Below are positions 1 through 64,000 of a stretch of 64,000 nucleotides of DNA, in pieces. The DNA is from Listeria ivanovii subsp. ivanovii. Lineage in GTDB: Bacteria; Bacillota; Bacilli; Lactobacillales; Listeriaceae. How positions within the stretch are numbered: the stretch's first letter is position 1; each line of letters begins with the position of its first letter. The position numbers were made by a program, and so were the translations under genes. The notes under the pieces are model-generated. The model was not told the origin of the DNA, did no database searches, and saw only the letters and a program-made list of their open reading frames with translations. The stretch is from assembly GCF_900187025.1 (NCBI RefSeq), contig NZ_LT906478.1, positions 2,464,001-2,528,000 of the forward strand, written 5' to 3'.

Positions 1-997
1 CATGAAATAAAATCATCGAGCAAACACCTGCACAAATATAAGAATAAAACGGAATATTAATATCTAATGCTACTCGAATTATTTGGTAAATCAGTAAAAA
101 GTATAACATAATTAACAGACAGCCACCAATAAAACCGAAATTCCCACCAATAATCGAGAAAATAAAATCATTGTGGTTTTCCGGAATAGCGATAGCCTGA
201 TTGCCGATACCATTTCCTTGAAGCTGACCAGAACCAATCGCTTGCGTCGATCGGAGTAGCTGCATTCCGTCTCCAAGTGGGTCTTCTTCTGGACGTAACC
301 AAGAAGTAATTCGTTTAAATTGATAAGGTTCAAATCCTAATTTTTGTAAAAAAGCTTGATTATATAAAACTAAATAAATTAAAGTGGCGCCGATAACCGT
401 TATAAAACTAAATAACGGTAATAAAATTTTCCAAGTAATACCACTGATAAATACCATACCAATGATAATCGCGATAAATACTAAAATCGTTCCAAGGTCT
501 GGTTGAAGCGCAACTAGACCAAGGGGAATAATCGAAATAGCCCCTACTTTTAAAAGCAATTGGATATCGAATTTTACGGTATGTAGTGGATATTTCTTAT
601 TATGATCCCAAATCACTTTTGCAAGCGCCAGAATTAAGAAACTTTTCATTAATTCTGAAGGTTGTAAACTTCCAAGCGATCCAATACTAATCCAACTTTT
701 CGAGCCTTTTCGCTCATCACCTACGATTAATACGAGAATAAGTAGCAAATTACCAATCCCATATAAGTAGTATGCGGCCCATTGAAGTTTATCATAATCG
801 AAAAAAAGTACGATAACAACGACTACTCCTGTGGAAATAACAATCCAAATAGACTGCTGTAGCAAAAAGTTATTCGTATACTGGTCATTGACGAGTCCAG
901 CAACATAAATCGCCACAAGCCCTATAATGCAAAGTACCATCATTAAGAAAATAATTGCATAATCTACACGAACTGCTTTTTTCCTGTTCCTAGCCAT
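1..997 (-). CDS. RodA/FtsW/SpoVE (SEDS) family protein, 3' end outside window
   Basis: The reverse strand reads an open frame from an ATG at 997 off the left edge, about 332 residues. It is a polytopic membrane protein beginning MARNRKKAVRVDYAI, with SEDS hallmarks: ELMKSFLILALA, a LQPDLGT stretch, and the extracellular-loop segment RPEEDPLGDGMQLLRS ahead of GSGQLQGNG. SEDS proteins are peptidoglycan glycosyltransferases of elongation or division. The family assignment is secure, but RodA and FtsW type cannot be separated without the C-terminus and a partner gene. Listeria has several SEDS paralogues and I recall two adjacent copies here. A terminator-like hairpin separates it from hupC, so it probably has its own promoter. 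Confidence 0.9.
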   Translation of the reverse strand, partial: MARNRKKAVRVDYAIIFLMMVLCIIGLVAIYVAGLVNDQYTNNFLLQQSIWIVISTGVVVVIVLFFDYDKLQWAAYYLYGIGNLLLILVLIVGDERKGSKSWISIGSLGSLQPSELMKSFLILALAKVIWDHNKKYPLHTVKFDIQLLLKVGAISIIPLGLVALQPDLGTILVFIAIIIGMVFISGITWKILLPLFSFITVIGATLIYLVLYNQAFLQKLGFEPYQFKRITSWLRPEEDPLGDGMQLLRSTQAIGSGQLQGNGIGNQAIAIPENHNDFIFSIIGGNFGFIGGCLLIMLYFLLIYQIIRVALDINIPFYSYICAGVCSMILFH

Positions 998-1027
998 TCT
1001 CTTCCGTCCTTTTATATTTAGATTTTC

Positions 1028-1075
1028 AAAAAGAAAAAAGCTGCTATTCTTAAAAAGAGCAACAGCCTTCATCTA
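1028..1075 (-). terminator. Terminator between hupC and the SEDS gene
   Basis: On the minus strand about 12 pairs with two wobbles and one mismatch (GCTGTTGCTCTT against AAGAATAGCAGC) are followed by a T-rich tract. It would end the hupDGC transcript. Confidence 0.65.
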
Positions 1076-1140
1076 TTATAATAAAGTTTATCTAGGATAG
1101 GAAGCTTTTTCACTAAATTCTAATCTTCTTTCTGTTTTCT

Positions 1141-1932
1141 TTAATATTCAAATCTCGTCGAAGCAATCGGATGAATGTGCTGCTTTCCGTCTTTTTCGGT
1201 GATATCTGCCGTAATATGAAAAACATTCCGAAGTAAATCTATCGTGAACACTTCTTTTGGCGTACCATTCTTTACTAATTGACCATTTTCACAAACAAAC
1301 ACATAATCGCTGTAAATCGCCGCTTGATTTAAATCATGAAGTACTAAAACAATCGTTAAATTATATTCTTTATTTAAATGAACAAGTAAATCTAATAGTT
1401 CTAGTTGATGAGCGATATCGAGATAGGTCGTCGGTTCATCAAGTAATAAAATTGGTGTTTTCTGCGCTAATGCCATTGCAAGCCATGCTCGTTGTCGTTC
1501 TCCACCTGATAAAGAATGAAGTGGTCGATATGCCAAACTTTCTAAATTACAAACTTTGATTGCCCACTGAATGACTGCTTCGTCTTCCTCTTGCAAAGTC
1601 GATAGAAAGCTTCGATACGGCAAGCGACCATATGCAACCAAATCATGCACAATGACATCTACAAGGCCTTCTGGAGCTTGTGCCAGCATTGTCATTTTTT
1701 TCGCAAGTTCTTTTGCCGAAATAGCAGTAATATTCTTATCATCTAATAAAATTTCACCGCTATCTGGCGTCAAAAGTCGCATCATTAAACGCAACATAGT
1801 TGATTTTCCAGAACCATTTGGTCCAATCAGTGTCGTAATTTTGCCCTCAGGAATAGCTGCATTTATAGCTGACATTTGAAAATCTCTTTTACGTGAGAAA
1901 GAAATGTTTTTTAGTTCTAGTGCTGATTTCAT
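1141..1932 (-). CDS. hupC: Haem/iron-siderophore ABC transporter ATP-binding protein
   Basis: A 263-residue FecE/FhuC-type ATPase. Visible motifs are Walker A GPNGSGKST (about 37-45), signature LSGGERQRAW, Walker B ILLLDEPTT and an H-loop LVLHDLNQ. It powers import through HupG at the inner face of the membrane. Its start overlaps the hupG stop by four bases, implying translational coupling. In L. monocytogenes this cluster was first called ferrichrome-type and later shown to take up haem (HupDGC). Substrate is therefore from family knowledge, not from the sequence. Confidence 0.9.
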   Translation of the reverse strand: MKSALELKNISFSRKRDFQMSAINAAIPEGKITTLIGPNGSGKSTMLRLMMRLLTPDSGEILLDDKNITAISAKELAKKMTMLAQAPEGLVDVIVHDLVAYGRLPYRSFLSTLQEEDEAVIQWAIKVCNLESLAYRPLHSLSGGERQRAWLAMALAQKTPILLLDEPTTYLDIAHQLELLDLLVHLNKEYNLTIVLVLHDLNQAAIYSDYVFVCENGQLVKNGTPKEVFTIDLLRNVFHITADITEKDGKQHIHPIASTRFEY

Positions 1933-2939
1933 GAAGCAACCCTCCCACGTTGAAGTAAGAATAAGAAGAATGGTGCGCCAATCATCGCTAGTAAAATCCC
2001 AACTGGCAACTCAATCGATCCGAACCAGCTTCTTGCCGCTGTATCTGCAAAACCAACTAATAAAGCGCCACCTAGTGCAGATAGTGGAAGTAAGTACTTA
2101 TAGTCATTTCCGATAATTAATCGAAAAATATGTGGAACAACTAGCCCAACAAAGCCAATCAACCCTGCAACACTCACCGCAATCCCACTCAAGAAAGCGG
2201 CAAGCATAATAATGAAAAAACGATGTCGCTCTACAGAAAAGCCAAGTAATTTTGCTGCATCATCACCAAGTAGCAGTACGTTGGAAGAACGAATGGCAAA
2301 ACCACTTAAAACAAAACCAATTAGCATATATGGCCAAATTAAATCTAAGTGATACCAACTTTTTCCAGAAAGGGTCCCTGTCATCCAAGAAATCACGCTT
2401 TGAACACGATTGCTATAAAGAACCATTACTCCAGAAGTCATCGCACCAATAAAGGCATTAATTGCCACTCCGGACAAAATCACCCGGAGCGGAGAAACAC
2501 CTCGGTCCCATGCTAATAAATAAATTAATATCGCTGTCCCAAAAGCCCCTAAAAAAGCTCCAATCGGAACAAAAGCTGCCATCGTCGGAAATACGAGTGT
2601 CATTACAATCGCCACAAATCCACCACCAGCGGAAACACCAATCACACCCGGATCTGCTAATGGATTTCGCATCACACCTTGAAGCAAGCAGCCTGCAATC
2701 GCAAGTGCAGCACCAACTAAAAAAGCAATTAGCAATCTTGGCAATCGCAAATTCCAAATAAGTTGATTAGCAAGATCACTTCCACTGCCAGTCAACGTTT
2801 GCCAAGCATCACTATGTGTAACTTTTACAGACCCAGTAGTCAGTCCGTAAAAAAACGTCAAAATAAGTAAAATAAGTACTACCACAAAAGTTATCCGTCT
2901 ACGTTGGCGCCGCGGATCATGCGCTTTTACTGTTGTCAT
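1929..2939 (-). CDS. hupG: Haem/iron-siderophore ABC transporter permease
   Basis: A 336-residue FecCD (BtuC-type) permease with a cytoplasmic basic N-terminus (DPRRQRRR) and about ten hydrophobic segments. The conserved GCLLQGVMRNPLADPGVIGV segment and the GLIGFVGLVVPHI loop that contacts the ATPase are both present. It abuts the hupD stop with no spacer and overlaps hupC, so the three genes form one operon in the order hupD, hupG, hupC. Confidence 0.9.
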   Translation of the reverse strand: MTTVKAHDPRRQRRRITFVVVLILLILTFFYGLTTGSVKVTHSDAWQTLTGSGSDLANQLIWNLRLPRLLIAFLVGAALAIAGCLLQGVMRNPLADPGVIGVSAGGGFVAIVMTLVFPTMAAFVPIGAFLGAFGTAILIYLLAWDRGVSPLRVILSGVAINAFIGAMTSGVMVLYSNRVQSVISWMTGTLSGKSWYHLDLIWPYMLIGFVLSGFAIRSSNVLLLGDDAAKLLGFSVERHRFFIIMLAAFLSGIAVSVAGLIGFVGLVVPHIFRLIIGNDYKYLLPLSALGGALLVGFADTAARSWFGSIELPVGILLAMIGAPFFLFLLQRGRVAS

Positions 2940-3911
2940 CTAGTTATCCACCTTATTTATTTCGTCTGCCATGTAATCCAATGCCTCATCGATTTCCACT
3001 CCAGGATTCGTCCCAAAAAGCTCTGCTGGGAGTACAACAATATGATCATTTTTTACTGCACTCGTGGAATTCCAAGCATCATTTTGTTTCATTTCTTTTT
3101 TTAATGCAGCCTCTGTTTCTTTTTCATCGCCACCGTGAATCATTAAGAAAATCACTTCGGGGTCAGCAGCCACAATTTTTTCAACGTTCATCGAAGCATA
3201 CTGCGGAAAGTTTTCTACCCCTCTAAAGTCTTTGGCAACATTATCCCCGCCAGCCACTTCTAAAACATCTCCACTTAACGAAGATGGTAATGCCGCATAA
3301 TTACTTCCTGGTGCTCCTAAAACAAGTAATGCACGAACATTTTTCTTTTTTTGTTGTTCTTTTATTTTTGTTACTTTTTTATCAATATCGGCTTGCAGTT
3401 CTTTGGCTTTATCTTCTTTATTTAAAAGTTCACCGAGAATTGCGGTTTGTTTTTTTATTTCGGCAATCGAATTCGCACCAGTTAAAACGACTTTTGGACC
3501 AACGCCTTCCATCGCGGGAACATCTTTCAAATTCTGCTCAGAGCTTGCAACGATAGCATCCGCACCAAGAGAAGCTATTTTTTCTAAGTTTAAATCATGC
3601 GTATTTCCAACTTCTGTAGCACTTTTCGCTCCGTCCGGAACACCACTTGCATCTGTTGTTTGGCGCCCGACAACTGTTCCACCCAGCGCATAAATGATAT
3701 TCATATCCGCATTCGTTAACGCGATAATTCGCTCTGGATTTTTATCAAAAGAAACTTCGCGCCCCGACATATCAGTTAGTTCAAGCACAGTCTGAGCCTT
3801 TTTTTCTTTTTCTGCTGTTTCATTTTTGGAAGTAGTCGTAGTATCATTTCCGCATGAAGCAAGGAGCAGTGCGGTCACGACACTTAAAACTACTATATTA
3901 AAATTCTTCAT
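2940..3911 (-). CDS. hupD: Haem/iron-siderophore substrate-binding lipoprotein
   Basis: A periplasmic-binding-type lipoprotein of 323 residues. The start is placed at ATG 3911 because GGAGG lies about seven bases upstream and the product then begins with a normal lipoprotein signal peptide. The lipobox LLASC puts the lipidated cysteine at residue 20. A longer in-frame ATG at 3941 would add ten residues before the signal peptide and is unlikely. The family pattern SGREVSFDKNPERIIALT opens the ligand-binding domain. First gene of the operon, preceded by a TATAAT (3950-3955) and a Fur-box match upstream. Confidence 0.9.
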   Translation of the reverse strand: MKNFNIVVLSVVTALLLASCGNDTTTTSKNETAEKEKKAQTVLELTDMSGREVSFDKNPERIIALTNADMNIIYALGGTVVGRQTTDASGVPDGAKSATEVGNTHDLNLEKIASLGADAIVASSEQNLKDVPAMEGVGPKVVLTGANSIAEIKKQTAILGELLNKEDKAKELQADIDKKVTKIKEQQKKKNVRALLVLGAPGSNYAALPSSLSGDVLEVAGGDNVAKDFRGVENFPQYASMNVEKIVAADPEVIFLMIHGGDEKETEAALKKEMKQNDAWNSTSAVKNDHIVVLPAELFGTNPGVEIDEALDYMADEINKVDN

Positions 3912-3985
3912 GATTCCCCTCCGCAACACTGTCCATTTCATTTTACTAAATTATACCACGATATTCAAAAAGTCGGGACCCTAAT

Positions 3986-4000
3986 TGAGAATTATTTTCA
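3986..4000. promoter_or_regulatory. Fur box
   Basis: TGAGAATTATTTTCA matches the 7-1-7 Fur consensus TGATAATNATTATCA at 13 of 14 specified positions or nearly so. It lies 75 bases upstream of the hupD start, beyond a TATAAT at 3950-3955. It also lies 66 bases upstream of the small divergent gene at 4066, so it may serve both. Confidence 0.75.
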
Positions 4001-4065
4001 TTCACGCGCAATTAGTCGATATTATTTCCATTATACTTTATACTTAACGTAAGGAGGCGATGAAA

Positions 4066-4230
4066 ATGACTGATAATCTTTTTCCGAATCTATCACATGA
4101 AAATTGCAAAGAAACAATGCCCCCAGTCACAACAGAACAATTTAAAGAAGCCGCTATTTTGGAAAAGAACCGCAAGCTGGATGAAATTTTAAAAATAGTT
4201 GATAAAAAGAAGCCAAGTATTAAAAAATAA
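4066..4230 (+). CDS. Small hypothetical protein, 54 residues
   Basis: AAGGAGG at 4051-4057 is eight bases before ATG 4066. A nearer ATG at 4060 is only two bases from it and is rejected. The product is hydrophilic and lysine-rich (MTDNLFPNLSHENC to KKKPSIKK), with no signal peptide or membrane segment and no family I recognise. It is divergent from hupDGC with the Fur box between them, and is followed directly by a terminator. The strong ribosome binding site and clean end make it a credible gene. Confidence 0.75.
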   Translation: MTDNLFPNLSHENCKETMPPVTTEQFKEAAILEKNRKLDEILKIVDKKKPSIKK

Positions 4231-4258
4231 CGAGGACCTGTTTGCGCAGGTTCTTCTT
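4231..4258 (+). terminator. Terminator of the 54-residue gene
   Basis: Stem AGGACCTG with CAGGTTCT around a short loop, followed by TCTTT. It starts directly after the stop codon. Confidence 0.7.
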
Positions 4259-4361
4259 TCACATTCCAATTCCGAGTTAACTCATAAGATAAGTTATATT
4301 TATTTTATTTACCTGAAAAATCATGTATACTAGAAAAAAGACACGTCAGGAGGCCCTTTCA

Positions 4362-5120
4362 TTGGCTATTTTAGAACTAAATTTCAAATCGGAATGTTTA
4401 GCTGTGCAAACAAGTGCAACCGTCATTTTACCTGAAATAGCAACCCTCTATCATAGTAACATTCCGAAATATAAAACTTTATATATTCTGCACGGCTTAT
4501 CTAATAACCATACTACTTATATTCGCAATACTAATATCGAACGTTATGCCACTAAAAAAGGACTTGCTGTAGTCATGCCAGCTGCTGATCATAGTTTTTA
4601 TTCCAACATGGTTCACGGACGTAATTATTTTGAATTTGTAAGTAAAGAACTACCCCAAGTGATGAAAAACTGGTTTCCACTATCAGAAAAAAAAGAAGAT
4701 ACCTTTATCGCCGGACATTCAATGGGAGGTTACGGTGCATTTAAAGTCGCGCTTACATATCCCGAAAATTTCCAAGCAGCGGCAAGTATGTCTGGGGTGA
4801 TGGACATTAACTATATTATTAAGGAAGACTGCTTTGAAAACTTTAGTACAAGAGCTATTACAGGAGATATGTCCAGCCAAACAGGGACAGAAAATGATTT
4901 ATTTCATTTATTAGAGAACAACTTAGCGAGCCAAATCAAGCTGCCTGACTTGTTCCAAAACTGTGGTACGGAAGATTTTCTCTATGAAGATAATGTCCGT
5001 TTCCGCGATTTCGCACTCGGGAAAAATGCGCCCCTAGAATACCGTGAAGGCCCTGGTGATCATGATTGGGATTTTTGGGATAAAAGTATCAAAGAAATTA
5101 TCGATTGGTTACCTTTATAA
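4362..5120 (+). CDS. Tributyrin-esterase-like alpha/beta hydrolase (EstA/esterase D family)
   Basis: A 252-residue cytosolic serine esterase. The start is the TTG at 4362, because AGGAGG lies eight bases upstream and the protein then begins MAILELNF as expected for the family. An upstream ATG at 4323 has no ribosome binding site. The nucleophile elbow is GHSMGG with Ser120; the probable Asp is in CGTEDFLYED and the His in GPGDHDWDFW. Members hydrolyse short-chain acyl esters such as tributyrin or S-formylglutathione; the real substrate is unknown. Monocistronic, ended by a strong terminator. Confidence 0.85.
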   Translation: MAILELNFKSECLAVQTSATVILPEIATLYHSNIPKYKTLYILHGLSNNHTTYIRNTNIERYATKKGLAVVMPAADHSFYSNMVHGRNYFEFVSKELPQVMKNWFPLSEKKEDTFIAGHSMGGYGAFKVALTYPENFQAAASMSGVMDINYIIKEDCFENFSTRAITGDMSSQTGTENDLFHLLENNLASQIKLPDLFQNCGTEDFLYEDNVRFRDFALGKNAPLEYREGPGDHDWDFWDKSIKEIIDWLPL

Positions 5121-5122
5121 CA

Positions 5123-5158
5123 CAAAGAAGACTTGGATATGAGTCCAAGTCTTCTTTT
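5123..5158. terminator. Terminator between esterase and gadD3
   Basis: Perfect stem AAGAAGACTTGGA / TCCAAGTCTTCTT with a TTTTTT run on the plus strand. The gadD3 stop codon abuts it, so it may work for both converging genes. Confidence 0.9.
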
Positions 5159-6562
5159 TTAATGTGTAAATCCGTATGAATCATTTCGTCCTTTATCATG
5201 ATAGAGTACTCTCGCATGTTCTAAATTCTTGATTGCCGCATGAAAATCACTCGCAAATTCTTCGGCAACATTATGCCCTAAATCTGCCCGGCAAACAAAA
5301 CGTTGAATTATTGTATCACTCAAATCAGTTGGTAGTGGGTACGCAGGAACTTGCCAGCCTTTCATTAAAAGTTGATCTGCTAAGTCATACAATGTCCATT
5401 CGACATCCAAATCTTCTTTCATTTTATAACAAACTATCGGCAAGTTAGAACCATCATTGATAATCTCAAAATAGCCACTTTTTTCTACTGTTTTTGCAAG
5501 ATAGAGTGCTGTTTTCTTTGTTTTTTCGTGAATTTCTCGGTAACCTTCAAAACCAAACCGTAAAAAATTATAATATTGCCCGATAATTTGGCTAGCACTT
5601 CTGGAGAAATTAATCGCCATCGTTGGCATCGAACCACCCAAGTAACTTACTTCAAAAATTAATTCTTCTGGTAAATACTCTTTATCCTTCCAAAGTATCC
5701 ATCCAACGCCTGGATAAACGAGACCATATTTATGACCAGATGTATTAATTGAAACGACGTTTTTCAAACGGAAGTCCCATGGCAATTCTGGATTTACAAA
5801 GGGTGTAAACATCGCACCACTCGCTCCGTCCACATGAATCACTAGTTGATGTTCATTGGCTTCATTATAAGCCTCTACTTTTTCATCTAGTAAAGCAATA
5901 TCATCAAATTTCCCAGTATAAGTAATACCTAAAATCCCAACAATACCAATCGTATAATCATCTACAAAATCAAATACCCGGTCCACGTCTAAACTTAGAT
6001 GTTCTTTATCCATTGGTATCACACGCATATCGATATCCCAGTACACACAAAATTTTTCCCAACAAACTTGATACCCTGAAGAAATAATCAAATTAGGACG
6101 TTTTGCTTGAATATCTAACCCACGTTTTTCAGCATTTTTACGCCATCTAAATTTCATTGCTAAACCACCGAGCATGCATGCCTCGGATGATCCGACAGTG
6201 GAAGTGCCTAAGTAAGCCATTTCTTTCGGCGCATTCCATAAATCAGCTAAAATATTAACACACCTGTTTTCGAGTTCTGCGGTTTGCGGATATTCCGACT
6301 TATCTATCGCATTTTTTTCGAGCGTTTCCGCCATAAGTAACTGCGCTTCTTCTTCCATGTATGTTTGACAAAAAGTCGCCAAGTTTTGTCTAGCATTTCC
6401 CTCATCCATCAACTGATCTTTCACGAGTTGATAAGCAATACGCGGTTCCATTGGTTCTTTCTTCAAAACATATTTCGGAATACTTGTACTCTCTTCCTCG
6501 GAACCAAAGAGTGGAATTCGATAACTTTCATGTTTTCGCTTGTCGTTTTCGCTATAAAGCAT
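5159..6562 (-). CDS. gadD3: Glutamate decarboxylase
   Basis: A 467-residue PLP-dependent group II decarboxylase converting glutamate to GABA and CO2 while consuming a proton in the cytosol. The PLP lysine is K278 in INTSGHKYG, and the cofactor Asp is D245 in HVDGASGA. The start has AAGGAGG just upstream. Unlike the gadD/gadT pairs elsewhere in Listeria, no glutamate/GABA antiporter lies beside it. This agrees with the solitary third decarboxylase (gadD3) tied to the intracellular acid-resistance branch. Flanked by terminators, so monocistronic. Confidence 0.92.
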   Translation of the reverse strand: MLYSENDKRKHESYRIPLFGSEEESTSIPKYVLKKEPMEPRIAYQLVKDQLMDEGNARQNLATFCQTYMEEEAQLLMAETLEKNAIDKSEYPQTAELENRCVNILADLWNAPKEMAYLGTSTVGSSEACMLGGLAMKFRWRKNAEKRGLDIQAKRPNLIISSGYQVCWEKFCVYWDIDMRVIPMDKEHLSLDVDRVFDFVDDYTIGIVGILGITYTGKFDDIALLDEKVEAYNEANEHQLVIHVDGASGAMFTPFVNPELPWDFRLKNVVSINTSGHKYGLVYPGVGWILWKDKEYLPEELIFEVSYLGGSMPTMAINFSRSASQIIGQYYNFLRFGFEGYREIHEKTKKTALYLAKTVEKSGYFEIINDGSNLPIVCYKMKEDLDVEWTLYDLADQLLMKGWQVPAYPLPTDLSDTIIQRFVCRADLGHNVAEEFASDFHAAIKNLEHARVLYHDKGRNDSYGFTH

Positions 6563-6682
6563 CTTTTTTCCTCCTTAAAATTACTGACTCTTTTGACCAA
6601 TACCCATTAAAGTACACACCCAAACCGTTCAATTTTTCACAAATATTTGTTATACTACGAAGATACCCAAAAGGAGGTTATT

Positions 6683-6991
6683 ATGTTTGATTTAATTTTC
6701 CCACTGTTACTCATTATTCTCGGCGTCCTCTACCGTATTAATCCCCCACAAAACAAAGAAAGCCGTTTTAGTTATCGAACAAAGGCTTCATTAAAAAGTA
6801 ATTCCAGCTGGGAAAAAGCTCATCAATTGCTTAGTTTTTATTGGATAATTACTGGTATTATCTTACTTATTTTCTCGCTCCTACTTGCTTTTATTCCGAT
6901 GCACGCCTTCATTCGGAGTTCGATATTACTTACAACTAGTATTTTTGCCGTATTACTCACTGTTATTTTAGTAGAGAAAAAGTTGCAATAA
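6683..6991 (+). CDS. SdpI/YhfL-family membrane protein
   Basis: A 102-residue protein with three hydrophobic segments. ATG 6683 follows AAGGAGG; an earlier in-frame start at 6647 lacks one. After the first membrane segment comes RINPPQNKESRFSYRTKAS, the SdpI-type hallmark (R-x-N-P followed by a Y-R-T motif), then a W-x-x-A-H segment. SdpI in Bacillus protects against the SdpC toxin, but most family members are small proteins of unknown role. No toxin gene is adjacent, so immunity is not claimed. Confidence 0.75.
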   Translation: MFDLIFPLLLIILGVLYRINPPQNKESRFSYRTKASLKSNSSWEKAHQLLSFYWIITGIILLIFSLLLAFIPMHAFIRSSILLTTSIFAVLLTVILVEKKLQ

Positions 6992-7022
6992 AAAAAGTAC
7001 CGCCAGCAAGCAGTACTTTTCT
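6988..7022. terminator. Bidirectional terminator
   Basis: AAAAAGTAC / GTACTTTT hairpin with A and T tracts on both sides, between two convergent genes. Confidence 0.8.
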
Positions 7023-7051
7023 GTAATCCATTACATAATCGGCAAAAAAAT

Positions 7052-7906
7052 TTAATCTTCTTTTATAATCGTATTTCGTTCCGTTACACGAAAGATATGA
7101 ATAGTGAGATAGACTCGTTCGTCTCTTGTTAACTCGGTGTGATGCGTATTAATCAAGTACGCATCAATTTTTTTTGTACAATCAAATGCTTCGGGATACT
7201 TGATTTGCACTTGTTCATATAAAAAGTCGTCTCCTGAATCAACAATTTCTTTTCGAAGCAACCGCTGTGCAAAATACTGTAAATGTGTGATAAATCGAGT
7301 GTAATTCAGTGAAGTTTCATCCAAGACCATCCCATAATGATAAGTAACGATACTTAGAATATCTTGAACGATTTGTGTCATTGCTACTGTCATATGCATT
7401 TGTTGCCCATCTTGCCTAGCGTTGACGATGTGGAGTGCAATAAAGCCTGCCTCATCTTCATCTAGCTTAATTCCTATTTCTTCTTCAATAAACTCCAGTG
7501 CCTTCATGCCAACCAAGTACTCTGCGTGGTAAAATCGTTTTATTTCCCATAAAAGTGCATTTTTCAAATTAATACCTTGATTATAGCGAGATACAGCGAA
7601 ATTAATATGGTCTGTTAATGTTAAATAAATATTATCACTTAAATCTGTTTCGAGTGTTTCTTGCGCATACTGAACAACATCATCCGCCACGCGCAAATGT
7701 TTCAGTGGGATTTCACTCAGTAGCTCTGATAACTTCTCTGATAGTTCGTGTGTTTCCATAATAAATGTTTTTTCAATCTTGGACGCGTCCACTTCATCTC
7801 CAAGTTTCTTTTGAAAAGCAAGGCCACGTCCCATAACTACAGACTCCTTGCCACTTTTACCCTCGGCGATTACAACATTGTTATTCAGAATTTTTTTGAT
7901 AATCAT
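7052..7906 (-). CDS. BglG/LicT-family transcription antiterminator
   Basis: A 284-residue protein with an N-terminal co-antiterminator RNA-binding domain (MIIKKILNNNVVIAE, to about 56) and two PTS regulation domains (about 70-170 and 175-280). The PRDs carry the usual phosphorylatable histidine contexts (TDHINFAV, FIALHIVNAR, FITHLQYF, LTIHIFRV). Such proteins bind a RAT hairpin and stop formation of an overlapping terminator when a beta-glucoside-type PTS sugar is present. Its own leader carries a RAT and terminator, so it is autoregulated. No PTS or glycosidase gene lies nearby; the controlled operon must be elsewhere or be lost. Confidence 0.93.
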   Translation of the reverse strand: MIIKKILNNNVVIAEGKSGKESVVMGRGLAFQKKLGDEVDASKIEKTFIMETHELSEKLSELLSEIPLKHLRVADDVVQYAQETLETDLSDNIYLTLTDHINFAVSRYNQGINLKNALLWEIKRFYHAEYLVGMKALEFIEEEIGIKLDEDEAGFIALHIVNARQDGQQMHMTVAMTQIVQDILSIVTYHYGMVLDETSLNYTRFITHLQYFAQRLLRKEIVDSGDDFLYEQVQIKYPEAFDCTKKIDAYLINTHHTELTRDERVYLTIHIFRVTERNTIIKED

Positions 7907-7926
7907 GCATCTTCACCTCTCTCAAA

Positions 7927-7990
7927 AGAAAAAACCCAAACTAATTCCAATGCTATAGATACCAAAATAGCACTTGAATTAGTTCAGGTT
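7927..7990 (-). terminator. Leader terminator controlled by the RAT
   Basis: Long stem AACCTGAACTAATTC against GAATTAGTTTGGGTT followed by TTTTTTC, 20 bases before the antiterminator start. Its 5' arm overlaps the end of the RAT, as the mechanism requires. Confidence 0.9.
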
Positions 7991-8015
7991 TTGCCTGCCT
8001 TGGCAGTAACAATCC
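7986..8015 (-). promoter_or_regulatory. Ribonucleic antiterminator (RAT) site
   Basis: GGATTGTTACTG, then CCAAG, then GCAGGCAAAACCT: a textbook match to the BglG/LicT/SacT RAT consensus in the leader of the antiterminator gene. Confidence 0.95.
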
Positions 8016-8031
8016 TATACATTTCTCTAAT

Positions 8032-8060
8032 ATTATAGTACAAAAAGAAACCGATTACAA
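8032..8060 (-). promoter_or_regulatory. Promoter of the antiterminator gene
   Basis: TATAAT (8032-8037) and TTGTAA (8055-8060) on the minus strand with a 17-base spacer, placing the start of transcription just ahead of the RAT. Confidence 0.75.
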
Positions 8061-8162
8061 GTAGTTTTTTGATATTCAATTTAGCATTACTTCTTATCTT
8101 CCCTACTTTACCACAACTTATTCATTGACATGTGATTTGCAGCATGCTATTTTTGGCTGGAG

Positions 8163-8582
8163 GTGATAAATTATGATAACACGCTCGGACAAATTTTTGT
8201 TAACTTGCCTGTAAAAGATTTACAAGCATCTATCGCCTTTTTCACGAAGCTTGGTTATGAGTTCAATCCCAAATTCACTGACGAAAACGCTACTCAAATG
8301 ATTATTGGGAAAAATATTTTCGCCATGCTCTTGAAAGAAGATTTCTTCCAGACCTTCCATAAAAACGAACTCGCAGATACAACTAAAGTACGCGAAGTCC
8401 TCATTACAATATCACTTAAAAGACGAGAAGCGGTTGATGAATTAGTAGATTTAGCTCTAAGCATCGGCGCAGAGACGGCAGCCGAACCTCAAGAATATGA
8501 ATATATGTATAGTAGAAGTTTCCTCGATTTAGATAAGCATCTGTGGGAGATCCTCTATTTTAACGAAGACGCATTTGAATAA
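8163..8582 (+). CDS. Glyoxalase/bleomycin-resistance (VOC) family protein, start uncertain
   Basis: A 139-residue frame with VOC features: GQIFVNLPVKDLQASIAFFTKLGY at the N-terminus (shown in part: VNLPVKDLQASIAF) and a C-terminal RSFLDLDKHLWEILYF. VOC proteins are metal-dependent lyases, dioxygenases or drug-binding proteins; no substrate can be named. The start is odd. The only good ribosome binding site (GGAGGTGAT) serves an ATG at 8173 that is out of frame and stops after 13 codons. The conserved frame can begin only at GTG 8163, which overlaps that site. A small indel at the start is likely, so the gene may be silent. Confidence 0.7.
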   Translation: MINYDNTLGQIFVNLPVKDLQASIAFFTKLGYEFNPKFTDENATQMIIGKNIFAMLLKEDFFQTFHKNELADTTKVREVLITISLKRREAVDELVDLALSIGAETAAEPQEYEYMYSRSFLDLDKHLWEILYFNEDAFE

Positions 8583-8584
8583 AA

Positions 8585-8623
8585 CAAAGCTGCTGGAATC
8601 TATCAAATTCCAGCAGCTTTTTT
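8585..8623. terminator. Bidirectional terminator
   Basis: AAAGCTGCTGGAAT / ATTCCAGCAGCTTT stem with a T run, between convergent genes and overlapping the 3' end of the DinB-like gene. Confidence 0.9.
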
Positions 8624-9112
8624 AAATTTCTTGATTTTTTTAATGGCCCAATCATAATGACTGGTTGTACTAGAAATGAGCCATGCTCCTAGTGAAGTTG
8701 TATTCGTCCACTTGAAATATTTTTTTGTAAATAACTCTTCATTTGAATGTTCCTCTATCATCTGCATCTCTTTCTTATGCGTTTCATCAAGCAGTTTCCT
8801 AGCTTCACTTAAACTAGTACCTTGATATTTCTTCCAAATCGCTGCATTTAATTCTGGTGTTGTTTTCCACGTATAACCTTCTGCTGGAGTTACTGGTTTC
8901 CCACCTGACATCCCAACTCTATACCACTCTAACATCATTTTATGCCATTCATGCAAATGCACTACTACATCACGAATGTTCTTATCTCGATCCTCAAACG
9001 GAAATGGTTGCATTTGTTTTTCTACAGGAATAGTGTCAATCAAATCGTTGAGTTTTTGATAATTCTCTGCACTTAACTCCATTAATTCTGTTTTGTTTGT
9101 CGGTCTCGCCAT
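8603..9112 (-). CDS. ClbS/DfsB-type four-helix (DinB superfamily) protein
   Basis: A 169-residue protein starting MARPTNKTELMEL at ATG 9112, where AAGGAGT is suitably placed; the longer frame from 9136 has no such site. The N-terminal motif with ENYQKLNDLIDTIP, the central HLHEWHKMMLEWYRVG and SSTTSHYDWAIKKIKKF are typical of the ClbS/DfsB family (DUF1706). One studied member (ClbS) hydrolyses colibactin, but most have unknown roles. The histidines could bind metal as in other DinB-fold proteins. Confidence 0.8.
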   Translation of the reverse strand: MARPTNKTELMELSAENYQKLNDLIDTIPVEKQMQPFPFEDRDKNIRDVVVHLHEWHKMMLEWYRVGMSGGKPVTPAEGYTWKTTPELNAAIWKKYQGTSLSEARKLLDETHKKEMQMIEEHSNEELFTKKYFKWTNTTSLGAWLISSTTSHYDWAIKKIKKFKKAAGI

Positions 9113-9234
9113 AATAATCTTACTCCTTCCTAACAATTATGTAAGTTTTATTACTTATTTTGTTACCTTATAAGCGGGATTTCCATCATATTTACCTATA
9201 AAATAAACGTAAGAACTAAGTAAAGGATGATTAA

Positions 9235-9576
9235 ATGAAGAAAATATTTATAGGTATTATTAGTCTATTAATTCTTGGAGGTATAGGTTTAGGCATTTAC
9301 TACTATTGCTATGATAAAATAGCAGTAGCAGAACAATATTACGTTAAAATCACCAAAGACGGTGAAAATACTGGCGACAGGGGCTTTGCTTATTCTTATG
9401 TGCTTTCAGGTTACAATAAAGATGGAGAAGAAGAAAAAATGAACTTCAAAGCGGATAAAAACCTACGTAAAGGAGCTTACTTAAGACTCTACTATAAAAA
9501 TTTCAAAGGTGTCACGACATTTGAAGAAGTGACTCCCGAGCAAGTCCCAAACAAAGCTGCTGAAAAACTTAATTAG
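9235..9576 (+). CDS. YxeA-family secreted or membrane-anchored protein
   Basis: A 113-residue protein with one N-terminal hydrophobic segment (IFIGIISLLILGGIGLGIYY) and a polar C-terminal domain. The patterns YYVKITKDG, YSYVLSGYNKDGEE and LRLYYKNFKGVTTFEEV match the YxeA family (DUF1093), predicted OB-fold proteins outside the membrane, of unknown function. AAAGGATG precedes the ATG. Monocistronic with its own terminator. Confidence 0.8.
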   Translation: MKKIFIGIISLLILGGIGLGIYYYCYDKIAVAEQYYVKITKDGENTGDRGFAYSYVLSGYNKDGEEEKMNFKADKNLRKGAYLRLYYKNFKGVTTFEEVTPEQVPNKAAEKLN

Positions 9577-9608
9577 TACCAAGCCCCTCGGTTTTCCGCG
9601 GGGGTTTT
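9577..9608 (+). terminator. Terminator of the yxeA-like gene
   Basis: CCCCTCGG / CCGCGGGG hairpin with a TTTT loop and a TTTTT tail. Confidence 0.8.
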
Positions 9609-9991
9609 TAAATAGAAATATACACTTCTATTTTACCATCCGTATGATACCACTCGAAATCCGTATTATAAGCTCGATTAAGCTCACTATTTCGCTTCCA
9701 AATTTCATTCCATACTTGTTCTACCCCTTTAGGATTGGTTGTATCTACCTTAAAAACAAGATACTCTCCTGCTTCAATATTAGCTGTCATTTCTTGTTTT
9801 CAATTGGTTGTTCCAACGAGTAAATCATAATCCCCCATGTAATCACTTGCATAGTTACTATAGACTGCAAAAATATCTCCAGTTGGTTTTTCTACCATTA
9901 CTTCACCCCAAAGTCTCGCAATTGGGCTAAAATCATCATTGTTTGTTCGTATTTGTTTTCCGTAAATCACTTTATTTTCTTGTAGATTCAC
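9608..9991 (-). pseudogene. GyrI-like/effector-binding-domain protein broken by a TGA codon
   Basis: Two pieces of 63 and 60 residues lie in one frame, separated by a TGA at 9802-9800. Read through, they form one 127-codon protein (MNLQENKVIYGKQIRTNN to DGKIEVYISI). It contains IARLWGEVMVEKPTGDIFAVYSNY (in part: RLWGEVMVEKPTGDIF) and AGEYLVFKVDTTNPKGVEQV, typical of GyrI-like/AraC effector-binding domains. These bind small molecules or gyrase. The gene follows a WYL-type regulator by about 50 bases, probably in one transcript. A second initiation at ATG 9790 could make the C-terminal half only. Confidence 0.75.
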
Positions 9992-10044
9992 TATTTACCA
10001 CCTCTTTAAATACATTATAGCGAATAAAACCTGACAACTATCTG

Positions 10045-10941
10045 TCAACAATTCAAATGAAAATAAAGTTTTTCCACTTCTCTTTTATACTGCACTTTTA
10101 ATGACTCTGGCTCAACAATTTTCACAGAACTAGTAAACATTAATATAAAAGGAATGATATTTTTACTGCCGTCATAATCGAACGTGACCCGAACATATTC
10201 GTTATGAATATCCATTTCTTCTAATAGAAAATAATCAAGCAATTTGCCAAGTTGATTTTTTGGGAAGTCCAGAGTGATTTTATTTGTTTTATGTACAATT
10301 TCTTCTATTTTATTTAAAACAACTATTTCTTTATCCAGCTGGTTTAAGGTAAGTATTCTCGTTAATTTAAAATTACGAGTTGCCTTCCGCTTGTGACAAT
10401 ATGCTTCTAAGTACCAACTTCCATCCATTAAATTTAATTTCTGAGGGGAAATTTGCCTTTTTGTTTCTGTTCCATCCATGGCAACATAGGTGATTTCTAA
10501 TTGTCTGTTCGCGGTAAATGCTTTTTGAATATGCGCCATTTTACGTTTCACTTCAGTTTCAATTTGTTGTCTATGTTGTGTAGCTGAGTCGAAATAAATA
10601 TGATTTGTTGTTGGCTTTTCCGTTTGTAGTAATGTAATTTTTTCTCGTAGTAACTCTTGGTTTTCATTCAATACAAATCCAGACCTTGCTTGAAGTGCAT
10701 CGAGTAGAATTTGTTTTTCTGTTTCCGAAAAGGTAAATGTCGACAGTTTATAGGAATCAAGCATAGTAAACCCACCATTTTTACCTGGTAATGCAACGAC
10801 TGGGAATCCTGCGTAAAGAAGCGTATCCATGTCACGATAAATAGTTCGTGTACTGACTTCAAATTTTTCTGCTAATTCACTTGCAAGGACTTTTCGTTCT
10901 AATATTAATACTAATATGGCTAAAATCCGCTCCAGTTTCAC
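10045..10941 (-). CDS. HTH and WYL-domain transcriptional regulator (YafY/DeoR type)
   Basis: A 298-residue regulator. The start is GTG 10941, with TGGAGG eight bases upstream and the product beginning (M)KLERILAILVL; a longer frame from 10992 has no such site. An N-terminal winged helix (VLASELAEKFEVSTRTIYRD) is followed by a WYL domain with LEITYVAMDG and SWYLEAYCHKRKATRNFKLTRI (in part). WYL domains sense nucleic-acid or small-molecule ligands. It sits upstream of the GyrI-like remnant, a common pairing with effector-binding proteins. Confidence 0.88.
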   Translation of the reverse strand: MKLERILAILVLILERKVLASELAEKFEVSTRTIYRDMDTLLYAGFPVVALPGKNGGFTMLDSYKLSTFTFSETEKQILLDALQARSGFVLNENQELLREKITLLQTEKPTTNHIYFDSATQHRQQIETEVKRKMAHIQKAFTANRQLEITYVAMDGTETKRQISPQKLNLMDGSWYLEAYCHKRKATRNFKLTRILTLNQLDKEIVVLNKIEEIVHKTNKITLDFPKNQLGKLLDYFLLEEMDIHNEYVRVTFDYDGSKNIIPFILMFTSSVKIVEPESLKVQYKREVEKLYFHLNC

Positions 10942-10985
10942 CCGTAAAACCTCCAACACTTTTAGCATTATTATAACATGCAATT

Positions 10986-11555
10986 TTACCAATCAAAAAC
11001 CCATGCATAGGATATCGACAATACTTCTCGCACCATTCCTTTATATTTTGCGATTGTCTTTGATTTTGCCGGAAGTCCTGTTGCATCAATGTTTTGACGT
11101 TTCGCAAGCATCAGCGCCCGATACATATGATAATCACTTGTAACAATCACTGTTTTCTCAAGCTGAAATTTTTCTTTACTATAGCTAATATTTTCTTCCG
11201 TCCTTTTGGATTTAGTTTCGGTATCAATCCGTGCTCTCTGAATACCTTCATTAACCAAATATTCTTCCATAACAGTCGCTTCTGTCTCGCTTTCATCTGC
11301 GCCCTGACCACCACTAACAGCCACTCTAGCTTTTGGATACTCATTTAAGTAATCTACTGCCGCATCGAGCCTCTCCTGTAAAACATGGGATGGTCGAGCC
11401 GGTTCACCGTTTACTTTTGCTCCCAGAATAAGAACCGTCTCGGCATTCTCACTTGGTTTCGCCTTAGCCCCACTAAACATACATATTGTAACAATGAACA
11501 GATATAGCAGACTAATCACAATGAAAATAATGAAAATTTTTCTAAGTTGTGCCAT
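10986..11555 (-). CDS. YdcF/SanA-family (DUF218) membrane-anchored protein
   Basis: A 189-residue protein with one N-terminal membrane helix (IFIIFIVISLLYLFIVTI) and an extracytoplasmic DUF218 domain. Motifs are VLILGAKVNGEPARPS, RVAVSGGQGADESETEA and VIVTSDYHMYRALMLA. The family includes SanA and YdcF and is linked to envelope integrity, but the reaction is unknown. The 3' end overlaps the longest version of the WYL regulator frame, which is another reason to prefer the shorter start there. Intergenic DNA from 11556 to 11734 shows nothing I can name. Confidence 0.85.
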   Translation of the reverse strand: MAQLRKIFIIFIVISLLYLFIVTICMFSGAKAKPSENAETVLILGAKVNGEPARPSHVLQERLDAAVDYLNEYPKARVAVSGGQGADESETEATVMEEYLVNEGIQRARIDTETKSKRTEENISYSKEKFQLEKTVIVTSDYHMYRALMLAKRQNIDATGLPAKSKTIAKYKGMVREVLSISYAWVFDW

Positions 11556-11734
11556 TTTCTTCCTCCCTTAGCTTTTTTCTAGCAAGTTTAACAAATACTT
11601 CTAAATAAAAGAGAAAGAAATGGTCAAGTTAAAGGAAATTCAACTTACTATAAAAATTCTCAAAATAAATACCCTGATAATTAACTGAGGTTTATTATTG
11701 ATGCTATTTCAAACATATATTAACTAGCTTTAAT

Positions 11735-11792
11735 AAAAAAAGTTATGCATTGTGCAACAGTTTTATTAAACCATTACAGAATACATAACCTT
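11735..11792 (-). terminator. ssrA terminator
   Basis: A ten-pair outer stem (GTTATGTATT with AATGCATAAC on the minus strand, one wobble) followed by TTTTTTT, about 20 bases past the tmRNA 3' end. Confidence 0.8.
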
Positions 11793-11810
11793 TCTTATCT
11801 AAGTCAAAAG

Positions 11811-12177
11811 TGGAGATGGTGGGAGTCGAACCCACGTCCAGAAATATCGGCACTTAAATATCTACGAGCGTAGTCACCGTATTAGCATTTCGCATAAACA
11901 TCAGCCCGGTAACAGGCTTCCATTCAGCTAGTCTGATTAAGCTCTTCTAACTAACCCCAGACGGAGATTATTTAGTGTAGCCCACTTAAAGTGAGACCCT
12001 TACCGTAGCACATGGGCGATGCACGGAGGATCAGCTATGCTACTGCTTATTAGGCAGCGAAAGCTAGGTTTTGTTTTTCTTTGCCAGTTATTATTGGCTT
12101 TGACGTTAATAACGAGGACGATCCCCCCGACTCGCAACTCAAGCTCGAACTATCCCTGTCGAATCCGTAACATCCCC
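11811..12177 (-). ncRNA. ssrA: Transfer-messenger RNA (tmRNA)
   Basis: One-piece tmRNA of about 367 bases. The 5' end GGGGATGTTACGG pairs with the 3' CATCTCC to form the acceptor stem, and the T arm (GTGGGTTCGACTCCCAC) is clear. CCA is not encoded. The tag frame reads GKEKQNLAFAA followed by two TAA stops (about 12060 to 12097 on the minus strand), the Listeria-type tag ending in the AA degron. With SmpB it rescues stalled ribosomes and marks products for ClpP-type proteases; smpB and clpP both lie in this window. Confidence 0.97.
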
Positions 12178-12200
12178 AGGAAATAAGTCTAGCAGATAGT

Positions 12201-12229
12201 ATTATACAGGAAAAAACGAGGCTTTACAA
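12201..12229 (-). promoter_or_regulatory. ssrA promoter
   Basis: TATAAT (12201-12206) and TTGTAA (12224-12229) with a 17-base spacer, placing the transcript start a few bases ahead of the mature tmRNA. Confidence 0.8.
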
Positions 12230-12233
12230 ATAG

Positions 12234-12258
12234 AAAAAACTTGCGCTATAGCACAAAT
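12234..12258 (-). terminator. Terminator upstream of ssrA
   Basis: TTGTGC-TATA-GCGCAA hairpin followed by GTTTTTTC on the minus strand. It would end the transcript of the decayed secreted-protein gene and isolate ssrA. Confidence 0.65.
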
Positions 12259-12338
12259 TTTATTTTAATTCATGGTTATTGGAACGCTATATTCAAGAAT
12301 TTCTACTCCTGCAACCTAAGAGTATCATACCGTTAAAT

Positions 12339-12646
12339 CTAATAATCACCTATTGCTAATGTAGTAGTTGGAGCAACAATTTGTTTTGTTGTTTTATCAT
12401 AATCTACTGCTAATTTATCATAAATAGGTAGTGTAATAGTGCCATCCATACCAAATACTACTGTTTGAATTAGGTAATCTTCCTAGATTTAAAATCAATT
12501 GCTATTAATTCTGGATAATTTTGATAGTTCGGAACAGTATACTAGCAATTTCATATACCGCTTGCACTAGCATCCATTGTTTTAAAAGAAACCATACCTA
12601 CAATGATGACACTCATAATTAAACAAACCTTGAAGAAATTCTTCAT
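12339..12646 (-). pseudogene. Relic of a small secreted protein
   Basis: AAGGAGATTGAC precedes ATG 12646 and a signal peptide (MKNFFKVCLIMSVIIVGM, then FKTMDASASGI) that ends in TGA after 31 codons. After another stop, the same frame gives YTVPNYQNYPELIAIDFKSR. A further shift gives LIQTVVFGMDGTITLPIYDK and on to VAPTTTLAIGDY, ending at 12339. The three pieces read as one protein of about 100 residues that lost its frame. I recall a secreted protein of unknown function at this spot in L. monocytogenes. No domain is recognised. Confidence 0.75.
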
Positions 12647-12657
12647 GTCAATCTCCT

Positions 12658-12697
12658 TAAAAAACTAAGCGGGATGATTACACCCCGCCTAGCTTTC
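12658..12697 (-). terminator. Terminator of the GH31/LRR operon
   Basis: GCTAGGCGGG / CCCGCTTAG hairpin followed by TTTTTT, just after the stop codon of the downstream GH31 gene. Confidence 0.85.
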
Positions 12698-12698
12698 A

Positions 12699-15600
12699 TT
12701 ATTTTGTTCCAGACATAACTCGAACATTATCAATATGGATACTTGTTCCACCTGGTGAGTCCATTTGGAAACTTGTATTGATATTTCCAGTTGTTACTTT
12801 GACATCTTTAATTGATACGTAATGCCAAACATTATCTGCTACTAAATCAATTGTCTGACCTTCACCACTGTCATAATTATTTACTGTCATTTGGGCTTTT
12901 GCCGCATCATCTTCACTTACTTTAACCCAAGCTTCGACATCATATGTGGCATTATTCGCTGGTACAGAAATTTGTTGAGCTAGCGTTTGTTTATATGCGC
13001 CTGGGAGATAGAAGTAAGCACTTTGGCTACCGAATGCTGGTGATTCTGGAGGATTTACCCCTGAGCCACTATCTACACCATAAGCGTTATCTTGACCATC
13101 TGGATGTGATTCTACCCAATTGGTTGTTCTGCTCGGATCCCGTTCAAAACCGCCATTATCTAATAAATTTACTTCTGATTGGACTGGTGACTCAACTGGA
13201 TCTGCCGAAACGAGAATTCGGTCCATATTGATATTCCCTGTTGTTTCGCCGTCCATCAAAAAGGTGATTTTATTTGTTCCAGCTTTTAGATCTACTGCTT
13301 TTTCTGTATCTGACCAAATATTCCAGTTTTCTCCTTCTGAAGAGAAAGTAACGCGAGAATTATATTCGCCATTCGTGTACAAATCAAGTGTTTGTGGCAT
13401 ACCTGTTCCATTAGCAGTACGTGTGTTTAATACATACTCCCCGTCCGCTGGTACATCTACTTCAAACTTAATTTCATCTCCAGTTGTACCAAAACCACCA
13501 ACAAATCCTGCACCACTATAGAACCAGTGATCCGTTGCTACTGCAAGCGTTCCTGCAAGATCTGCTTCTTCTGCTTCGACTTTCGCAATAGTTGGCGTGA
13601 AACCAATATTTACTTTATCAAGTTGTACTTGGTCTGCTTTGTCATCTGCATCGGTTACCACTTTGTAAGTAATGCTATTTTTACCTGCTGAAAGTGGTAA
13701 TGCTTCTGATGCAACAGCTGAGTCTGCTGCTGGTTTTAGCGTTGTTTGTTTCACGTATTCACCGTTAACAAAAATACTTAATGATTGATTATCACTGGAA
13801 GCATTTTTATAAGTTAAATCCACATTGTAATCGCCAGCATCTTTTACATTGGCATAAACAGTTGTTCCAGCGCCATCTGTATCATAGCCATCTACATATG
13901 TTTTTTCAGAAACTGGTTTGTCAGCTACAGTACTTGCAAAACTGGAACCATTTTCCATTTCGTACGTTCCAGTTTGTACGACACTTTCAGAACCAGTAGT
14001 TGTAATCACTGTATCCGCATCTGCTTGAGCAGGTACTTTTACATACGTTACTGCGCCGTAAATATCGCTCGAAACAGCATAACCTTCTCCATCCGCATTT
14101 TCTAGTGCCGATAAATCATCATAAAATTTGCTATCTGCTCCGTCAACTTGAACGCTTTCTGCTGCATTTCCGTGGAGTTTAACAATATAATTTTCTGTAT
14201 CCGCTTGATAACTTCCTTCTTTTGCTCCAATAGTGAATGTCGTGCTATCAGCTGTTTTAGAAGTAGTCATTTTCTGTTTTAAATAGGTTTCTTTTTCGTA
14301 ATCAAAAGATTTTCCGTCATCGTCATAATGTGTAAACGTTGTATTATCTTCTGAAGCAAAAGTGTCTAAATAAACTGTTTTGACTGCTGATTCACCAACA
14401 TAGTTTTGTGGTTGTTGCATTGGCATAATTGCACCCTGTTTAACGAACATTGGTACATCTGTCCAGTCTTCATCATTTATTTCATAATTAATTGTTTGAT
14501 TTCCTTCATAAACATCTCCACGGTTATAGTCAACCCAAGTTCCTGCTGGTAAGTAAATATCACGAGAACCTGCGCCTTCTTCTAATATAGGTGCCGCAAG
14601 AATCCCATCACCAAACATCCACTCATCCGTCAAATCCACTACATTTTCATCAGTTGGATTGTCGAAAATTAATGGTTGAACTAGACCAACACCAGATTCA
14701 TACGCTTGTCTTTCGTATGCATACATATAAGGAATCATTGAATAGCGCCAAGTCATCGTGCTTTTCGCTACTTCTTCAGCTGTTCCACCATAATACCAAG
14801 GCTGACGTTGCTGATTGTCATTTCCGTGTGTACGGAAAACTGGTACAAGAGAACTAAATTCCATCCAACGGCTATATAGTTCAGGATCTGGATTTAAGAT
14901 TTGCCCAGAGTTAGCATTAAAGCCACCTGTATCCATGCCCCATTTCGTTTGTCCTAAATTAATTGTCGAAAGCATCGTACTTGGTTGTTCTTGCATCCCG
15001 TTTGCCTAATCAATTACCTCGCCTTTTTTCCATTGAACTCCGATATCTCCGGACCAAATGGAAGTGGAATAGCGTTGTGCTCCTGGGTAATACGTTCTAC
15101 CTGTTTGCCAAACACGTTTGTTTGTATATTCACGTTGCCCTTCGTACATTGCTTCGGAAGTGAAACCAGTTGTGAAATTACCGAACCAATAGTCTGCCCC
15201 ATTAGATGATACTTTGTCTGTTTCATCATTCCACCAACCTACAATACCTTTATCTAAAGCATCTTCGGAATGAGACCACCACCAGTTACGTTCGTCTGGG
15301 TTGTATGGGTCAATACTTCTAACTGTTACTGGGAAAGCATAATCTTCATATGCCGCTTGTCCAGGATACCAATAACCATTTGTTTCTGCGTCCTTACCTT
15401 GTTGCGTTTCTGTACCATCTTCTAAATTAGTTACAACACGTGGCTTCGTAATACCAATCATTTTGACCCCTAATGCATCCATATCCGTTTTTAAAGTTGT
15501 ATCCGCGGAAGATGGGAAATTATCCGTATTCCAAGCAAATTCACCGTAATCTCCTCCGTGGACCGGATCTCCGTAAAACTTCCAATCATAGTCAAAGGCA

Positions 15601-16625
15601 AATGAATCAATTGGAATTCCTTTTGCGCGATAAGTATCGATATTTTTTCTAAATTCCGCTTCATTTGTTCCCCACTCAAAGTTAGAAAAACCAAGCGACC
15701 ATTTCGGCATCATTGGTGTGTGTCCTGTAATATCGGCGTAAGAAGACATAATCGCTTCTGGTTTACCTGACATCAGGTACATTTCTACGTTCTCTTTCAC
15801 ATAACGGCGTCCTTCAACCACTGTATCACCATAATAAAACTCTAATTTTTCTTCATCTGAAACCGAATATGGATAACCACCATCACTATCTACTAAAAGA
15901 CCATATCCAGCTGTTGACCACATGAACGGTCCACCCGCATTTCCTTGCTGACCAGCTTGAGCAGTTTTCCCACTATCTGAAGCTGTATCATCGCGCTCCA
16001 TCCCAAGGTCTCCATCACCAAAACTAATTCCGTAAGCACCGTATACATGGTCACTCGCACTACGTTTAAATCTTACACCTCCATCAAAAATGCCACCATC
16101 AGCTGACTCAGATAATAAAGCTTTTCCGTCCTTATCTTTAAATGTCATCCGAGCTGGATTTTTGGCGATTTCGAGTGTACATTCATCGGTTGTGATTTTT
16201 ATTGGGTCTGATTCTAAATCAATCGTTGCTCCAATTGCTGTAAAAGTAGCATCTGGATCAATCATTGGCGTAGACTCACTATTTTCAATATTCCTTGGAC
16301 GCAAATTCACTTTTAATAAGTTGTTTGCTAGTGGAGAAATTTCCAGATAGTCATCTTGGTCTTCATCCCCATTATCGATTTTGAGTGTAATCACATTATC
16401 GGTTACCGTTGCATCAATAACATTACCAAGCCCTTCTTCTGCACTCAACTTCGCATACTCATCTTTACTTAATTGCTGAGCAGCTTCTGCTTTCGCCATT
16501 TCTTTTCCCTTGGTTTCTTCCGCATTTACTTGAACTTCAAGCGGCTGAGTTATCCCTAAATTCAGCCAAACAAGCGGAAGCACTGCCAAACTGACACAAA
16601 CTTGCTTCATACCTTTTTTCATCAT
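12699..16625 (-). pseudogene. Secreted GH31 6-alpha-glucosyltransferase-like gene (CtsZ type) cut by an amber codon
   Basis: One frame of 1,308 codons with a single in-frame TAG at 15008-15006 (codon 540). The first part has a signal peptide (to about NAEE), GH31 barrel, probable nucleophile Asp near 467 in GWWNDETD and acid/base D527 in SGDIG. The stop falls 12 codons later, before MDTGGF and the rest of the barrel. The 3' part encodes two CBM35-like domains and a C-terminal CBM-like domain ending VRVMSGTK. With the upstream 1,091-residue enzyme it matches the pair making cycloalternan from starch oligosaccharides. CAG to TAG is the simplest cause. A 765-codon ORF restarts at 14996, but without a signal peptide or catalytic residues. 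Confidence 0.9.
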
Positions 16626-16637
16626 CTCGCCCCTTTT

Positions 16638-17582
16638 TTATTCAGTGATTGTTACTGGAAAATCATACCACCCTACATATTCTCCACCGTTATAACCTAA
16701 GGAAATTTCTAGCAAATGTTCTCCTGGTTCTAAGAAGGCGGTTTCAATTGTATACATATATGACCCTTCATAGGTTGGATACACTGGTTTATATAATTCT
16801 TGGCCGTTATCTCGAATAATAATCAAGTTATCCTTACTTGGCACAATAAAATCTAACGCTTGATAGATAAATGGAACAAAAACTTCTAAATTCTCCCCCT
16901 GTTTAATCGTTGTTGGGGGATATGTTGCTGTTTGCTCATCAAAAGACCAGCTTCTAAGTTGTTTTGATTGGAATATTTCTTCTGGAATAGAAATTAAATG
17001 ATTTTGGAATAGCAAAAGTGTATCTAAGTTAGTCAAATTCATCCAAATATCCTCTGCAACATATCCAGAAAGCCCTGCATATTCCAAATTAACATCTACT
17101 AGACTCTCCATCCCAATAAAAAGAGGAATATTGAAGCCAAAATCATTTCCATGCATATCTATAGTTGTTAAATTAGGATAGACTTCATTTGGAAAAGAAG
17201 TAATATTTGCACTATAAGCTTGAATATTTTCTAAGGCAGGTAAACTTGCTGATAGTGAAGGCATCTCACCGATATTATTACTCCAAATAGCCAATTCTAC
17301 TGCATTAGGAAATACTTCATTATTAAGCACACTTAAATCTTCACCTGTTAAGTCTAATCCTGGTAAAGGAATTACTTCAATCGTATCCAAATCATCTTGA
17401 GTAATAATATCATTGACAGAATCTTTATCAAGTTCTTCTGCAAAAGCTTCTGCAATTGCTTCAACCGGAAAAGCTTCAATAATTGGAGCTGGCAATGGTA
17501 CCGTTTCAGCCTGCGCTTTTGTAACTGGAATAAAGATTATACAACAAATAGCTATAAATACCATCCCTATTATTTTTTTCAC
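16638..17582 (-). CDS. Secreted internalin-like leucine-rich repeat protein
   Basis: A 314-residue protein with a signal peptide (IIGMVFIAICCIIFIPVTKA, cleavage near QAE). An internalin-type cap follows (PAPIIEAFPVEAIAEAF, KDSVNDIITQDDLDTI), then about six irregular LRRs (VELAIWSNNIGEMPSL, LTTIDMHGNDFGFN, LDTLLLFQNHLISIPEEI). The C-terminal beta domain ends YVGWYDFPVTITE. No LPXTG, GW or other wall anchor is seen, so it should be released. It lies 59 bases after one GH31 gene and 12 before the other, in the same operon. A role in binding or presenting alpha-glucan or the enzymes is inference only. Confidence 0.85.
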   Translation of the reverse strand: MKKIIGMVFIAICCIIFIPVTKAQAETVPLPAPIIEAFPVEAIAEAFAEELDKDSVNDIITQDDLDTIEVIPLPGLDLTGEDLSVLNNEVFPNAVELAIWSNNIGEMPSLSASLPALENIQAYSANITSFPNEVYPNLTTIDMHGNDFGFNIPLFIGMESLVDVNLEYAGLSGYVAEDIWMNLTNLDTLLLFQNHLISIPEEIFQSKQLRSWSFDEQTATYPPTTIKQGENLEVFVPFIYQALDFIVPSKDNLIIIRDNGQELYKPVYPTYEGSYMYTIETAFLEPGEHLLEISLGYNGGEYVGWYDFPVTITE

Positions 17583-17604
17583 TCATACTACTCCTTTCAA
17601 TTTA

Positions 17605-17634
17605 GCCACCCTTCTTACTGATAAAAAGGGTGGC
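17605..17634 (-). other. Intercistronic hairpin in the GH31 operon
   Basis: AGCCACCC(TT) / (AA)GGGTGGCT stem in the 58-base gap, without a T run. More likely an mRNA stabiliser or processing point than a full terminator. It could lower expression of the two downstream genes. Confidence 0.55.
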
Positions 17635-17640
17635 TCTATT

Positions 17641-20600
17641 TCATTTCTTAATAACTACATGATCAAAGTTAATCCCCGCCGTATCATCTGCTTCAAAATC
17701 AAAGACGACTCGGTTATTTTCATCATGTAAGGTTACCGGAACTTCCACTGTTGCCCAAGTATCCCAATCGGCCGTTTTTGGTAAATTGATTTTTTGTTTT
17801 GAACCATTCACATAAACAGTTCTTGTCGCATCTTCTACACCAGCACTATAACGAACTTCCATTGTATACTCTGAAGCTCCATCAACTGCATCAATATCAA
17901 ACTCGACCGCTTCTTTTTCTTGATCAAAGCTTGCTACAAATCCTGTGCCAGTATATCCAGCATGGTCATTTGCAGTAGTTACATTCGTTAAATGACCGAA
18001 TTCTGCTTCGTATGGCGCATGATTTGTTCCATTCATTACAATCGTTTGAGCACTAGTTTTGATCCCAGCTTTTACATAAGTTAGATTTTGCAAGGAATCA
18101 TAGTAATAGCCAGTTGTAGCTTCATTAAATGCATCAAGTGTATCTGCTTTTGCTACTTCTGTTCCATCGATCGTAACGTCTGTTGGTTCTGTGCTGAAAA
18201 CTTGCATAGTTGTTTCATCTGCCATTGCAGGAAGATTTACTATTACTTTTTCATTGGCAAAGTCTTCGGAAACACTAATATCACGCATTTCTCCACCATT
18301 GACATCATCGTAAAAGCTGTATTCGCTATCTCCTGATGGATAAACACGGAAAGTTAGATTTTCATAAGCATCTATATCATTTCCGACATTCTGGCCCAGT
18401 TGATAACCGGCTGTCATATTCATTGGGATGATCGCTCCAGCTTTTGCAAAAACTGGAAGAGTATCGACATCAGCATAATAAGAAATTGTTTCTCCACCTG
18501 GATGAATACCACCATTCCAAATATCAACCCATTCTCCTTCAGGTAAATAAACTTCTTTTTCAGTTTGACCTTCTTGTACAATCGGTGCTACTAATAAATC
18601 ATCACCAAACATATACTGTTCATCTAAACCATGTGTGTTCACATCATCCGGATAATCCATTGCCATTTGGCGCATCATTGATTTACCATTGTCAGCAGTA
18701 TCTTTCGCTGCAGTGTAAATGTATGGTAATAAATTCATTCTTGTATATAAATATTTTTGGAACGTTGGTAAAATTGTTTCATCACCTGTTCTAGCTACTG
18801 CATTCCAAGGTGAGCGCTCTTCACTTGGCGAAGGATCTGATTTTTCCGAGTGGAACTGCATAATCGGTGCAAATGCTGCCATTGCTGTTGCCCGTTTATA
18901 AAGTTCTGATGTCGGATAGCTCCCCGTAAATCCAGCCATATCCCAAGCCCAATAAGAAACACCTGATGTAGATGCGCTAAGTCCAGCTTTCACGGATGAT
19001 TGGAATGACTCAAAGGTCGAAGTTTGATCGCCTGACCAGTAAATTCCAGATTTTTGTGCGCCTGAAGTTCCTGAACGACTGAATGAAACGGCATCTGGAT
19101 TAATGCTCTTCGCAAAATCAAAATAGCTAGAAACATAATCACTTGGATAACGGTTTCTCATTTCTTGTCCATTCTCACCATTAGAGAAAGTTGTATCGCG
19201 TCCCCAGACCATTTCTCCACCATCTGTTTTAAATCCATCAATACCCACATCTGTTAATAAGTATTCACGTTGCGACGTCCACCAATCTACTGCTTCTTCA
19301 TTAGTGAAGTCTAGTAATATCCCATTTCCAAACCACTGAGACGCTGGAACACGATATGGTGCTCCTGTCCCGTCATCCGCACTGTACCCTTGACTTATCA
19401 TGTATTCTTCATCATTATCTCGTTGTTCGTAAACAGTACCATCATCTTTTAATACTGGTACCTGCCATAAAACGATATTCATTCCTGCATCATGAACACT
19501 ATCCACCATTGTTTTTGGATCTGCCCATTTCCCGTTAAAAGTAAAATCGTCATAGCCAAATGCTTCCCCGTCTTTTTTAGCTGTGTAGGTTGCATCATTC
19601 CAGATATAGTACGTTTCTTCATCACTCCACTGCTCTAATACAAATCCAGTAGCTGGAATTTCGTTTTCTTCTGCATTAGCTAGTGCTGTACTAACATCTG
19701 AATCTCTGTCCCACTCATTTGCTGACATCCAAAGGCCAAAAGCCCATTTCGGTAGCAAAGTGGTTTTCCCAGTTATATCTGTATAATTATTCACAATATC
19801 ATTTTGATCTTTGCCGCTAATAACATAATAGTCTAGCATCGTCGTCATATCTCCATCATTGTCCAAAACAAAGCTGTACTTGTCTTCTACTTTAGAAGCC
19901 ATTTGGAACTGTGAATGGAAATCCGAATTAACATACATACCATATTTATTAGCACTTACAAAGAATGGTACTGCTAAATAAGTTCTTTCTGTTTGAGCTT
20001 GATCTTGATATTCATTATAGACATAAGTTTCTACATCTTTTCCACGTTGATTGATTGTGTCATAACGCTCACCAAAACCATAAAACGCTTCATCATTTGG
20101 TGTTACAAAATTATTTTGATATTGATTAATGACATTTTTCCCGTCAGTTAACCAACCTAAGCTATTTGCTGTTGTATATTCACTAGTAAGTAAAGTGCCA
20201 TCTGCTTGATAAACTTCCATTCGATATGGCGATTTTTGTATTTCCACTCGTAAATCATCGGTTGTAATCGTTATTTCATCTGCACCATCTTCCACAGTGT
20301 ATTCTGATTTACCACCATGTCCTGTTTCTTTACCAGTTGGTGAAAGTTCCATACGTAGTGTATCTATGTCTTCAAAAGAGACATATAACTTCGGTATAAA
20401 TCCCCCTGCCGTCGCTGTCATATTTAACGTAATAGAATCTCCATTATCAACTACACTACTAACATTCTCCACGTATTCCCAATCCGTTACATAAAAAGTG
20501 AATGGACCACTTTCATAAGTTGTACCTCCATTAGCAGATCCTTTTGTAGTATAAGTAATCTCGTCCCCTTTTTCAAAATTTCCTAAATCTGCTTTCCAGT

Positions 20601-20916
20601 AAGTATTGTTTCCACTATTATAATCATATTCTGCGGTTATCTTTTCTTGTGCCACTCCATTTTTTGTCCACTCAACCCAAACACTATCTCCGTCTTCAAT
20701 TGGCCAAGTTGTTATATTTAGAGTGACATCTTCCCCTGCTTTTGGATCTCTTGGTGAACGCTCTGTTGGTTGAACAGAGTATAAATCATCATCTCCATAT
20801 GGCGAGTGAAATTCTCCGTCCATCGCCCAAACATTCGTCCCAAATCCACTCAAACAACTAAAGATAAGTATACCTAAAATAAAAATCAAACTAATTTTTC
20901 TTGTCTTCCGCTTCAT
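17641..20916 (-). CDS. Secreted GH31 cycloalternan-forming enzyme (3-alpha-isomaltosyltransferase, CtsY type)
   Basis: An intact 1,091-residue GH31 protein with a signal peptide (KISLIFILGILIFSCLSGF, cleavage near WAMDG). The barrel has nucleophile Asp in GFKTDGGEMVWGRD and acid/base Asp in YWSGDQTS. A C-terminal CBM35 runs from about YEAEFGHLTN to INFDHVVIKK. Length equals that of the L. monocytogenes cycloalternan-forming enzyme and Bacillus CtsY (about 1,090). The enzyme transfers isomaltosyl units to make the cyclic tetrasaccharide. Its substrate normally comes from the 6-glucosyltransferase encoded downstream, which is interrupted here. First gene of the three-gene operon. Confidence 0.92.
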   Translation of the reverse strand: MKRKTRKISLIFILGILIFSCLSGFGTNVWAMDGEFHSPYGDDDLYSVQPTERSPRDPKAGEDVTLNITTWPIEDGDSVWVEWTKNGVAQEKITAEYDYNSGNNTYWKADLGNFEKGDEITYTTKGSANGGTTYESGPFTFYVTDWEYVENVSSVVDNGDSITLNMTATAGGFIPKLYVSFEDIDTLRMELSPTGKETGHGGKSEYTVEDGADEITITTDDLRVEIQKSPYRMEVYQADGTLLTSEYTTANSLGWLTDGKNVINQYQNNFVTPNDEAFYGFGERYDTINQRGKDVETYVYNEYQDQAQTERTYLAVPFFVSANKYGMYVNSDFHSQFQMASKVEDKYSFVLDNDGDMTTMLDYYVISGKDQNDIVNNYTDITGKTTLLPKWAFGLWMSANEWDRDSDVSTALANAEENEIPATGFVLEQWSDEETYYIWNDATYTAKKDGEAFGYDDFTFNGKWADPKTMVDSVHDAGMNIVLWQVPVLKDDGTVYEQRDNDEEYMISQGYSADDGTGAPYRVPASQWFGNGILLDFTNEEAVDWWTSQREYLLTDVGIDGFKTDGGEMVWGRDTTFSNGENGQEMRNRYPSDYVSSYFDFAKSINPDAVSFSRSGTSGAQKSGIYWSGDQTSTFESFQSSVKAGLSASTSGVSYWAWDMAGFTGSYPTSELYKRATAMAAFAPIMQFHSEKSDPSPSEERSPWNAVARTGDETILPTFQKYLYTRMNLLPYIYTAAKDTADNGKSMMRQMAMDYPDDVNTHGLDEQYMFGDDLLVAPIVQEGQTEKEVYLPEGEWVDIWNGGIHPGGETISYYADVDTLPVFAKAGAIIPMNMTAGYQLGQNVGNDIDAYENLTFRVYPSGDSEYSFYDDVNGGEMRDISVSEDFANEKVIVNLPAMADETTMQVFSTEPTDVTIDGTEVAKADTLDAFNEATTGYYYDSLQNLTYVKAGIKTSAQTIVMNGTNHAPYEAEFGHLTNVTTANDHAGYTGTGFVASFDQEKEAVEFDIDAVDGASEYTMEVRYSAGVEDATRTVYVNGSKQKINLPKTADWDTWATVEVPVTLHDENNRVVFDFEADDTAGINFDHVVIKK

Positions 20917-21027
20917 CTCACTTTCCTCCCTTATTCGCCTTTGTCCAAAAAAAGTACTACTTTTGATGCAATATTTTTCAAAATTGTTAATTTTAGAATA
21001 GTTGTGTTGTACATATAATCACATAAT

Positions 21028-21055
21028 GTTATAATTTTTCACAGATACACTACAA
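21028..21055 (-). promoter_or_regulatory. Putative promoter of the GH31 operon
   Basis: TTGTAG (21050-21055) and TATAAC (21028-21033) with a 16-base spacer on the minus strand. It lies after the terminator of the short peptide ORF and about 110 bases ahead of the first enzyme gene. Confidence 0.45.
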
Positions 21056-21083
21056 ATATTCAAATTAACCTCCTTCCACAAAA

Positions 21084-21130
21084 AACGCAATTATGCCAGA
21101 CCACATTCATGGAAAAACAATAATTGCGTT
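21084..21130 (-). terminator. Terminator or attenuator after the 12-codon ORF
   Basis: A perfect 11-pair stem (AACGCAATTAT / ATAATTGCGTT) followed by a T run on the minus strand, 26 bases past the short ORF stop. It could end a tiny transcript or attenuate the downstream GH31 operon. Confidence 0.8.
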
Positions 21131-21155
21131 CATCAGAAGAACTTGCATAGCTAAC

Positions 21156-21194
21156 CTAGAATAACCAGTTAATACTTGTTAAAAAAGTTAACAT
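21156..21194 (-). CDS. 12-residue hydrophobic peptide ORF, candidate signalling or leader peptide
   Basis: ATG 21194 follows AGGAGG at eight bases, an excellent ribosome binding site in otherwise non-coding DNA. The frame encodes MLTFLTSINWLF and stops with TAG. It is divergent from the Rgg-like regulator (start 21293) and followed by a perfect terminator hairpin, making a compact unit. Short hydrophobic peptides next to Rgg/RRNPP regulators are often their ligands, but known SHP precursors are usually 20 or more residues long. A leader-peptide role is an alternative. No similarity was recognised. Confidence 0.55.
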   Translation of the reverse strand: MLTFLTSINWLF

Positions 21195-21292
21195 GTTGTC
21201 TCCCTCCTTTTTTTATCTATGCCTAAATTCTATCTTAGAAACCCAACATAAAATTAAAATACATCAAATTTGAACAAAAGGAGTTGTGTTTT

Positions 21293-22204
21293 ATGCAAAA
21301 TGTCGGTGATACGTTAAAATTCATTCGAAAAAGTAAGAGCTTAACACAAAAAGAAGCTTGCTCTGAAGCACTAAGTCGTTCTAATTACCAAAAGATTGAG
21401 AATAATAAGATCATGCCGAGTATAGACCGTTTTATTCAAATCTTACTTAATTTTAATATGACACTAGAAGAATTTGAGTTCGTTAAGCGTGATTTTACAC
21501 CTTCTCCAAAAGAAAATATCCTTTACTTATACTCCAAGATTCTCACTTCTTCAGAAACAGATATTCTCACAGATGTTATTTCCAAATGCGAGGATTACTT
21601 AAAAGAACACCCAACTGATATCTTTATTTCAGATGTGAAAGCTTCTCTTGAAGGTATTTTGCTTGCCGAAAAAGAACATGATTTCAAATTAGCTCGAGAA
21701 AAAGTAGCTTACATTTGGGAAAGGTTATCCAAATCAGGTGAATTATTTTGGAATGATATTATGGTCTTAAGAAATATTTTCTTTATTTTTGAAAATGAAA
21801 CCGCTCAACATATTGTCAATCGATTAATTGTTCAACTTAAGAAATATCGCTATTTATACCCAACTCTTTCGATTGAGATTTCCCTTCACGTCAATCGCGC
21901 CACTTACTTAATTTTAGATGAAAAGTATGAACTTGCCTTATACTTTATCGAAAAGTCCATTAAAATAGCTAAGCAAAATCACTACTATATCCAGTTTTGT
22001 ATGGCTGTAGCTAAAAAAGGCATTGTGCTGTATAAATTAGGGGAAAAGGAGGCTGGAAAAGTATTTATGCAACGGGCGCTTCGAGTTGCTAAAGTCCTTG
22101 AAGAAGAGCGGATTTTAAGTGGCATTAAAGATGAAATTAATTATTTCCTGCATGATGATATTGAGCAGCTTTCCTTAAATGAAGCAACAAAGATTAATTT
22201 ATAA
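21293..22204 (+). CDS. Rgg/GadR/MutR-family transcriptional regulator
   Basis: A 303-residue protein. ATG 21293 has AAAGGAG upstream; an ATG three codons earlier is less well placed. An N-terminal HTH (VGDTLKFIRKSKSLTQKEAC, then SNYQKIENNKIMPSIDRF) is followed by a long helical repeat region (about 75-300) with AREKVAYIWERL and LALYFIEKSIKIAKQ, the TPR-like C-terminal domain of the Rgg family. These RRNPP-type regulators bind short imported peptides. It is divergent from the GH31/LRR operon and the short peptide ORF, and is the natural candidate to control them. Confidence 0.88.
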   Translation: MQNVGDTLKFIRKSKSLTQKEACSEALSRSNYQKIENNKIMPSIDRFIQILLNFNMTLEEFEFVKRDFTPSPKENILYLYSKILTSSETDILTDVISKCEDYLKEHPTDIFISDVKASLEGILLAEKEHDFKLAREKVAYIWERLSKSGELFWNDIMVLRNIFFIFENETAQHIVNRLIVQLKKYRYLYPTLSIEISLHVNRATYLILDEKYELALYFIEKSIKIAKQNHYYIQFCMAVAKKGIVLYKLGEKEAGKVFMQRALRVAKVLEEERILSGIKDEINYFLHDDIEQLSLNEATKINL

Positions 22205-22264
22205 AAAAAGCCTAAATCTAGTTTCTTCAACTGTTTAAGCTGAATGACTAGATTTAGGCTTTTA
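22204..22264. terminator. Bidirectional terminator
   Basis: AAAAGCCTAAATCTAGT / ACTAGATTTAGGCTTTT, a perfect 17-pair stem between the regulator and smpB, which converge. Confidence 0.9.
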
Positions 22265-22726
22265 TTGTTGGCGTTCTTTGAAAGCACGCTCAATATCACG
22301 TTTTGCTTCTTTTTGTTTTAAATCTTGACGTTTATCGTATTTCTTTTTACCTCTAGCTACTCCAATTAAGACTTTTGCGTAGCCATCTTTAATATACATT
22401 TTTAGCGGAACAATCGAATAACCAGACTCTTTTGTTTCTCCAATTAAACGGCTAATTTGTTTTTTATGAAGCAGTAACTTGCGCGTTCTAAGTGGATCGT
22501 GATTAAAGCGGTTCCCTTGTTCGTATGGGCTAATGTGCATATTGTGTAAGAAAATTTCCCCTTTATCAATACGTGCATAGGAATCTTTTAAGTTTACCCG
22601 CGCATTTCTAACGGATTTAATTTCAGTACCTTGCAGGACAATGCCAGCCTCAAAAGTTTCTTCAATTGCGTAATCGTGGCGCGCTTTTTTATTTTGCGCG
22701 ACTAGTTTACCATCACCTTTTGGCAT
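22262..22726 (-). CDS. smpB: SsrA-binding protein
   Basis: A 154-residue protein with the full SmpB pattern: [40 protein letters not shown] (in part), the [17 protein letters not shown] motif and the basic C-terminal tail [20 protein letters not shown]. It binds tmRNA and places it in stalled ribosomes. It follows rnr by 15 bases. Its RNA partner ssrA is about 10 kb further on, with the cycloalternan locus in between. Confidence 0.97.
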
Positions 22727-22741
22727 AACTCCCCATCCTTT

Positions 22742-25123
22742 CTAGCGACGTTTTTTCTTTTTCGGGCTTTCTTTTGCTACACCTTGGTAAAAAGGTTTTT
22801 TCTTCTTTTTCTTCTTCGGCTTAGTATACCAATCGTCTTCTTTACGTTCTAATTTTGGTTTCAGATCTTCTGATTCACCAGTTCGGCGTTTATTACGATT
22901 ATTTTTTGTACCGCTCTTAATGTTTCTCGTTTTATCTATTGGTTTTTCACGTTGACGTTTTTGTTTTTCACTAACTGGACCTGGTTTACCTTCACTGCGA
23001 AGCGCAAAATCAATTTCGCGAGCGTCTACGTCTACTTTAGTTACTTCTACTTCTACTTCATCACCAATACGATAAATTTGACCTGTACGTTCACCAATCA
23101 TTGCTAATTGGTTTTGGTGGAATTTGAAGTAATCACCTTTCATTGCACTAACGTGGACTAAACCTTCAATGGTTGTTGGCAGCTCAATAAATAAGCCAAA
23201 ATTCGTTACAGAACTGATGATACCAATAAAACGTTCACCAACTTTATCAACCATGAATTCGGTTTTCTTGAGTTCATCGGTTTCACGTTCTGCTTCCACT
23301 GCTCGGCGTTCCATTTTCGAGCTGTGTTCAGCAATCTCAGGAAGCTCCTCAGCGCGTTTTTCTAGTGTTTCTGGACGAACATCCCCGTTAATTAAATACT
23401 CTCTAATTAGCCTGTGAACAATCAAATCTGGGTAACGTCTGATTGGTGATGTAAAATGCGTATAAAAATCTGTTGATAGACCAAAATGTCCCGCACTTAC
23501 CGTATCATATTTCGCTTGTTGCATAGAACGAAGCATCACCGTTGAAACGACCATTTCTTCTGGCTTACCTTTTACTTCTTCTAGCACTTGTTGTAATGCT
23601 GCTGGATGAATATCATTAGCAGTCCCTTTAACAATTAAGCCGAAATTAGTAATAAATTCAAAGAAACGAGCTAGTTTATCTTCTTTTGGATCTTCATGAA
23701 TACGATAAATAAATGGTACATCCATCCAGTGGAAATGTTCTGCCACTGTTTCGTTTGCCGCAAGCATAAATTCTTCAATCAGATGCTCCCCAGCAGAACG
23801 TTCACGCATTACAACAGCTTCTGGATGTCCATCTTCATCAACTACCACACGAGCTTCTTTAAAATCAAAATCAATCGCACCACGTTTTTCTCGTTTAGTT
23901 CGAAGTATTTCTGCTAAATTTTGCATTGCTTCAAGCATTGGAACGATAGCTGCATACTTTTCGCGTAAAGCTTCATCTTTTTCAACTAAAATATCATTTA
24001 CATCCGTATAGGTCATTCGTTCTGTTGTTTTAATGATACTTTCAAAAATTTCATGCTTAACTACGTGACCATCTGCATCAATTTCCATTTCACAACTCAT
24101 TGTAAAACGGTCTACTTGCGGATTAAGCGAGCAGATACCATTGGATAATTTGTGTGGCAACATCGGAATTACTCGGTCAACCAAGTAAACACTCGTTCCA
24201 CGGTCCTGAGCTTCAATATCCAGTGGTGAGCCTTCTGTAACATAATGCGTTACATCTGCAATATGAACACCCAATTTCCAGTTGCCATTTGGTAATTGTT
24301 GTACTGTTACCGCATCATCTAAATCTTTGGCATCCGCTCCGTCAATCGTAATAATGACTTGATCACGTAAATCACGACGGTTGCCTATATCAGAGCTATC
24401 CACAACATCAGGAGCCTTACTCACTTGCTCCATAACTTCTTCTGGGAAAGCGATGGAAATACCATGTTTATGAATAATCGATAAAATATCCACTCCAGGA
24501 TCGTTACGATGTCCAATAATCGACTTCACAACACCTCTAGCACGAGCATTTCCAGTTGCATATTCAGTTAATTCAACAATCACTTTATGTCCATCTACTG
24601 GTTTTAAACCATCTTCTAAGTCAATCTCTACTTCACCAAAAAGTCGCTTATCATCAGGTATTACGATTGGCGTGCCTGTTAAATCTTCCATATAAGTTCC
24701 GACAATTTGTGTCGTTTTTCGTTCAACGATTTTTTTAATAGTTCCTTCTGCCAAATTGTCCCCTTTGCGTTTTGTAATTGTCGCAAAAACGAGGTCTCCA
24801 TTCATGGCATCTTTTACTTCATTAGGTGGAATAAAAATATCGTCCAGTTCTTTCTCTTCTGGGAGAACAAAGCCAAAACCACGTTCATGGGCACGGAATG
24901 TTCCTTTTACTAAATCCATTTTTTCAGGTAGGGCATAACGATTCTTCCTTGAGCGGACAATAGTTCCGGAATCTTCCAGTTTTACTAAAGATTTGACCAT
25001 TAATTTAAAATCATCTGCATTGTTTAAAGCTATTTCTATTTCTAAATCTTCTAACGCGAATGTTTTATTCGGCGTTTCAGTTAATAGATTAATAATTTTT
25101 TCTTCCATTTGTTTTTGTTCCAC
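22742..25123 (-). CDS. rnr: Ribonuclease R
   Basis: A 793-residue 3'-5' exoribonuclease. Domain order is an N-terminal winged helix (KIINLLTETPNKTFALEDLE), cold-shock domains (FGFVLPEEKELDDIFIPPNE in part), the RNB catalytic domain with IDGADAKDLDDAV supplying the metal-binding aspartates, an S1 domain (GERFIGIISSVTNFGLFIEL) and a lysine-rich tail ending KKKKRR. It degrades structured RNA and non-stop mRNA together with tmRNA. It is in the conserved secG-est-rnr-smpB group. Confidence 0.97.
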   Translation of the reverse strand: MEQKQMEEKIINLLTETPNKTFALEDLEIEIALNNADDFKLMVKSLVKLEDSGTIVRSRKNRYALPEKMDLVKGTFRAHERGFGFVLPEEKELDDIFIPPNEVKDAMNGDLVFATITKRKGDNLAEGTIKKIVERKTTQIVGTYMEDLTGTPIVIPDDKRLFGEVEIDLEDGLKPVDGHKVIVELTEYATGNARARGVVKSIIGHRNDPGVDILSIIHKHGISIAFPEEVMEQVSKAPDVVDSSDIGNRRDLRDQVIITIDGADAKDLDDAVTVQQLPNGNWKLGVHIADVTHYVTEGSPLDIEAQDRGTSVYLVDRVIPMLPHKLSNGICSLNPQVDRFTMSCEMEIDADGHVVKHEIFESIIKTTERMTYTDVNDILVEKDEALREKYAAIVPMLEAMQNLAEILRTKREKRGAIDFDFKEARVVVDEDGHPEAVVMRERSAGEHLIEEFMLAANETVAEHFHWMDVPFIYRIHEDPKEDKLARFFEFITNFGLIVKGTANDIHPAALQQVLEEVKGKPEEMVVSTVMLRSMQQAKYDTVSAGHFGLSTDFYTHFTSPIRRYPDLIVHRLIREYLINGDVRPETLEKRAEELPEIAEHSSKMERRAVEAERETDELKKTEFMVDKVGERFIGIISSVTNFGLFIELPTTIEGLVHVSAMKGDYFKFHQNQLAMIGERTGQIYRIGDEVEVEVTKVDVDAREIDFALRSEGKPGPVSEKQKRQREKPIDKTRNIKSGTKNNRNKRRTGESEDLKPKLERKEDDWYTKPKKKKKKKPFYQGVAKESPKKKKRR

Positions 25124-25156
25124 TTCTGTCCCTCCTCTCTCTGTTTTAAAAATTGT

Positions 25157-25903
25157 TTATTCTTGCCAGTCTAGACTATCTAAAAAGGTTAAAATAGCTT
25201 GATTTACTTCTTTTCGTTCTTTATCTAGTGTTATTACATGACCAGAATTTTTGAACCAATGTAATTCTTTTTCTGTTGACTCTACTGTATCATAAATTAA
25301 CTGTGCTCCGCTTACATCGACCATATCATCTTTTTCCCCTTGAACAACCATAATTGGGGCATAAATCATATCCATTTCAGCAGCCACACCATTTATTTCA
25401 TCTTTTAGTTTTGCAATGGTATTCATTGGCGCGTCTTTGTATGCCAACATTTCACTATCAATTTGTTCTGGTGTTTTACCTTCTAATTTTTTATAATTAC
25501 GAACATACTCCAAAAAGCCTTGAATGATTGGCGATGAGCTGTCCATTCTTGTAGGAGTGCTCATGGCTATAATTCCCTTTAATGGCTTAGAAAAACCTAA
25601 TTTTAATGAAAAAAGTGCCCCTAGTGAAAGTCCAGCCACAGCTATTTCTTTATAACCAAGCGACTTTAAGTGGTCATATGCTGCAAGAACATCTTCCCAC
25701 CATTCTTTCGGGCCTGTTTGTAATAATAAATCTGGTGACACACCGTGACCTCTGTATTGAGGTGCATAACATGTGTAATTATTTTCTTGTAAAAACCTAC
25801 CTAGAATTCTAACATCCGCTGAGCTTCCTGTAAATCCGTGTAAAAGCAATACTGCTCGAGGACCTTTTTCGAATAAAAATGGTTGTGGTGGTGTTATTTT
25901 CAT
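25157..25903 (-). CDS. Carboxylesterase (Est/YvaK family)
   Basis: A 248-residue alpha/beta hydrolase with LLLHGFTGSSADVR (oxyanion region), nucleophile S93 in AGLSLGALF, Asp in QGEKDDMVDV and His in NSGHVITLD. It resembles the Geobacillus thermostable carboxylesterase Est, acting on short to medium acyl esters in the cytosol. It lies between secG and rnr as in many Bacillales. A paralogue lies on the other side of secG at 26486. Confidence 0.9.
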   Translation of the reverse strand: MKITPPQPFLFEKGPRAVLLLHGFTGSSADVRILGRFLQENNYTCYAPQYRGHGVSPDLLLQTGPKEWWEDVLAAYDHLKSLGYKEIAVAGLSLGALFSLKLGFSKPLKGIIAMSTPTRMDSSSPIIQGFLEYVRNYKKLEGKTPEQIDSEMLAYKDAPMNTIAKLKDEINGVAAEMDMIYAPIMVVQGEKDDMVDVSGAQLIYDTVESTEKELHWFKNSGHVITLDKERKEVNQAILTFLDSLDWQE

Positions 25904-26123
25904 AGTAACTTTCGCTCCTTGATTCTTTTGGGAGTTTTGTCGTGTTAGTTATTTTTAATAGGTGTGACTTGTATTGGAGTTCTTGGGTAGCTGATTGTTT
26001 TTAGTTTCTTGGGTTTTCTCTATTTGATGGATACTTCCGTTTTTTTGGAAACAACGCTTCACTTTGTTACGCCTTGTATTGGAGTTCTAGGGAAGCTTAG
26101 TACGCTTCCTGAGAACTCCAATA
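25904..26123. repeat. Non-coding stretch with three copies of a GAACTCCAATA-type motif and a long hairpin
   Basis: The block TTGTATTGGAGTTCT occurs near 25971 and again near 26073. An inverted copy (GAGAACTCCAATA) at about 26111-26123 pairs with the second copy to form a stem of about 19 pairs (TTGGAGTTCT..GGAAGC with GCTTCC..AGAACTCCAA). It lies just past the secG terminator. No ORF with a ribosome binding site is seen. It could be a small RNA or a miniature repeat element. Confidence 0.6.
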
Positions 26124-26156
26124 AAAAACCACCTAAATTTTCATTCAGGTGGTTAA
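26124..26156 (-). terminator. secG terminator
   Basis: AACCACCT / AGGTGGTT stem followed by TTTTTTA on the minus strand, just past the secG stop. Confidence 0.85.
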
Positions 26157-26162
26157 CTCTCG

Positions 26163-26396
26163 TTACTGTACAAAGTATGCCAGTGCAATTAGTATTACGA
26201 AGAAAACAATGGATAGAACGATGGTTGTACGATGTAGAATAAGTTCTAGTCCTCTTGCTTTTTGTTTACCGAATAATTGCTCAGCTCCACCAGAGATGGC
26301 GCCGGATAGGCCAGCACTTTTACCTGGTTGAAGTATGATAACTGTAATTAACAGTACTGATACGATGATAAGTAAGACCGTTAAAACTGTACTCAT
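26163..26396 (-). CDS. secG: Preprotein translocase subunit SecG
   Basis: A 77-residue protein with two membrane helices ([20 protein letters not shown] and [17 protein letters not shown]) and the SecG loop [21 protein letters not shown]. It assists SecYEG export of signal-peptide proteins, such as the GH31, LRR and LPXTG proteins in this window. TAGGAGG-like ribosome binding site upstream. It has its own terminator. Confidence 0.95.
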
Positions 26397-26485
26397 TGTT
26401 CTTTCCTCCTAAAACCGCCCAATTTGACTAAAGATAATTTTACCATATTTGTGATTATACGTAAAGACTTGTTTCGATACAATTA

Positions 26486-27229
26486 TTAAACAACTTTTTC
26501 CTCTAGCCAAACTAAATCGTCCAAGAAGTAGATTAAATCTTCTTCTAAAATATCTTTTTCACAGTCATTGACAATATCATGACCTGATCCTGCATAGAAA
26601 CACAACTGTTTATCGTCTGTGTGAATGTGTTTGAAAATATAATTGGCGTTATCTGCATCGATTTCTTCATCTTGGCAGCCCTGACCGATCATAGTTGGAA
26701 CGTGAATTTTCTCGATATCTCTTGCAACATTTTTGTAAAAACTAGCACGTGCTTCCGTCATAATGTCAATCTCAGGAAGGTAATTTTTCAACATATTATC
26801 GGCTTCTTGTTCTACTATACCTTGTTTCTTTAATTGTTTAGTTAAATAGTTTTCGATTGGAATATAACGCATTTTGCGGTTCACATTGGCGCATAGTGGA
26901 ACAATCGCTTTTGGTGAAAATGATTCTGCCATTTTGAGTGCAAAAACACCACCCATAGCCACTCCGACAATTGCAATTTCATTATATCCATCTTTTTCAA
27001 GTTGACGATATCCAGCCACCGCATCTTCATACCACATTTCCGGTGTTGTTTTCAAGAAAATAGCGGGTTCATCCCCGTGCCCCCTAAAATTTGGCGCATG
27101 TACTGTGTACCCATTTTCTGCTAGAATTTCTCCAAGTTCTCTTACGTCTTCTGTAGTCCCTGCAAAGCCATGCAAGAGCAAAACAGCACGATTTCCCGCT
27201 TTTAACGTAAAGCTACGATCCGCACTCAT
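26486..27229 (-). CDS. Alpha/beta hydrolase paralogue with Ala in place of the catalytic Ser
   Basis: A 247-residue protein aligning end to end by eye with the carboxylesterase at 25157 (LLLHGFAGTTEDVRELG, APNFRGHGDEP, YAGSGHDIVND). The expected nucleophile elbow G-x-S-x-G reads GVAMGG: codon 91 (26959-26957) is GCT, alanine. A TCT to GCT change is one base. The Asp (QGCQDEEIDA) and His remain. Either the protein is a non-catalytic relative or this allele is inactive. The frame is otherwise intact with a good start. Confidence 0.85.
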   Translation of the reverse strand: MSADRSFTLKAGNRAVLLLHGFAGTTEDVRELGEILAENGYTVHAPNFRGHGDEPAIFLKTTPEMWYEDAVAGYRQLEKDGYNEIAIVGVAMGGVFALKMAESFSPKAIVPLCANVNRKMRYIPIENYLTKQLKKQGIVEQEADNMLKNYLPEIDIMTEARASFYKNVARDIEKIHVPTMIGQGCQDEEIDADNANYIFKHIHTDDKQLCFYAGSGHDIVNDCEKDILEEDLIYFLDDLVWLEEKVV

Positions 27230-27411
27230 TTTTACGCAATCCTCCTAATATCATCACTTTTGTAATCCACTCTATTGTAGCTCATATCAAGTAAATAAGC
27301 TAACTTTTGAGTTCTGACCAATAGACCAATATTAACCCTATCTCTCAAAGTTGTCAAATACTTTTTTCGAATGTTTGAAACACCTTGATATGAAAGGGTT
27401 TTTGGTATATT

Positions 27412-28131
27412 TCAATTGTGAATTTTTGCGTTTAAACCTGCGAAAAAATTATGAATTAATTGTAACAATTGCTTTGGATTTTGCCGCGGTAAAAAATGCG
27501 TTCCATTATTGATAATTTCCATCTCGCCACACTGAACGGAATGAATCATTTTCTGTGTATCTTCCGAAGAAATCATATCAAATTCACCTATTACAGCTAA
27601 AAGTGGCGCACTAATTCTCTCTAAGTCTGCCTCTGACATATGCGGATGATAAATTGTCAAGGCGAGTTGGCGTTTCATTCGATCGAAAAAACGGCTAAAT
27701 GGCGCAAAAACGCATGCTGCTCCATAAGCAACCCGGCAAAATAAATCTGGCAAGAACCGAATTTGATTAACATGATAATTTGTTCCAATAACAACAGATG
27801 CAATTTGGCGACTCGGCTGCATTTTCCCCATTACTAGAGAAATAATCCCACCATCGCTATAGCCAACAACTTTATATTTATCGATTTTTAAATAATCAAG
27901 TAGCGAGAGCATATCTAATGCCATTATTTCAAAATCTAGCGGTGTAGTTCCAGCATCACTTTTACCATGACCTCGGCTATCTACTGCTATCACCATATGA
28001 TCGAGCGCTAAGTCATCTGTTATCTGCTTCATCGCACGGTGACTTTGACCATTTCCATGAATCAAAAGAACCGGTTCGCCTTCTCCTACAATTTTATAAA
28101 ATAAGTTAATTCCGTTGATTTTTGCAATCAT
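27412..28131 (-). CDS. Alpha/beta hydrolase
   Basis: A 239-residue protein with LLIHGNGQSHRAM, nucleophile Ser in VVGYSDGGII, Asp in GEFDMISSED and His in NNGTHFLPRQ, so the triad is complete. Closest in pattern to epoxide hydrolase or haloperoxidase-like and 2-hydroxy-muconate hydrolase folds; no substrate can be given. AAGGAGAA precedes the ATG. The gap between it and the 26486 gene (27230-27411) shows no clear features. Confidence 0.85.
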   Translation of the reverse strand: MIAKINGINLFYKIVGEGEPVLLIHGNGQSHRAMKQITDDLALDHMVIAVDSRGHGKSDAGTTPLDFEIMALDMLSLLDYLKIDKYKVVGYSDGGIISLVMGKMQPSRQIASVVIGTNYHVNQIRFLPDLFCRVAYGAACVFAPFSRFFDRMKRQLALTIYHPHMSEADLERISAPLLAVIGEFDMISSEDTQKMIHSVQCGEMEIINNGTHFLPRQNPKQLLQLIHNFFAGLNAKIHN

Positions 28132-28227
28132 AGAGCATTTCTCCTTGTGGAAACTTTTTCTATCCTTATTTTACACCAGATTATACTTGATTTCCTATAA
28201 AAATGCATTGTTTCTATCGTAGTCAAA

Positions 28228-28272
28228 TGAAAATACGTCTGATTCCATTATTGCTAGAATCAGACGTATTAT
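28228..28272 (-). terminator. Terminator of the 55-residue gene
   Basis: Perfect AATACGTCTGATTC / GAATCAGACGTATT stem followed by TTTC, directly after the stop. Confidence 0.85.
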
Positions 28273-28440
28273 TTATTTCATCAGTCTCCGATGGAATTGT
28301 TGTTGCGGCATATCTGCATGGATGATTTTCTTCGGTACAGAATGCTTCTCGGCTAAGGGGTGGCTTTTTTCATGCACCACAGCGTCTTTGATTTTTGGAG
28401 TTTCGAGCACTTTTGAGGTCTGAGCATTTTTTACTTTCAT
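28273..28440 (-). CDS. Small basic hypothetical protein, 55 residues
   Basis: AGGAGG lies eight bases before ATG 28440. The product runs from MKVKNAQTSKVLETPK to MPQQQFHRRLMK, rich in Lys and His, with no signal peptide or membrane segment. A terminator follows at once, and eno with its own terminator lies upstream. No family is recognised. The good ribosome binding site and flanking terminators support a real gene. Confidence 0.7.
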   Translation of the reverse strand: MKVKNAQTSKVLETPKIKDAVVHEKSHPLAEKHSVPKKIIHADMPQQQFHRRLMK

Positions 28441-28489
28441 CAGCATTACCTCCTCTTCAAAACATTACCCCACTAGTTATTTTTAAAAC

Positions 28490-28530
28490 AGAAAAAACAC
28501 CGCGAAAATTTTACTTTTCGCGGTGTTTAG
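28490..28530 (-). terminator. eno terminator, end of the glycolytic operon
   Basis: AAACACCGCGAAAA / TTTTCGCGGTGTTT perfect stem followed by a TTTTTTC tract. Confidence 0.9.
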
Positions 28531-28547
28531 CGTTTTATTCAATCAAC

Positions 28548-29840
<1,293 letters not shown>

Positions 29841-29963
29841 TTATAATTCTCTCCTTTGTTGGATTCATTTGAATGAAGAAATTAATCATTCAAAGACCCA
29901 TCCGTTTTTAAATTCGTTTTCATTGTAGCTCTGTTTTCTAAAAAACAAAAGCAATAACTAAAA

Positions 29964-31496
29964 TTATTTTTGAATTAAACTTTCGCCTGTCATTTCGGCA
30001 GGTTTTTTAACGCCAAGCAAGTCAAGCATAGTTGGCGCAACGTCAGCCAGACGACCACCTTCACGAAGCGTTACACCTTTTTTCGTTACAATTACAGGAA
30101 CTGGAACGGTAGTGTGTGCTGTATGTGGCTTTCCTTCAGGAGTAGACATTGTTTCAGAATTACCATGGTCGGCAAAAATAATCGCTGATCCACCTTTTTC
30201 TAAAATAAGGTCTACTACACGGCCAAGGTTTTCATCTACTGCTTCGATTGCCTTAATAGTTGGCTCAAGCATACCTGAGTGTCCAACCATGTCTGGGTTT
30301 GCAAAGTTTAAGATAATGGCATCGTGTTTGTCGTTTTTGATGTCTTCCACAAGTGCGTCTGTTACTTCATACGCGCTCATTTCAGGTTGCAAATCGTATG
30401 TTTCTACTTTTGGCGAGTTGATGAGAATTCGGCTTTCACCAGGGAATTCTTCATTTCGTCCACCATTCATAAAGAAGGTAACATGTGGGTATTTTTCTGT
30501 TTCAGCAATACGCAGTTGCGCAAGACCTTCATTAGAAAGTACTTCACCAATTACATTTTTCATTTCAATTGGCTCAAATGCAACTTCTGCAACAATGCTT
30601 GGGTTGTAAAGAGTCATTGTAACGAACTTGATGTTTTTAGGGTGATTTTCACCACGGTCGAAATGGTCCCATTCTTTATCAGTGAACGCGTTAGAAAGTT
30701 GAATCGCTCGGTCAGGACGGAAATTGAAGAAAATAACTGCATCGTTGTCTTTTACTGTTGCAACAGGTTTGCCCTCTTTAGTAATGATAGCTGGAACAAC
30801 GAATTCATCATTTTTGTCATTAGCGTAAGAAGCTTTGACAAGTTCGATTGGATCTTCAAATTTTTCACCTTCAGCGCTTACGATTGCTTTATATGCTTTT
30901 TCAACACGTTCCCAGCGTTTGTCACGATCCATTGCATAGAAGCGGCCAGAAACAGTTGCAATCGCGCCATAGTTTAAATCACTAATGGCTTTTTGTAATG
31001 TTTCTAAATACTCTACAGAAGATTGTGGAGCCACGTCACGTCCATCAAGGAATGCATGGATGTAAACGTTTTTCACGCCTTTGTCTTTGGCTGTTTCAAG
31101 TAGTGCAACGAGGTGATTAATATGACTGTGCACACCGCCGTCTGAAAGTAAGCCAAACAAATGTAGGTCCGAATTGTTTTCTTTTGTATGGGTAAAAGCA
31201 TTGTTTAGGGCTTTATTCTCTTGGAATTCGCCTTCTTCAATTGCTTTATCAATACGTGTTAAGCTTTGGTAGACAATACGTCCAGCTCCGATGTTTGTAT
31301 GGCCAACTTCGGAGTTACCCATTTGACCTTCCGGAAGACCAACGTCAAGTCCAGCAGCTTTAAGTTCCCCGTGAGGAAAATTAGCCCAATAACGGTCAAA
31401 ATTTGGTTTGTTCGCTTGAGCTACAGCATTACCTACTGTTTCTGCACGTTTACCAAAACCATCGAGGATAATAATTGCTACAGGTGATTTACTCAT
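29964..31496 (-). CDS. gpmI: 2,3-bisphosphoglycerate-independent phosphoglycerate mutase
   Basis: A 510-residue manganese enzyme interconverting 3- and 2-phosphoglycerate. IILDGFGKR opens the phosphatase-like domain, [17 protein letters not shown] carries the catalytic Ser, and [10 protein letters not shown] holds metal ligands. It follows tpiA by one base, so translation is probably coupled. Confidence 0.97.
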
Positions 31497-31497
31497 T

Positions 31498-32298
<801 letters not shown>

Positions 32299-33489
32299 TT
32301 ATTTGTCGCTAATGGAAGCAACACCAGGAAGTTCTTTACCTTCAAGATATTCTAGAGAAGCACCGCCACCAGTGGAAATATGTGTAAATTTGTCAGCAAA
32401 ACCTAAGTCCATAGCTGCTGCTGCAGAATCTCCACCACCGATAATTGTAGTTGCATCAGTTAGGTTTGCAATAGCTTCACAAACGCCAATTGTACCTTTA
32501 GCAAAGTTGCTAAGTTCAAATACGCCCATTGGACCATTCCAAACAACTGTTTTAGCACCTTGAAGTTCTTTAGTAAATAAGTCGATTGTAGCTTGACCGA
32601 TATCAAGTCCCATTTCGTCAGCAGGAATACTATCTGCATTCACTGTGTGGAAAGGAGCATCGTTACTGAATTCTTTAGATACCACAGCATCAACTGGTAA
32701 TACTAATTTGTCGCCAGCTTTTTCAAGTAAGCCTTTAGCAAGTTCGACTTTATCTGCTTCTAAAAGAGATTTACCGATTTCTTGACCTTGAGCTGCCATG
32801 AAAGTGAAAGTCATTCCGCCACCAACAAGTACTTTGTCTGCTTTTGTAAGTAAGTTTTCAATAACACCGATTTTGTCAGAAACTTTAGCGCCACCTAGGA
32901 TTGCTACTAGAGGACGAGCTGGATTGTCAACTACACCGCCGATAAATTTGATTTCTTTCTCCATCAAAAATCCTGCCGCTGATTCTAGGTTAGAAGCGAT
33001 TCCAACGTTAGACGCGTGCGCACGGTGAGCAGTACCAAAAGCGTCATTTACGAAAACGTCGCCTAGGCTAGCCCAGTATTTTCCAAGTTCTGGATCATTT
33101 TTGCTTTCTTTTTTACCGTCGATATCTTCAAAACGTGTATTTTCAAAAAGAAGTACTTCGCCGTCTTTTAACTCAGCAATTGCTTTTTCAAGTTCTGGAC
33201 CACGAGTAGTAGGAACGAATTTCACTTCTTTACCAAGTAATTCGCTTAAACGAGCGGCTACTGGACGAAGAGATTTCCCTTCTTTATCTTCTTCCGTTTT
33301 TACTTTTCCAAGGTGAGAAAATAGGATTGCTTTGCCGTTTTGTTCTAAGATGTATTCGATAGTTGGAAGTGCGGCTACAATACGGTTATCGTTAGTGATT
33401 TTACCGTCTTTCATTGGCACGTTAAAGTCAACACGAACTAAAACTTTTTTGTCTTTTAAATCTATATCAGTTACAACTTTTTTAGCCAT
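32299..33489 (-). CDS. pgk: Phosphoglycerate kinase
   Basis: A 396-residue kinase making ATP and 3-phosphoglycerate from 1,3-bisphosphoglycerate. N-terminal [14 protein letters not shown], the substrate-binding HLGK, and nucleotide-binding [15 protein letters not shown] and [10 protein letters not shown] are visible. It follows gap after a 134-base gap that holds a hairpin. Confidence 0.98.
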
Positions 33490-33540
33490 TTTAGAGTTCC
33501 TCCATTGATTTTAAAGGATTAGGGTTGCCCCGTTATTTCA

Positions 33541-33578
33541 GAAAATAAGCGGAAACAATAGTGTCTCCGCTTATTCTT
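33541..33578 (-). other. Hairpin between gap and pgk
   Basis: AATAAGCGGA / TCCGCTTATT stem followed by TTC rather than a long T run. It could be a leaky terminator or an mRNA 3' stabiliser that sets gap expression above the distal genes. Confidence 0.6.
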
Positions 33579-33623
33579 GTTATTGCTGAAGTAACAAGCG
33601 CTTCAGTAAAATGAATCTGCTAA

Positions 33624-34634
33624 TTATTTAGCAATTTTTGCAAAGTATTCTAAAGTACGTACTAATTGAGCAGTGTAGCTCATTTCGTTATCGTACCAAG
33701 CTACAGTTTTAACTAATTGTTGATCGCCAACTGTAAGAACTTTTGTTTGAGTTTCGTCAAATAAAGAACCGAAAGTCATACCTTTGATATCAGAAGAAAC
33801 GATTGCGTCATTAGTGTAACCGAATGTTTCTGGATCAGAAGCTGCTTCCATAGCTGCATTTACTTCATCAACAGTAACTTTTTTGTTAAGAACTGTTACT
33901 AATTCAGTAAGGGAACCAGTTGGAACTGGAACACGTTGAGCTGCTCCGTCTAATTTACCTTTAAGGCTTGGTAATACTTCACCGATAGCTTTTGCAGCAC
34001 CAGTTGTATTAGGGATGATATTTTCTGCAGCAGCACGAGCACGACGGAAGTCACCTTTTGGATGTGGAGCGTCTAATGTATTTTGGTCACCAGTGTATGC
34101 GTGAATTGTAGTCATTAGGCCTTCAACAACACCAAATTTGTCTTCTAAAACTTTAGCCATTGGAGCTAAACAGTTAGTAGTACAGCTTGCACCAGAAATA
34201 ACTGTTTCAGTTCCGTCTAATGTTTCATGGTTTACATTGTAAACGATTGTTTTCATGTCGCCAGTTGCTGGAGCGGAGATAACAACTTTTTTAGCGCCAG
34301 CTTTAATGTGTAATTCAGCTTTGTCTTGTGCTGTGAAGAAACCAGTACATTCAAGAACGATGTCTACTCCTAGTTCACCCCATGGAAGTTCTTCTGGGTT
34401 ACGGTTAGCTAATACTTTAACTTCTTTACCGTTTACTTTGAAGAAACCATCATGTACTTCTACTTCACCGTCAAAACGGCCTTGAGTTGTATCATATTTT
34501 AACAGATGAGCTAACATTTTAGCGTCTGTTAAGTCATTGATTGCAACAACTTCAATTCCTTCCACATTTTGAATACGACGGAATGCTAGACGTCCGATAC
34601 GTCCAAAACCATTAATACCAACTTTAACTGTCAT
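33624..34634 (-). CDS. gap: Glyceraldehyde-3-phosphate dehydrogenase
   Basis: A 336-residue NAD-dependent glycolytic enzyme. NAD site [15 protein letters not shown], catalytic Cys in [12 protein letters not shown] and C-terminal [16 protein letters not shown]. It is the first enzyme gene after cggR, 32 bases downstream of it. Confidence 0.98.
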
Positions 34635-34666
34635 AAGTCAATTTCCTCCTTGAAAATAGTGTTTTT

Positions 34667-35713
34667 TTATTTCAAAAGGGTATTACTCCCTTTTAAAAGC
34701 GTCTTTGCTGCTCCTTCATCCGTAATTAAAATCGTATTTTTGGGAGCACTCTTCATATACGATTTGATTGCTTTGGCTTTCGATGTACCACCTGCAACAG
34801 CGATAATGTGCGGGATTTGCGCTAAGTCTTCAAATTGAAGACCGAATGTAGGGACCTTATGTACAACCTCGCCTTGTTCATCAAAATAATAGCCAAATGC
34901 TTCACCAACAGCTTTACGATGGATGATTTTTTCAAGTACATCTTCGCTGGTATGTCTGCGTTTCGCCATAGCGAGTGCATCACCAATGCCTAAAATAATT
35001 GCATTTGCGGATTGTACTAATCGTAAACCTTCTTGAATTGCCGGTTCTTTCAGTAATGAACGATAGGCTTCTTCGCCAAGTTGTTCAGGTACATAGAGAA
35101 CTCGGTGCTTGGTGTTCGTCTTTGTTGCCATCTTATCACAAATTGTATTCGCTTGATTGTCAAGGTCTTCACCAATACCTCCACGACCGGGAACGAACAG
35201 TAATTCTCTGCCTTTTGCAAAATCAGTTGTCATCATTTCGGCAACAGTTGCCATTGTAGAGCCGCCCATAACTGCGACGATGTTTCTTTTTTCAGTGAGC
35301 GCCATGTCTAATTGTTCTACTGCCACACGACCCATTTCCTCGCGAACCCATGGCGTATCATCACTATCACCTTGCACTACCAAGCATTTTTTGATTTGCA
35401 ATTTTTTTGCTAACTGCTCTTCCATCGAATGTAACCCTGAAAGCTGATTCATGACACTTTCTAAATCACGAAAAACAATCAAACCTTCTTTTGTAACGGT
35501 CATTCCGGATGAAGCAATTTCTACTAACCCTTGCGCTTTCAAAAATTCCACTTCACCGCGAAGGACTCGTTCACTCATACCAAGCATTCCGGCAAGTGTG
35601 CGTCTTCCAACTGGTTCAGAAAAATAAATCGAGCGTAGGATTTGATAGCGTTTTTGCATAATCATTAAAACGTCGGGCAATAACTTTTTCTGAATGTTAA
35701 TTAGGTCTGACAT
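34667..35713 (-). CDS. cggR: Central glycolytic genes regulator
   Basis: A 348-residue SorC-family repressor with an N-terminal winged helix (RRTLAGMLGMSERVLRGEVE) and a sugar-phosphate-binding domain (VMGGSTMATVAEMM, FVPGRGGIGEDLDNQANTIC in part). CggR represses its own operon and is released by fructose 1,6-bisphosphate. The operator upstream keeps the Bacillus layout. Confidence 0.97.
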   Translation of the reverse strand: MSDLINIQKKLLPDVLMIMQKRYQILRSIYFSEPVGRRTLAGMLGMSERVLRGEVEFLKAQGLVEIASSGMTVTKEGLIVFRDLESVMNQLSGLHSMEEQLAKKLQIKKCLVVQGDSDDTPWVREEMGRVAVEQLDMALTEKRNIVAVMGGSTMATVAEMMTTDFAKGRELLFVPGRGGIGEDLDNQANTICDKMATKTNTKHRVLYVPEQLGEEAYRSLLKEPAIQEGLRLVQSANAIILGIGDALAMAKRRHTSEDVLEKIIHRKAVGEAFGYYFDEQGEVVHKVPTFGLQFEDLAQIPHIIAVAGGTSKAKAIKSYMKSAPKNTILITDEGAAKTLLKGSNTLLK

Positions 35714-35734
35714 TTTTAATTGCTCCTCATCTTT

Positions 35735-35771
35735 GGACGCTTATCGACCCACTTAGCCATATGGCGTCCCG
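35735..35771 (-). promoter_or_regulatory. CggR operator
   Basis: On the minus strand the site reads CGGGAC-N6-TGGC-N4-TGGGTC-N6-CGTC, the exact architecture of the Bacillus subtilis operator (CGGGAC-N6-TGTC-N4, twice) with a few substitutions. It lies between promoter and cggR start. Confidence 0.85.
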
Positions 35772-35819
35772 TTAGAACTAAAAAAAGTAGAGATAGAGGT
35801 TTAACGTACCTTTCAAGAC

Positions 35820-35848
35820 TATTAAACTAAGCTAGTTCAGCTTGTCAA
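35820..35848 (-). promoter_or_regulatory. cggR operon promoter
   Basis: TTGACA (35843-35848) and TTAATA (35820-35825) with a 17-base spacer on the minus strand, upstream of the operator. From 35849 to 36106 I see no gene or further feature. Confidence 0.75.
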
Positions 35849-36106
35849 CAATGTGTCTCTCAATGTGTTTTTTACCCCTTCTCTTTTTGCTTACATCGGT
35901 GAAACTTCTTTATTGTTCTTTTACTACCCTACGTTCCCTATTCTAACAGTCTTAGCGTAATTCTTCAAGTGTTAAGTGGGACATTTATGAAATCTTCACC
36001 TAGAATTTACAATTGATTTTCTTCTCGCAAACTTCTAAATAGGCTATATTAGTTGTTTTCCACCTCTCTTAAAAATGAAACATGCTCTCAATGATTTTTT
36101 TATTTT

Positions 36107-36158
36107 TAAAAGACGTTTTTTGTCCCACAGCCTACTCTTAGGGCAAAAAACGTCTTTT
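36107..36158 (-). terminator. rpoN terminator
   Basis: AAAAGACGTTTTTTG / CAAAAAACGTCTTTT perfect stem overlapping the end of rpoN, with A and T tracts. Confidence 0.85.
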
Positions 36159-37500
36159 AAAATCTTTTTCTTTTAGATGATGATGGAATATTTAGTTCTA
36201 AACGATATTTAGCAATCGCTCTTCTAGAAACTTGAATTTCTTTATCTGCTAACATATCTACTATTTTTTGATCAGAAAGTGGCTTTAATTTATCTTCTGC
36301 GGATACGAATTCTTGCACAAATTTTTTAATCGTCGTGCTGGAAACATCTCCTAAATTCTCATTTTCAGAGGACTTTTTCTGTAATCCAGATGCAAAGAAA
36401 CGCTTCAATTCGTATACACCTGTACTTGTTTCCATATATTTGCCATTTACTGCACGACTAACGGTAGATTCATGAACACCTAATTCTTCTGCTACTTCTT
36501 TCAAAGTTAACGGCTGTAAATGCGCTGAATTATCTAAGAAATAGGCTTTCTGGTGTTGCACAATTGCTTCCCCCACGCGCTGTAAAGTGTTTTCTCGTTG
36601 TTCAATTCCTTTTTTAATCCAATCAAATTCTCCCGCTTTTTCTCTTAAGAATTGCGCAACATCTTTTTCTTCGGTTGCGCGCATCGTTTTATAATAAGTA
36701 GCCTGGAAGCGAACTTGCGGTAAAAATTGTTTCGCAAGTGTGACAGCTAGTTCCTTATCTTTTTGTAATAAAATTAAGTCTGGCACTACATATTGCACGC
36801 GTTCCGATTCAAATTCAGAACCTGGCTTTGGATTTAAAGTTTGAATATAATCGGATACTTCTTGAATATCTTGCAAACTAACATCCATTTCTGTGGCAAT
36901 CTTCTTCCATTTTTTCTCGGCAAATTCTGTGAAGTACTTTTGAATAACATCATACGCGATATAAGGAGCATCAGGGGACCGCTCGATTTGTAGTAAGATA
37001 CATTCGCACGCATCTCTTGCTCCAACACCAGCTGGTTCCATGCTTTGTAAAATCTCAAGCCCTTCTAATACGCTTGAATCATCCGTCAAAAGCGCAGCCC
37101 TGACATCTTCTAAATCAATTTGTAAATAACCACTATCGCTTAAACTTTCTATTAAATATAACACAATTATTTTGTGTGTTTGTGTCACGTTCATTAATTG
37201 CAACTGTTCTTTTAGCGCATCAGCTAAAGTCAACTTATTATCTGCAATTTGTTCTAGCCAGTCTGTATCATCTGAACTTCCAGAACTTTTACGGCTGCTA
37301 TAAGAAAAATCTGTTCCAATATCTGAGCCTGGAATCACTTCAATTAATGGGTTTTCAAGTGCTTTATCTTCTAAAAATGCCATTAAATCAACTGTTGTGA
37401 ACTGTAGCATAGCAATAGACTGTGACAATTGTTGCGTCATATTTAATTTCAGCGATTGTTTTTGTTGTTGCTTTTGGACGAAATTAGATTCTAAACGCAC
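36157..37500 (-). CDS. rpoN: RNA polymerase sigma-54 factor
   Basis: A 447-residue sigma-54 (SigL). The start is GTG 37500, with GGAGG seven bases upstream and the product beginning (M)RLESNFVQKQQQKQS; the frame runs 20 codons further up without support. Region I is glutamine-rich (LNMTQQLSQSIAMLQ), a core-binding region follows, then the HTH (LKEVAEELGVHESTVSRAV) and the RpoN box (SRRAIAKYR). It needs enhancer-binding activators and in Listeria controls several PTS operons. No target or activator lies next to it. Confidence 0.96.
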   Translation of the reverse strand: MRLESNFVQKQQQKQSLKLNMTQQLSQSIAMLQFTTVDLMAFLEDKALENPLIEVIPGSDIGTDFSYSSRKSSGSSDDTDWLEQIADNKLTLADALKEQLQLMNVTQTHKIIVLYLIESLSDSGYLQIDLEDVRAALLTDDSSVLEGLEILQSMEPAGVGARDACECILLQIERSPDAPYIAYDVIQKYFTEFAEKKWKKIATEMDVSLQDIQEVSDYIQTLNPKPGSEFESERVQYVVPDLILLQKDKELAVTLAKQFLPQVRFQATYYKTMRATEEKDVAQFLREKAGEFDWIKKGIEQRENTLQRVGEAIVQHQKAYFLDNSAHLQPLTLKEVAEELGVHESTVSRAVNGKYMETSTGVYELKRFFASGLQKKSSENENLGDVSSTTIKKFVQEFVSAEDKLKPLSDQKIVDMLADKEIQVSRRAIAKYRLELNIPSSSKRKRF

Positions 37501-37621
37501 ATTAAAACCTCCATTAAAAATCAGCTTGATATTTTTATACCAAACTAAATGATATCCCATTCCTATTTGTTATTATAACACGGGGATTTTCAAATTACAG
37601 TAGATTCTGTTTATTCCATCG

Positions 37622-37657
37622 CAAAAAATCCAAGTGCGCAACTAACACTTGGATTTA
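37622..37657 (-). terminator. Dipeptidase gene terminator
   Basis: AAATCCAAGTG / CACTTGGATTT stem followed by TTTTGCG on the minus strand. Confidence 0.8.
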
Positions 37658-37659
37658 AA

Positions 37660-38586
37660 TTAGTTTGGTAAATGATTTAAAAAATTCTGAGAAGCAAACC
37701 CTGCTACTTCTTCTTTGGTAAAGTTTTTTTCTAGCACTTTCAAGAATGCTTGATATTTCGAAGCGTTTTCCAGCCCTTTAACATGGGCTGAAATTCCATC
37801 AAAGTCAGAACCAAAACCAATGTTTTTAACTCCTCCTAATTCACAAATATGGTCAATATGGCGAATAACATCCTCTATATCAGCGACGCCAGAATTAGTT
37901 GTGAACAATGGATGGAAAATCACATGAACCATCGCATCATGTTCAATCATTGCCTTAATTTGATCATCATCTAAATTTCGTGGATGTGAACAAATCGCCT
38001 TTGCACTAGAATGACTAGCAATCACAAATTCAGCTTCCTCCAAAGTATCCCAGAAAGCTTTCACACTTAAATGCGAAACATCTGTAAATATTTTTCGGTC
38101 GTTTAAAAGGCGAATAATTTCTTTGCCGAAATGTGTCAAGCCAGCACCACGTTCTTCCATAATTCCATCCGCTGCTAGATTGGCGTTATTCCAAGTCAAA
38201 CCGACAGATAATACACCTGCATCGAGTAATTGTGTTAATTTATCCATATCATGTCCAATTGGCTCAATGCCTTCCAATGTAAGCATAGCACCAATCTTCT
38301 CTTCTGGAAAATTTTCTAAATCGCTCCATTTTTTCACTTGGCGAATTATCCCACCTTTGTGAAGCACATGTTGTTTGAAAATATTAACTTGCTCCACCGC
38401 TTTTTTCCATTTATGCTCTACTGGCACACAGTCATCAAGAAAAATCGCAAACCCTTGTAGTAACATCTTTGCCTCTATAAGTCGTTCAAAATTCACATCT
38501 AGTTCTGCCGCATCTTGGAAAGTGTATTTTCCTTTTCCAGCTTGCAATTTATAAAGCACATCACAGTGTGTATCAATTACTCTCAT
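37660..38586 (-). CDS. Membrane-type dipeptidase (peptidase M19 family)
   Basis: A 308-residue zinc dipeptidase-like protein. The metal site begins [11 protein letters not shown] (H-x-D), continues with LEGIEPIG (bridging Glu), [12 protein letters not shown] and [16 protein letters not shown], and ends IGFGSDFDG. Family members hydrolyse dipeptides, including D-amino-acid ones. No signal peptide, so it is probably cytosolic. AGGAGG-type ribosome binding site. Confidence 0.9.
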
Positions 38587-38663
38587 TTTCTGTCGTTCCT
38601 CCTTTTAGATACATCTATTATATACTTTTCGGAGGATTAGACAAGCGATTTTAAAAAATGGAT

Positions 38664-40826
38664 TTATTTCGTCATTTTATGCTTTTTACCTGGCCAAAAT
38701 GCCCATTTTCCAAGGAGTACTGTAATAGACGGTACTAGGAACGGACGAACGATAAATGTATCTAGCAAGACGCCTATTGCTGTAATTAAACCAAATTGTA
38801 CTAATAATTGGATTGGGAGCGTAGTTAAAACCCCAAATGTTCCTGCTAAAATTAAACCAGCCGAGGTTATAACGCCACCTGTCTGTCCTACCCCTTCTGT
38901 TATCGCTTGTCTGAGTGGTAGTTTTTCACTATTTTTCCAAATGCTAGAAATCATAAATATGTTGTAATCTTCCCCAAGTGCCACGATGAAGACAAAAGCA
39001 TACAGAGGTATTAAACCAGATATCGCATCCACTCCCATAGCATAATGGATAATGACCCACCCTAGTCCGAGCGCCCCCACAAAAGAAAGCAGCACGGTTG
39101 CGACTAAATAGAGCATTGCTGTAATGGAACGTAAATAGCAGAGTAGTAAAATCGCAATTAAAGCAATAACTAACGGAATAATGACTTTCTCGTCATGCGT
39201 TGTTACAGCACGCGAATCGAATTGTGTTGCAGTTTGTCCGGCGATATAAACATCATTTCCTTTGTCTGCAGCCGAGCGAACTTTTGGTACAACATCCATC
39301 GCTTCGTTACTATATGGGTTATCTTCCAAAATCAATGTATATTTTTGATAGCCATTGTTTCGTTCTGGTCTTGATACTGACTTAACCCCGTCCACATTCT
39401 CAAGAGATTCTTTCATGGATTCCTTCGAGTTCACAACAACTTCCATCGGGGCAAGCATACCCGCTCCAAAGTGATCACTAATTAACGTGAATCCTTCTCG
39501 AGATGGCATATCCTCTGGAAAAGTTGAAAGTGTGTCATACGTATATTTGACTTGTGTCGTAAAAATACCGCAGCCAATTAAAATTATCAATGTAATAATC
39601 AAAATTCGCACAGGATGTTTCGCGGACATCTCACCAATTTTATGCCAGAAACGATTTTCTTTGTGGTGTTTCGGTGTTTTGGCTTTTTTCTCCGAACGTT
39701 TCTCTTCCATTTCGACTGTTCTTGGGACAAACGGCCAGAATGAAACGCGACCAAAAATACCTAACAATGCTGGTACGAGCGTTAATGATGATATCATCAT
39801 AATGAAAATTGCTAAACTAAATGGTACTGCAAAATTATGAAATGAACCGTACTCGGCAGCTAGAAGTAATAGAAGTGCCGCCATGACAGTCAAGCCACTT
39901 AGAGCAATTGCTCCGGCCGTTCCACTAAAAGCTTCTTTAAATGCTTGAAAACGATTTTTTTCGTTATGCAAATGACTTCGGAATCTGGATATCAGGAATA
40001 AACAATAATCTGTTCCTGCCCCAAACAGCAATACCGTCATAATCGAGAGCCCCTGCGAACCGTATGTGATAATTCCTTCTTTCGCCAATAAACCAATAAT
40101 TGGCGTAATCACCAAGTAAGCAAAACCTACCGCAATTAAAGGAATTAAAGCCAAAATAGGCGAACGATAAATCACTAATAAAAATACGAGTACAAGTAAA
40201 ACTGTTCCAATTAGAAGTGATACATCCGCATCTTTAAACAGACCACTCGCATCGACACTTATCCCTGCTGGACCAGTTGTTCGAGCTACTAATGTGTCGC
40301 TCGCTGTCACTTTTTGAGCAAATGGATTTTCACCAATGGTTGTTTTTGCTGCTGACTCTAGCTGATTAAAGCTTTTCGTCAACTCATCTGATGTCGCGCT
40401 ATCTTCCATAATCACTGTCTGGATAAAAGTTGTGCCATCTTTGGAAACTTGTTGTTTTAAGACTACTGGCGGCATTTTATCATAAGGAACAGCTGTTTTC
40501 TGAAAATCTACTGGGTTTTCTGTTAGCTCCTTGCTATATTTTTGAATATTAATTAAGTCTCCAGTTGTTAAACCTGTAGAGCGATACCAGGTAATAAGCG
40601 CAGGCACCCCATCTGTTCCTGCAAATTGCTCATCAATTAATTTTTGCGCGACAACGGAAGGTTCTGAACTAGGCAAATCTTTCGCTGCATCATCTTTATA
40701 GTCTGCAGCTTTTGGAAAAAACATTTGTAAAACGATGATTGCAATAATCCAGATTCCAAGTGTGATAAATCGGCCTTTCTTCCCGCCAACTCCATTTGCA
40801 ACTTTGCTTAAAAATCCATCTTTCAT
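38664..40826 (-). CDS. MmpL-type RND exporter
   Basis: A 720-residue membrane protein with two repeats of one helix, a large outer loop and five or more helices (about 12 segments). LLFGAGTDYCLFLISRF and ALGEDYNIFMISSIW carry the D-Y proton-relay pairs of MMPL proteins. The start is ATG 40826 (MKDGFLSKVANG) after AAGGGGGA; the longer frame from 40868 is not supported. It probably exports lipids or drugs using proton motive force; substrate unknown. It follows the tetR-like gene with a palindrome in the gap. Confidence 0.9.
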   Translation of the reverse strand: MKDGFLSKVANGVGGKKGRFITLGIWIIAIIVLQMFFPKAADYKDDAAKDLPSSEPSVVAQKLIDEQFAGTDGVPALITWYRSTGLTTGDLINIQKYSKELTENPVDFQKTAVPYDKMPPVVLKQQVSKDGTTFIQTVIMEDSATSDELTKSFNQLESAAKTTIGENPFAQKVTASDTLVARTTGPAGISVDASGLFKDADVSLLIGTVLLVLVFLLVIYRSPILALIPLIAVGFAYLVITPIIGLLAKEGIITYGSQGLSIMTVLLFGAGTDYCLFLISRFRSHLHNEKNRFQAFKEAFSGTAGAIALSGLTVMAALLLLLAAEYGSFHNFAVPFSLAIFIMMISSLTLVPALLGIFGRVSFWPFVPRTVEMEEKRSEKKAKTPKHHKENRFWHKIGEMSAKHPVRILIITLIILIGCGIFTTQVKYTYDTLSTFPEDMPSREGFTLISDHFGAGMLAPMEVVVNSKESMKESLENVDGVKSVSRPERNNGYQKYTLILEDNPYSNEAMDVVPKVRSAADKGNDVYIAGQTATQFDSRAVTTHDEKVIIPLVIALIAILLLCYLRSITAMLYLVATVLLSFVGALGLGWVIIHYAMGVDAISGLIPLYAFVFIVALGEDYNIFMISSIWKNSEKLPLRQAITEGVGQTGGVITSAGLILAGTFGVLTTLPIQLLVQFGLITAIGVLLDTFIVRPFLVPSITVLLGKWAFWPGKKHKMTK

Positions 40827-40861
40827 TTTAAATCCCCCTTTGAAGTTTGCTCTATTTTCGT

Positions 40862-40875
40862 TTATCAATTGATAA
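40862..40875. promoter_or_regulatory. Candidate TetR operator
   Basis: Perfect 14-base palindrome TTATCAATTGATAA in the 79-base gap between the TetR-like gene and the exporter, 36 bases before the exporter start. Confidence 0.6.
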
Positions 40876-40905
40876 GTGAATCGCCAAAAAAAGAAGCACG
40901 TTCAA

Positions 40906-41517
40906 CTATACCTCTTTTTTTGAAATACCAAACATCATCAAATCAATCAGTTCTTCCATTCGTTCTGTCGTAGTTTGTTTTTCCGCAAACTCACTTTTCC
41001 CAGAAAAAAGTGGGCTAATAGTTGCTAAACAATATCTCGCCGCCACCTCGGCACTGACACCCTCACGCAGTTCGCCAGCAGCTTCTTGCTTTTGGAAAAA
41101 TTCTTGAAAAGGAATTAAATATGTTTGTTGCCATAATTGATACAACAAATATTGATTTTCAGGTTTCATTTCATTCAATATGTCGTGAATCATTAGTAAA
41201 ATATTGGTTGGATGCTTTTCAATTAACATGATTAGCATATCCCGAAGTTGTTCTTCCTTAGGTTTAGTTGATTGCAAAAGCGGGTGCATTTCTATTTGGA
41301 TTTGCTGTGTTAATTCACGGACTACTTCAATATAAAGTGCTTCTTTATCTTCAAAATGATGGTATAGGGCTGGTTGAGTTATATTTAAACGGTTTGCTAT
41401 TTCTCTAGTGGACACTGCTCTGTAACCTTTTTCCATAAATAAATCACGCGCGGTGTTTAGAATTTTCCTTCTAGTTATTGCTAATTCTTCTGCTCTTGTG
41501 CGTTTTTTTTGCATCAT
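40906..41517 (-). CDS. TetR/AcrR-family transcriptional regulator
   Basis: A 203-residue repressor with the TetR HTH: RRKILNTARDLFMEKGYRAV (in part), STREIANRLNITQPALYHHF and EDKEALY. The C-terminal domain is a helical ligand pocket. It lies directly upstream of the MmpL exporter in the same direction, so it most likely represses that gene and itself. Confidence 0.92.
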   Translation of the reverse strand: MMQKKRTRAEELAITRRKILNTARDLFMEKGYRAVSTREIANRLNITQPALYHHFEDKEALYIEVVRELTQQIQIEMHPLLQSTKPKEEQLRDMLIMLIEKHPTNILLMIHDILNEMKPENQYLLYQLWQQTYLIPFQEFFQKQEAAGELREGVSAEVAARYCLATISPLFSGKSEFAEKQTTTERMEELIDLMMFGISKKEV

Positions 41518-41533
41518 CGCCCCACCCTTCTTT

Positions 41534-41929
41534 TCATTCTACAGATAACAATTGAAGCTTCTTATTAATTAATTTTTGCAAAGTTTCTTTATGCCATTTT
41601 CTCCCAAGAACATGCTTACTGACAAGATATTTGCCTTCTTCAACCTCGCCATCTTCTGTAACAGCACGAATGTTTAATTGGTAAACTAGTTTCTTTTTAG
41701 CTAAACTTATTTGTTGAATCGTCTTTGCATCTAAGAAGTGCATTTCTGCATCGCTTAATTTAAATACAAACGTAAACATGCCGGCCTCCGTAAAAGCGAG
41801 AACGAGCGTATGCCTACCTCGCATATTAGGACCCGCGTATAAAAAATCCATTGTATTAACGGTTAAATTATTTTCTTTACTGTATACTCTAATTTCTTCC
41901 TCTAATCGCTCTCTTAAACTAGCTGCCAA
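41534..41929 (-). CDS. Hypothetical protein, 131 residues
   Basis: The start is TTG 41929, with GGAGG eight bases upstream. A soluble protein: helical N-terminus (SLRERLEEEIRVYSKEN), central strands (TLVLAFTEAGMFTFVFKL) and a basic C-terminus (VLGRKWHKETLQKLINKKLQ). No domain is recognised. It is 17 bases upstream of the TetR-like gene and probably co-transcribed with it. The gap 41930-42232 shows only AT-rich DNA with no feature I can support. Confidence 0.8.
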   Translation of the reverse strand: MAASLRERLEEEIRVYSKENNLTVNTMDFLYAGPNMRGRHTLVLAFTEAGMFTFVFKLSDAEMHFLDAKTIQQISLAKKKLVYQLNIRAVTEDGEVEEGKYLVSKHVLGRKWHKETLQKLINKKLQLLSVE

Positions 41930-42232
41930 AATAAGCGCCTCCCTTGCTGGTTACCATTTTACCAGAAAAAAATTGTATGTATATGCCTTTCCATTTTAAT
42001 TCTCTATAATAATAGCATTATTAGGCCAAAAAAAGTATAGCTATAAAGAGCTAAAACTGCTTTTTAGAGAGATTTCTTTCATTTATAAAGAATAAAACCT
42101 ATATATATGAATTAATAGTCTACTTGTCCTCGTAGTTATGCTAAAATAAATGCTGTGGCTATGAAAGCTAAAACAATACGGTATAAGCGTTTTTACGATT
42201 ATATATAAATAATAATAGGAAGTTGGGAGAAA

Positions 42233-42568
42233 ATGGGGGAATGGAACACCATTGAAACACGAAATGGAAGAACATCATTTTTTGATGGGGGATTACTGCA
42301 GTATATTGGTTGGACAATACTTGGATTCATTGTAACTATTTGTACAATTGGTATTTGTTATCCGTGGGCGTTATGTATGGTCTACGGCTGGAAAATAAAT
42401 CATACAGTTATCGAAGGCAAACGTTTGAAATTCCAAGGATCTGCGGTTGGACTTTTTGGACACTGGATCAAATGGTTCCTACTTTGTGTTATCACAGTTG
42501 GAATTTATGGTTTCTGGGTTTTCATTAAGTTAGAAGATTGGAAAGTAAGAAATACAATTATTAAATAA
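42233..42568 (+). CDS. DUF898-like small membrane protein
   Basis: A 111-residue protein with two or more hydrophobic segments (IGWTILGFIVTICTIGICYP, WFLLCVITVGIYGFWVFI). The repeated pattern CTIGICYPWALCMVYGWKIN and VGIYGFWVFIKLEDW resembles DUF898/YjgN half-units. TGGGAG precedes the ATG. Function unknown. Ended by a strong terminator. Confidence 0.75.
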   Translation: MGEWNTIETRNGRTSFFDGGLLQYIGWTILGFIVTICTIGICYPWALCMVYGWKINHTVIEGKRLKFQGSAVGLFGHWIKWFLLCVITVGIYGFWVFIKLEDWKVRNTIIK

Positions 42569-42622
42569 CAAAAAAACATCCTGCAAACGGGCTTATCTCC
42601 GCCATTGTAGGATGTTTTTTTG
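42569..42622. terminator. Terminator of the DUF898-like gene
   Basis: AAAAAAACATCCTGCA / TGTAGGATGTTTTTTT stem, symmetrical A and T tracts. Confidence 0.9.
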
Positions 42623-42700
42623 TTATCATTTTAAGATCATAAGAATTGAAACTAAATTATAATTTTTTGTATTTAATATAGAAAAAATTCGTTTTTCAAT

Positions 42701-44185
42701 TCATGTCTTTTTACTAATTACAAACGCAGTACCTAATAAAAGCAATCCCAATAATGGCACATTCTTACTATCACCGCTTTTTGGAAGTGTAGTTCCTTGA
42801 GAATCATAAATCCCCTTATTACTGTCTGTAGTTTCTTGTAAGTCCAGGAATTGTTTATTAGAACGGTTATTTCTCGATATTTTACTCATAGTGCTTTTTG
42901 AATTACCATCTCTTTTAGCAGGGGGAGTTGTATGGCTTCCATTTGTATTTGTTGATGATGGTGTAGTTGCGCCATTTACTTGTATGTTAGATTCTGACTC
43001 AGTTTTTTTTTTGAATTGAGCATATAAAGTAATATCTTTTGCTGGCATTTTGTTCATTACAAAATCCCATTTTTTGCCACCTTTCTTTGCATCATACCAA
43101 CCTTCAAAGCTATAACCTTTTTTAGATGGCATTCCCGGTTCTTGGAGATATTTTTGATATTCTACTTTTTGTGTCGTTGTTTTCCCTCCAACTTCTAAGG
43201 TTGCTGTATAGCTATTTACTTTAAATTGGGCATATAAGGTAAAATCATAACTTGGTGTATAATCGGTTGTAAAGTTCCATTTCTTACCAAAAGCCTCGGC
43301 GCTATACCAACCTTTAAATGTATAACCTTCTTTGGTTGGAGTTTTCGGCTCGGTTAATAACATTCCTGCTTGCATTTTTTCTTCTGTTTCCACACCATCT
43401 ATATCATAATAGGCTTTAGCAGAAACTGGTTTTAATGGTTGCACCACTTTCCCCGTGAAGAAAGTTCTTGCACCTCCAACCGTTAGATATTCACTAAAAC
43501 TATAACTTACTTCAGGCACATAAGCGGATAAATTCCACATAAGGTTCGGATTTGCTACTTTACCATTATTACTCACTTTTAAATATTGGAGTAACGTACT
43601 TGTTTCATTTCTTACGGTAATCGGAATCGCTATATTTTCTTGATAATTTATTGCCGGGTTGGTATAAGTTTGGTTACGTATGTCTAAAACTATAAGATTT
43701 TTCAACCCTGCTAATGGACTTATATCTATCACCTGATTATTGTCCAAAATTAATTCATTTAGTCGGTTTAGTTTAGATAGAGCACTTACATCTTTCACCT
43801 GATTGTCTTTTAAAGATAGATACCTTAAATCAGTTAATTCAGCAAGTTTACTAATATCACTTATCTGGTTATCAAAAAAATACAATAGCTTCAAATTGGT
43901 TAAGTATTGGATTCCATCAATCCTTTTGATACTTTTATGGCTAGCGCGGAGTGTGTCTATACTATCTAATTCGCTTTGTGATACAGCATCTGTAACGTTC
44001 CATCTCCCTAAAGCCTCCCTTACTACTTCAGCTAGATTAGGATCTGGAAAAAGTTGATTAATAGGCGTTGGAGTTGTTAGGCTCGCCGCTTTACTTGTCA
44101 TAACGTAACTTGTTTTAATTCCTCCAATAACAATAATTACTAGCGCCAGTATGAATGTCTTTTTTAACCATGTACTCTTTCTCAT
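42701..44185 (-). CDS. LPXTG-type internalin with LRRs and InlB-type B repeats
   Basis: A 494-residue surface protein. Signal peptide (TFILALVIIVIGGIKTSYVM), internalin cap (TPINQLFPDPNLAEVVREAL, SQSELDSIDTL), about four 22-residue LRRs (LKLLYFFDNQISDISKLAEL, LRYLSLKDNQVKDVSALSKL, LNELILDNNQVIDISPLAGL, LIVLDIRNQT) and an Ig-like inter-repeat region. Two B repeats follow (GYTFKGWYSAEAFGKKWNF, GYSFEGWYDAKKGGKKWDF, each ending TLYAQFK). A sorting signal LPKSGD is followed by a membrane segment and SKKT. Sortase A should anchor it. The LRR array is short. It is not in this spot in EGD-e as I remember it, and a PrfA-box-like promoter lies upstream. Confidence 0.93.
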   Translation of the reverse strand: MRKSTWLKKTFILALVIIVIGGIKTSYVMTSKAASLTTPTPINQLFPDPNLAEVVREALGRWNVTDAVSQSELDSIDTLRASHKSIKRIDGIQYLTNLKLLYFFDNQISDISKLAELTDLRYLSLKDNQVKDVSALSKLNRLNELILDNNQVIDISPLAGLKNLIVLDIRNQTYTNPAINYQENIAIPITVRNETSTLLQYLKVSNNGKVANPNLMWNLSAYVPEVSYSFSEYLTVGGARTFFTGKVVQPLKPVSAKAYYDIDGVETEEKMQAGMLLTEPKTPTKEGYTFKGWYSAEAFGKKWNFTTDYTPSYDFTLYAQFKVNSYTATLEVGGKTTTQKVEYQKYLQEPGMPSKKGYSFEGWYDAKKGGKKWDFVMNKMPAKDITLYAQFKKKTESESNIQVNGATTPSSTNTNGSHTTPPAKRDGNSKSTMSKISRNNRSNKQFLDLQETTDSNKGIYDSQGTTLPKSGDSKNVPLLGLLLLGTAFVISKKT

Positions 44186-44283
44186 TATCTACACCTCTTA
44201 TAAAAAGTAAAAAAACGAAAAGATAAATTCACTAATTAGTTTCGATAACGCCTTTATTTCTCCCATTCTGAAACCTTCGATAT

Positions 44284-44326
44284 ATGATAACCAAAACCGG
44301 AGACCACATTCTACAACATTTGTTAA
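44284..44326 (-). promoter_or_regulatory. PrfA-box-like promoter upstream of the LPXTG internalin
   Basis: TTAACAAATGTTGT (44326-44313) matches TTAACANNTGTTAA at 10 of 12 specified positions. After a 23-base spacer comes TATCAT (44289-44284), the box-to-minus-10 distance of PrfA-dependent promoters. The internalin ATG is 99 bases further on. It overlaps the tail of a terminator. Confidence 0.5.
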
Positions 44327-44386
44327 AACACAAAAAAACGACCTTCCTAAAACAGACTTTTGGTCTAGCTTTTGAAGGTCAGCCAT
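44327..44386 (-). terminator. Terminator upstream of the internalin
   Basis: TGACCTTC / GGAAGGTC outer stem on the minus strand followed by GTTTTTTTG, right after the cell-wall-domain remnant. Confidence 0.8.
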
Positions 44387-44391
44387 TTTTA

Positions 44392-44643
44392 TTATCTTTT
44401 CGTACTTAGGTTAACTGCTCTTGCCCAGCCAGCACCTTTGATTCGGTATCATTGTTGACCTCTAATGGTTGCTTTTCGGTCAATGGTTACTCTCTTGCAA
44501 CCAAATTTTTGGAGCTTCCCATGTCTAATTGCTGCATCCGCCACTAGCATACTGTAATAAGCTTGGTTTTTCTTTCTTACGTTCACAAAACGAGCGCCGG
44601 CTACTTTTTTCTCCATACATGGTTTGTAAAAAAACAGCGACAT
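44392..44643 (-). pseudogene. Remnant of a cell-wall-binding-type domain, broken by a TGA
   Basis: A 64-codon piece (EKKVAGARFVNVRKKNQAYY, VADAAIRHGKLQKFG, VTIDRKATIRGQQ) ends in TGA at 44451-44449. The same frame continues YRIKGAGWARAVNLSTKR to a TAA. Restoring Trp gives QQWYRIKGAGWARAVN, the pattern of repeated C-terminal domains (DUF5776-like/SH3-like) in Listeria surface proteins and phage lysins. Without its N-terminal part it looks like the tail of a larger surface protein or lysin. It lies 50 bases from tRNA-Arg, so a prophage origin is possible. Confidence 0.55.
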
Positions 44644-44693
44644 TTTTAGTGGGAAGACTACTGTTATAAAAGCGTTTAAGCCGTTTTCATTAA

Positions 44694-44765
44694 TGCCCTC
44701 GGAGGGAATCGAACCCCCATTTTAAGAACCGGAATCTTACGTGCTATCCGTTGCACCACGAGGGC
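44694..44765 (-). tRNA. tRNA-Arg (anticodon CCG)
   Basis: A 72-base cloverleaf: acceptor GCCCTCG / CGAGGGC with discriminator A, D arm GTGC/GCAC, anticodon stem TAAGA/TCTTA with loop TTCCGGT, and T arm GGGGG/CCCTC around TTCGATT. CCA is not encoded. It reads CGG codons. A tRNA-Arg gene is the attachment site of Listeria phage PSA; whether it is this one is from memory. No prophage is present here. Confidence 0.95.
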
Positions 44766-44845
44766 TTTATGTAAGATGAAAATCATTACCGTACGAATAA
44801 TAATTATAGCGAAAAATATATGGTTTTACAAGTTTTATTTTAAAC

Positions 44846-44879
44846 TAAAAAGCCAGCAGATCCGAAGATTTACTGGCTA
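44846..44879 (-). terminator. Terminator of the chitin-binding gene
   Basis: AGCCAG / CTGGCT stem around an AT-rich loop, followed by TTTTTAG on the minus strand. Confidence 0.7.
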
Positions 44880-44884
44880 AATGG

Positions 44885-46321
44885 TTATTTTACTAATACC
44901 CAGACAGATGAGCTGTCTGGTTTCACCCCTTTTATCCACCATTTTGCTTGGTAGGTTTTTCCATCGTAAATGACTTTATCTCCGCCATTATATGCTTTAG
45001 ATGCATTCCAGGCTTGGGTTTCTGTACTTGTTGTTTTCCACACGTCACTTGAATCTGGTTTATTTCCTTTTGTCCACCACTGAGCTGTATAAGCTATGCC
45101 ATTGTACATGATTTGGTCGCCGGCATTATAAATTCTGTCCACTTTCCATGTATTACTTGGGTCAAGTGGTTTTGTTTTCACTGTGATTTCATTACTTACA
45201 AGCGAACGGTTTCCTGATGTATCCACAGCATAAACCTTATATTTGTAAGTTGTGTTATTTGTAAGTTTTGTATCTTGGAACATTGTTGCTGTTGTTGTAA
45301 GAATTTTCTTGTTATCTCGATATAGTTCATAACTTTTCACTTCTACGTTATCCGTAGCTGCTTGCCAACAAAGGGCAATCGTTGTATCTGTTTGCGCATG
45401 TGACATTAAGTTTTTTGGTGCAGTAGGTGCTTCTGTATCCACTGCTGGTGCTTCTTTTGTCGTTAACCTAATTCCACTACTCAAAGCCGACTTATTCCCA
45501 GCAAAATCTTTGGCGCGAACTGTGTATGTGTAACTAGTATTTTCTTTAACAGTTGTATCTTCATACGCAGCTGCTTGACTTTCTCCTATTGATTTTCCAT
45601 CACGTAAAATTTCATAACCATTAATTCCTACGTTGTCAGTTGATGCAGTCCATTTTAAACTCACTTTTTTCGCCGTAGTTGCACCTGTTATATTCGTTGG
45701 TGCAGTGGGTGCTTCCGTATCAACGACTGGCGCCACGTCTGAATTAATAATATTGGCGTCAATAACTTGATAAAATGCGTTTGCTGTATCTGCAATGGAC
45801 CAAATGCCAAGAATAACATAATAGCCAGAACGATCGCTCGGAATATTAATTTCTTGTTTAGCAAGTGCACTAGGCGTACTACCATCAACGGTTATTTCCG
45901 CTAATGGTTCTAGTGTAGCTCTTGTTAAAGGTTTATTTGGGTCCCAACCTTTTTTAGTAATGAAATATTGCCAACCACTAGTTCTATGAGGAGCAGTCAG
46001 CGTCTATTCCACCGTAAGTGGTCCGGACTTAATGTCTACTTTTGCCCAACGATTTTGTGTTTGTTCATCCAAAAGTAGATATTTTCCACCTCCAGCAATT
46101 TTCCCATCGACCGGTCCACTTGCTGGAAATCCTTTAGCAGCTTCTACGCTTTGTGGTTCATACTGCGCAGATCCTACCCCTGTATTGATACCTTGACTTG
46201 CTAAGTATACTCGACTTGCTGGTTTTGATATGTAACCATGAGCAGAAACACTTGTTTGAAAAAGAACTACCGCTAATACGAAAACAGCAAAGAACGTACC
46301 TATTTTTGTATATTTCTTCAT
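44885..46321 (-). pseudogene. Chitin-active lytic polysaccharide monooxygenase (AA10) gene cut by an amber codon
   Basis: One frame of 478 codons with a single TAG at 46006-46004 (codon 106). The signal peptide ends at Ala27, leaving His28 of HGYISKPASR as the first copper ligand. The stop replaces a probable Trp in TVE-W-TLTAPHRTSG, just before the second copper histidine, so the 105-residue product cannot form the active site. Downstream are the rest of AA10, two fibronectin III domains (starts TAPTNITGATTAKKVSLKW and TAPKNLMSHAQ) and two CBM5/12 modules (WWTKGNKPDSSDVW, WWIKGVKPDSSSVW). The full length fits the L. monocytogenes secreted chitin-binding protein (478 residues by memory). Confidence 0.93.
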
Positions 46322-46400
46322 TTCTACACCTTCCTTTCGATATAGTCTATTATACCTTTTTGTTAAATTTAAACCTATTTTTTTGCTTCAAACTTTATCA

Positions 46401-46430
46401 TTTGACCTAATTTGACCATTCGTGTATGAT
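46401..46430 (+). promoter_or_regulatory. clpP promoter with CtsR operator
   Basis: TTTGACCTAATTTGACC (46401-46417) is the reverse of GGTCAAA-N3-GGTCAAA, the CtsR heptad repeat. TTGACC (46402-46407) and TATGAT (46425-46430) with a 17-base spacer form the promoter it covers. Confidence 0.92.
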
Positions 46431-46478
46431 ATAAACAAAGCTAATTCAAAATTTACATTTAACAGGAGGAATCTTGAT

Positions 46479-47075
46479 ATGAACTTAATTCCAACAGTAA
46501 TTGAACAAACTAGCCGTGGTGAGCGCGCGTATGACATTTATTCTCGTTTGTTAAAAGACAGAATTATTATGTTAGGGTCTGCAATTGATGATAATGTTGC
46601 TAACTCTATCGTTTCTCAACTATTATTCTTAGATGCACAAGATCCTGAAAAAGATATTTTCTTATATATCAATTCTCCAGGAGGTAGTATTTCAGCTGGA
46701 ATGGCGATTTACGATACAATGAATTTCGTTAAAGCTGACGTCCAAACAATCGGTATGGGAATGGCTGCTTCTATGGGTTCATTCTTACTTACAGCTGGTG
46801 CAAATGGTAAACGTTTTGCTCTACCAAATGCAGAAATTATGATTCACCAACCACTTGGCGGTGCGCAAGGTCAAGCAACTGAAATCGAAATTGCTGCTCG
46901 TCACATTTTAAAAATTAAAGAACGTATGAATACGATTATGGCGGAAAAAACTGGCCAACCATATGAAGTAATCGCTCGTGATACAGATCGTGATAATTTC
47001 ATGACTGCACAAGAAGCAAAAGATTATGGCTTGATTGATGATATTATCGTTAACAAAGCTGGTTTAAAAGGTTAA
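46479..47075 (+). CDS. clpP: ATP-dependent Clp protease proteolytic subunit
   Basis: A 198-residue serine protease with triad S98 (AASMGS), H123 (MIHQPLGG) and D172 (TDRDNF). ATG 46479 follows AGGAGG; the frame extends 19 codons further up without support. It forms tetradecamers with ClpC/ClpX/ClpE and degrades misfolded and tmRNA-tagged proteins. Repressed by CtsR. Confidence 0.98.
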
Positions 47076-47079
47076 TACG

Positions 47080-47117
47080 AAAAAAGGATGCTGCATTAAC
47101 TTGCAACATCCTTTTTT
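47080..47117. terminator. Bidirectional terminator
   Basis: AAAAAAGGATG(C)TGC / GCA(A)CATCCTTTTTT stem between convergent clpP and the permease gene. Confidence 0.9.
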
Positions 47118-47123
47118 ATGCAC

Positions 47124-48515
47124 TTATTTTAAACGAATAGCTGAGTGTTTTCTTCCATAGAATATATATACAATAATTCCTAACACAAACCAAATTCCAA
47201 AAGCAATCCAAGTTGTTTTTGATAAATTAAGCATTAAGTACACACAAAGTAAAAATGAAAGTGCTGGTACTACAGGATACAAAGGTGTCTTAAAGCCTTT
47301 TTTATTTAGTTCTGGGTTCCGGCGTAAGAAGAAAATTCCGATAGAAACCATCGCAAAAGCAAACAATGTACCGATATTAATTAATTGAGCTAAATCAGCC
47401 ATTGGTACTACAGAAGCAATTAACCCCATCACTGTAGCAAAAATCATTGTATTTCGAACTGGTGTATCATTTTTACTGATTTTCGAGAAGGATTTTGGAA
47501 GTAATCCATCACGTCCCATTGCAAACAACAAACGAGTTCCGCCGTATGACATTACAAGTACAACGGTGGTCATCCCAACAATCGCACCCACAGATAGAAG
47601 TCCGGCAATCCAGTTTTGATTAATAGCTTGAAGAGCAAAAGCAACTGGTGCACTTACATCAACCAAGTCAGTATAAGGAACAACACCTGTTAAAACTGCT
47701 GAAAGTAAAATATAAAGCAGTGTACAAACAGCCAGTGAGGCAATAATTCCAATTGGCATATTTTTCTGCGGATTTTTCACTTCTTCTGCGGCGCTTGAAA
47801 CGGCATCAAAGCCAATATAAGCAAAAAACACTGTCGAAGCTCCGGTAATTACGCCTTGCACTCCAAATGGCAAGAACGGTGTCCAATTGTCTGGTTTGAC
47901 ATAAAATGCGCCAACAATAATAAATAATACGACTACAGCAATTTTTACTAAAACCATAATATTATTCACTCGCGTCGATTCACGAATACCAAAACTAAGT
48001 AAAATTCCAATAATCATAATGACTAGGAATGCGAGTAAATCAAAGTAAGTTCCTGCTTTTGGATCATAAGCTGATGAGATTACTGTTGGGATGTGCAAAT
48101 TAAATCCTGCCAGTAAACTTTTCATGTACGATGACCAACCACTTGCAATCGCGGCAACCGCCAACCCATATTCCAAAATAAGCGACCAACCAAGTATCCA
48201 GGCAATTCCTTCGCCAAAAACATGGTAACTATATGTATACGCGCTACCCGCAACTGGCAATTTAGAAGCAAATTCCGAATAACAAAGCGCTGCCAAACAG
48301 CAAGCAATTCCTGCGATAATAAATGAAATAATAATTCCTGGTCCTGCAATAACAGAAGCAACCTCTCCCGGGAGAATAAATATACCTCCACCAACCACTG
48401 CTCCAACACCTAGCATGGTTAAATCAAATGCACCTAATGTTTTATTCAAATGATGTTTGTCTTTTTCGGGATTATGAAAACTCTTTTTTCTGAAAAAAGA
48501 ATTAACTTTCGTCAT
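47124..48515 (-). CDS. APC-family amino-acid permease
   Basis: A 463-residue transporter with about 12 membrane helices. The N-terminal GVGAVVGGGIFILPGEVAS and the TM6 FFAYIGFDAVSSAAEEVKNP are hallmarks of the cationic amino-acid/APC family. Substrate not determinable. AGGAGG precedes the ATG. Confidence 0.9.
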   Translation of the reverse strand: MTKVNSFFRKKSFHNPEKDKHHLNKTLGAFDLTMLGVGAVVGGGIFILPGEVASVIAGPGIIISFIIAGIACCLAALCYSEFASKLPVAGSAYTYSYHVFGEGIAWILGWSLILEYGLAVAAIASGWSSYMKSLLAGFNLHIPTVISSAYDPKAGTYFDLLAFLVIMIIGILLSFGIRESTRVNNIMVLVKIAVVVLFIIVGAFYVKPDNWTPFLPFGVQGVITGASTVFFAYIGFDAVSSAAEEVKNPQKNMPIGIIASLAVCTLLYILLSAVLTGVVPYTDLVDVSAPVAFALQAINQNWIAGLLSVGAIVGMTTVVLVMSYGGTRLLFAMGRDGLLPKSFSKISKNDTPVRNTMIFATVMGLIASVVPMADLAQLINIGTLFAFAMVSIGIFFLRRNPELNKKGFKTPLYPVVPALSFLLCVYLMLNLSKTTWIAFGIWFVLGIIVYIFYGRKHSAIRLK

Positions 48516-48654
48516 AAAAATTCCTCCTTCTTATATTCCAATTTTCAGTTAATTTATCTATATGTATTTTAAAGCTAACATGAAAACCATTATTTATACT
48601 ACCATAAACAAACTAAAAAATATACCACAATTGTATAAATTTACACAAAAAAAC

Positions 48655-49004
48655 ATGAAATTCGTTATTTAAACTCCAAAAAAACAGTAACTAGTTTAAG
48701 TTTCACTTTATTATTAAATGTTTCAGGAGGAGATATAAAAGCAAAGGCAGCTTCTGGCTTATATCCGCTGCCCGCACCAATTATTGACGTCTTTCCAGAT
48801 GATGGGCTTGCGAAAGATATGGCCAAAAATCTAAATAAAGATTCTGTTAATGATATTATTGATCAAGCTGATTTAGATGCATTAAACGGACTAGGATTTG
48901 AACAGCAACGATTACAAATGATTCCATGAAGCTACAATGAACTCCCAAACAAGGTAATAGATTCTATTTTTATTTATAATCAAAATGGCTTACTCCATCA
49001 CTGA
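48655..49004 (+). pseudogene. Decayed internalin (cap region only)
   Basis: A frame starting within a signal-peptide-like stretch (KTVTSLSFTLLLNVS) gives AASGLYPLPAPIIDVFPDDG, MAKNLNKDSVNDIIDQADLD and ALNGLGF, the same cap as in the LRR protein at 16638. It hits TGA at 48927, continues SYNELPNKVIDSIFIYNQNG (LRR-like) and stops again at 49002. The only upstream ATG (48655) is out of frame. The LRR array and C-terminus are missing. I recall an intact internalin-type gene between the permease and namA in EGD-e. Confidence 0.75.
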
Positions 49005-49007
49005 GGA

Positions 49008-49184
49008 AGATTGTATTTACGACAAGCCCTTGAGAACTATATTTATTATTACAATCATTATAGAATCAAAGAAAAGCTTAACTGGAAAAGTCCAATAGAG
49101 TTTCGACGTTTCAATCAAAAAACTGCATAAAAATAGAGTGGAAAAATCCACTCTATAAAAGTCTAACTTTTTGGGGTCACTACA
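49008..49184 (+). mobile_element. 3' remnant of an IS3-family (IS150-like) element
   Basis: A 40-codon frame ending at TAA 49128-49130 reads RLYLRQALENYIYYYNHYRI, then KEKLNWKSPIEFRRFNQKTA, the C-terminus of IS150-type orfB transposases (Y-x-x-x-Y-N-x-x-R-I, then L-x-x-x-S-P-x-E-F-R). A hairpin and GTCTAACTTTTTGGGGTCA (49161-49179, continuing to 49184) follow, the typical right terminal repeat of this group. The left part is gone. It abuts the decayed internalin, suggesting an insertion followed by deletion. Confidence 0.8.
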
Positions 49185-49212
49185 ATCTCGATTTGAGATT
49201 TCAAGTCTTTTT

Positions 49213-50229
49213 TTATTTCCAAGCTCGAGAATATTGTTTTGGTGCTTCAATTGTTTCACCTAGATCTTTTGCTGCATCTTTTGCAAAATAAGGATTTCGG
49301 AGCAATTCACGACCAACAATAATTAAATCTGCTCGTTCATTACATAAAATTTCTTCCGCTTGTTCCCCGCGCGTAATCAATCCAAGTGCTCCAGTGGCAA
49401 TTCCTGCTCCACGACGAATTTCATCGGCAAATGGTACTTGATAACCCGGGAAAACTGGAGGTGCTACATTAACGAGCCCACCAGTGCTGACATCAATTAG
49501 CTCTACTCCATCTGCTTTCATCCATTTAGCAAAAGGAATATGATCTTCTAATTGCAAACCACCATGAGCATAGTCTGTTGCTGAAACTCGCACAATAATT
49601 GGTCCGTCCCACACTTCTTTAACTGCTTTAATAATGTCACTTAAAATTTTATAGCGATTACCAGCTGGGCCGCCGTAATTATCTTCACGTCGATTGGTAA
49701 TCGGTGATAAGAATTGATGAATTAAATAACCATGAGCCGCATGAATTTCAATAACATCAAAACCAGCTTCTTTCGCTCTGTATGCTGCACGTTTAAAATC
49801 GGCAACCACTTCTTTAATTGCTTCTTTTGTTAATTCAGCTGGTTTTGTTGATCTTTCATCATAGGCAATAGCTGATGGCGCTACGATTTCACCTGGCAAA
49901 ACAGCTTTTCTACCAGCATGTGCTAGCTGAATTCCTGCTTTTGCGCCGTGATAATGTAATCCAGCTACTATTCGTTTTAAAGCTGGTACTTGTTCATCAT
50001 TCCATAAGCCTAAATCGTGCTCAGAAATGCGTCCTACTTCTTGAACAGCCGTAGCTTCTAAGATGACAAGTCCTGTCCCACCAGCAGCTCTAGAGACATA
50101 GTGAGCAAAATGAAAATCTGTTGCGATTCCGTCTTTGTTTTCTACTGAATACATGCACATTGGCGACATAACTACTCTATTTTTTAACGTTACATCTTTT
50201 AATTTATATTCTGAAAAAAGTTTTGACAT
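49213..50229 (-). CDS. namA: NADPH dehydrogenase (old yellow enzyme family)
   Basis: A 338-residue FMN flavoprotein of the YqjM class. ATG 50229 gives MSKLFSEYKLKDVTLKN; the frame extends four codons up. FMN and substrate motifs include NRVVMSPMCMYS (with the YqjM-type Cys), AHAGRK and FDVIEIHAAHGYLIHQFLSP. It reduces enones and some nitro compounds with NADPH. It ends the whiA-side gene string and is next to the IS remnant. Confidence 0.93.
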   Translation of the reverse strand: MSKLFSEYKLKDVTLKNRVVMSPMCMYSVENKDGIATDFHFAHYVSRAAGGTGLVILEATAVQEVGRISEHDLGLWNDEQVPALKRIVAGLHYHGAKAGIQLAHAGRKAVLPGEIVAPSAIAYDERSTKPAELTKEAIKEVVADFKRAAYRAKEAGFDVIEIHAAHGYLIHQFLSPITNRREDNYGGPAGNRYKILSDIIKAVKEVWDGPIIVRVSATDYAHGGLQLEDHIPFAKWMKADGVELIDVSTGGLVNVAPPVFPGYQVPFADEIRRGAGIATGALGLITRGEQAEEILCNERADLIIVGRELLRNPYFAKDAAKDLGETIEAPKQYSRAWK

Positions 50230-50254
50230 TCTGATTCGCATCCTTTTCTTTTAT

Positions 50255-51226
50255 TTAGCTATTACTAACTTTTAGACCAACTTGCGAAGGAGATTCTCCA
50301 CTTCTAAGTCGTTCGGCAATTTGATCAAGCTTTCGGAGGCGATGGTTAATGCCTGATTTACTCACTTGTCCAGTTGTTAGCATTTCACCTAATTCTTTTA
50401 ATGTTACATCTTCATTTGCAATTCGCAGTGCCGCAATTTCACGTAATCGTTCGGGCAATGCTTCTAAACCAACTGTCGCTTGAATATATTTAATATTATC
50501 AATTTGACGTACAGCGGCATTAATCGTTTTATTCAAATTAGCTGTTTCACAGTTCACTAGTCGATTCACCGAGTTACGCATATCTCGCATAATCCGAACA
50601 TCTTCAAAATGGAGTAGTGCACTCGTTGCTCCAATAATACTTAAAAATTCGGTAATTTTTTCTGCTTCTTTCAAATAAGTAATAAAACCATTTTTCCGTT
50701 CAAGCGTTCGGGCATTAAGGTCGAATTGATTCATTAAAGCACATATCGCTTCATTGTGTTCCTCATATACAGAGAAAATTTCTAAATGATAGGAAGATGT
50801 TTCTGGATTATTAACCGACCCACTCGCTAAAAAGGCACCACGCAAGTAAGCTCGTTTGGCACTCCTTTTCTTAACAAATCCCCTATCAATCGACTTTGTA
50901 AACGTCATCGGTGGTTCAAGAATCCGTAAATCTTCCAAAATCCCTCGTGTTCCAGACTTTAAGCGCACAATATAGACATTATTTTTTTTGAGTTTCATTT
51001 TGCGACGAACAAGAAGTTCAATTGGCACTTCATATAAATCTTTCAGTAATTGATACATCCGCCTTGCAATAGCTGCATTTTCGGTTTGGACATCCATTAT
51101 CACTAATTGATTTGAAAACGAGATTGCGCCATTCATTCGAATAAAAGCTGCGAGTTCCACTTTTGCATCGCTATCACTTACGTTCATATGAGTCAATTCT
51201 TTCTTTGTTTCCGATGCAAATGACAT
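50255..51226 (-). CDS. whiA: WhiA-family DNA-binding protein
   Basis: A 323-residue protein with a LAGLIDADG-derived N-terminal domain ([35 protein letters not shown]) and a C-terminal HTH ([20 protein letters not shown]). In Firmicutes WhiA acts in division and chromosome segregation. It is in the conserved rapZ-yvcK-whiA cluster; spacing to yvcK is seven bases. Confidence 0.96.
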
Positions 51227-51233
51227 GGCTGAC

Positions 51234-52202
51234 TCACTCCTTTTCTAATTTTTTATCTGGCAACATTGCTAAAAGCGCATCTGCTACCTTATCAGCAGCA
51301 TGGCGCACAAGTCCATCTTCTGTAGAAAGAAAATCTTGATAAATTGCTTCTACTCCAAGCTTTTCCATTTCTTTTGCGTTGTGTTCCACTTGAGCAACGT
51401 CTTCCGGGAACAACAATTCTTTTGGTACAGTAGTTGTGTTAATTAATGTTTTATCAATAAAGGATTTACCAACGTGTTCATGAATCACTTTAATATGGTC
51501 TGCATCTGAAAAAAAGTCGGTTTCTCCAATTTGCGTTAAAATATTCGTGATGTATACTTTTGGCGCGTTACTTGCAATAATTTCATCCGTTAAATCCGCC
51601 AGCAATAAATTGGGTAAGATACTAGTATATAAGCTCCCTGGGCCAATAACAATCAAATCAGCTTCTTTAACTGCCGCTACAGCTGTTGGATAGGGTTTCA
51701 CATTTTCCGGTTCAATAAATACACGATTAATATGCTTTCCTTGTAAAGGAATAAGTGATTCTCCATGAACAATCGAGCCATCTTCCATTTCTGCACTCAA
51801 AATTAACGGCTGATCTGTCGCCGGAATAACTTTGCCACGAATTTTAAGAACCGTAGCAAGGACATTTATCGCATCCACATAGCTATCATTCAATTGTGAT
51901 AAAGCAGTTAAAATCAGATTTCCAATAACATGCCCTGACAAATCCCCGTCTACCGCAAAACGATACTGAAACAAATCTACCACACGCGGATCAACATTAG
52001 ATAAAGCAAGCATAACATTACGGATATCCCCAGGTGGAAGCACATCCATTTGTTCGCGGATTTTACCTGAACTGCCACCATCATCAGCGACCGTTACAAT
52101 TGCGGTCAGATGAATATCTTTTTGCTTCAATCCTTTTAAAACTACGGGAAGACCTGTTCCGCCGCCTATTACGACTACTTTTGGTTTCATTTCGCTTCTC
52201 AT
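51234..52202 (-). CDS. yvcK: YvcK/CofD-like protein (gluconeogenesis factor)
   Basis: A 322-residue protein with [18 protein letters not shown] and [16 protein letters not shown], the UDP-sugar-binding Rossmann motifs of YvcK. It is needed for growth on gluconeogenic carbon and for normal cell shape and wall homeostasis. An alternative ATG lies four codons in (52190). One base separates it from rapZ. Confidence 0.95.
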
Positions 52203-52203
52203 A

Positions 52204-53079
52204 TTAATGACCCTTTCTACGTTTCATGTCTCGATGTGAGATCGTTGTTTCATATTTTGGCTGAATGGCTTTTCCGACGAACTCAGTTAAAGCAACCGAA
52301 CGATGCTGCCCCCCTGTACATCCGATTGCGATAACAAGCTGTGTTTTTCCTTCCCGTTTATAAAAGGGGAGTGTAAACATTAGTAAATCTATTAGTTTGT
52401 CTAAAAAGGTCTGCGTTTCTGGCCATTTCATTACATATTCATAAACATCTTCATCTAATCCGGTGAGTGGACGCATTTTGTCAATGTAGTGTGGGTTTGG
52501 TAAGAACCGAACATCAAACACTAAATCTGCATCAATTGGGATACCATATTTAAAACCGAAAGACATCAGTTGTACATTGAAAACGTCTTTATCTTCTGTT
52601 TGGAATTCATTATTAATTCGTTCACGCAACTCACGAGGCGCCATATTGGACGTATTAATCACTAACTGAGAACGTCCTTTTAAATCACTAAGCAGTTCAC
52701 GCTCAGCACTAATACCGTCAAGCACCGAACCATTTGGCTCAAGTGGATGATGACGACGCGTTTCTTTATAACGTGAAACAAGTACTTTATCATCTGCCTC
52801 TAAAAAGAGAATTTTGGTAGTAATAAAGTTGGTATTATCTAATTCATCAAGCGCTGGTTCAATCGAATCAAAGAATTCTCGTCCACGAAGATCCATTACT
52901 AGCGCGATTTTATCCATTTTATCGGTTTCTTTCATTAGCTCCCAGAATTTCGGGAGTAAACTTGGTGGCAAATTATCTACACAAAAATAACCGAGATCTT
53001 CTAACGACTGCATTGCAACTGTTTTACCAGCACCAGACATCCCAGTAATAATCACTAATTTTAATTGATTAGAAGCCAT
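52204..53079 (-). CDS. rapZ: RNase adapter-like nucleotide-binding protein
   Basis: A 291-residue RapZ/YvcJ P-loop protein. Walker A is [11 protein letters not shown], the GTP-specificity motif is DLRGREFF, and the C-terminal [12 protein letters not shown] is typical. It hydrolyses nucleotides; in Enterobacteria it guides RNase E, while in Bacillus YvcJ affects competence. First gene of the rapZ-yvcK-whiA run. Confidence 0.96.
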
Positions 53080-53138
53080 ATATGCCTCATCCTTTCGTAC
53101 AAATTATATCTATCTTCCATTTTAGCATACTTCTTAGC

Positions 53139-53186
53139 AGAAAATCCCGGAAAAGTCTCCAAAGAGCGTTTCCGGGATTTTTCTTT
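53139..53186 (-). terminator. pgcA terminator
   Basis: AAAATCCCGGAAA / TTTCCGGGATTTT stem with a T run on the minus strand, between pgcA and rapZ. Confidence 0.85.
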
Positions 53187-53187
53187 T

Positions 53188-54918
53188 TTAAGCCTCAATA
53201 TAGGCAAGTAAATCAGTTTTTATTTTTTCTAATTTGTTTGTACTTTCTTCTTTGTTTGCACCGCGAATACTAAAGTAAAATTTGATTTTCGGCTCTGTGC
53301 CAGATGGACGTAAACAGAACCATGAACCATCTTCAAAATAGCATTTAACCACATCGGCAGTTGGTAACTTAATTACTTCTATTTCACCGGAAGCAATCCA
53401 AGTTGTCTCACTTCTCAAATAATCTTCCACCCGCTCGATCTTGAATCCTCCCATACTTGTTGGAAATTGTTCTCTAAAACCACTTGTAATGTCTTTAATA
53501 CGCTCGGAACCATCTTTCCCACTTAAAGTTAAGGATACAAGATCTTCTTCGTAGTAGCCAAATTCGGAATAAATTTGCTCTAACTCATCGAGTAAAGTCC
53601 GTCCCTCTGTTTTACATACAAGCGCTACCTCTGAAATTGCCAACACGGCTTGGATAGCATCTTTGTCTCGAGTGAACGATTTCACCATGTAGCCATTACT
53701 TTCTTCATAACCAAACTCAAAAGTATGTTTGCCAGTTTCTTCAAATTGTTTGATTTGTTCTGCAATAAATTTAAATCCAGTTAAAACTTCAATCATTTGG
53801 ACACCAAAGTGTTTGGCGATTTCAGTCCCAAGATTACTCGTTACAATGGATTTTAACACCGCAGCATTTTCCGGTAGTTCATTTTGAGTCTTCTTTTGTT
53901 TCAATAAATAATGTAAAATAATCGCGCCAATTTGATTCCCAGAAAGAATTTCGTAGTCTCCTGCTTGATTACGCACAGCTACGCCTAGACGGTCAGCATC
54001 AGGGTCTGTCCCAACTAAAATATCCCCACCATACTTTTTGCCGTATTCAATCGCAAGTAAGAAGGCCTCGCGATTTTCAGGATTTGGTGATTTCACTGTA
54101 CCAAAATCCGGATCATTTACAAATTGTTCATCTACTTTAATAATATTTGTAAATCCAACACTTTCAAGCGCAGGAACTCCCAAAATCCCGCCAGTACCGT
54201 GAAGTGGTGTAAAAACAATTTTTAAATCTTTTCCAACTTCGTGAACTAGCTCCTTATTCACAATAACTTCTTTTAATCGTTCCAAATAAGGACGATCGAC
54301 TTTTTCACTAATCACCTCTAGTAAACCATCATTAAGTAATTCTTCTTGGTCTGCTACTTTGACAGAAAAAATGTCTTCTACAGCCTCTATGTATTCTGTA
54401 ACTGCACTTGCACCATTTGGAGGCATTTGTCCACCATCTTCTCCGTATATCTTATAGCCATTGTATTCTGGTGGATTATGACTAGCTGTAATAACAATAC
54501 CTCCGAAAGCATTTAAATAACGAACAGCGAATGAAAGTTCTGGAGTTGGGCGAAGTGCCTCGAAAACATAACTTTTAACACCATGTTCCCCTAAAACAGC
54601 TGCCGATTCAAATGCAAATTCGCGTGACATATGACGTGGATCATAAGCAATGACAATACCTCGTTTCTTCGCTTCTTCTCCATTTTCAACTACAAATTGA
54701 GCTAATCCGAAAGACGCTTTCCGGATAGTATAAATATTCATGCGATTCGTTCCCGCACCAAGTACCCCGCGCATTCCAGCTGTACCAAATTCCATATTCC
54801 GGTAAAAACTATCTTCTAATGCTTTCTCGTCGGAAACTATTTCAGCTAATTGAGCCTTTAAAGACGCATCTAACGTTTCATTTGCAGTCCATTTTTGATA
54901 TTCCTTTTGCCAGTTCAT
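53188..54918 (-). CDS. pgcA: Alpha-phosphoglucomutase
   Basis: A 576-residue phosphohexomutase. Phosphoserine loop is TASHNPPEYNG, the metal loop DPDADRLGV, the sugar loop GYEESNG and the phosphate loop RPSGTEPK. It interconverts glucose 6- and 1-phosphate, supplying UDP-glucose for wall teichoic acid and exopolysaccharide. It follows galE and galM, giving a Leloir-type gene set. Confidence 0.95.
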   Translation of the reverse strand: MNWQKEYQKWTANETLDASLKAQLAEIVSDEKALEDSFYRNMEFGTAGMRGVLGAGTNRMNIYTIRKASFGLAQFVVENGEEAKKRGIVIAYDPRHMSREFAFESAAVLGEHGVKSYVFEALRPTPELSFAVRYLNAFGGIVITASHNPPEYNGYKIYGEDGGQMPPNGASAVTEYIEAVEDIFSVKVADQEELLNDGLLEVISEKVDRPYLERLKEVIVNKELVHEVGKDLKIVFTPLHGTGGILGVPALESVGFTNIIKVDEQFVNDPDFGTVKSPNPENREAFLLAIEYGKKYGGDILVGTDPDADRLGVAVRNQAGDYEILSGNQIGAIILHYLLKQKKTQNELPENAAVLKSIVTSNLGTEIAKHFGVQMIEVLTGFKFIAEQIKQFEETGKHTFEFGYEESNGYMVKSFTRDKDAIQAVLAISEVALVCKTEGRTLLDELEQIYSEFGYYEEDLVSLTLSGKDGSERIKDITSGFREQFPTSMGGFKIERVEDYLRSETTWIASGEIEVIKLPTADVVKCYFEDGSWFCLRPSGTEPKIKFYFSIRGANKEESTNKLEKIKTDLLAYIEA

Positions 54919-54963
54919 TAGTCACACTCCTCTAAATACTTCTTGCTTTGATTTTAACAGGTT

Positions 54964-56034
54964 CTATATATTTCGTCTATCCACTGTAAAACGGAAAGTA
55001 GTTCTAGACTTGAACCTCTCTCCTGGCCTTAGAACAATATCACCAAATCCCTGTTGATTAATCGCATCCACTAAGCCTTGTGTTTCCATCGTTATTCCAG
55101 CATATTTTGGCACGGGCATTCCATCAATCTCAAATTTACTTGCCAAACTATTTGCAGTATAGACTACAACCGCATCCGAGGTTGTCTCCATTTCTACACA
55201 TCTACCTGATTTAGGATCAAATAAAACCACATCAGGCTTTTTATTTTCATGTTTTAAAATAAAAGCATGATCAAGCCCTGTTCCTACTATTTTTATTTGC
55301 TCGTCAGCACTACTAGTAATTTCAGCAATTTCATTTCCCGTCTGTAGATTGAAAACAGAATCTTTCACTGACCAAATTCCCCCAATTGGGAGCGTTTCAG
55401 CATCTACAGGTAAAAATTGCTCACTGTTAACCTTAAGTTGATGTTCTAAAACTGTGGAGCCATTTTCTCCAGTAAGGTTAAAGTAAATATGATGGCTTGG
55501 GTTATAAATAGTTGGCTTTTCAGTCTCTGCCTCATAATCAATTAGCCATTCGTTTTTGTTGTTTAGCGTGTAACTCATTTTTGTATCTATTTTTCCAGGA
55601 TAGCCATTCTCTCCGTCTGGCCACTGATACCGAAATGTCATGACAACTTGATTTGGTTCTTCCTCTACACCTACATCCCATATTCTTTTACTAAAATTTG
55701 TTTTCCCACCATGAAGCGAATTATTGCCATTATTTTGTGACAACTGAAACTCTTCACCATCCAAATGAAATTGACCTTTTGTAATTCGTCCAGCAACAGG
55801 ACCAACCACGGCGCCAAAATAAGGTGAATAAGCTAAATAATCATCCAAATTCGAAAAGCCCAGACTAACATTTGCAAACTCACCTAATTTATCAGCAGTT
55901 TCAATTGAAGTAACTATTGCTCCATAATTTAAAACGCTCATTTTCATTCCTTGGTCATTTATTAACGTCCACTGCCAAACAGTCTCGCCTTTTAACTCGC
56001 CAAAATATTGTTTTTGTACTTCGATGAAAATCAC
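54964..56034 (-). CDS. galM: Aldose 1-epimerase
   Basis: A 356-residue mutarotase. NNSLHGGKTNF and PTIYNPSHHIYFNLTGENG (in part) give the catalytic His residues, and the C-terminal AGITMETQGLVDAIN holds the catalytic Glu. The start is uncertain: GTG 56034 lies only two bases after AAGGA, and no better in-frame start follows for 29 codons. It interconverts alpha and beta hexoses. Confidence 0.9.
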   Translation of the reverse strand: MIFIEVQKQYFGELKGETVWQWTLINDQGMKMSVLNYGAIVTSIETADKLGEFANVSLGFSNLDDYLAYSPYFGAVVGPVAGRITKGQFHLDGEEFQLSQNNGNNSLHGGKTNFSKRIWDVGVEEEPNQVVMTFRYQWPDGENGYPGKIDTKMSYTLNNKNEWLIDYEAETEKPTIYNPSHHIYFNLTGENGSTVLEHQLKVNSEQFLPVDAETLPIGGIWSVKDSVFNLQTGNEIAEITSSADEQIKIVGTGLDHAFILKHENKKPDVVLFDPKSGRCVEMETTSDAVVVYTANSLASKFEIDGMPVPKYAGITMETQGLVDAINQQGFGDIVLRPGERFKSRTTFRFTVDRRNI

Positions 56035-56052
56035 ATTCCTTCTTGAGTTCTA

Positions 56053-57036
56053 TTAATAACCATTTGGGTGCGACACATGCCACTTCCAAGCCGTTGCGAT
56101 AATATCTTCCACATCCGTATAAACAGGTGTCCAACCAAGCATATTTCTAGCCTTAGCACTTGAAGCAATTAAGGTTCCTGGATCTCCTGCTCGTCTTGGA
56201 ACTACTTCAGCAGGAATCTCTTTTCCAGTCACATTTCGAGCAGCTTCGAGCATTTCTTTCACTGAGAAGCCATTACTGCTACCTAAGTTAAAAATATTAC
56301 TTTCCCCACCATTTTTCAAATATTCCAGTGCTCGAATATGTGCATCAATCAAATCTTCTACATGGACATAATCACGGATACATGTACCATCTGGGGTATG
56401 ATAGTCATCTCCATAAATAGCTAATTTTTCTCTTTGACCTAGCGCTACTTGCAAAATTATTGGTACGAGATGCGATTCCGGTTGATGGTCTTCGCCAATA
56501 GAACCATCTGATTTTGCACCTGCAACATTGAAATAACGTAAGGCCACATATCTCATTCCATACGCTTTATCGCACCACTTCATCATTTTTTCCATCATTA
56601 GTTTAGTTTCGCCATAGGTACTTTGTGGATTTGTTGGCATATCCTCTGTAATCGGCACTTGCTCAGGTTCCCCGTAAGTTGCCGCACTGGAAGAAAAAAC
56701 AATGTACTTCACATTAAACGCTTCCATTACTTCTAGCAAAATTTGTGTACCATAAACATTATTATTTAAATAGGAAAGTGGCTCTTCCATTGATTCACCA
56801 ACAAGTGAACTAGCAGCAAAATGGATAACTCCTTCCACTTCCTCACGATCAAAAACGGAATTCAAAAATTCTTTATCCCGGATATCTCCCTCATAAAAAC
56901 GTGCTTTTGTATGAACGGATTCTTTGTGTCCAGTCCTTAAATTATCGACAACTGCCACTTCATATCCTTGATCAATTAGTTTATCTACTGCATGGGAGCC
57001 AATATATCCGGCTCCTCCAAGAACAACAATACTCAT
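56053..57036 (-). CDS. galE: UDP-glucose 4-epimerase
   Basis: A 327-residue SDR-fold enzyme with NAD site [16 protein letters not shown] and catalytic YxxxK in [12 protein letters not shown] with the preceding SSSAATYG. It interconverts UDP-glucose and UDP-galactose, providing galactose for wall teichoic acid decoration. Heads the galE-galM-pgcA string. Confidence 0.95.
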
Positions 57037-57104
57037 TTGATTAATCTCTCCTAACCTGACTCTTTTTATTCTATTTTACACTACTCTAGTCTATGTAGTC
57101 ACGC

Positions 57105-57142
57105 AAAAATGGACCTAAGCTGACTTGGCTTAGGTCCATTTT
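57105..57142 (-). terminator. trxB terminator
   Basis: AAAATGGACCTAAGC / GCTTAGGTCCATTTT perfect stem followed by TTGCG on the minus strand. Confidence 0.9.
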
Positions 57143-57153
57143 ACAACTATCCT

Positions 57154-58152
<999 letters not shown>

Positions 58153-58190
58153 CTAAATTAATCCTAATACGGAATAGCAAAAAGGTCTAT

Positions 58191-59666
58191 TTATCTGCTC
58201 AGAACTTGCTGTATCTCGCCTGCACACTTATGGAAATCCGCCTCATCCGCTAAAACAAGCTCTAAGTCTGGTAAAAATATTTTTGCAATAGCTGTAGCGA
58301 CGATTTCTATCGTGTAGCGTCCAAGAATTAATTCTTTTCGATTATTATTCAAAACAAGTGAAAATACCGTCTCATATAAAGATGCATTTTCCTCATTAAA
58401 TAAAACACCATTTTCTCGAAGTATATTCATTGCTTTTGTAATTAAAAAACCGTTTTGCTCCACATTGCCATCTGGGAAATAATCAAAATCCGTGAATATC
58501 AAATGCTCCATATAAGACCACTTACTCATATCAAGCAACGGATGAAACAGCATCATTTCCGGTCGATTACTTGAAACAGTGAGTGCATAAACACCTAACA
58601 AATGCGTCAAATCATCTTCCGCTTGAAGCATTTCTAGGATAAGACGCGTGTCATTCGTTAAATCTATTTCTCGCTCCCATGGAAATCTAACATCCTCATA
58701 TAAATCGCACTCTAAGAATGAATGCCAGAACATTTTTGCACCTTCCACGTCTCCTATATAATATGCCGCTTTGGCACGGTAATAATAATATTTACTACGC
58801 TCAGTAACTTCCAAATCAGCTACTTGTTCAAGCAAATCGTCTGCCGCGTCATAAGCCCCCATCATCGCGTGAATCAATCCAAGTTTTTCTTTATGGTGTG
58901 AAAGAACTGGCAACACATCTCGCAATTCCACATATAGCGAATCAGCCATTTCCCTATTTCCCTTATAAAAATGATACACGAAGAAATCGCACAATCCTAA
59001 CAGATTCCCTGGATTTCTTTGGAGTAAATCACTTAAAACTTTTACTCCTTCTGCTTCTTTCAATTGCTCAAAATAAAGAGAAGCAAGCTGATTATAAGCT
59101 GGCCAAAAGTTTGGTTTTTCATCAATAACTTTTCTTAAAATATCACAAGCTGAGGCACTGTCTTCTTCTGCCAAATAGCGATTAATCTCTTTTTTATAAG
59201 CATAAAATTCTTGTTCCAAATTAGAGAAGCCATTTTCTAACGTCTCACCAAAAGGAGTTTCTTCTAGTAAAACTTCAATTAAATCACGAGCTTCTTCTGC
59301 ATAATCCCCGTCTGTCTCCATTTCTAAGTAACGATTCGCATATTGGAGTGCGCGTCGATAGTCTTTCATATAAGCAAAGTTATTAGCAATAAAATAATAG
59401 CAGTAATCCATATTTCCATCCCGTTTTTCCAAGATGTCCCTAAGTAATTGATTAGATTTATGGAATTGCCCTATTTCCGTGTAACAAATCGCGAGTTGGC
59501 AAAGAATTACTGACTCTCCTGGCTCCAGTTCTGAAGCACGTGCCAAATATCGAATCGCTTCTTTAATTCGTTGATCACGAAAAGCTTCCACACCCCGTTC
59601 AAAATAAAATTGTCCATTCGGATAAAATGGATAGATTTTTGCTGGTATTTTTTTGTTTTTGTCCAT
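58191..59666 (-). CDS. Tetratricopeptide-repeat protein
   Basis: A 491-residue cytosolic protein with TPR units: FERGVEAFRDQRIKEAIRYL, ILCQLAICYTEIGQFHKSNQ, IANNFAYMKDYRRALQYANR, YNQLASLYFEQLKEAEGVKV and YYRAKAAYYIGDVEGAKMFW. TPRs bind proteins; no catalytic domain is seen. It is conserved beside trxB in Listeria and Bacillus but its role is unknown. Confidence 0.88.
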   Translation of the reverse strand: MDKNKKIPAKIYPFYPNGQFYFERGVEAFRDQRIKEAIRYLARASELEPGESVILCQLAICYTEIGQFHKSNQLLRDILEKRDGNMDYCYYFIANNFAYMKDYRRALQYANRYLEMETDGDYAEEARDLIEVLLEETPFGETLENGFSNLEQEFYAYKKEINRYLAEEDSASACDILRKVIDEKPNFWPAYNQLASLYFEQLKEAEGVKVLSDLLQRNPGNLLGLCDFFVYHFYKGNREMADSLYVELRDVLPVLSHHKEKLGLIHAMMGAYDAADDLLEQVADLEVTERSKYYYYRAKAAYYIGDVEGAKMFWHSFLECDLYEDVRFPWEREIDLTNDTRLILEMLQAEDDLTHLLGVYALTVSSNRPEMMLFHPLLDMSKWSYMEHLIFTDFDYFPDGNVEQNGFLITKAMNILRENGVLFNEENASLYETVFSLVLNNNRKELILGRYTIEIVATAIAKIFLPDLELVLADEADFHKCAGEIQQVLSR

Positions 59667-59731
59667 TTTTCCACCTCCAACAATATCCTTATCCTAATGA
59701 GTATAACATACAATTTATGACATTTGGCGAC

Positions 59732-59759
59732 AAAAAAGCTACTCGGATTAAGTAGCTAC
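59732..59759 (-). terminator. Terminator at the left edge of the accessory islet
   Basis: AGCTACT / AGTAGCT stem followed by TTTTTT on the minus strand. The nearest minus-strand gene upstream is the membrane-protein gene ending at 60163, so that transcript may run antisense across the secreted-peptide gene before stopping here. Confidence 0.7.
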
Positions 59760-59816
59760 CTCAAAAAATAGATTACTTTTTGATATGAATTTATTATTTA
59801 GAAATACAAGTCTCAA

Positions 59817-59846
59817 TTGACTTAAAATTAAAATTGTTATTATACT
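59817..59846 (+). promoter_or_regulatory. Promoter of the secreted-peptide gene
   Basis: TTGACT (59817-59822) and TATACT (59841-59846) with an 18-base spacer, shortly before an AAAGGAG ribosome binding site. Confidence 0.7.
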
Positions 59847-59865
59847 CACAAAAGGAGATGACAAC

Positions 59866-60194
59866 ATGAAATTAAAAAAAGAAGTAATATTCAAGGTAGC
59901 CATATTTTTTGTGGATTTAGTCGTTTTTCTAACACCACTAACAGCTACAATATCAGCAAATGCTGAGGAAAACAAAAAAAGTATACAAGAAGAGAATTTA
60001 ACTAAGAATAGTTTTTCAAAAACTAACGAAGTATTCAATGGAATTAACCAGTCAATAGTAACGCAAGGATTTGAATCACAAGAACCACTGATGGTGTTTT
60101 CTAATCAAACAGACGGGACATGTTTGTTACACAACAAACTGTTAGCTTAGCTGTTGCAAATTCTATTTACAATGTAGCATTTTTAGCAATTTAA
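59866..60194 (+). pseudogene. Small secreted protein, frameshifted near its C-terminus
   Basis: AAAGGAG lies eight bases before ATG 59866. The signal peptide (EVIFKVAIFFVDLVVFLTPL, cleavage near ISANAEE) leads to a short Asn/Ser/Gln-rich mature part (SFSKTNEVFNGINQSIVTQG). The frame stops at 60150 after CLLHNKLLA. In the +2 frame the sequence from about 60125 reads FVTQQTVSLAVANSIYNVAF and LAI, then stops at 60194. The total, 329 bases, is one short of 110 codons, fitting a single-base deletion. Size, export signal and hydrophobic tail suggest a secreted peptide such as a bacteriocin or pheromone precursor; no family is recognised. Confidence 0.65.
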
Positions 60195-60621
60195 ACAAGA
60201 TGAAACACTTATTTTTTTTATAGAATTGCAATATAATAATATATAGTAAAAAAACAATTACAAATATTATAGCTAAAGATTTTATAGAAATAACTGATAT
60301 ATTATTATAGTTCAAAAAAGCCAGTGTAAAAGGTATCAAAATGGCTAGAATTGCCGTGAAGAAATAAGAAATTTTCCATTTATTGAGTAAATATCTTTCA
60401 TCATTTCTTCTTTTTTCCTCATTAACCTCTTTTTCAAGTTTTTCTTTAGGTGTTAGAAGCGCGGTAATTAGATACGCTAGCATAGCTACTAATACACCAG
60501 TAATTAATGTTAAACCACTTCCTTCAAAAGGTTTTCTATCACTTATAATAGAAAATAATAAAATTGCAGATATCATTGAAACAAATACAATGAAAAAATT
60601 TTTAATAGAATATTTTCTCAT
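60163..60621 (-). CDS. Small multi-pass membrane protein of the islet
   Basis: A 152-residue protein with four hydrophobic segments (NFFIVFVSMISAILLFSI, LTLITGVLVAMLAYLITAL, ISYFFTAILAILIPFTLAFL, SLAIIFVIVFLLYIIIL) and a charged central loop (PKEKLEKEVNEEKRRNDERY). GGAGGGAG precedes ATG 60621, and the ATG overlaps the stop of the XRE remnant (ATGA), implying coupled translation. Such XRE plus small membrane protein pairs are frequent in Firmicutes, often of unknown role. It converges on and slightly overlaps the secreted-peptide gene, so immunity to that peptide is possible but not shown. Confidence 0.75.
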   Translation of the reverse strand: MRKYSIKNFFIVFVSMISAILLFSIISDRKPFEGSGLTLITGVLVAMLAYLITALLTPKEKLEKEVNEEKRRNDERYLLNKWKISYFFTAILAILIPFTLAFLNYNNISVISIKSLAIIFVIVFLLYIIILQFYKKNKCFILFKLLKMLHCK

Positions 60622-60818
60622 ATTTTTTCTCCCTCCAAACTAAAAATTTCTTCTATGGTTAAATTGAAATACCTAGCCATTTTCAAACTAAGTTCCATGC
60701 TGGGATTGTATTTATCTTTTTCAACAGCATGTATGGTTTGGCGAAAAACTTCTAGAACTTTAGCTAAATCATTTTGAGTAATGCCTTTTCCCTCTTAAGT
60801 TTATAACTTTGTTTATAA
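60618..60818 (-). pseudogene. XRE-family HTH regulator, frameshifted
   Basis: From 60782 down the frame reads ITQNDLAKVLEVFRQTIHAV, EKDKYNPSMELSLKMARYFN and LTIEEIFSLEGEKI, a Cro/CI-type HTH protein of the short YvaO/YgzD kind. The N-terminal part (YKLKREK) lies in another frame, one G apart at about 60784, and no start codon opens the HTH frame. A TATAAT at 60827-60832 is just upstream. The regulator is very probably inactive, while its likely operators are intact. Confidence 0.75.
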
Positions 60819-60841
60819 CGACCACTATTATACCATCATCT

Positions 60842-60859
60842 AGTAAAGATATCTTTACT
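60842..60859. promoter_or_regulatory. Palindromic operator 1 of the islet
   Basis: Perfect 18-base palindrome AGTAAAGATATCTTTACT, ten bases upstream of the TATAAT of the XRE gene, covering its minus 35 region. Confidence 0.75.
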
Positions 60860-60884
60860 TTATTATAAAACAAAGAAAAACCAA

Positions 60885-60902
60885 AGTAAAGCCTCCTTTA
60901 CT
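60885..60902. promoter_or_regulatory. Palindromic operator 2 of the islet
   Basis: AGTAAAG-CCTC-CTTTACT: the same seven-base arms as operator 1, 43 bases away (about four helical turns). From 60903 to 61115 I see only AT-rich DNA. Confidence 0.75.
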
Positions 60903-61115
60903 CTTGTTCGGAATATTCGTTTTTTTAATGTAATATTTTGTTCTATTAATATTATTAAGTAAAAATTATCTTTATCTATAGCCACGAAGAACCAATATCT
61001 CCATGATAATCTACCTGCAAAATAAAAAACTTAGCCACAATATAAAAATTCACATCATGGATAAGCTTAATTAGAAATATTAAAATATATTGAATCCTAT
61101 TACAACACAAAGATT

Positions 61116-61613
61116 TTACTTCAAAATAACTTTTTCTTTAATTATTAAAGGATTACCATAAGCAAAACTTTCAGGCGGTACATCTTTTGAAACTATAGCT
61201 CCCGCAGCGATAGTAGCGCCATCCCCAATTGTTACACCGGGAAGAATAGTCACATTTGCACCAACCATGACATTGTTTCCAATCACCACTTCACCGATAC
61301 AATATTCGGCAATTAAATATTCATGCGTTAAAATAGTCGTTTGATAACCAATAATCGAATTGGCGCCAATCGTAATCTTCTCAGGGAAAAATAAGTCCGG
61401 CATTACTTTATAAGCAATTGCTGTTTTCTCGCCAATTTTCATTCCTAAGCAAGCTCGGTAAATTTGTCGTTTTCCGCCCATCCATGGAAAGAAACGCCCA
61501 AATTCAATCACTATTGTATTTTTTACTGCTCGCCAAAAGGAAATCGTTTTATATACTTGAAACAGCGTGTTGACTTTTTCGTCGGGGGCTTTTAGCTTCT
61601 CTAGCCGTCTCAA
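61116..61613 (-). CDS. Left-handed beta-helix acyltransferase
   Basis: A 165-residue hexapeptide-repeat protein (IGANSIIGYQTTILTH, VIGNNVMVGANVTILPGVTI, GDGATIAAGAIVSKDVPPES) of the LacA/maltose acetyltransferase kind. It likely transfers an acetyl group from acetyl-CoA to a sugar or wall component. It follows ppaX by three bases and ends the hprK-lgt-ppaX string. Confidence 0.9.
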   Translation of the reverse strand: MRRLEKLKAPDEKVNTLFQVYKTISFWRAVKNTIVIEFGRFFPWMGGKRQIYRACLGMKIGEKTAIAYKVMPDLFFPEKITIGANSIIGYQTTILTHEYLIAEYCIGEVVIGNNVMVGANVTILPGVTIGDGATIAAGAIVSKDVPPESFAYGNPLIIKEKVILK

Positions 61614-61616
61614 AAT

Positions 61617-62270
61617 TTATTCCTCGTCCCTAACAATCGCAAGTAAGTCGCTCATTTTTGTTAGCATGAAATCTGGTTGAAACTGTGCTAAGTGCTCTGG
61701 TCCTTTGATTGCCCAAGCTACACCAGCAGTTAATGTTTCTGCATTTTTGCCAGCTTCGATATCATGGTAGTTATCACCAATCATAATCGCTTCTTCTTTG
61801 GATGCGTTTAGTAAAGAAAGAGCCATCTCAATCCCCTCAGGATCAGGTTTCGCATTCGATACTTGATCTAATCCAATCACCACTTGGAAAAACTTGTCTA
61901 GACCCGTCACTTTTAGGCCACGCATAATTGTATCGTACATTTTTGTGGAAACAATACCTAGTTTATAATCTTCTTCATACAAAGCTCGAATCGCTTCATA
62001 AACCCCGTCATATTCTAAGATTAAATCATCATGATGTTTTAAATTATACTCCCGATAAAAAACGCGCATTTCTTCTGCATGTGCCGGGTTAATTTCACGA
62101 AAAGTTTCCATAAGGGAGGGACCAATAAATGGCAAAATATCCTCTCTTGTAAAAACACGGTCAGGTAAGAATTCTTGAAATGTCGCTTGAAAAGTTTTAA
62201 TAATCAATTCGTTTGTATTTATCAGTGTGCCATCTAAGTCAAACAACAATGTAGTAATTTTCCCAGTCAT
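61617..62270 (-). CDS. ppaX: HAD phosphatase, pyrophosphatase PpaX type
   Basis: A 217-residue HAD protein: nucleophile motif [12 protein letters not shown], motif [11 protein letters not shown], motif III with [11 protein letters not shown] and motif [14 protein letters not shown]. In Bacillus PpaX hydrolyses the pyrophosphate released when HprK/P dephosphorylates P-Ser-HPr. The hprK-lgt-ppaX order here is the same. Confidence 0.92.
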
Positions 62271-62294
62271 AATTTCTTCCTTTCTAGAACAAAC

Positions 62295-63134
62295 TTAACT
62301 TTTAATTTCCTTTGCTACTTTTCCGTACTTATCTTCCATATAATAAGGTGGATTCATTTTTAGTCGGCGGTATACAATTATTCCAATCGATAGAATAATC
62401 AACAACACAGACAAGACTTGCGAAACGCGGAAATCTCCCCACATCAAGCTATCCGTCCTCATTCCTTCAATAAAGAATCTTCCAAACGAATACCAAATCA
62501 CATAACTAAGGAAAAGCTCCCCACGACGTATTTTCGTACGGCGAATCACTAGCAATATAATAAACCCAATTACGTTCCATAAACTTTCATATAAAAACGT
62601 TGGTTGGTAATAAGCTCCATCTATGTACATCTGGTTGATAATAAATTCTGGTAAATGTAAATTCTCCAGAAAAGTCCTAGTTGTTTCTGCACCATGAGCT
62701 TCTTGGTTCATGAAGTTTCCCCAACGCCCAATCGCTTGTGCAATAATTAAACTTGGGGCAATCACATCTGCTAACTGCCAAAACGAAATTTTCTTAATAC
62801 GTGAAAAAATAACTGCTGTCAGTACTGCACCAATTAAAGCTCCATATATGGCAATACCTCCGTGCCAAATCTTCACAATTTCACCTAAGTTATTCTTATA
62901 AAAGTCCCATTCAAAAATAACATAGTAAATTCTAGCACTAATAATCGAAATTGGAATCGCCCATATAAGTAAATCGACAATGATTTCTTTATCCATTTTA
63001 CGTTTATTTGCTTCACTAAGCGCCAGAAGTAACGCAATCACAACGGCTGAAGCAATAATTACTCCATACCATTTTACAGAAATATTCCCAAGTTGAATCG
63101 CCACTGGATCAAGTGGCTGTACACCATTATCCAT
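62295..63134 (-). CDS. lgt: Prolipoprotein diacylglyceryl transferase
   Basis: A 279-residue membrane enzyme. ATG 63134 ([16 protein letters not shown]) follows AGGGGA; the frame runs 12 codons further up without support. Signature [12 protein letters not shown], the Arg of [20 protein letters not shown] (in part) and an early [11 protein letters not shown] are present. It adds diacylglycerol to lipobox cysteines, for instance of HupD. Confidence 0.96.
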
Positions 63135-63221
63135 AATTCCCCTACTTTCAAAAGACAACTCCGCAACCAAACAAATCTATTTAAATGTCTGTTAGGCTGC
63201 GGAGATATTCTCTATATTTAT

Positions 63222-64000
63222 TTAATCATTCATACTACTATTATGACCTATTAAATTATTAAGGTCTTGTGTAAATTGTTCCGCGGCATTATATCCCATA
63301 TTCTTCAATCGGAAATTCATCGCCGCTACTTCAATGATAACAGATAAATTTCGCCCAGGACGAACTGGAACAGTAATTTTTGGAATATCCATGTCAAAAA
63401 TTTTTGTTTTTTCTTGATCTAACCCAACACGATCATAATGCTTATCTGGGTCCCAGTTTTCAAGGTGCACAACAATCGTTATTTTTTTACTTGAACGAAC
63501 AGCTCCTGCTCCAAATAACGTCATCACATTAATAATTCCAAGGCCTCGAATCTCTAACAAATGTTCAATAATCGCTGGTGAAGATCCAATTAACGTCATT
63601 TCATCTTCTTGACGGATTTCAACATTATCATCCGCTACCAGTCTATGTCCTCGTTTTACAAGTTCTAATGCCGTCTCACTCTTACCGACGCCACTGCTTC
63701 CTGTAATTAAAACCCCAAGGCCATATATATCCACTAATACACCATGCATAGAAATTACCGGTGCTAGTCTACTTTCTAAGTAATTCGTAATATAAACGGA
63801 TAAACGTGTAGTCTTAAGCCTTGAACGAAGCACAGGAATACTCGCTTCTTTTGCTGCTTCCACTAATTCTTTTGGTACTTCTAAATTTCTTGAAATCACA
63901 AAAGCCGGAGTTCGCTTTGTACACATTTGTCGATATCTTTTAAGCCGTTCTTCTGGCTCCATACCTTCTGAAAAAGAAATTTCCGTCATCCCAAAAAGTT
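63222..64000 (-). CDS. hprK: HPr kinase/phosphorylase, 5' end outside window
   Basis: The 3' part of HprK/P (about 259 residues visible; the frame is open to the right edge, reading LFG before MTEISFSEG). Walker A is [16 protein letters not shown], with the HprK signature around [19 protein letters not shown] (in part). It phosphorylates HPr at Ser46 for CcpA-mediated catabolite repression and reverses the reaction. The ATG at 63989 is internal, not the start. Confidence 0.97.

Follow-up and report, generated by a model that had tools for sequence, protein, structure and literature searches.

Organisation of the locus

The window, ie the whole 64,000-nucleotide stretch of Listeria ivanovii subsp. 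ivanovii DNA analysed here, comes from a genome assembled as a single contig of 2.92 Mb. It contains a very short peptide gene on the minus strand, located between an Rgg-type regulator gene (plus strand) and a GH31 operon (minus strand). The features are listed below, with the basis for each in brackets.

12699..16625, minus strand: second GH31-like gene, one frame with an in-frame stop near 15006 (open reading frames; uninterrupted 1313-aa relative in L. costaricensis)
16638..17582, minus strand: leucine-rich protein, next gene of the operon, presumably of the lmo2445 type (ORF list)
17641..20916, minus strand: GH31 enzyme, cycloalternan-forming, orthologue of Lmo2446; proposed target (sequence, structure match)
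21007..21035, plus strand: candidate regulator promoter, TTGTAC-17-TATAAT with TG before the -10 (promoter scan, orthologues)
21008..21023, no strand assigned: weak Rex-like palindrome TGTACATATAATCACA (8/10 core bases)
21080..21130, minus strand: intrinsic terminator 3' of the peptide gene (sequence, fold; T tract absent in genome L003)
21156..21194, minus strand: peptide gene MLTFLTSINWLF, 12 codons plus stop, ATG at 21194 (conservation in orthologues)
21203..21210, minus strand: perfect ribosome binding site AAAGGAGG (read from the sequence; kept in orthologues)
21227..21232, minus strand: candidate -10 of the peptide promoter, TAGAAT, without a good -35 (deduced from the sequence)
21254..21275, minus strand: conserved 22-bp block GTTCAAATTTGATGTATTTTAA, proposed operator (13/13 loci)
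21293..22204, plus strand: Rgg-type regulator, orthologue of lmo2447, proposed receptor (Pfam, TIGR01716, model)

Lmo2446 itself has been solved as a cycloalternan-forming enzyme (PDB 5f7u, 4kmq). The peptide ATG is divergent from that of the regulator (21293) and 99 nt from it, and the coordinates bear out the first-pass annotation, which had described a perfect ribosome site, an ATG and 12 codons at that distance from an Rgg gene. The chance of such an arrangement was estimated from 4000 dinucleotide shuffles of the intergenic strand, in which ATG ORFs of 6-35 codons were scored by the number of ribosome-site bases. An ORF with at least 6, 7 or 8 such bases occurred in 144, 29 and 3 shuffles, respectively; the real sequence has 8. 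The 11-pair terminator claimed earlier behind the peptide ORF is also present, with a stem AACGCAATTAT/ATAATTGCGTT at about 21086-21130 followed by TTTTTT, and the hairpin was reproduced by folding. It is missing from a simple terminator scan because that scan permits loops of 3-8 only. No consensus sigma-70 promoter was found by a promoter scan of the minus strand between 20806 and 21741, in line with a peptide promoter that requires an activator. The short RNA is predicted to run from about 21220 to 21080, giving a length of about 140 nt in place of the 110 or so bases first suggested.

Conservation of the peptide gene

Some Rgg-like match was found in 24 of the 25 Listeria genomes searched, and orthologues of the regulator with at least 84% identity in 12 of them, the window's own included. 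The peptide ORF and the same ribosome site are kept in all 12 close orthologues, 97-101 nt from the regulator, with the peptide consensus ML[TN][FL][LVF][TK]S[IV]NW[LI]F. One of these genomes, L008, where the regulator shares 99% identity with a protein assigned by name to L. monocytogenes, has the peptide MLTFLTSVNWLF. When the orthologues were aligned the ORF was gap-free and its flanks contained gaps. Six of the 13 substitution types in the ORF are synonymous compared to 2.8 expected, with no stops (P = 0.0125, or 0.020 without the ATG). For the last six codons, which were picked post hoc, 4 of the 6 substitution types across all sequences are synonymous compared to 1.1 expected (P = 0.0043). 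Judged by its conservation, the 12-codon ORF is a real gene, and the peptide is conserved at the amino-acid level, above all in its last six residues, S[IV]NW[LI]F. The first-pass annotation had given lack of conservation in other Listeria as one ground for refutation, and on that point it survives: the ORF is kept in the 12 orthologues and also in L. costaricensis, described below. In L003 (L. seeligeri by its protein P0007) the hairpin behind the peptide gene is shortened and its T tract lost, and the peptide is intact.

The rearranged locus of L. costaricensis

The regulator of L. costaricensis (L013) is 46% identical to that of the window, and its GH31 gene lies downstream on the same strand. 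A peptide gene was sought between the two because the kept link between regulator and GH31 predicted one there, and MLATILESINWLF was found, adjacent to the regulator and on the same strand rather than divergent. The full order is regulator, terminator-like site (2511-2530), 22-bp block GTTCATATTTGATGCATATTAA, AAGGAGG, MLATILESINWLF, hairpin plus T tract, and GH31, beyond which are a 1313-aa gene resembling the second GH31 gene of the window and then three genes of 287-408 aa. The last six residues of MLATILESINWLF are identical to those of the window peptide, with three synonymous changes. The plus-strand promoter-like sites listed for this locus include none ahead of the peptide gene and none in the stretch from it to GH31. 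The 22-bp block has a second exact copy here, next to what may be the remains of a short gene, in the interval from SmpB to the regulator (L013:1043-1170). Just before the regulator gene there is a match to the catabolite (cre) consensus (L013:1420-1434), for which 0.09 would be expected by chance in the locus; the circuit in the window has no cre match.

Both arrangements bear on the main rival reading, that the ORF encodes an attenuator leader peptide whose translation, or failure to be translated, decides whether polymerase passes into the cycloalternan operon, with the Rgg protein acting on initiation only. A terminator does separate peptide and GH31 in 11 of the 12 orthologues, and again in L. 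costaricensis, where its sequence is unrelated to theirs; in addition, the window and L013 both fold with the ribosome site partly paired to bases past the stop codon. Against this, it is amino acids rather than codons that are kept, above all in S[IV]NW[LI]F, the ORF contains no run of one codon, and the peptide persists in L003 where the T tract is lost. Nor is there a supported alternative structure, the covariation term being -0.2 and both partners having changed in only 1 of 46 pairs. The first-pass annotation had named such a leader peptide as its principal alternative; amino-acid conservation weakens that idea, the kept terminator speaks in its favour, and on balance we regard it as unlikely.

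The 22-bp block and its co-occurrence with the peptide

Upstream of the peptide ATG, the 22-bp block stands at 79-81 nt in 12/12 orthologues and at 79 nt in L. costaricensis. In the latter it is away from the start of the regulator gene while the spacing to the peptide is kept, and it thus belongs to the peptide promoter. The window's genome has one exact copy and one further match at 3 mismatches, the reversed control giving 2 matches. Exact copies were found in 13 of the 25 Listeria genomes, L. costaricensis having two; at 2 mismatches there are matches also in five genomes, with 8 matches to the reversed control across the 25. The peptide pattern occurs in the same 13 genomes as the block (reversed control 0/25), and so do the regulator and the gene for the cycloalternan enzyme (GH31). 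From these counts the regulon is predicted to be this locus alone. The patterns for operator and peptide were written after the 13 loci had been viewed, and the information therefore lies in the 12 genomes that lack them. The GH31 match falls short of a single full-length gene in two genomes: that of G011 matches only from residue 77 onward (G011:C4:76820-79864) and that of G015 is in several pieces (G015:C1), in a locus which also holds a run of N.

The regulator as a putative peptide receptor

The regulator matches Pfam Rgg_C with E 1.2e-9 and RGG_Cterm (TIGR01716) with 38.2 bits, just above the cut-off of 36.9; these two matches support the Rgg assignment made in the first-pass annotation for the gene on the opposite strand. 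The structural model predicts the fold of a peptide-pheromone receptor, ie a helix-turn-helix (HTH) plus a C-terminal helical-repeat domain, so that the features of the Rgg / RRNPP family (TIGR01716, Rgg_C, and the model and fold matches) are present. Its closest solved relative by sequence is Lmo0325 of L. monocytogenes (PDB 4ryk; E 5.9e-9, or 5.7e-24 with profile A5), which is also ranked first by Foldseek for the regulator model. Lmo0325 is 23% identical to the regulator and is described only as a putative transcriptional regulator. The best-matching receptor of a leaderless communication peptide (LCP) is NrpR of the NrpR-NIP pair from Streptococcus salivarius (PDB 9lth; profile E 1.3e-15, Foldseek rank 3), 14-16% identical in structural alignments. 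The Asn pair with which NrpR contacts its peptide has counterparts in the regulator at the same spacing of 40. The target given for NrpR-NIP is an antibiotic cluster (PMC12186490).

A profile of close orthologues gave no RopB match at E up to 1. With a wider profile the scores were 1.8e-19 for Rgg2, 1.3e-15 for NrpR and 6.4e-9 for RopB, the RopB chains being without the HTH that aids the scores of the others. Membership of the RopB clan is unproven, with the profile scores tending against it. A quick tree of 74 regulators, which has many long branches, joins the window's clade of 12 rows (99) to L. costaricensis (99) and next, with less support (83), to the regulator that faces three consecutive short ORFs (see the survey below).

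Comparison with known peptide systems

LCPs usually have 8-10 aa, with few exceptions, and in most cases their genes are divergent from that of an Rgg-type receptor (PMC10518010). That class answers the earlier worry that the 12-mer is shorter than SHP or ComS precursors; among LCPs it is instead a long peptide. The locus resembles the LCP systems of the RopB/SIP kind in several respects. They too have a leaderless, very short hydrophobic ORF with a strong ribosome site beside an Rgg-type receptor, mostly divergent from it, an arrangement present in all 12 orthologues at 97-101 nt. Shared as well are a conserved DNA block ahead of the promoter of the peptide and an adjacent target operon, as in S. 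salivarius, where the receptor is described as binding only before the peptide promoter. The differences are that the Listeria peptide is 12-13 aa, albeit rich in aliphatic and aromatic residues as LCPs are, that its receptor is nearer to Rgg2 and Lmo0325 by profile score and has a promoter predicted beyond the signal gene, and that a terminator lies between the signal and the target, which is the GH31 cycloalternan enzyme. By analogy, the Listeria pair probably works like an LCP system. The best reading is a circuit like those of RopB/SIP, with a longer peptide, a new target and a host family, the Listeriaceae, that is not among the six listed for LCPs in the accessible part of PMC10518010.

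The Rgg2/Rgg3-SHP pairs of streptococci share the receptor fold with HTH and a small divergent signal gene. An SHP starts out as a longer precursor that includes a leader (PMC13361665), and an Rgg-SHP pair was rejected for the Listeria locus, whose peptide gene of 12-13 codons encodes neither a basic nor a hydrophobic leader. The main texts of PMC10518010, PMC9765709, PMC13361665 and PMC10075063 do not contain the word Listeria. A paper on a Listeria pheromone (PMC4379056) counts Rgg-like proteins, and the accessible part of it does not name this locus.

The same leaderless peptide could bind the regulator and remain in the cell, as a cell-autonomous feedback ligand reporting its own transcription and not cell density. 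It has no leader or export signal and is made beside its proposed receptor, both of which would suit such a role. Validated LCPs, however, likewise lack a leader and act between cells (PMC10518010), and we consider an intracellular ligand of this kind improbable.

The predicted regulator promoter and a possible Rex site

The sequence TTGTNN-17 nt-TATAAT, with TG before the -10, is found in 12/12 orthologues, 262-294 nt upstream of the regulator, with the peptide gene in between. If this promoter is used, the regulator mRNA would begin with a leader complementary to the peptide transcript over its whole length. Overlapping the promoter is a Rex-like palindrome, with 9/10 core bases in four of the 12 orthologues and 8/10 in the other eight, the window among them; the score of the window was reached by 78 of 500 shuffles.

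The overlap of the two RNAs, which would be complete with the regulator promoter beyond the peptide gene, would also allow the short RNA itself to be functional, as an antisense RNA on the leader of the regulator mRNA. There is no such overlap in L. costaricensis, because the peptide gene there is downstream of the regulator on the same strand, yet the ribosome site, the ORF and the C-terminus of the peptide are kept. A role for the RNA in place of the peptide seems to us very improbable.

A table of genes regulated by Rex in L. monocytogenes lists lmo2447 at 10.76 (PMC8389512); that source, in its accessible part, gives Rex sites for other genes and not for lmo2447. The gene is also reported as the most downregulated on desiccation (PMC6987299).

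A proposed circuit

Taking these observations together, we consider it likely that the product of the 12-codon gene, a conserved hydrophobic peptide without a leader, serves as the signal for the adjacent Rgg-type receptor, which in its bound state would activate the peptide promoter and, by way of that promoter, the cycloalternan operon. The peptide would be exported and re-imported, or would act inside the cell, and would bind in the helical-repeat pocket of the regulator, which in its peptide-bound form would be an activator at the 22-bp block of the peptide promoter. Most transcription would halt at the terminator after about 140 nt, yielding a short signal mRNA, and the cycloalternan operon would be expressed by read-through or from another, weak promoter. 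The promoter of the regulator may be held down by Rex, in which case low redox would arm the circuit. As that promoter is predicted beyond the peptide gene, the leader of the regulator RNA would cross the peptide gene in antisense. The first-pass idea that the Rgg protein senses the peptide and couples it to the cycloalternan operon has gained conservation, co-occurrence and anatomy in its favour; the sensing and coupling themselves, like binding, signalling and transcription throughout the circuit, we infer.

If the circuit is as proposed, a further peptide signal, which L. monocytogenes also has, would join those described for Listeria, and leaderless signalling would extend to a family missing from its listed hosts. 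Cycloalternan would be linked to population state or cell state. The 12-mer would also be a ready, synthesisable ligand for an orphan regulator that is prominent in published redox and desiccation gene lists. A bolder version, put forward tentatively and with some doubt, is that the Listeriaceae own a second, independent leaderless peptide-Rgg branch outside the RopB clan. Its most conserved member would be a redox-armed density switch for extracellular cycloalternan, with a receptor mRNA whose start lies past the signal gene and which crosses that gene in antisense, setting transcription of signal and receptor against each other.

Other short ORFs facing Rgg-type regulators

A divergent ATG ORF (6-35 codons, at least 6 ribosome-site bases) faces 33 of 73 further Rgg-type regulator starts, compared to none on the same strand, where the control stretch was shortened by 45 nt to avoid the ribosome site of the regulator itself. 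The 73 starts include a few loci counted twice (L025/L071, L013/L072, L026/L070 and L028/L053) and omit L001-L012, L031-L033, L048, L049 and L069; L024, L045 and L064 gave no alignment. Judged by their sequences, many of the divergent ORFs in Listeriaceae look leaderless (MLSSITVMIYYIFS, MFSSITVLINFIFN, MLASVLVYFIIV, MLASVFAYFIIA, MMQMINWFFGSSNYLR and MWLMINWFLGGTKYIG), but the 33 do not all resemble signals, since several have basic or polar sequences and could be meaningless. The survey suggests several more peptide-Rgg pairs in the family.

At L071:5770-5940 on the minus strand (also L025), probably from L. immobilis, there are three consecutive short ORFs that also look leaderless, MTGLIQVLIQWWM, MNKNLGFILYSNWWIG and MKPCFQKWGHWWM, each with its own ribosome site and WW near its end, divergent from an Rgg protein 37% identical to that of the window. 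The distant regulators of L029, L051 and L066 (27-30% identical) have divergent peptides, MMQMINWFFGSSNYLR and MWLMINWFLGGTKYIG, sharing an INW core with the window peptide. Rgg relatives outside Listeriaceae (L037, L073, L074, L075 and L082) are faced by longer, precursor-like peptides of the MKKVLKKLIAFLPVIWFIGGGG type, that of L082 ending in WEWWWL.
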